DNA from: a virus
Strand: one strand, 5' to 3'
DNA length: 20,201 nt
IMG/VR virus record: IMGVR_UViG_3300046811_000142
Location: 1 to 20,201 of that record
The notes below the pieces were generated by a model. It saw only the letters and a program-made list of their open reading frames with translations, ran no database searches and was not told the DNA's origin. Positions 1 through 20,201 of this stretch are shown here, piece by piece. How positions within the stretch are numbered: the stretch's first letter is position 1; the number at the start of each line of letters is the position of its first letter. Position numbers and translations under genes: made by a program.

Positions 1-34
1 CCCGGCGTTGGCTGATCAATTGACGTCCCGTCAT
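1..34 (-). CDS. N-terminus of a leftward gene cut by the window edge
   Basis: Only the first 11 codons are present; they read M-T-G-R-Q-L-I-S-Q-R-R from an ATG at 34-32 and stay open to the edge. Support for a real start is positional: a TATAGT promoter core lies exactly 6 nt upstream of the ATG on the same strand, the same geometry seen at 1383 and at 20186. No Shine-Dalgarno sequence is present, so a leaderless transcript would be needed. It would be divergent from the cassette starting at 172. The product cannot be recognised from so few residues. Confidence 0.4.
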   Translation of the reverse strand, partial: MTGRQLISQRR

Positions 35-39
35 TGATC
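14..39. promoter_or_regulatory. imperfect inverted repeat, possible operator
   Basis: GATCAA-T-TGACG (14-25) is mirrored by CGTCA-TTGATC (29-39): 11 paired positions around a 3-nt centre, with one unpaired T in the left arm. The dyad spans the putative start codon and the initial transcribed region of the leftward gene, just downstream of its TATAGT box. That is where a repressor dimer would block initiation. The XRE-type protein encoded at 663-893 is an obvious candidate ligand, but this is inference. It could equally act as a hairpin at the 5' end of that mRNA. Confidence 0.4.
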
Positions 40-40
40 T

Positions 41-69
41 ACTATAGCCGGTAAAGGTCTGACCGTCAC
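41..69 (-). promoter_or_regulatory. leftward promoter, TATAGT -10 element
   Basis: On the minus strand a GTGACG hexamer (69-64) is followed after 17 nt by TATAGT (46-41). The first matches the consensus TTGACA at four positions and the second matches TATAAT at five of six. Six nucleotides (AGATCA) separate the -10 from the ATG at 34, so transcription would start at or next to the start codon. Unlike the other three copies in the window, this one has no TG extension upstream of the -10. Confidence 0.5.
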
Positions 70-92
70 CTGTTCCACTTGCGAGTCAGGTC

Positions 93-101
93 TGTTATAG
101 T
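93..101 (+). promoter_or_regulatory. rightward promoter, extended -10 TGTTATAGT
   Basis: TGT-TATAGT is an extended -10 element (TGN-TATAGT). The -35 region is poor: TTCCAC at 73-78 would be at 17-nt spacing but shares little with TTGACA, as is usual for extended -10 promoters. The downstream bases TGAGGTAAC closely resemble AGAGGTATG after the 1371 promoter, although no start codon is present here. The predicted mRNA start is near 108, giving the nuclease-like gene at 172 a leader of about 64 nt. Confidence 0.5.
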
Positions 102-110
102 TGAGGTAAC

Positions 111-153
111 CCCGGCGGGCGCGGTCGGCACCAGAGCTTCCGTACCCGCCGGG
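111..153 (+). promoter_or_regulatory. hairpin in the leader of the GIY-YIG gene
   Basis: CCCGGCGGG (111-119) is perfectly complementary to CCCGCCGGG (145-153), giving a 9-bp GC-only stem with a 25-nt loop in the predicted 5' leader. The Shine-Dalgarno GGGAG (162-166) lies 8 nt past the stem and is left free. No U-run follows, so this is not an obvious terminator. An attenuator or stability element is possible, but so is a chance GC-rich pairing. Confidence 0.35.
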
Positions 154-171
154 TCATCGACGGGAGACGGG

Positions 172-666
172 ATGAGGACTCCAGCCCAGCTGGTCAGGCG
201 GTGGAAGCGCCGGAAGCCCGGCGTCTACCTCTACCGCACCTGGCGCCACCTTCAGCCGACGCGGTCGGAGTGGGGGTACGGCGGCAAGGCACGTGACCTG
301 GACGTGCGCAAGAAGTGCCACCTGGGCACGTGCCATCACAAGGGGTGCACCGAGAAAGGGTGGGCGGACCTGATCATCAGGCGCTACACGCTCCAGCTGC
401 CCTGGTGGCTCGGCTTTGACTGGATCACGCTCTCCCTGGAGACGCTGCTGATCTCGGTGTTCCGGCCCCGGTACAACTGGCAGAAGAACCCGCGGCGGTC
501 CAAGGTCGGCCCGCGGGAACAGCTGGTCCAGCGGCGCGAGCGCGAGATGCGCCCGGCGTCGTACACGACCAAGGTCCGGGTGGCCCGGATCGGCTACATC
601 TTCACGCGCGTGCTCGGCCTGGCCCTTGTGCTCACCGGCGCGATCGGGTGGTGGGTGACGCGATGA
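172..666 (+). CDS. membrane-anchored GIY-YIG nuclease-like protein
   Basis: 164 aa. The N-terminal two thirds fit a GIY-YIG endonuclease fold: G17-V-Y, then Y36-G-G-K-A-R-D-L-D-V-R46 with H50. This aligns almost residue for residue with the YVG...R...H block of I-TevI-type domains, where the Arg is catalytic. E90 in a leucine-rich helix and the RPRYN motif (N102) match the family's metal-binding Glu and conserved Asn. A Cys/His cluster (C49, H50, C54, H55, H56, C59) follows the catalytic Arg and could bind zinc. A single hydrophobic segment at about 138-161 ends the protein, suggesting membrane attachment. ATG 172 is chosen because GGGAG sits 5 nt upstream; the frame is open back to 79 but without good start signals. 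The stop overlaps the next ATG (ATGA), so it is coupled to the XRE gene. The nuclease fold is a motif reading, not a database hit. Confidence 0.7.
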   Translation: MRTPAQLVRRWKRRKPGVYLYRTWRHLQPTRSEWGYGGKARDLDVRKKCHLGTCHHKGCTEKGWADLIIRRYTLQLPWWLGFDWITLSLETLLISVFRPRYNWQKNPRRSKVGPREQLVQRREREMRPASYTTKVRVARIGYIFTRVLGLALVLTGAIGWWVTR

Positions 667-893
667 CCACCGCGATGGCGCACTACTACCGAGCAACCAC
701 ACAGGTACTGGACCTGCTTCCGCGGCTGGTCCGAGACGCTCGGCTAAAGGCGGGGAAGTCGCAACGCGAGGTGGCCGAAGAGGCCGGGTCCTCGGCGGCG
801 GCCATCTGCCGGTTGGAGGCCGGTGGACCGGCCAGCCAGTTTACGATCATGGCAATGGTGAAGTGGCTTCACGATCAAGAGGACAAGGCATGA
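663..893 (+). CDS. small XRE-family helix-turn-helix regulator
   Basis: 76 aa and almost entirely a Cro/C1-type (XRE) helix-turn-helix: L-V-R-D-A-R-L-K-A-G-K-S-Q-R-E-V-A-E-E-A-G-type spacing for helices 1-2, then S-S-A-A-A-I-C-R-L-E-A-G as the recognition helix and its Glu-Ala-Gly cap. There is no extra effector or dimerisation domain. The ATG overlaps the stop of the GIY-YIG gene and its own stop overlaps the next start, so all three proteins are probably made from one mRNA. It probably regulates this cassette or the divergent leftward promoter; the dyad at 14-39 is a plausible site. A role as immunity repressor or excisionase-like factor cannot be excluded. Confidence 0.8.
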   Translation: MTTAMAHYYRATTQVLDLLPRLVRDARLKAGKSQREVAEEAGSSAAAICRLEAGGPASQFTIMAMVKWLHDQEDKA

Positions 894-1357
894 ACGAGAT
901 CGAGCGGTTGAACCCTGACCTTGTCGTCCGGGCCACATCCACCCCGGCCCCTGCCGTCCGGCGGGCGGTCGCCCTGACCGGCCGGACGCGCCGGATCGTG
1001 CTGGAGGACTTGCGCCGCCGGACGGCCGCGGGCGAGATCGAATCGGCCGGTCAGCTCCAGCTGATCACGTCCGGCCCGATGGCCGGGCAGTATGCCATCC
1101 GGGTGATCCTGTTGCCCATCCCGCGTCCGCGCTCTTCCGCCCCGCGCTGGCTGATTGCCGGTGGCGTCGCGCTCATGGGCCTGGCTGCTGTGGTCGGCGC
1201 GTTTGCGTGGTTGCTGACTGCCATGTCGGCGGCCAGCGTGGCAGGCCTGTGCGTGGTCCTGCTGGCAGTGCTCGGCATTGTGGTGGCCGCGGGGGCCGAC
1301 CGGCGCAAGCGGTCCGGCAACGTCACGGTGGTCAGCAACATCAACGTTGGACGATAG
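890..1357 (+). CDS. two-TM membrane protein of unknown function
   Basis: 155 aa. Residues 1-85 are a soluble, Arg-rich region (for example R-R-I-V-L-E-D-L-R-R-R), followed by two hydrophobic segments at about 87-110 and 114-135 separated by a very short turn. The tail is short and basic. Both ends would therefore lie on the same side, probably the cytoplasm, as a helical hairpin. The ATG overlaps the XRE gene's stop (ATGA). No family is recognised. Together with the membrane-anchored GIY-YIG protein it places two of three coupled products at the cytoplasmic membrane, which would suit a superinfection or host-surface role, but that is inference only. Confidence 0.75.
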   Translation: MNEIERLNPDLVVRATSTPAPAVRRAVALTGRTRRIVLEDLRRRTAAGEIESAGQLQLITSGPMAGQYAIRVILLPIPRPRSSAPRWLIAGGVALMGLAAVVGAFAWLLTAMSAASVAGLCVVLLAVLGIVVAAGADRRKRSGNVTVVSNINVGR

Positions 1358-1376
1358 CGGGAACGTCTGCTATAGT
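1347..1376 (+). promoter_or_regulatory. rightward promoter TTGGAC-N18-TGCTATAGT
   Basis: TTGGAC (1347-1352) is followed after 18 nt by TATAGT (1371-1376), with TGC (1368-1370) directly before it as an extended -10. The hexamer is the same as those at 96-101, 41-46 (minus) and 20193-20198 (minus). The -35 lies inside the last codons of the preceding gene. Only AGAGGT separates the -10 from the first ATG, so the mRNA would begin at or beside the start codon. Confidence 0.65.
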
Positions 1377-1382
1377 AGAGGT

Positions 1383-1562
1383 ATGATGACGGACACCGAT
1401 ACCCCCGCCCCGACCGCCCAGCAGATCGTTACCATCGCCCAGGCGGCCGTCCAGGCCGCCATGGATTCCATGACCGCCGCCGTCCGAGATGGCCGGGTCA
1501 CCACCCTGGCCGAAGCCCTCCACCACCTGGACGCCTACAACGAGGGCGTTCAATCCCTCTGA
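1383..1562 (+). CDS. small Ala-rich protein from a probably leaderless mRNA
   Basis: 59 aa starting M-M-T-D-T-D-T. After a short acidic, Thr/Pro-rich start, residues 12-52 are predicted to be helical and Ala-rich (Q-Q-I-V-T-I-A-Q-A-A-V-Q-A-A-M pattern), with no TM segment and no known motif. Two consecutive ATGs (1383, 1386) are available; the TATAGT box ends 6 nt before the first. The GAGG at 1378-1381 touches the start and is too close to act as a normal Shine-Dalgarno. It has its own promoter and is followed directly by a terminator, so it can be expressed apart from the upstream genes. Function unknown; a small anti-host or regulatory protein is possible. Confidence 0.7.
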   Translation: MMTDTDTPAPTAQQIVTIAQAAVQAAMDSMTAAVRDGRVTTLAEALHHLDAYNEGVQSL

Positions 1563-1567
1563 AACGC

Positions 1568-1603
1568 AACCGGCCCCCACCTCGATCGAGGTGGGGGCCG
1601 GTT
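1568..1603. terminator. bidirectional terminator between convergent units
   Basis: A perfect 36-bp palindrome: the left arm AACCGGCCCCCACCTCGA (1568-1585) is the exact complement of the right arm (1586-1603). It lies between the stop of the rightward 59-aa gene (1562) and the stop of the leftward 68-aa gene (1615), where both transcripts must end. U-runs are weak: GGTTCGTG follows rightward and TTGCGTTT leftward, as is common for high-GC actinobacterial terminators. Confidence 0.85.
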
Positions 1604-1614
1604 CGTGTCCGCGA

Positions 1615-1821
1615 TCAGTCCGTGGTCATGCCGCCGCCGGGCGGCGGGACCGGCGTCTCCGGGATGCTGATGTTGATGTCACCGTTGGTGGTCATGCCCG
1701 GCCGGAGCGCGAGTTCCTGGGCTAGGCCCTGGAGTTCGGCCACGGCCTGAGAACCGGCTGTAATGACCAACTCCCCGGACATGTTTTCCAGCCGGACGGT
1801 CAGCTGCTGCGACAGGGCCAT
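1615..1821 (-). CDS. last late gene, 68-aa hypothetical protein
   Basis: 68 aa. Residues 1-25 read as beta strands (Q-Q-L-T-V-R-L-E-N-M and E-L-V-I-T-A), residues 25-40 as a helix, and the C-terminus is a Pro/Gly-rich tail (P-E-T-P-V-P-P-P-G-G-G). There is no TM segment and no recognised domain. The ATG shares its A with the stop of the upstream holin-like gene (TGATG), so translation is probably coupled. It is the final gene of the leftward unit, just before the bidirectional terminator. Its place after the lysis genes gives no clear function. Confidence 0.65.
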   Translation of the reverse strand: MALSQQLTVRLENMSGELVITAGSQAVAELQGLAQELALRPGMTTNGDINISIPETPVPPPGGGMTTD

Positions 1822-2057
1822 CAGCGGTTCCGCTTCAGGTAGGACGAAATCAGGCCACCGGCCAGGCCGACGACCGAGATGCCGACCATGCCCGCGTAGC
1901 CGGACCAATGTGAGGTGTCCAGGTTGGCCAAGCCCGCGGCCAGGCCGGTGAGGCCTGCGGTGACCACGAACTGGACGGCCGCGCCGACCTTGGATTCCTT
2001 GGCCAGCGACTTGGAGCCGTCCCCGGCGGGACCGGCGGTGTTGGCAGGGTTCACCAT
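1821..2057 (-). CDS. holin-like small membrane protein, two TM
   Basis: 78 aa. Hydrophilic N-terminus (1-24), first hydrophobic segment about 25-45 (V-G-A-A-V-Q-F-V-V-T-A-G-L-T-G-L-A), a short polar loop with D-T-S-H-W, second segment about 53-72, then a basic tail K-R-N-R. Size, two TM hairpin and charged C-terminus are typical of phage holins, which permeabilise the membrane so that endolysin reaches the cell wall. ATG 2057 follows GGAGAAG at good spacing and lies 2 nt after the previous stop. Its position downstream of the endolysin supports a lysis role. Three membrane proteins in this cluster could be the holin; this has the most holin-like layout. Confidence 0.65.
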   Translation of the reverse strand: MVNPANTAGPAGDGSKSLAKESKVGAAVQFVVTAGLTGLAAGLANLDTSHWSGYAGMVGISVVGLAGGLISSYLKRNR

Positions 2058-2059
2058 GA

Positions 2060-2395
2060 TCACTTCTCCGTTCTCGGCGGGCACCCAAGGGATGTCCGCA
2101 AGGTGATGTACGTTCGAGCCTGGGCCTTGCCCAGAGCTGTGGTCGGCGGCACGGCCGCCGCGTTGTCGTCCAGGCTCACGATAATCGCGCAGATGGCATC
2201 GTGCTGATCCTGGGCCTGAACCGCCAGCTGCTCCCGCTGCTCCCGCTCCCGGCGGTCGGCCTTCTCCTGGACCACGAGGCACAGCACGGTAGCCAGGACG
2301 GCGGTCAGGAAGCTGAAGCCGAACGACGCCACGATCGGCCACCACGGCCGGTCGCGCGCCTGGAGGATCTCCAGATCCGTGAGGTCTTCTTTCAC
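2060..2395 (-). CDS. single-TM protein with cytoplasmic or external coiled coil
   Basis: 111 aa from a GTG at 2395. One strong TM segment at about 20-42 (P-I-V-A-S-F-G-F-S-F-L-T-A-V-L-A), then a highly charged helical stretch at about 44-70 (E-K-A-D-R-R-E-R-E-Q-R-E-Q), probably a coiled coil, then a Thr/Ala-rich tail. The layout recalls inner-membrane spanins or holin partners, but no lipoprotein partner is visible and such two-component spanins belong to hosts with outer membranes. The GTG overlaps the TGA of the -1 frame of the preceding gene (GTGA at 2392-2395). Likely part of the lysis cassette; exact role not known. Confidence 0.7.
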   Translation of the reverse strand: MKEDLTDLEILQARDRPWWPIVASFGFSFLTAVLATVLCLVVQEKADRREREQREQLAVQAQDQHDAICAIIVSLDDNAAAVPPTTALGKAQARTYITLRTSLGCPPRTEK

Positions 2396-2493
2396 CTGAT
2401 CACCGTGACCCAGACGAGGACGAGGGCGAGTCCTCCGACGCTGAATCCGAGCCTGACCCAGTCGTACCAGTCGAGCCGAGTGCGGCCATGAGG
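2392..2493 (-). other. alternative -1 frame encoding a TM segment in the holin gene
   Basis: The -1 frame relative to the 89-aa gene ends in R-T-R-L-D-W-Y-D-W-V-R-L-G-F-S-V-G-G and continues through L-A-L-V-L-V-W-V-T-V-I-R before TGA at 2394-2392. This is a classic amphipathic lead-in plus TM helix. By hand count 26 of 30 third positions are G/C in this frame against 16 of 24 in the annotated frame. The stop forms a GTGA overlap with the next gene, the coupling style used throughout this window. No ATG or GTG starts this frame inside the gene and no canonical slippery heptamer is evident. A shift would give a product of about 92 aa with three TM segments. Confidence 0.5.
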
Positions 2494-2669
2494 CGAGGGA
2501 GGACCACCGAGAGGCCCGGGACCCCCAGCAGCGCCGCCGCCAGGGCGAGGATTCGAGAGTCCACCGGGCCGATGAGAACCTGTTGATAGATAAGGCCCCA
2601 AGACGCCAGGAACGAGATCACGTCCTTGACCACGGTCAAACCGCGCGGCCCCCGTGAACGTACGCTCAC
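2400..2669 (-). CDS. putative holin or lysis membrane protein
   Basis: 89 aa from GTG 2669, supported by AGGTGGG 6 nt upstream; the ATG at 2673 in another frame is too close to that site. Hydrophobic segments at about 15-33 (V-K-D-V-I-S-F-L-A-S-W-G-L-I-Y) and 39-64 (I-L-A-L-A-A-A-L-L-G-V-P-G-L) make a two-TM hairpin, followed by a low-complexity Ser/Gly/Thr tail. Position after the endolysin suggests a holin or antiholin. The last 100 bases also have an open -1 frame with better codon character that encodes another TM segment and ends in the GTGA start of the next gene. The Ser-rich ending may therefore not be the only, or the real, C-terminus. Confidence 0.65.
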   Translation of the reverse strand: MSVRSRGPRGLTVVKDVISFLASWGLIYQQVLIGPVDSRILALAAALLGVPGLSVVLPRLMAALGSTGTTGSGSDSASEDSPSSSSGSR

Positions 2670-2695
2670 TCATAACCCACCTAACTGTTTCGTCG

Positions 2696-3088
2696 TCATT
2701 GAGGTGCCGGAGCCACCCCGAAGACGATGACGGTGGTCCCGAGCGCGATACCCACCGGCGCGGTAAACGACACGGTACAGCCAGCCGCTGTCTGGTTCGA
2801 GACGTTGGCGACCGGAGATGCCATGTTGGCCACGGCCACCGCCACGTCCACGTTGTAGACCTCGGACGGCATCGGTGACGACCACGTCACCGTGCCCGTC
2901 ACCGTGCCGCCGAGACTGATCAGAGACGTGGTCGTGAACGCACCGATCCGGAACCGCTTGGCTGCCTGGGTGCCCGCGGTGTTGTTCACCTGGACCTGCT
3001 GGATTCCCAGCCGCTTCAGGATCATGTTGACCTGGTTACGGAGCGCCTGGAACTCAGGGTTGTTCCCGAGGCGGCCGGGGGAGGTCAC
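2696..3088 (-). CDS. beta-rich 130-aa protein, possible tail or fibre-like component
   Basis: 130 aa from a GTG whose last bases overlap the endolysin stop (GTGA at 3085-3088). Residues 8-35 form a likely helix (E-F-Q-A-L-R-N-Q-V-N-M-I-L-K-R-L), followed by about 90 residues of alternating Val/Thr/Ala patterns (G-T-V-T-G-T-V-T-W, V-D-V-A-V-A-V-A) typical of a beta sandwich. A helical stalk plus beta domain resembles small trimeric tail or fibre modules. It lies between endolysin and holin genes, so a virion role is not certain. No TM segment, no signal peptide and no catalytic motif seen. Confidence 0.65.
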   Translation of the reverse strand: MTSPGRLGNNPEFQALRNQVNMILKRLGIQQVQVNNTAGTQAAKRFRIGAFTTTSLISLGGTVTGTVTWSSPMPSEVYNVDVAVAVANMASPVANVSNQTAAGCTVSFTAPVGIALGTTVIVFGVAPAPQ

Positions 3089-3951
3089 TTCTTGGTCGCC
3101 GGGTTGGCCGCGTTATACATCCTCTGGACCAGGTCATAGATCCGCTGGACCGCGGTGGCCAGCGCGATCTCCGGGTTGGTGTCGTGATCACCGGCGCCCG
3201 GCGCGTTCTGGATCAGGCCGTCCAGCTTGAGGGTCTTGTTCGCGGTCGCCTCGGCGATGGCGTTGATGTCGTCCTGATCGAGAGTTGCCATGGTCTTCCA
3301 TCCCGGCGCCAGCAGCGCCTGAAGTTGGGCGAGCGTTCCGCGGAAGGCGTTCGCGTCGCACGTGGACTGGCCAGCAATCACGGCCTTGCTGGAGAACTGA
3401 AGGATGGCGGGTGTCTGCCCGCTGTAGGCGTCCCAGAGCGACGACGAGTCGCCCGGGTAGAGCTTGGACGCGGCGCCGCTCCCGGCCACGTAGTGAGACG
3501 CCCAGAGCGGGTAGCCGAGACCGGTCAGGGAGTTTCCGTACACCCACTCCGGCGCGTACACGATCGGCATCAGCTTGGGCATCTTGGCCCGCAGCCGGTC
3601 ACAGGCCGCCTTGATGTCGGCCTTGCTCGGGACGGTGCCAGAGTCCCCGCCCCACTTCTCGCAGTCCAACTGGAGAATGAACGGCCGGTCGCGCCAGCCG
3701 GGGCACGTGGCGTCCAGCCGGGCCAGGAAGGCGTCCGCGCGGCCCGCGCCGTTACCGGGGTAGAGCACCCAGTACGCGCCCAGCATGGCCTTCTCGATCG
3801 GGATGCCCTTGACGCCGCTCCACCAGGTGCCGATCTCGGCGTCGTTGGCGTCGCCCCCGGCCTTGTGCGTGAAGAAATTGAAGCCCTCGGCCACGGCGTC
3901 GCCGATGTTCGGGTCGTCGTAGTGGGACAGGTCCCATCCATAGCTCGTCAT
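3085..3951 (-). CDS. endolysin, GH25-type muramidase
   Basis: 288 aa. Opens with Y-G-W-D-L-S-H-Y-D, the N-terminal active-site strand of GH25 (Chalaropsis-type) lysozymes with Asp at position 7. The family's D-x-E motif appears as L-Q-L-D-C-E with D96 and E98. Further GH25-like strands follow (P-I-V-Y-A-P-E-W-V-Y, P-L-W-A-S-H-Y, I-L-Q-F-S-S). It would cleave the N-acetylmuramic acid to N-acetylglucosamine linkage of peptidoglycan. Residues from about 213 form a helical C-terminal region (D-D-I-N-A-I-A-E-A and I-A-L-A-T-A-V-Q-R-I-Y-D-L-V), possibly for wall binding or oligomerisation. There is no signal peptide, so export should depend on a holin; candidates lie just downstream. ATG 3951 is chosen for its GGAGGGGG Shine-Dalgarno; the frame is open upstream but overlaps the tail gene. 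Confidence 0.88.
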   Translation of the reverse strand: MTSYGWDLSHYDDPNIGDAVAEGFNFFTHKAGGDANDAEIGTWWSGVKGIPIEKAMLGAYWVLYPGNGAGRADAFLARLDATCPGWRDRPFILQLDCEKWGGDSGTVPSKADIKAACDRLRAKMPKLMPIVYAPEWVYGNSLTGLGYPLWASHYVAGSGAASKLYPGDSSSLWDAYSGQTPAILQFSSKAVIAGQSTCDANAFRGTLAQLQALLAPGWKTMATLDQDDINAIAEATANKTLKLDGLIQNAPGAGDHDTNPEIALATAVQRIYDLVQRMYNAANPATKK

Positions 3952-3983
3952 GCAATCCCCCTCCGCCCTCATTGTCCCATGGA

Positions 3984-4514
3984 TCACGACAGGCGGGTGT
4001 GCCTGCCGAACGAACCGGCCGTTACCTGGACAGCGTTGGTGTTGCTGACGCTCTGCGCCCATTGGAACGTGACGTTTCCCGCGGTCGCGCCGACCGTCAC
4101 CACGGACCACTCATAAAGCCAGAGGGATGCGCCGGTGGTCGAGCGCCAGCCGTAGGACTCGCCGGTCGCGCTGCCGTGGACGCCCCAGTGCGTGGTCATG
4201 TTGTCGGCGCCGGAATCGTTGGAGGTCGATCCCGCACCCTGGACGTTGCGGTTCGCGGTCGTGCCGGTCGGCAACCCCCACTGGCTCTTCAGCAGCGGCG
4301 GAGTGGTGATGGCCGGACTGAGGTACTTGACGTAGAACTCCACCAGGCAGACCTCACCGGCAATGACCGGGATGACGAGGTCCGGATCGTCGGTGGCCGT
4401 GGTCGTGCTGGCCCGACTGGTGTTGGAGTTCTTGACGTAGTAGTCCGGTTCCATCTGCCCGGCCAGGGTAGCCGTGAAGCGCTGGCCTGCGAAGAGGACG
4501 GGAAACTTAGACAT
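3984..4514 (-). CDS. minor tail protein, 176 aa
   Basis: 176 aa. Beta-rich throughout and without TM segments. An N-terminal block (F-P-V-L-F-A-G-Q-R-F-T-A-T-L) is followed by Ser/Thr-rich turns, a Gly-rich middle and aromatic-rich strands (W-L-Y-E-W-S-V-V-T-V). This is the composition of a small tail-tip or fibre-type structural protein. It is 9 nt downstream of the 906-aa tail protein, with GAGG ahead of the ATG, and is followed by the endolysin, so it closes the tail module. It may contribute to host recognition, but no carbohydrate-binding motif is certain. The family is not named with confidence. Confidence 0.7.
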   Translation of the reverse strand: MSKFPVLFAGQRFTATLAGQMEPDYYVKNSNTSRASTTTATDDPDLVIPVIAGEVCLVEFYVKYLSPAITTPPLLKSQWGLPTGTTANRNVQGAGSTSNDSGADNMTTHWGVHGSATGESYGWRSTTGASLWLYEWSVVTVGATAGNVTFQWAQSVSNTNAVQVTAGSFGRHTRLS

Positions 4515-4523
4515 GGGCGATCC

Positions 4524-7244
4524 TCACAGCGCAATGATCATAGGGTAGGCCAGCCGGACAGGTTCGCCGACCGCGTGCGTCTTGGCGCCGCCGTTGATGC
4601 CGCGGGTGACGGTCAGGGTCTGATTGTTTCCGGAGAGGTCTCCGACGTTGGTCACGGTCATCATCTCCCCGTTTACCAGGATCGGGAACGGCACCTCGGC
4701 CGGAAGCTGACTTGTCGGCGCCCAGGTGGACCCGGCGTCCCCGTTGTTGCTCACCACCAGGGAGGTTCCGGTGGTCGTGCCCAGGGCGGTCGCCACAGTG
4801 GAGTTGTCGGCGTCCATCCGGAGCAGGCTGTCGTCCAGAGTGGCTATGTCCCATGCCTTGGCGGTGGAGCAGTTGAGAGCGGCCGTCCAGCCATGCGGCC
4901 AGAGCGACGCCGTGTAGCCCTCCACGATCACGTCAGGGTCCGAGCCCTGGACCTGGAGCAGGCCGGTCGCCACCGTCATCCGGAAGCCGTAGGAAGCCTT
5001 CCGCCAGAGCGGGACCAGGGCCGGGTTGCGACCGAAATTCAGGCTGAGGCCCGGCCAGCGCAAGTCCGGCCACGTCCCGAGGTAGAGCCGGAACCCGGCG
5101 TGGTAGGCCGCGTAGTCGTCGCTGTAGAGGGTCAGCGTGGCCGAGTCCTCGTAGAGGCCCTGGGCGTTGATCTCGCTGTCGCTTTGGGCGACAGCGTATG
5201 AGCCCCCGTCGTTGGTGATGGTCCACTTGTTCCGGTAGCGCTGGTCATCGTCGGTCGGCTCGGGGGGCTCGTCGATCTGGCCCGCGGCCACCGTCAGCGC
5301 CATGCCGACCGCTTGCTGATAGCGCGCGGACCGCGGCCGGTAGCCGAGCCCGGCACCCGACTCGTAGAGGATGCCCATGTCCGCGTCGGCCGCCAGCCGG
5401 AGCGCCTGGAGGATGTTCGTCTGGGGCTGGACGCCGACCGGGTCCGTGGTCCCTTGCTCCAGGTTGAAGGGGATGCCTTCCTCCTTGCACAGCCGGGCCA
5501 GGCGGGCGCCCGCCGTCTCACCGGCGTACCCGGCGGACACCAGGCTGAACGTGTCGTCCACGAACGGCAGGGTGTTCGGGCCGAGCCATACCTGGCTGAA
5601 GGCCGTGCCTACTGGCAGATTAGAGCCCCCGAGCGCGAACGAGAGCGCCGACACCGGCACCGGCGTGAACGAGTTGGTGTAGCTGCCCGTCTGCGAGTAG
5701 TAGGTGCTCTGGCCGACCTGGTGGGAGATGAAGGACCAAGTCACGTTGGAGCCGGAGATGTCAGTCTCCAGCTGCCAGGCCATCCACTGGCTGAGGTCTT
5801 GCGGTGAGGCCAGGGAGGTCTGCGTGGAGATGACCGCGCCGTCCGCGTCGAGCACGTCGATCGTGGTACCGGTTCCATCAAACGAGAAGACAAAACTGGC
5901 CGCCCGGCCGCTGGTCCCGATCGTGGCCACTTTGGTCTTCACAGTCGGGAAGCCGCCCGCAAACTTGGTGAAGAACATGGCGGAGAACCCGGTCACGCCG
6001 GTCACGGGGAGTCGGTTGTTGGTCTTCCCGCGGATGACGCCGTTGGTCGCCGAGAGGGTCGGGCACGGACCCGAGCCGGGGAGCGTGTTGTCCCCGGCGG
6101 GCAGTACGCCGGTGTAGAAAGCCGGTTGAGCGCCGACCGTCTGGGACGCGAACTGGGTCGCGCCTGCGGCATCCTCCAGCGTCCACCACCCGGTGGGGCC
6201 GTACGCGCCCAGCTGGCGAGAGAGCGGGGACCGGATCGGCCCCTTGCCCTGCTGGAGGCGGCGGAGCACCCCGGCCGCCTGGATCGGCGTCCACGAGTTG
6301 GTGGCCGCCTTGTTCCAGCGGTTCGGCCACTGAACCACGTTGCCGATGAACTCCAGGGACACCTGGGTCAGGTTGTCGAACACCACCAGCGGAGACGAGT
6401 TGGTGTTGCCCGCCACTTGCCAGCCGTAGACGCCCACGTCCGCGGGCGGGGTGTAGTTGTCCGTCCAGGTGAGCGCCCACGTGCTGGGCTCAGCGGTGGC
6501 GCTCGGCCAGACATTCATCCGCACGTCCTGGCCGGTCCGCTGGCAATGGATGTTCCAGGTCGATCCGGCCGTGTAGGTGGTGAACACGGAGTCCGACAGG
6601 CCGCCGTTGACGCCGGTCCGTTGCATCTGGATTTGCAGCTGTCCGCTGACGTTGAACGAGGCCTTGAAGATCAAGGACGTGGCATTCCCGGCGTTTTGGA
6701 TCGCGGCGCCGACCACGCCCGCGCCGGTGGACAGCTGGGGAATCGTGACCGTGAAGGTCATATCCCAATCGGTGGAACCGGTGTTCAGCGGCACGGCCGC
6801 ACTGGCCGTGTTGGCGCCGGTGCCGGTCCAGACCAGGGACGATCCATTGCAGCCCCACCCGGTGCCGTGCGCGTATATCGAGCCGGTATCCGAGGTGCCG
6901 GTGGCGCCGCCGGTGGTCGTGCGGGTGAAGGTGTCTTTGTTGGTGGTCATGCCGACGACGATGGGCGTGTTCCGGGACAGCTTGCCGTACAGGGAGGAGG
7001 CCACGTTCTTGGTCGAGAAGATGCCGGTCCGGTTGTCCAGGGTGAGCGTCATCGTGGAGGCGTCGACCTGGCTGGCCTCGTCCCCGCGGCCAACCGTGTA
7101 GCTGATCACCTGGCCGCCATCATCGCCTGGGTACCGGACGTAAGCCGAGATGTCCAGCGGGAGCCCCCAGGTGGTGGGGGAGCCGGACGGCGGGGCGCCG
7201 GGGTATATCCACACGCGCACGTCGTACGGGGTCGCATTCGCCAT
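4524..7244 (-). CDS. large tail-tip protein with lectin-like domains
   Basis: 906 aa. Residues 1-100 (D-V-R-V-W-I-Y-P-G, then R-Y-P-G-D-D-G and L-T-L-D-N-R-T-G-I-F) resemble the N-terminal ring domain of actinophage minor tail proteins that sit below the tube. Two jelly-roll, concanavalin/LamG-like beta-sandwich regions follow at about 105-300 and 350-575. Between them is a W-P-N-R-W-N...G-V-L-R-R-L-Q-Q-G-K-G-P-I-R-S linker typical of these proteins. Residues 575-800 carry a baseplate-type region (A-R-L-A-R-L-C-K-E-E-G-I-P-F). The end repeats Thr/Gly strands (G-T-T-T-G-T-S-L-V-V). It starts 2 nt after the tape measure gene. It probably combines the distal tail, tail-associated and receptor-binding jobs, as no separate genes for these are present. 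Confidence 0.82.
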   Translation of the reverse strand: MANATPYDVRVWIYPGAPPSGSPTTWGLPLDISAYVRYPGDDGGQVISYTVGRGDEASQVDASTMTLTLDNRTGIFSTKNVASSLYGKLSRNTPIVVGMTTNKDTFTRTTTGGATGTSDTGSIYAHGTGWGCNGSSLVWTGTGANTASAAVPLNTGSTDWDMTFTVTIPQLSTGAGVVGAAIQNAGNATSLIFKASFNVSGQLQIQMQRTGVNGGLSDSVFTTYTAGSTWNIHCQRTGQDVRMNVWPSATAEPSTWALTWTDNYTPPADVGVYGWQVAGNTNSSPLVVFDNLTQVSLEFIGNVVQWPNRWNKAATNSWTPIQAAGVLRRLQQGKGPIRSPLSRQLGAYGPTGWWTLEDAAGATQFASQTVGAQPAFYTGVLPAGDNTLPGSGPCPTLSATNGVIRGKTNNRLPVTGVTGFSAMFFTKFAGGFPTVKTKVATIGTSGRAASFVFSFDGTGTTIDVLDADGAVISTQTSLASPQDLSQWMAWQLETDISGSNVTWSFISHQVGQSTYYSQTGSYTNSFTPVPVSALSFALGGSNLPVGTAFSQVWLGPNTLPFVDDTFSLVSAGYAGETAGARLARLCKEEGIPFNLEQGTTDPVGVQPQTNILQALRLAADADMGILYESGAGLGYRPRSARYQQAVGMALTVAAGQIDEPPEPTDDDQRYRNKWTITNDGGSYAVAQSDSEINAQGLYEDSATLTLYSDDYAAYHAGFRLYLGTWPDLRWPGLSLNFGRNPALVPLWRKASYGFRMTVATGLLQVQGSDPDVIVEGYTASLWPHGWTAALNCSTAKAWDIATLDDSLLRMDADNSTVATALGTTTGTSLVVSNNGDAGSTWAPTSQLPAEVPFPILVNGEMMTVTNVGDLSGNNQTLTVTRGINGGAKTHAVGEPVRLAYPMIIAL

Positions 7245-7246
7245 GA

Positions 7247-9304
7247 TCAGTTGTCCTGGAGGATGTTCGCGGTACGCACCAAGTACCGGAAGGCGGACAC
7301 GAATTCGGACTGGCCGACCAACTCCAGCTGGACCCGGGTGGTCCCACCCCCGGCGATGGCCCGGCTGGAGGACGGCCCGGCGGCCGTGGCCCCACGGGAC
7401 GCCGCCGCCGACATCACCCGGCCGTTGGCTTCCGGCACCATCAGTTCGGGGCCGTTCTCACCGACCCAGTAGGGGACGTTCTTGGTGACCGGACCGCCCT
7501 TGGCGCGGGCGCCGCCGAGCCGGTTCAACGTGTTGTTGACCTTGTCCAGTTGGGAGTCGGCCACCAGCACGGACACGCTGATCTTCTTGGACCGCACCTG
7601 GGCCAGCAGCGAGCGCACGTGGTCGATCCGGGCGGCGGCCGTGCCGGTGTCCACGCTGAGGTTTGCCTTGTAGGTCTTGGCGAACGAGTCGCCGTCCCTC
7701 TTGGCCGCCTGGAACTGCTTGGCCAGCCGGTTGATCTGGCCCTCGGTCAGTCCGGCCGCCTCCAGGGTGGCCCGCATCTTCGGCGTCAGCTGGCCGTTGA
7801 AGGTCGCGCCGAGCGCTCCGGCCTTGCCCTCCAGGTTGAGGGCGGCCTCGGCCAGCTTCCGGAGTGCGGCGTCGGCCTCCCGGCTCCCCTTGCCGTGTTC
7901 CTTGATCGCTTGGGTGGACGCCTTTTGGGCATCGGCCAGCTGGTCCTCGGCGTCCATCAGGCCGAACACCGGGTCGGACTCTGCCTGGAGTTCTTTGGAC
8001 AGGTCGGACAACGCCTCCCGTTGCGCGTTGACCGCCTGGGTGGTGTTCATGATGGCCGGGCGGAACTTGCTGGTGGCCTCGGTTGCGCCCTGGAGATAGT
8101 GGTCGTAGTCGTTGTAGGAACCGGCCACGCCGATCAGGCCCTGGCGGTAGAGTTCGGCCGCCGCCGAGCCCTTCTTGTAGCCGTCCGCGGTCAGATCGAG
8201 CCAGCCAACGTGATCCTCCAGCTTGTACCGCGCCGAGTCGATCCCGCTGTCCAGAGAGTCCAAGCCCCCCTTGATGTCGGCCAGGGCGTCCACGACATCG
8301 GTCGTCACATCGATCACGTGACCGAGAGCGTCGGCCAGGTCGTTGATCGCGCTGGCCCCCTCGTCAGCATGGTCGGCCGCCATGTTGATGAACTGGGACA
8401 GGTGGCCGGACACGTTCTCCACAGCGCCGCCGAGGGCGTCGAGCACCGGGGCGGACTTCCCGCTGGCGTTGACGAACGACCCCAGCAGAGCGTCCCCGGC
8501 GCCGATGATGTGGTCGGTCAACCGGCCCAAGCTCGGCGCGGTGTTGTCGAAGATCTGGCCGATCTTGTCGGCCGACCGCTCGGCGAACGAGCCCAGCTTG
8601 TCCAGGGACGAGGCTACCGGCCCCAGGAACGCATCCTTGGCGCTGGCCTGAATCGTCTGAAGGAACGTGGACCCGATCTTGGAGGCCTGGGCGTTGATGG
8701 CCGGGTCCTGGGCGGCCAGGGCAACGCCGCCGACGATGCCGCCCAGGCCGATGCCGCCGACGACCGCACCGGCAACCGCCGCGCCGAGAGTGGGGGCCAG
8801 GGCGACCGCGGCCACCCCGGCGCCGATCATCACCGGTCCGGCTTCGGCAAGGCCGTCCCCGATCATCTTCTGGAGGTTGCCGGTCCACTTCTTGATCTGG
8901 CTCGGGTCCGGGTCCGGCAGGATTTCCTCCAGCAGGCCCTTGGATTTGTTCAGCTTCCGAAGGTCGGCCGTGGACTTGTTGATCTGCTTGGAGATGTCCA
9001 TCCGAGCGGCCTTGTCGGATGTGTCTGCGAACTGGGCGGCCAGCACCTTCAGCTCGGCCGTGGTCAGCGCGATCTCCCGGTCGAGCCGGGACATGCGCTT
9101 GGCCGCCTGCTCGCTTTCGTCGCCGAGGTCGTCGGCTGCCTTGCCCGCGATGACGGTCGTACTGGAGAACTTGTCCAGCTTGTCATCGGCCTTGGTGGCA
9201 GCGTCCCCTACGTCCTTGATGCCCTTGGAGAAGGCGGCGGTGGCAGGCCCGGACTTGTCTCGGGCCAGGAAATCGACCGTGATTTCCCGCTTTTCGTTGG
9301 CCAC
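7247..9304 (-). CDS. tape measure protein
   Basis: 685 aa from GTG 9304. The longest helical protein of the module, directly after the frameshifted chaperone gene, which is the diagnostic position. Charged coiled-coil segments occur at about 55-130 (R-L-D-R-E-I-A-L-T-T-A-E-L-K and R-K-L-N-K-S-K-G-L-L-E-E-I). A Gly/Ala/Val hydrophobic stretch at about 157-198 (A-G-P-V-M-I-G-A-G-V-A-A-V-A-L-A) follows, and more helical heptad regions lie in the C-terminal half. The hydrophobic stretch is a usual feature linked to DNA entry through the membrane. Tape measures set tail length at roughly 0.15 nm per residue, suggesting a tail near 100 nm. No lytic transglycosylase or peptidase motif was noticed. 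GTG lies 4 nt past the stop of the frameshift product. Confidence 0.92.
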   Translation of the reverse strand: MANEKREITVDFLARDKSGPATAAFSKGIKDVGDAATKADDKLDKFSSTTVIAGKAADDLGDESEQAAKRMSRLDREIALTTAELKVLAAQFADTSDKAARMDISKQINKSTADLRKLNKSKGLLEEILPDPDPSQIKKWTGNLQKMIGDGLAEAGPVMIGAGVAAVALAPTLGAAVAGAVVGGIGLGGIVGGVALAAQDPAINAQASKIGSTFLQTIQASAKDAFLGPVASSLDKLGSFAERSADKIGQIFDNTAPSLGRLTDHIIGAGDALLGSFVNASGKSAPVLDALGGAVENVSGHLSQFINMAADHADEGASAINDLADALGHVIDVTTDVVDALADIKGGLDSLDSGIDSARYKLEDHVGWLDLTADGYKKGSAAAELYRQGLIGVAGSYNDYDHYLQGATEATSKFRPAIMNTTQAVNAQREALSDLSKELQAESDPVFGLMDAEDQLADAQKASTQAIKEHGKGSREADAALRKLAEAALNLEGKAGALGATFNGQLTPKMRATLEAAGLTEGQINRLAKQFQAAKRDGDSFAKTYKANLSVDTGTAAARIDHVRSLLAQVRSKKISVSVLVADSQLDKVNNTLNRLGGARAKGGPVTKNVPYWVGENGPELMVPEANGRVMSAAASRGATAAGPSSSRAIAGGGTTRVQLELVGQSEFVSAFRYLVRTANILQDN

Positions 9305-9308
9305 CGTC

Positions 9309-9919
9309 TCACCGTCCTTCGGTCATGCTCATCAGGTAGTCAACATGATCCACCATCGCGGGCACGGACATAAGCTCCAGCCGGTCCGGCGGGATGCCGA
9401 GCCTGGCCGAAAACAGTGGCGCCCACGTCTGGATCAGGAACTCGATCCCGCCAGCGGAATGGTCGGCAAAACGACCGAATCCAAAGGCGTAGTTCCGTAG
9501 TCGATGTTCGTCGGGACCAATCCCGTCTCCGAGTACGCCGGGGCCTCGGAAGCCAGGTCCTCGGGGGTCATCGGCGACACGGCCCCAGGGGCGTCTTTTG
9601 GGTCCTCGTCCACCGGCTTTTCCCGCCAGACGGCCAGCATGATGGCCGGGCTGAAGTCCTCGAACGGGATCTCCGATCCACCCATCTGGAGGGCGAGCCA
9701 GGCGGCGGCCGTGTCGCCCAGGACGGACGACTCTCGCATACCGCGCATGGCATCCACGATCGTGAGGCCGAGCCGAGCCTCCAGCCGGATCAGGTCCCGA
9801 GCGGGCGTGGTGACGAGGGCGAGTTCGTCGTACGTGTGCCAGCCGTCCCCGTAGCGCTCCACGTCCCGCGGTTCGGTGAACCTCACTTGCATCGGCCTGA
9901 GCAGGGCGGACTTTTCCAT
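9309..9919 (-). CDS. tail assembly chaperone, -1 frameshift long form (gpG-T-like)
   Basis: 203 aa if ribosomes slip at CCCAAAA (9602-9596): 108 residues of the short form, ending V-D-E-D-P-K, then 95 residues in the -1 frame up to TGA 9311-9309. The -1 frame has no stop from the slip site on. Its sequence looks truly coding, with N-Y-A-F-G-F-G-R-F, then E-F-L-I-Q-T-W-A-P-L-F, then L-G-I-P-P-D-R-L-E-L-M and D-Y-L-M-S-M-T-E-G-R. It ends 4 nt before the tape measure GTG. This G/G-T arrangement is conserved in siphoviruses from lambda to actinophages. I translated the -1 frame by hand from the sequence. Confidence 0.85.
9434..9919 (-). CDS. tail assembly chaperone, short form (gpG-like)
   Basis: 161 aa, the unshifted product. 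Residues 1-105 form a helical acidic domain (F-T-E-P-R-D-V-E-R-Y, R-L-E-A-R-L-G-L-T-I-V-D-A-M-R-G, F-S-P-A-I-M-L-A-V-W), and residues 109-161 a Pro/Thr/Ser-rich tail ending at TGA 9436-9434. In siphoviruses this protein and a longer frameshifted form bind the tape measure protein and recruit tail tube subunits. The ATG at 9919 has AAGGA about 10 nt upstream and lies 12 nt after the gp10-like gene. Identity rests on position before the tape measure, size and the matching -1 frame. Confidence 0.85.
   Translation of the reverse strand: MEKSALLRPMQVRFTEPRDVERYGDGWHTYDELALVTTPARDLIRLEARLGLTIVDAMRGMRESSVLGDTAAAWLALQMGGSEIPFEDFSPAIMLAVWREKPVDEDPKDAPGAVSPMTPEDLASEAPAYSETGLVPTNIDYGTTPLDSVVLPTIPLAGSSS
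9596..9602 (-). other. programmed -1 frameshift slippery site CCCAAAA
   Basis: On the minus strand the heptamer reads C-CCA-AAA in the zero frame (codons GAC CCA AAA), exactly the X-XXY-YYZ form that lets both tRNAs re-pair after slipping back one base (to CCC and AAA). Three nucleotides downstream, GCCCC-T-GGGGC (plus 9582-9592) can fold into a small GC hairpin that could stall ribosomes. Both frames are open from here to 9434 and only the -1 frame continues to 9309. Confidence 0.85.
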
Positions 9920-9931
9920 CAGCAGGGTTCC

Positions 9932-10432
9932 TTACTTGATCAAATCTTGGGTGAACTGGTCAATCACCCTGGACATTTCCTTTTCGGCTTCCTCGGCGGC
10001 GTGGTCAGTACCGCGCTTGTGGAAGTCGCCTTTGACGCGGGTGACCGCCCAGGGGTTGGCCAGTCGCTCCCCCTTGCGCCCGCCGCGGGACCGGCCGTAC
10101 ACCGGGTGGCGTAGCGACCCCCGCTCCAGGGCGAGGATGTCTCGGCGCTGGTGGGTTCCATCGGCAAACGTCAGCATGCGGAACGAGGCCTTGCGCACCT
10201 CGGACCGCAAGGTCGTCCGGAAGCGGAGCGACTTGCTGAACAGGCCAGAGTAACCGCCGCGGGACGGCAGGGTGCCGTACTCGCCCCGGATTGAGCGCTG
10301 TACCGGCTGGCTTGCCCGCTTGAGGGCCTGGGCCATCTTGGGACCCAGGCCCTTGTCGCCGGACACGCGGATCTGATCGGCCAGCTTCTTCAGTTCAGCC
10401 GATCCGGAGACGCGCGCCTCGATCCCGCTCAT
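9932..10432 (-). CDS. HK97 gp10-like head-tail/tail completion protein
   Basis: 166 aa, strongly basic. An N-terminal helical pattern (S-A-E-L-K-K-L-A-D-Q-I-R and M-A-Q-A-L-K-R-A-S-Q-P-V) is followed by Arg/Ser/Gly-rich sequence (R-G-E-Y-G-T-L-P-S-R-G-G-Y-S-G) and a helical C-terminus (E-E-A-E-K-E-M-S-R-V-I-D-Q-F). This matches the HK97 gp10-type family of small proteins found in the neck and tail completion region. Helices that bring monomers together on the tail end, plus Arg-rich loops, are typical. It starts 3 nt after the second tail-tube-like gene. Such proteins are usually encoded before the tail tube genes; here it comes after them. Confidence 0.72.
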   Translation of the reverse strand: MSGIEARVSGSAELKKLADQIRVSGDKGLGPKMAQALKRASQPVQRSIRGEYGTLPSRGGYSGLFSKSLRFRTTLRSEVRKASFRMLTFADGTHQRRDILALERGSLRHPVYGRSRGGRKGERLANPWAVTRVKGDFHKRGTDHAAEEAEKEMSRVIDQFTQDLIK

Positions 10433-10435
10433 GAC

Positions 10436-10861
10436 CTAGTAAGCCGTGACCGTGACGACGCCGTCGATCTGGAAGGTAGCGGTTACCGGGACCCGGTCGG
10501 CCACGGCGGCATCCACGCTGAACTCGGACAGCCAGCACTCACCGGTGTACTTGACCTTGCCGGTGGTCGTGCCCTCGGGGCCGTAGACGAACGAGGCCGT
10601 GGCCACCGCGGTCCGCAGGCCGTTGAGCACGGTGACGATGCCGACGCTGGCCGTGGTGTCCCAGTGGCCCGACACGCTAAAGGTGGTGTTGGCCAGGCTG
10701 GGGATGTACCGGGTGCCCTGGTCCCCGAACGCCGTTACCTCGGAAAGGCCGCGGGCGCCGGGCAGACCGGACACGGAGTTGAGGTAGCTCTTGACCAGCC
10801 GCAGAGTGCCTGCCGCGTCGTCTAGCTGGAAATCGATGTCCTTACCGTGAACGAACGGCAC
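10436..10861 (-). CDS. tail tube protein-like, second copy
   Basis: 141 aa from GTG 10861 with AAAGGA 7 nt upstream. Beta-rich with the layout of a phage tail tube subunit: M-P-F-V-H-G at the start, a loop G-L-S-E-V-T-A-F-G-D, strands F-S-V-S-G-H-W-D, then G-K-V-K-Y-T-G-E-C-W-L-S-E-F-S-V and final strands V-P-V-T-A-T-F-Q-I-D-G. Several of these blocks match the neighbouring 241-aa protein in order and spacing, so the two look like paralogues. Compact size and absence of an added domain make this a good candidate for the abundant tube subunit. It is followed after 3 nt by the gp10-like gene. Confidence 0.72.
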   Translation of the reverse strand: MPFVHGKDIDFQLDDAAGTLRLVKSYLNSVSGLPGARGLSEVTAFGDQGTRYIPSLANTTFSVSGHWDTTASVGIVTVLNGLRTAVATASFVYGPEGTTTGKVKYTGECWLSEFSVDAAVADRVPVTATFQIDGVVTVTAY

Positions 10862-10874
10862 GGGCCAGTCCTTT

Positions 10875-11600
10875 CTATCGGGGTGCGAGCGCCACCAGGA
10901 AGGTGGCCGAACCGGTCCCGACCACGGTGGTCACGGCCCGGACGTAGCGGCGGATCGTGGAGCCCTTGGCCAGGAAGAGCCTTTGGGCGGCCGGGGCGGT
11001 GGCCGCCGTGAAGGTGGCCCCGGACAGGTCGGCGAACGTGACGTTGTCCGCGCTGTCCTGGATCTTGACTGTAACCGAGGTGAAGCCGCTGAAGAGCGGC
11101 ATGTGGAGCACGGCCACGCCGCCGTTGGCCGACGCCGCCCCGCGGTCCACCGAGGTTCCGTTTCCGGTGGCCGTCTCGGCCGCGTACGCGTGCGCGAGGA
11201 ACCCCATGTCCACGGACTCGTCCGCGGTGGCCGAGAACGTGAAGCCGACCGCGTCGGCCACCTGGGCCGCGATCTCATGGTCGGCGGCGTCGCCCAGCAC
11301 GGTGAACGCCACCTGGCCAAGCGCCGTTCCGTCCGGGCAGACGGTGGCCAAGAACGAGTTGTCCACGGCCTTGGCCGCCTCAATCTGGCTGTGGAGGTCC
11401 TGGCCGGTGCTGTCCTGCGGGCCGCGGATGGCCAGGGAGCCATTCATCAGGCCGGGCACGAACGACGCTCCGCCGGGGTTGGCTCCCGCGGTAACCTCGG
11501 ACATGGCCCGCTGATGGCTGACCGTGTAACCCGCAACCGTAGTGGTCACGGCCTTGGTGTTGACAAAGAGGCGGGACACGTTGCCCAGGACGAAGCTCAC
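10875..11600 (-). CDS. tail tube protein-like, first copy with extra C-terminal domain
   Basis: 241 aa from GTG 11600, preceded by AGAGGT and overlapping the previous stop (GTGA). Residues 1-135 look like a tail tube fold: M-S-F-V-L-G start, M-S-E-V-T-A-G loop at 33-39, G-S-L-A-I-R-G-P-Q-D strand, G-Q-V-A-F-T-V-L-G and I-A-A-Q-V-A-D-A-V-G-F-T-F-S strands. These parallel the 141-aa neighbour. Residues 155-241 form a second beta domain (V-T-V-K-I-Q-D-S-A-D-N-V-T-F and R-R-Y-V-R-A-V-T-T-V-V) like the sandwich modules that decorate virion proteins. It may be the major tail protein with a surface domain, or a terminator-proximal or minor tube component. Confidence 0.72.
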   Translation of the reverse strand: MSFVLGNVSRLFVNTKAVTTTVAGYTVSHQRAMSEVTAGANPGGASFVPGLMNGSLAIRGPQDSTGQDLHSQIEAAKAVDNSFLATVCPDGTALGQVAFTVLGDAADHEIAAQVADAVGFTFSATADESVDMGFLAHAYAAETATGNGTSVDRGAASANGGVAVLHMPLFSGFTSVTVKIQDSADNVTFADLSGATFTAATAPAAQRLFLAKGSTIRRYVRAVTTVVGTGSATFLVALAPR

Positions 11601-12646
11601 GACATGACCTCTATTTCGATGGTGGCGCCCAGGTAGTCCACGCCGCCGTAGACCACGTCACCGATGGTCCGTGTCCGCGTCATGGTCGCGTAGGACACTC
11701 GGCCCCCGAGAGTCTGATTGGCCAGCAGCTTGTCCTTCAGCTTGTCCGCGAGGCCACCGGTGGACAACGCCTGGCGGACAGCGCGCTGGCCATCCCTGCT
11801 GTCCACGCTGGCCACCAGCAGGTGGGCCAGAAAGACGAACGTGTCCGCCCCGCGGCCCATGGACACGTCCCAGTCGATCGAGTCCATCTCGATGGCCACC
11901 GCGGGCACGTTGGCCTGTCCTGGCACCTCGGAGTAGCTGGACAGCGGGATCATGTCCCCGTCCACCGTCTGGGTGTCCATGGCCGCCCAGACGGAAGCCA
12001 GAGTGTCCGCGATGGCGTTCAGGTCGTAGGTGGCCACCAAGGCCACCATCAGGGCGTCGCGCCGGTAGGGGTCCAGCAACTCTTGCACCTTGGGGTTGGC
12101 CCGGACTCGGACGACGTAGTCCCCGAAACCGGCCACACCGAACGGGGTGTCCTTGGACTTCAGGTGGTCAGCGGCCAGCATGAGGCAGGCCTGGACAATC
12201 GAGCCAGGGACGGCCGCCCAGCCCCACTTGGCCGTGACGAGGGATGGTGGCCGGTAGGTGTCCAGGGTGGACATGTAGATCGGGTGTCCGCCGTATGTCC
12301 TCGTGATCCGTTCGTACGGATAACCAGGGACGCCGTTCAGGACACCGTTGGCCGGTTCCAATGTCCAGGTGGTTGTCCCGTCCACCCATGACACGCCGTC
12401 GATGACAAGACCCTCGGTTGTCCAGAAGTCGTCCGTGTCCAAGTAGAGCGCGGACGCGCGGACAGTCCGGGCGGTGGCCGTGTCCGTCCGGCCGAACTGG
12501 CGGCCGGTGTACTGATTGATCATGTCCGAGGCGGACGCCAGCGCGGTGGCCACGTCGTCGTCCAGGGTGGTGTTGCTGTCCGGGATGGCCGCCCGGCGCT
12601 TCACGTCGGCGGCGTCCGCGTACGGGCCGCCCAGGGGCGCGGTCAT
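11597..12646 (-). CDS. head-tail connector fused to tail-terminator-like domain
   Basis: 349 aa with no internal stop. Residues 1-195 fit a gp6-like head-tail connector: D-A-A-D-V-K-R-R-A-A-I-P-D, L-D-D-D-V-A-T-A-L-A-S-A-S-D-M-I-N-Q-Y-T-G-R-Q-F, and a final V-Q-E-L-L-D-P-Y-R-R that normally ends such proteins. Residues 200-349 begin M-V-A-L-V-A-T-Y-D-L-N-A-I-A-D-T-L and have the size and mixed alpha/beta pattern of a tail terminator. The Met at 200 (ATG 12049) has no Shine-Dalgarno, so independent initiation looks unlikely. ATG 12646 overlaps the glycosyltransferase stop (ATGA), and the stop overlaps the next GTG. No separate head-closure gene is visible. The domain assignment is by pattern, not search. 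Confidence 0.7.
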   Translation of the reverse strand: MTAPLGGPYADAADVKRRAAIPDSNTTLDDDVATALASASDMINQYTGRQFGRTDTATARTVRASALYLDTDDFWTTEGLVIDGVSWVDGTTTWTLEPANGVLNGVPGYPYERITRTYGGHPIYMSTLDTYRPPSLVTAKWGWAAVPGSIVQACLMLAADHLKSKDTPFGVAGFGDYVVRVRANPKVQELLDPYRRDALMVALVATYDLNAIADTLASVWAAMDTQTVDGDMIPLSSYSEVPGQANVPAVAIEMDSIDWDVSMGRGADTFVFLAHLLVASVDSRDGQRAVRQALSTGGLADKLKDKLLANQTLGGRVSYATMTRTRTIGDVVYGGVDYLGATIEIEVMS

Positions 12647-13464
12647 GCGTTCACCTTGTCCATGTCCGGGGCGGCCAGGTGTCGCGGCTGGACACCGAGG
12701 GGCGACGCGGTGGCCACGATCCGTTCGGCCCGGTAGCTGGCCTCGTCCAGGAAGATGCCGCCTTTGTGGTGGCTGGTCTTGACCGATGTGTCCACGCCGA
12801 TCGGAACGCCCGCGTTGGCCAGCCGGGCGCAGAACGATAGGTCCTCGGAGAACTCGCGGTCCGTGCCGTCCGGGTTGCCCGCGCGGACCAGCATGGGCCG
12901 GAAGGGGTTTGGGCCGAGCCGGTTCAGGGCGTCCCGGTGCATGATCATGCACGCGGCACCGGTGCCGTCTGCGTACTGGAACCGGTCCGGGAGGTAGTCC
13001 ATGACCGGCAGGAAGCCCTGTTCCCCGGTCTCTTGAATCTTGACGTACCGGTAGATGGTCGGCACGGTGTGGAAGCGCTTGGTGTGGAGCGGATTCTCTT
13101 CGGCCCGGGGGTCCAGTTTCTGGGCAAAGCAGAGGCCGCCGACAACCGGGCAGTCATTGGCCTCGGCGGCCGAGATTAGGCGGTCGATTGTGTCCGGCTC
13201 GAACCCCATGTCCGTGTCCACCATGAACAGCCACTCGGCCCGTCCGGCCAGGAAGCGTTCCACGATGGTCGAGCGGGCCGAGGCGACGCCCATGGTCCCG
13301 GCGTTGACGCGCAGATACTGGCCGCCCTCGCGCACGATGCGTGGCTCGGCGGCGGCCTGGTCCCGGAGCATGGTGTCCGTCCAGGACAGGCCGAACGAGG
13401 CCGACCACGTTCCGCCGTCCACGAACGAGGGGACCACCATGCCAGCGATTGCGTACTCCGTCAT
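12643..13464 (-). CDS. GT-A family glycosyltransferase (GT2-like)
   Basis: 273 aa. A Rossmann-like start (G-M-V-V-P-S-F) is followed by A-E-W-L-F-M-V-D-T-D-M-G-F with the metal-binding D-x-D at 83-85. F-S-E-D-L-S-F-C (E207-D208) is the acidic motif of GT-A enzymes, and S-H-H-K (232-233) supplies a C-terminal His metal ligand. All key residues are present, so the enzyme is probably active and would move a sugar from a nucleotide donor to a protein or glycan in the cytoplasm. There are no TM segments. Lying between capsid and connector genes, it is co-expressed with virion proteins and may glycosylate the capsid or tail. ATG 13464 has GGAG 9 nt upstream; a TTG at 13524 would extend it but lies inside a hairpin. 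Confidence 0.85.
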   Translation of the reverse strand: MTEYAIAGMVVPSFVDGGTWSASFGLSWTDTMLRDQAAAEPRIVREGGQYLRVNAGTMGVASARSTIVERFLAGRAEWLFMVDTDMGFEPDTIDRLISAAEANDCPVVGGLCFAQKLDPRAEENPLHTKRFHTVPTIYRYVKIQETGEQGFLPVMDYLPDRFQYADGTGAACMIMHRDALNRLGPNPFRPMLVRAGNPDGTDREFSEDLSFCARLANAGVPIGVDTSVKTSHHKGGIFLDEASYRAERIVATASPLGVQPRHLAAPDMDKVNA

Positions 13465-13502
13465 CTCGGTCAGCTCCAGTCGGCAGGGCCAGCAGGGTTG
13501 AG

Positions 13503-13539
13503 CCGGGCCGCCGCCACCCTGCAAGGAACGGCGGCCCGG
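13503..13539 (-). terminator. stem-loop between the 118-aa gene and the glycosyltransferase
   Basis: CCGGGCCGCCG (13503-13513) is perfectly complementary to CGGCGGCCCGG (13529-13539), an 11-bp GC-only stem with a 15-nt loop. It begins 4 nt past the stop at 13544. No T-run follows on the minus strand, so partial termination, transcript processing or 3' end protection are all possible. Confidence 0.6.
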
Positions 13540-13543
13540 TGCA

Positions 13544-13900
13544 TTACTTGGTGCCGGTCGTCCGGGAGCGGGTGGTCGCCTTGTCGGCCTTGGCCGGTTC
13601 CGGCTGGACCGCGTCGGCGTCCTCGGTCCGGTCCGCGGCCGGAGTGTCCTCGACCGTGTAGGTCTGGACCTCGGACGGCGCCGTGGCCACTTCGCCCGGC
13701 GCGGGCCGGTTGTCCATGTCCTCGGCGGTCGGGCCGTCGAGTGTGACGTGCTCGCCGGTGTAGCGGTCGACCGGGCCGAGCACGTCAGTGATCAGGACTT
13801 CGCGGCCGTCCTTGGTGGTGACCAGCCGTCCCGCGTGCTGCTGGATCGGCTGCTTGTCGTCGTAGTCCGGGTCCCCGGACTTTGCCTTTTCGTAGACCAT
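13544..13900 (-). CDS. acidic 118-aa protein downstream of the capsid gene
   Basis: 118 aa. Residues 1-55 are a mixed, probably folded part (K-D-G-R-E-V-L-I-T-D-V-L-G-P-V-D-R-Y-T-G). The rest is acidic and rich in Pro, Ala, Thr and Glu (P-A-P-G-E-V-A-T-A-P-S-E-V and E-D-T-P-A-A-D), ending in a basic T-R-S-R-T-T-G-T-K tail; it is probably disordered. The Shine-Dalgarno AAAGGGG is strong and 6 nt from the ATG. The gene stands alone between two perfect hairpins. Being next to the capsid gene suggests a minor head, decoration or neck protein, but no family is recognised. Confidence 0.7.
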   Translation of the reverse strand: MVYEKAKSGDPDYDDKQPIQQHAGRLVTTKDGREVLITDVLGPVDRYTGEHVTLDGPTAEDMDNRPAPGEVATAPSEVQTYTVEDTPAADRTEDADAVQPEPAKADKATTRSRTTGTK

Positions 13901-13929
13901 CCCTGGCCCCTTTCTAGATCGAGATGTAG

Positions 13930-13976
13930 CACCGGCCGGACGCGCGGGAGCGGGGGCACTCGGCGTCCGGCCGGTG
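13930..13976 (-). terminator. stem-loop directly after the major capsid gene
   Basis: CACCGGCCGGACGC (13930-13943) pairs perfectly with GCGTCCGGCCGGTG (13963-13976): 14 bp, 19-nt loop, starting 8 nt past the capsid stop. No T-run follows on the minus strand. A hairpin here could give partial termination or protect the 3' end of an abundant capsid mRNA, separating capsid expression from downstream genes. Confidence 0.7.
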
Positions 13977-13983
13977 GTCGGGG

Positions 13984-15438
13984 TTACGCAGTGGTCTTGT
14001 CCACCAGGAGACGGAACGCCAGGTCGTTGATCGAGTCGGCGCCGTTGCGGAAGTGCATGTACCAGCCACGGCGGCCGTCCGGGAGGTTGTTGCTGGTGTT
14101 GAAGAAGTGCGGGATGAACTCGACCGAAGTGGAGCCCGGCTTGTCCACGATCAGGTAGTTGCTGAAGTCGCCGAACACCGCGAGGTTGTCGATCGTGGTG
14201 GTCTGGCTCGTGGACGGTGCGATGAACGACTGGTTCACCTTGTGGCCGAGGATCTGCTGGGTGAACGGCTGGGTGATGTCCGTCGAGTACGTCGCGCCGA
14301 GCGCGGTACCCAGGGCCTGGATCTCACCCAGGAACTTCGGGTGCATCAGCCATTCCGACGAATCGGTCCAGCGGTCGCCGAGCGAAAGCGCCACCGCCTG
14401 GAGGTCGGTCAGCGTCCACGTGTGGCCGGTGGCCAGGGAGATGGTCACCGCGCCGTTGCCGGACAGGGCCGGGAAGATGCCGGTGGGCTGGCCCGAGCCG
14501 GTGCCGGTCATGTGGGCCGCCGCCTCCAGCCGGGTCCGGGCGTCCGCCAGCAGCATCTGCACGTCCGAGGTCAGGCCGGTGATGTCCTCGAACGACTCGA
14601 TCGACGCCATGATCAGGGCCTTGGCCGAGTAGACCGGCACCTGGGCGGGCGCAACCGGCGGGGTGTCGTCCGACACCTCGGTCAGTTCGGCGTCCCACGA
14701 GGCGGTGGCACCGGCGGTGGTGACGCCGTTCCACTTGTTCGCCCCGCCGGTCAGCGTGACCTGGCGGGACAGCGTCCGGACCACGTCCTTGGCGCCCGCG
14801 TTGGTCAGGATCAGAGTCGGGTCCAGCTGGGTCGGGACGAGGTAGCCACCGGCGGTGTTGGTACCGACCGCGATGGCCGCCCGCTCCACGTCCGAGAGCA
14901 GGATCTCCCGGCCGGTAACGGCCTTCTCGAACGCCGAGATGTACTCGGGCCGCTGACGGGCCAGGAGGTTCTGTCCCCAGGAGGCGTCCCGGCGGTGCCG
15001 GTTGATCAGCTTCTCGAACGAGCCGGTGTAGCCGTCCGGCATCTCGGCCGACTCGATGGCCTTCAGGTTGCTGGACCGCAGAGCCTCGGTGTACTCGGCG
15101 GCGCCCATGTCCCGGTTGTTCGAGCGCAGCAGCTCGAAGGGGTCCACCTGGGTCATGACCTCGGGGCCGCGACTGCGGCGGACCTCGCCGGTACGGGCCT
15201 GGTCCCCGCCCTCGGTCGCGCCCTCGGTGAGGGAGGCCGACCGCATGGCCTCGATCCGGTCCTCGTACGCCTGGGCGTCCGCGAGTTCGGACTGGAGGGA
15301 TTCGAACCGGTCCAGGGCGGCGTCGCCACGCTGAATGTCCTCGTCCGAAGGGGCGTCCATCCCCTCGACCTCCAGGGAGATCGAGCGCTGGACCTCCAAG
15401 TCCGCCTCGATCTCGGTGACCTTACGACGCTTTGCCAT
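13984..15438 (-). CDS. major capsid protein, HK97 fold
   Basis: 484 aa. Residues 1-90 are a charged, helical N-terminal region (I-E-A-D-L-E-V-Q-R-S-I and A-L-D-R-F-E-S-L-Q-S-E-L-A-D-A), matching the scaffolding delta domain of HK97-type capsid precursors that the protease removes. The capsid fold follows: A-I-A-V-G-T-N-T-A-G-G-Y-L-V-P at the start of the core, then E-D-I-T-G-L-T-S-D-V-Q-M-L for the long spine helix, G-S-G-Q-P-T-G-I near the middle, and S-T-S-V-E-F-I-P-H-F-F late. The cleavage point is probably near residues 85-100 but cannot be fixed by eye. ATG 15438 follows GGGAG, and overlaps the protease gene's end by 17 nt. Confidence 0.93.
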   Translation of the reverse strand: MAKRRKVTEIEADLEVQRSISLEVEGMDAPSDEDIQRGDAALDRFESLQSELADAQAYEDRIEAMRSASLTEGATEGGDQARTGEVRRSRGPEVMTQVDPFELLRSNNRDMGAAEYTEALRSSNLKAIESAEMPDGYTGSFEKLINRHRRDASWGQNLLARQRPEYISAFEKAVTGREILLSDVERAAIAVGTNTAGGYLVPTQLDPTLILTNAGAKDVVRTLSRQVTLTGGANKWNGVTTAGATASWDAELTEVSDDTPPVAPAQVPVYSAKALIMASIESFEDITGLTSDVQMLLADARTRLEAAAHMTGTGSGQPTGIFPALSGNGAVTISLATGHTWTLTDLQAVALSLGDRWTDSSEWLMHPKFLGEIQALGTALGATYSTDITQPFTQQILGHKVNQSFIAPSTSQTTTIDNLAVFGDFSNYLIVDKPGSTSVEFIPHFFNTSNNLPDGRRGWYMHFRNGADSINDLAFRLLVDKTTA

Positions 15439-16171
15439 TCTTCACTCCCAGTCGACGCATACGCATGGCGTATTGAGCGCGTGTCCGGCTGGAGTGACCG
15501 TCATCGGCCGAGTCCCCGGGGACGTTCCCGGCGGGTGCCGAGTCGTCTTCCTGGATCGGCGAGTCCACCTGGCCGGGTGGAGTGCCGATCATGCTGCTGA
15601 TCATAGACCGGATGAGCACTGCGAGGTCATCCTGGCTCCGGATTGCCACCAGACCGGCACCGGCGTACGCCGGGGAGTGGGTGGGTCCGTACTCGCGCAG
15701 GCCGAGTTCCCGGCGCTCAATGTGCTTCAGGCGCCCGCGGCCGGGCGTCTCGTGAGACTGGTAGATGGCGCCGCGGAAGCTCTGGCCGGTCACCTGGCCA
15801 CCGGCCCAGGCGGCCAGAACGGCGTCAGCCAACTCCCCGTCGTTGTAACGGGACCGGGTAAGCAGGCCCCGGCTGTCGGCCTTGATCTCCACCGGCGTAG
15901 CAATCGGCACGGCACCGAGCATGTTCGGCTTTCCGGACAGGTCGTACCCGTGGTTGTAGAACACATTCACCCGGGCGATTCCGTGCGAGATGGCGCGATT
16001 GAATGCGCCCCGGTGAATGGACTCCGTGTAGTGGCCGAACTGGTCCGAGATCTCGGCTTCCTGGTCGAACACCGCAGCATATGCGGTAACCTCCCGTCCC
16101 GCACGGTCGGTCCGCACGATGTCCAGGTCCGTGATCTCGTACGTGCGATCGATGAACCCCTGAACCGGCAT
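15422..16171 (-). CDS. HK97-type prohead protease (S78-like)
   Basis: 249 aa. It has the pattern of HK97 family prohead proteases: G-R-E-V-T-A-Y-A-A-V-F near the start, H-R-G-A-F-N-R-A, then V-F-Y-N-H-G-Y with the likely catalytic H74, G-Q-S-F-R-G with the likely nucleophile S131, and E-Y-G-P-T-H-S-P-A-Y-A at 160-170, equivalent to the E-V-S-L-V-x-x-P-A-N segment. The protease cuts the capsid delta domain and itself during head maturation. Residues 180-249 are a polar, probably disposable C-terminal tail. GGAGGAAA lies 6 nt before the ATG. It sits just before the capsid gene, the standard order. Confidence 0.9.
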   Translation of the reverse strand: MPVQGFIDRTYEITDLDIVRTDRAGREVTAYAAVFDQEAEISDQFGHYTESIHRGAFNRAISHGIARVNVFYNHGYDLSGKPNMLGAVPIATPVEIKADSRGLLTRSRYNDGELADAVLAAWAGGQVTGQSFRGAIYQSHETPGRGRLKHIERRELGLREYGPTHSPAYAGAGLVAIRSQDDLAVLIRSMISSMIGTPPGQVDSPIQEDDSAPAGNVPGDSADDGHSSRTRAQYAMRMRRLGVKNGKAS

Positions 16172-16184
16172 TGGCTTTCCTCCC

Positions 16185-16715
16185 TTACGCGTGAACGGTG
16201 ACGGGCGCTTTTTTCGGCGCGGCCTTGGCCGGTTTCGTGAATACGCCCGGCCCTTTCTTCGGCGCCTTAGGCGTGGCCTTCTTGGCGGCCGGTTTCGCTT
16301 TCAGATCCTTGACGGTCTTGGCGCTGGACAACTTGCGCAGCAGGGCGGGCGTGACCACGCCGTCCGGCTTCAGTCCGAGCGCGCGTTGGGCCTTCTTGAC
16401 GGCAGCCGTGGTTTTCGGCCCCAGCTTGCCGTCCAGCTTGAGCTTGGCGCCGCCGCCGTCCGTGAAGCCCAGCCGGTTCAGGGCGCCCTGAAGGCTGTGC
16501 ACCCGCTTGTCCCCGCCGGGCGTTCCGTACCCGGCCCCGCGGCGGCCGTCAAAGCTGAGGTTCCCCTTGCCAGCGGTGGCGGCCGGGGCCGCCTTCTTGG
16601 GCGCCTTGGACCCGGCCTTGCTGCCCGGCTTGGGGGCGAACTTGCCCGCGGCCCGCGGGTGAAGGGCCTCGGTGAACGCGGCCCGCTCAATCTGTTCCAG
16701 TCGGTCCGAGATCAT
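16185..16715 (-). CDS. peptidoglycan-binding-domain protein in the head module
   Basis: 176 aa, very basic. The N-terminus has a helix followed by L-H-P-R-A-A-G-K-F-A-P, a phrase common in phage head and MuF-type proteins, then a Lys/Ala/Pro/Gly linker. Residues about 72-133 fit a PG_binding_1 domain: V-H-S-L-Q-G-A-L-N-R-L-G-F, L-D-G-K-L-G-P-K-T-T-A-A-V-K-K-A-Q and L-G-L-K-P-D-G-V-V-T-P-A-L-L. A second Lys/Pro/Ala-rich tail ends the protein. No catalytic domain is attached. ATG 16715 overlaps the portal stop (ATGA) and the protease follows after 13 nt. It may be packaged in the head, with the basic tails binding DNA, or help virions attach to the wall. That role is inference. Confidence 0.75.
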   Translation of the reverse strand: MISDRLEQIERAAFTEALHPRAAGKFAPKPGSKAGSKAPKKAAPAATAGKGNLSFDGRRGAGYGTPGGDKRVHSLQGALNRLGFTDGGGAKLKLDGKLGPKTTAAVKKAQRALGLKPDGVVTPALLRKLSSAKTVKDLKAKPAAKKATPKAPKKGPGVFTKPAKAAPKKAPVTVHA

Positions 16716-18292
16716 CCGGGGGTGCCTTCCTCTTGCAGGGCCGGGTCCGCATTGGGGTCGGCGGCCGGGTCGGCCAGGGGGTCCACGGCCGGTTCCGGCT
16801 CGGGGAACTCCACCAGGGTTAGGTCCAGGGCATCCGCCGCCGCCACAGCGCTGTCCGGCTCGGCGCCACCGGCAATCAGCTGAACGGCGTCGGTCACCTT
16901 GGCCGTGAACTCGGCCGCGGGATCGGGGCCGGTGTCCTGCTGCTGGGCGCCGGGCGGCTGGAGCTGGACGGACATCAGGCCGGAGTGGACCAGAAGGGAC
17001 AGATCCTCGGCCAGGACGGCGGCCTGCGCGCTCTCCGGCGTCCAGCCGGACGCCACGGCGGCGTTGATGGTGGCCATCGTGGTGGACAGGACTTGGGCGA
17101 TGTCCTTGATGTCCTCGCGCAGGAAGGCCACGTCCGAGATGTCGTACCAAAGATCGGCCGCGCCGCCGGGCGGCAGGACCATCAGGGGCTCGATGGCCAG
17201 GGCAAACGACTTCCACATCGGCCGCGCCCAGCTGTCCCCGAACGCCCTACGAGCCTGGGCATAGTTGGAGTAGGTGGCAGCTGACAGGCCCTCGGACAGG
17301 CCGACGATGATGGGCGGCACGCGGCCCGCGGCGCACATCCGGGTCTCTCCGGCGCCCTGGGTATTGCGGAAATCCAGCTGGTTCATGTCGGCGCCGACCA
17401 CGGTTACATCGGCGCCGCCGCCGACGTACATGGTTTCGTAGGCATTTTCCACGCCCCGGCTGGCGGCCTTACTAGCCGACACAAACTTATTGAACTGATC
17501 AACAGTGACGCCCTCTTTAACGGACACCACCATGTTCGGGGTGGCCGCATTCTCGAAGAACTTCAGCTTGTGATCGGTGGCGGCCTGGTCCGCTTGCTTT
17601 TCCCGGATCACCGGAGTCAGCCAGGACATGCCGCGAAACTGGGCGTCCGGGTCAGGAATAGGGGACCACCAGGCGGCGTACCCCTCCGGGTCAACACCGG
17701 GCGGCGGATTGACCGGATAGAGAGCAGTAATCCCGCCGGACCGGGGGCCGCCGACCGTGTAGCGGATGCCGATAACGTCGGTCTCCAGGGCCACGTCCGG
17801 TGGGGCGGTCAGGATGAACTCACACCAGTCCGGCCGTAAGCGCTTGAGCTTCCCGTCCAGCCGGACACAGAAGAACGTGCCCGCGGCCGATGTGTCCTGC
17901 TCCGCGCGCATCAGCAGCGGTTGAGTGATCAGGGTGGTGTCAGCCGAGACGAACAGGTCGTTGCCGCCGCCGGACGTGCCGCGCCGCCGCCACTTGAACG
18001 TGATGTCCGTGAAGAGCATGGCGCGGGCCAAGCTGATGGCGAACACCACGCCATTGGACTTGTAAGCGCCCTGAACGTAGCCGAGGAACGAGTCAATGAC
18101 CGGCTCGGCCTTCTGGCCGGGAATCGAGGTCGTGTAGCTCGGCTGATAGATCTGGTTCTGGTAGAGGAACCAGGAATCCACGAACCCCTGCCAGTCCGGG
18201 CCGTAGGCGCGCGCAATCTCCTGCCGCGGAGGGTCCGGGTTCCAGCGGACTATCTCACGGCCGAGCCGGGCGAGTTCCGAACGGGCGCTCAC
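16712..18292 (-). CDS. portal protein
   Basis: 526 aa from GTG 18292, which overlaps the terminase stop (GTGA). Size and position between terminase and protease are those of HK97-type portals, the dodecameric ring at the capsid vertex through which DNA passes. Typical portal phrases are F-R-G-M-S-W-L-T-P-V-I-R-E and D-H-K-L-K-F-F-E-N-A-A-T-P-N-M-V-V, then a stem and tunnel helix region near R-V-P-P-I-I-V-G-L-S-E-G, and I-S-D-V-A-F-L-R-E-D-I-K-D. The last 60 residues are acidic with an Asp-Pro-Ala-like repeat (D-P-L-A-D-P-A-A-D-P-N-A-D-P), likely flexible. The frame is open 39 codons further upstream but that overlaps the terminase. Confidence 0.92.
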   Translation of the reverse strand: MSARSELARLGREIVRWNPDPPRQEIARAYGPDWQGFVDSWFLYQNQIYQPSYTTSIPGQKAEPVIDSFLGYVQGAYKSNGVVFAISLARAMLFTDITFKWRRRGTSGGGNDLFVSADTTLITQPLLMRAEQDTSAAGTFFCVRLDGKLKRLRPDWCEFILTAPPDVALETDVIGIRYTVGGPRSGGITALYPVNPPPGVDPEGYAAWWSPIPDPDAQFRGMSWLTPVIREKQADQAATDHKLKFFENAATPNMVVSVKEGVTVDQFNKFVSASKAASRGVENAYETMYVGGGADVTVVGADMNQLDFRNTQGAGETRMCAAGRVPPIIVGLSEGLSAATYSNYAQARRAFGDSWARPMWKSFALAIEPLMVLPPGGAADLWYDISDVAFLREDIKDIAQVLSTTMATINAAVASGWTPESAQAAVLAEDLSLLVHSGLMSVQLQPPGAQQQDTGPDPAAEFTAKVTDAVQLIAGGAEPDSAVAAADALDLTLVEFPEPEPAVDPLADPAADPNADPALQEEGTPG

Positions 18293-19812
18293 GCGAACAC
18301 CACCCACGGCATGGCCTCTTCCTCCGAGCCTTTGGTAAGCAGGCCCCAGAGGGCATGAGTTGCCGAAACCAGGGACGTGATGTCGGTGGCCGCCGTCCGC
18401 CGATCCCATGCCGTGCCACCGTCGCCCACGGTGCGGGTTCCGGCTCCACGTAGGGCCAGGGACAGTTCAGGCTGGCCGACATGGGCCACGATGCGTTCCC
18501 CCGGGTTTTCGCTGGTGGCCGCATCATAGATCATGCCAAACGCGGCGGCTACGTCCCGGCCGGTCATCGACACGAACTCCACCCCGCTGGCGGCCACATC
18601 AGCCGCGATAGAACCGGCCGGGCCGCCTGTGTCCACGACCACCGCACACGGCTTCCACTTCCCGGCCAGGATGGCTAGGGCCTGTGGAACCCAGGCCGAG
18701 CCGGGGCCGGACAGCAGCACCTCGACCACAAGGACGCCACCGGTCGTCCGGTAGGCGGCCGAGATCGTGGATCGCACCGGTCCGGCCGCCCGCGGGGACA
18801 CGTCCACGGCCAGGGCTGGCTGGCCAGCCATCTCGGCCGCCGCTACGGGGTCCATCTCCAGGCGTTCCCACTGGGCCTTGGTGATCACGGTGTATCCGGC
18901 AGAGAGGTCCGGCGGCCAGGCGCCCAGGCGCTCCCGCGCGAAACCGGCCGGGTCCATGGTGGCCCGCTCCCGGTCGATCGCCTCGTCGCTGATTCGGTGC
19001 GGGTAGGCCGGGTTCGCGGACGCACGGAGTGCCAGGTCGTCCAGGATGCAGCCGTCCTCGGTTGGCCGGTGGGTGCACCGGCCAGACCGGCAGGGGCCGA
19101 TCTGGTCCAGCGTGAAGTCGGCGCCGTAATCGATGTAGGTCATGCCCGGCGTCCCGGCCAGGGCGGCATTACGCGCCCGGAACAGGGCCTCACCGGTGCC
19201 GGGGTCGAGCGGGGGCGAGGACATCAGCCAGAGTTGCGGGTTGGGCCGGGCAGACAGTGCCGGAAGGGTCGCGTCCACCTGGGCGGCCACCAGTGCATAG
19301 GCCTCGTTCCAGAGCAGCTTGTCAAAAGAGAATCCGCGACCGGCTCCCTTGGACCGCGCCAGGAAGCGCATCCGGTTGCCGTTCAGTAGCTCGATCGCCT
19401 CTTCACCGTTGGCCTGGGCGATGCGCTTCACCTGGCGCCTGAGGTCGTCGGTATTGGTGATCAGGGCCACCAGGCGGCGGAAAGCCTCCATGGCCGTCTT
19501 GTATTCGTGTGCCGAGTGGCCGATCAGGCGCTCACCGGTGAGGAAGAGCCAGCCGAGACCTAGGGCCTCGGCAATGCCGTCTTTGCCGTTCTGGCGGGGC
19601 ACGATCTCAGTGACCTGGAAGCTGGCCCATTTGCCGTCCTCGCGCTCGCCCAGACCAATCGTCATGTCACGGCCCTGCCACGGGTCCAGGATCAGCCCGG
19701 CGCTGGCGGCCAGCTCGATAAACTCCGGGCCGCTGGAGTAGGGCGCGGGCGGGTAGTGGCAGATCCTGGGCAGGACGAGGCCGCTTGCCGTGGTCTCCAG
19801 TAGGTCAGACAC
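18289..19812 (-). CDS. terminase large subunit
   Basis: 507 aa from GTG 19812. ATPase domain: V-P-R-Q-N-G-K-D (72-77 is the PRQNGK form of Walker A), Walker B at L-L-W-N-E-A-Y (168-170), and the coupling motif L-M-S-S-P-P at 196-201. Nuclease domain: candidate metal-binding acids are D337 in A-L-A-V-D-V-S, D394 in V-V-V-D-T-G-G and D477 in A-A-T-D-I-T. The Walker B has Asn where Asp is usual. A Cys-rich loop (C241, C246, C255) lies between the domains. It cuts concatemeric DNA and pumps it into the prohead at the portal. No small subunit gene is seen in the window; it may lie to the right. The Shine-Dalgarno GGGGGTGA is part of a hairpin upstream. Confidence 0.93.
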   Translation of the reverse strand: MSDLLETTASGLVLPRICHYPPAPYSSGPEFIELAASAGLILDPWQGRDMTIGLGEREDGKWASFQVTEIVPRQNGKDGIAEALGLGWLFLTGERLIGHSAHEYKTAMEAFRRLVALITNTDDLRRQVKRIAQANGEEAIELLNGNRMRFLARSKGAGRGFSFDKLLWNEAYALVAAQVDATLPALSARPNPQLWLMSSPPLDPGTGEALFRARNAALAGTPGMTYIDYGADFTLDQIGPCRSGRCTHRPTEDGCILDDLALRASANPAYPHRISDEAIDRERATMDPAGFARERLGAWPPDLSAGYTVITKAQWERLEMDPVAAAEMAGQPALAVDVSPRAAGPVRSTISAAYRTTGGVLVVEVLLSGPGSAWVPQALAILAGKWKPCAVVVDTGGPAGSIAADVAASGVEFVSMTGRDVAAAFGMIYDAATSENPGERIVAHVGQPELSLALRGAGTRTVGDGGTAWDRRTAATDITSLVSATHALWGLLTKGSEEEAMPWVVFA

Positions 19813-19815
19813 GAA

Positions 19816-19850
19816 TCACCCCCGGCACCATCGTACGGTGCCGGGGGTGA
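19816..19850 (-). terminator. stem-loop before the terminase gene, includes its Shine-Dalgarno
   Basis: TCACCCCCGGCACC (19816-19829 on plus) pairs perfectly with GGTGCCGGGGGTGA (19837-19850), a 14-bp stem with a 7-nt loop. On the minus-strand mRNA the 3' arm contains GGGGGUGA and ends 3 nt before the GTG start of terminase, so the only visible Shine-Dalgarno is inside the stem. There is no T-run after it. It could be a leaky terminator after the KOW gene, a translation-blocking hairpin, or both. Confidence 0.7.
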
Positions 19851-19862
19851 GGTTGATCAGGA

Positions 19863-20186
19863 TCAGGCGGGCAGGTCCTCGCCGGACTGGCGGGCGTCCT
19901 GGCCCCAGTCGATCCGGCCGACGCGGTTGGCGAACCCGGGATACCGGGAGTCGAGCGCGTGGACCAGGTCCTGGATCGTGTTGTGGCTGGCCACGACCTG
20001 GGCGAGTTCGCCCTGGGTGATGGTGGCCTCGTCCGGCGCCTTGATGTTGGTCCGCTTCTGGGTGATGAGTTCGCCGTCCTTCATCTCCAGGACCACGGTG
20101 TCGGCGTTGGTCAGCTTGACCTCGCCCTCGTCGCCGGACCGCTTGCCTCGCTTGATGGTTACGGTGTCGCCCGCCTGAATACTCAT
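19863..20186 (-). CDS. KOW-domain small protein, first gene of the leftward unit
   Basis: 107 aa. Residues 4-48 form a KOW-type SH3 barrel: A-G-D-T-V-T-I-K-R-G-K-R-S-G-D-E-G-E-V, then T-V-V-L-E-M-K-D-G and a final strand. The G-D-x-V-x-I-x-x-G-x(4)-G-x-V spacing is that of NusG and ribosomal protein L24 KOW motifs, which bind RNA or protein. Residues 55-80 are a helix (I-T-Q-G-E-L-A-Q-V-V-A-S-H) and the tail is acidic. It starts at an ATG 6 nt from a TATAGT box, so a leaderless mRNA is likely. Being the first late gene before a hairpin, it may act on transcription or RNA; this is inference. A small packaging role is another option. Confidence 0.72.
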   Translation of the reverse strand: MSIQAGDTVTIKRGKRSGDEGEVKLTNADTVVLEMKDGELITQKRTNIKAPDEATITQGELAQVVASHNTIQDLVHALDSRYPGFANRVGRIDWGQDARQSGEDLPA

Positions 20187-20192
20187 GCCCCT

Positions 20193-20201
20193 ACTATAGC
20201 A
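20193..20201 (-). promoter_or_regulatory. leftward promoter, extended -10 TGCTATAGT
   Basis: On the minus strand TGC-TATAGT (20201-20193) is an extended -10 identical in nine bases to that at 1368-1376. AGGGGC separates it from ATG 20186. The -35 would be outside the window. It is the only promoter seen upstream of the late genes, so it may drive the entire structural operon. Confidence 0.65.

Follow-up and report, generated by a model that had tools for sequence, protein, structure and literature searches.

The locus and its late genes

The window analysed here is the complete record of an uncultured virus, IMGVR_UViG_3300046811_000142, 20,201 bases in length, and its late genes lie on the minus strand in the order KOW gene, terminase large subunit (TerL), portal, protease, capsid and tail; the features of interest are collected in Table 1. 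The phage is probably actinobacterial, as far as sequence comparison can indicate: among named phages, those of actinobacteria have the closest TerL proteins (about 35% identity), and the prophage relatives from the TerL scan reside in actinobacterial genomes. A model of the element described below was searched against 396 genomes from the phylum of Saccharopolyspora soli and gave one weak match only (E 2e-5), a similar-looking hairpin located 5' of an unrelated bacterial gene and without the TANNNT motif.

Table 1. Positions of the principal features in the 20,201-base window.
Feature	Position	Strand	Remarks
Terminase large subunit (TerL)	18289..19812	-	phrog_9, E 3e-43; GTG start at 19812
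Predicted full leader of promoter-started mRNA, GGGGGTGATTC	19813..19823	-	extended Shine-Dalgarno; predicted transcription start 19823
14-bp hairpin 5' of TerL	19816..19850	-	exact pairing; inner stem covaries among relatives
TACGAT, -10-like hexamer (TANNNT) in hairpin loop	19830..19835	-	conserved in relatives
KOW-domain protein, 107 aa	19863..20186	-	cargo, located between the small terminase gene and TerL
TGCTATAGT, extended -10-type element	20193..20201	-	6 nt before KOW ATG; leaderless-type putative promoter
Hairpin, 14 bp exact	13930..13976	-	about 10 nt past capsid stop; terminator- or stabiliser-like, no T run
Hairpin, 11 bp exact	13503..13539	-	just past stop codon at 13544

An earlier note on this DNA took the KOW protein to be the first product of the late operon, which is probably incorrect; in the relatives a small terminase gene lies just 5' of the KOW gene, and the window stops at 20201, just where the putative KOW promoter element lies. 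KOW is one of several cargo genes that are found between the terminase subunits. Elements of the TGCTATAGT type also precede the KOW gene at loci L002, L004, L022, L023, L024, L025 and L088, and in most members TATAGT is followed by 6-7 nt and the start codon; in L018 and L020 the promoter element is farther upstream and there is a leader.

Elsewhere in the window, a second leaderless-type promoter (TGCTATAGT, 6 nt and ATG; 1368-1385, plus strand) precedes a small gene that ends at 1562 on the same strand, and a perfect 18-bp palindrome without a loop lies between convergent ORF ends at 1568-1603, where it has the look of a bidirectional terminator. Two adjacent major-tail-protein genes (10436-10861 and 10875-11600, minus strand) match overlapping PHROG tail families and possibly reflect duplication of a tail-tube gene, while a glycosyltransferase-like gene (12643-13524, minus strand) is found in the late operon directly past the capsid region.

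A conserved hairpin buries the TerL Shine-Dalgarno sequence

The perfect 14-bp hairpin with the TerL Shine-Dalgarno sequence in its 3' arm, to which the earlier note had drawn attention, is exact. Its 5' arm (19850-19837) is TCACCCCCGGCACC, its loop (19836-19830) is GTACGAT and its 3' arm (19829-19816), which holds the Shine-Dalgarno sequence, is GGTGCCGGGGGTGA. Perfect 14-bp repeats with loops of 3-19 occur five times across the window, overlapping repeats being counted, and not once in 100 dinucleotide shuffles. A scan for TerL relatives recovered 77 viral and 8 bacterial loci, to which L088 was added by a pattern scan. The hairpin is found directly 5' of the TerL start at L002, L003, L004, L005, L008, L010, L013, L018-L025 and L088, and further at L141 and, in deviant form, L017; in all, a hairpin occupies this place in no fewer than 17 contigs of related uncultured phages.

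In the aligned relatives the stem ends at the Shine-Dalgarno sequence, always 3 nt 5' of the start codon. The Shine-Dalgarno sequence GGGGGTGA makes up the 3' side of the outer stem, which for this reason hardly varies. The inner six pairs vary in sequence, and 82 of 90 cells are paired; shuffles of whole arms between the sequences gave 53 +/- 4.3, with 0/20000 as high. The covariation score of the ungapped subset is 0.248 against 0.076, and drops to 0.04 or less once the arms are slid by 1-3 columns. Since the inner pairs change yet stay paired, the constraint is on pairing and not on sequence, and the hairpin is a real and conserved structure. A palindromic protein-binding site can be dismissed, since the inner arms vary freely while pairing is kept, and a packaging (cos/pac) site is unlikely, given that the element sits between the terminase genes and is absent where these overlap. 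A search with Rfam covariance models assigned the hairpin to no family and returned one chance match elsewhere (E 0.91).

Pairing of the extended Shine-Dalgarno sequence, GGGGGTGATYC, to the end of the 16S rRNA amounts to -18 to -21 kcal/mol across the aligned loci (-17.9 kcal/mol for the duplex at GGGGGTGATTC), and is outweighed by folding of the hairpin at -23 to -35 kcal/mol. Promoter-started RNA has only a modest gain in predicted accessibility of the Shine-Dalgarno sequence, since sequence farther downstream pairs too, and in L005 there is no gain (0.13 to 0.01).

The hairpin is restricted to terminase loci with cargo

Two scans of 2.9 million viral contigs with hairpin patterns returned almost only TerL starts, with one element per contig; a relaxed pattern gave two other matches, L099 and L100, of which L099 was rejected as an AT-rich chance match. 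The element is confined to loci at which the small terminase gene is set apart from TerL by cargo. Wherever a small terminase gene can be placed at a hairpin locus, 268-1621 nt separate the two genes, and at about 50 loci where the terminase genes overlap or abut there is no hairpin. Of the other loci whose terminase genes are separated, L006, L007 and L012 have putative leaderless promoters instead of the hairpin, and L011 has neither, a short ORF filling the gap between its terminase genes. The coupled cases (L011, L014 and L015) and the leaderless cases described below are nested within the hairpin clade of the tree; the state has therefore changed more than once and the association does not reduce to one split, the events being few.

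Two contigs carry additional copies of related sequence. In L141 (701-820) there is a second, decayed terminase hairpin farther upstream, lacking hexamer and start codon and separated from the intact copy by cargo genes, and in L005 (3331-3365) a T-run terminator follows another cargo gene, with flank and stem resembling those of the TerL hairpin of the same contig. These sequences hint that cargo may arrive together with copies of the element.

A candidate promoter in the hairpin loop

The hexamer TACGAT in the loop was overlooked in the earlier note. It is of the actinobacterial -10 hexamer type, TANNNT, and constitutes a putative promoter. TANNNT occupies the loop in 15 of 15 aligned sequences and in L088, while nearby loop and arm bases vary; in the aligned set T1, A2 and T6 are invariant and C is usual at position 3. 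The hexamer ends exactly 6 nt before the Shine-Dalgarno sequence in 11 of the 15 (as in the window) and 7-8 nt before it in the rest, a fixed distance that is partly a product of hairpin symmetry. L141 has a shorter 5' side and the hexamer CATACT, in which ANNNT and the distance of 6 are kept, and the deviant hairpin of L017 has its hexamer in the arm, at a distance of 10 nt from the Shine-Dalgarno sequence. Around the loop hexamer the aligned relatives have no conserved -35 element or extended -10; a recurrent CTGATC was rejected as a -35, being usually the upstream stop codon and variable in its distance.

The main promoter motif of M. smegmatis is ANNNT at -13 to -6, present in 79% of promoters; no -35 consensus emerged there, and leaderless transcripts make up 24% (PMC6448022). 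Leaderless actinobacterial promoters have TANNNT and then about 6-7 nt to the start, an arrangement matched exactly by most of the KOW genes and by TerL at L006, L007 and L012, which have no hairpin and in which TACNAT is followed by 6 nt and the TerL start codon. These three would represent the same promoter geometry in leaderless form, to which the TerL element adds a Shine-Dalgarno leader and a hairpin.

We also considered whether the hairpin serves chiefly to terminate transcripts of the upstream cargo, the terminase promoter lying inside it and the Shine-Dalgarno sequence being incidental to the stem. L012 has a classical T-run terminator at the equivalent point, just 5' of its putative leaderless TerL promoter and in place of the hairpin, and the T-run terminator behind an upstream cargo gene in L005 is so similar in flank and stem that the elements may share an origin. 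However, a T run after the stem is absent from the window, where the stem is followed by TTCGTG, and from the aligned relatives; the terminator scan did not list the hairpin, and the stem's unvarying end at the Shine-Dalgarno sequence also argues against such a role, which we regard as unlikely.

The KOW protein and the downstream hairpins

The two further perfect hairpins reported within the operon are likewise present, and grouping all three as one family was rejected, since the two downstream hairpins share neither sequence, loop nor type of position with the terminase one. For the post-capsid hairpin most capsid relatives have a counterpart, placed 6-20 nt past the stop codon and with unrelated arms; 5% of random windows score equally high. 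Both downstream hairpins are probably terminator-like or RNA-stabilising structures, separate from the terminase element. At L118, L124, L125, L129 and L130, post-capsid hairpins have the loop GGCCGCACGGATG, or nearly so, on differing stems, and this loop is possibly recognised by something.

The KOW protein, described in the earlier note as NusG/L24-like, has a KOW fold of the SPT5/L24 kind. Pfam KOW scores 19 bits against the 107-aa ORF, below the cut-off of 22.3, while a profile of the KOW family matches SPT5 and uL24 KOW domains (E 8e-5 to 3e-4). The structure model, which matches SPT5 KOW domains, starts at its N-terminus with a KOW barrel, followed by no more than short helices, with pLDDT of 83-93 in 10-residue blocks over residues 1-50 and an overall mean of 79.7. 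The NusG N-terminal (NGN) domain, which binds RNA polymerase in NusG, Spt5 and RfaH, is absent from the modelled protein, and there is no full-length uL24 match, bacterial uL24 aligning only over profile positions 1-40 or so and no Pfam uL24 family being matched. Searches for relatives of the protein by tblastn, with three family members against 50,697 phage records, and by a scan of viral contigs with the single KOW protein, found none.

The KOW gene adjoins the terminase hairpin in the window and at 11 other loci, and six contigs (L003, L005, L008, L010, L013 and L017) have the hairpin with no detectable KOW gene nearby. KOW is therefore not needed to pass or control the hairpins. The suggestion that it is a small processive antiterminator or RNA switch, carrying polymerase or ribosomes through the late-operon hairpins, accords with a fold seen in SPT5/NusG and uL24, but is left unsupported by the missing NGN domain, by the persistence of hairpins in phages without KOW and by the dissimilarity of the downstream hairpins to the terminase one; we judge it highly improbable. 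The protein may bind RNA as such. A related proposal makes the hairpin a translational operator, whose loop and stem are bound by KOW or another phage protein that represses or releases TerL, so that TANNNT would be a feature of loop recognition and not a promoter. A conserved loop atop a variable stem does resemble an RNA operator, and KOW domains, often RNA-binding, are encoded next to so many of these hairpins; yet the KOW-less contigs speak against KOW in this role, the hexamer keeps a promoter-like distance to the start codon in leaderless relatives that have no hairpin, and invariance is limited to three positions in a -10-like pattern. An operator seems to us quite unlikely.

Discussion

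We propose that positions 19850-19812 are likely to constitute an insulated TerL promoter, in which the hairpin hides the Shine-Dalgarno sequence in read-through RNA and the promoter in the loop frees it. Upstream transcription would come from the KOW gene, which has a strong-looking promoter of its own, and from the small terminase gene. In the resulting read-through RNA the full hairpin would fold and bury the Shine-Dalgarno sequence, and no TerL would be made; some of these transcripts may terminate at the hairpin, adding to the insulation. We infer that the hexamer is a working promoter, at which polymerase would start on the first G of GGGGGTGA or on a neighbouring base. With its predicted start at the Shine-Dalgarno sequence, own-promoter RNA would therefore be without the 5' arm, and its Shine-Dalgarno sequence would be free at the extreme 5' end and translated. 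Transcription leaking in from the preceding gene would probably not turn TerL on; only the TerL promoter would. The fallback explanation in the earlier note, that the hairpin just limits terminase synthesis, was on the right track; it now has comparative support, and the promoter in the loop is added to it.

The arrangement has a precedent in bacteriophage T4, where long read-through transcripts of gene e (lysozyme), soc, 49 and I-TevI bury the Shine-Dalgarno sequence in a hairpin, and transcripts from the genes' own promoters are without its 5' arm (PMC3014915). Gene e and the TerL element both bury the Shine-Dalgarno sequence in a stable and conserved read-through hairpin; upstream genes are co-directional here too (KOW, and the small terminase gene in relatives), and the putative promoter, TANNNT with the right spacing, would drop the 5' arm. 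However, the T4 promoters are phage late promoters recognised by gp55, while the TerL element has a housekeeping-like actinobacterial -10 placed inside the loop itself, its predicted leader is merely an 11-nt Shine-Dalgarno sequence, the gene is TerL, and host group and phage lineage are unrelated to T4. Such a layout at this terminase gene has apparently not been reported before.

IS10 and IS50 offer another parallel: RNA reading into these elements folds and hides the transposase start, the transposase promoter lies inside, and the fold is formed from the element's end repeats. These and the TerL element share protection from external promoters, but here the gene is one for phage packaging. 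In Cluster K mycobacteriophages, SAS and ESAS combine a Shine-Dalgarno-like sequence with an inverted repeat just 5' of start codons; the SAS is a fixed 13-bp sequence, GGGATAGGAGCCC, in many copies per genome, and the repeats are imperfect, 17 bp long and of shared consensus (PMC3203893). Both systems place a repeat and a Shine-Dalgarno sequence before actinophage start codons, but the leader here is GGGGGTGATTC and not GGGATAGGAGCCC, and there is one full element per contig with a covarying stem and TANNNT in its loop.

This study adds, from actinobacterial phages, a testable and covariation-backed example of a layout of gene control for which T4 is otherwise the documented case. The hairpin could be read correctly only with its relatives in view, comparison having removed the link between KOW and hairpin that the window alone suggested. 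As a short and self-contained candidate for an insulated promoter, the element could be put to the test in laboratory actinobacteria. More tentatively, and with rather less confidence than we place in the mechanism itself, we suggest that it is a promoter-insulator cassette of about 45 nt (hairpin, -10 in the loop, start at the Shine-Dalgarno sequence), specific to a clade of uncultured actinophages, which may keep TerL independent of accessory genes between the terminase genes, so that cargo could come and go without upsetting packaging, with translational coupling serving instead where there is no cargo. This may explain why the space between the terminase subunit genes can accommodate accessory genes at all.
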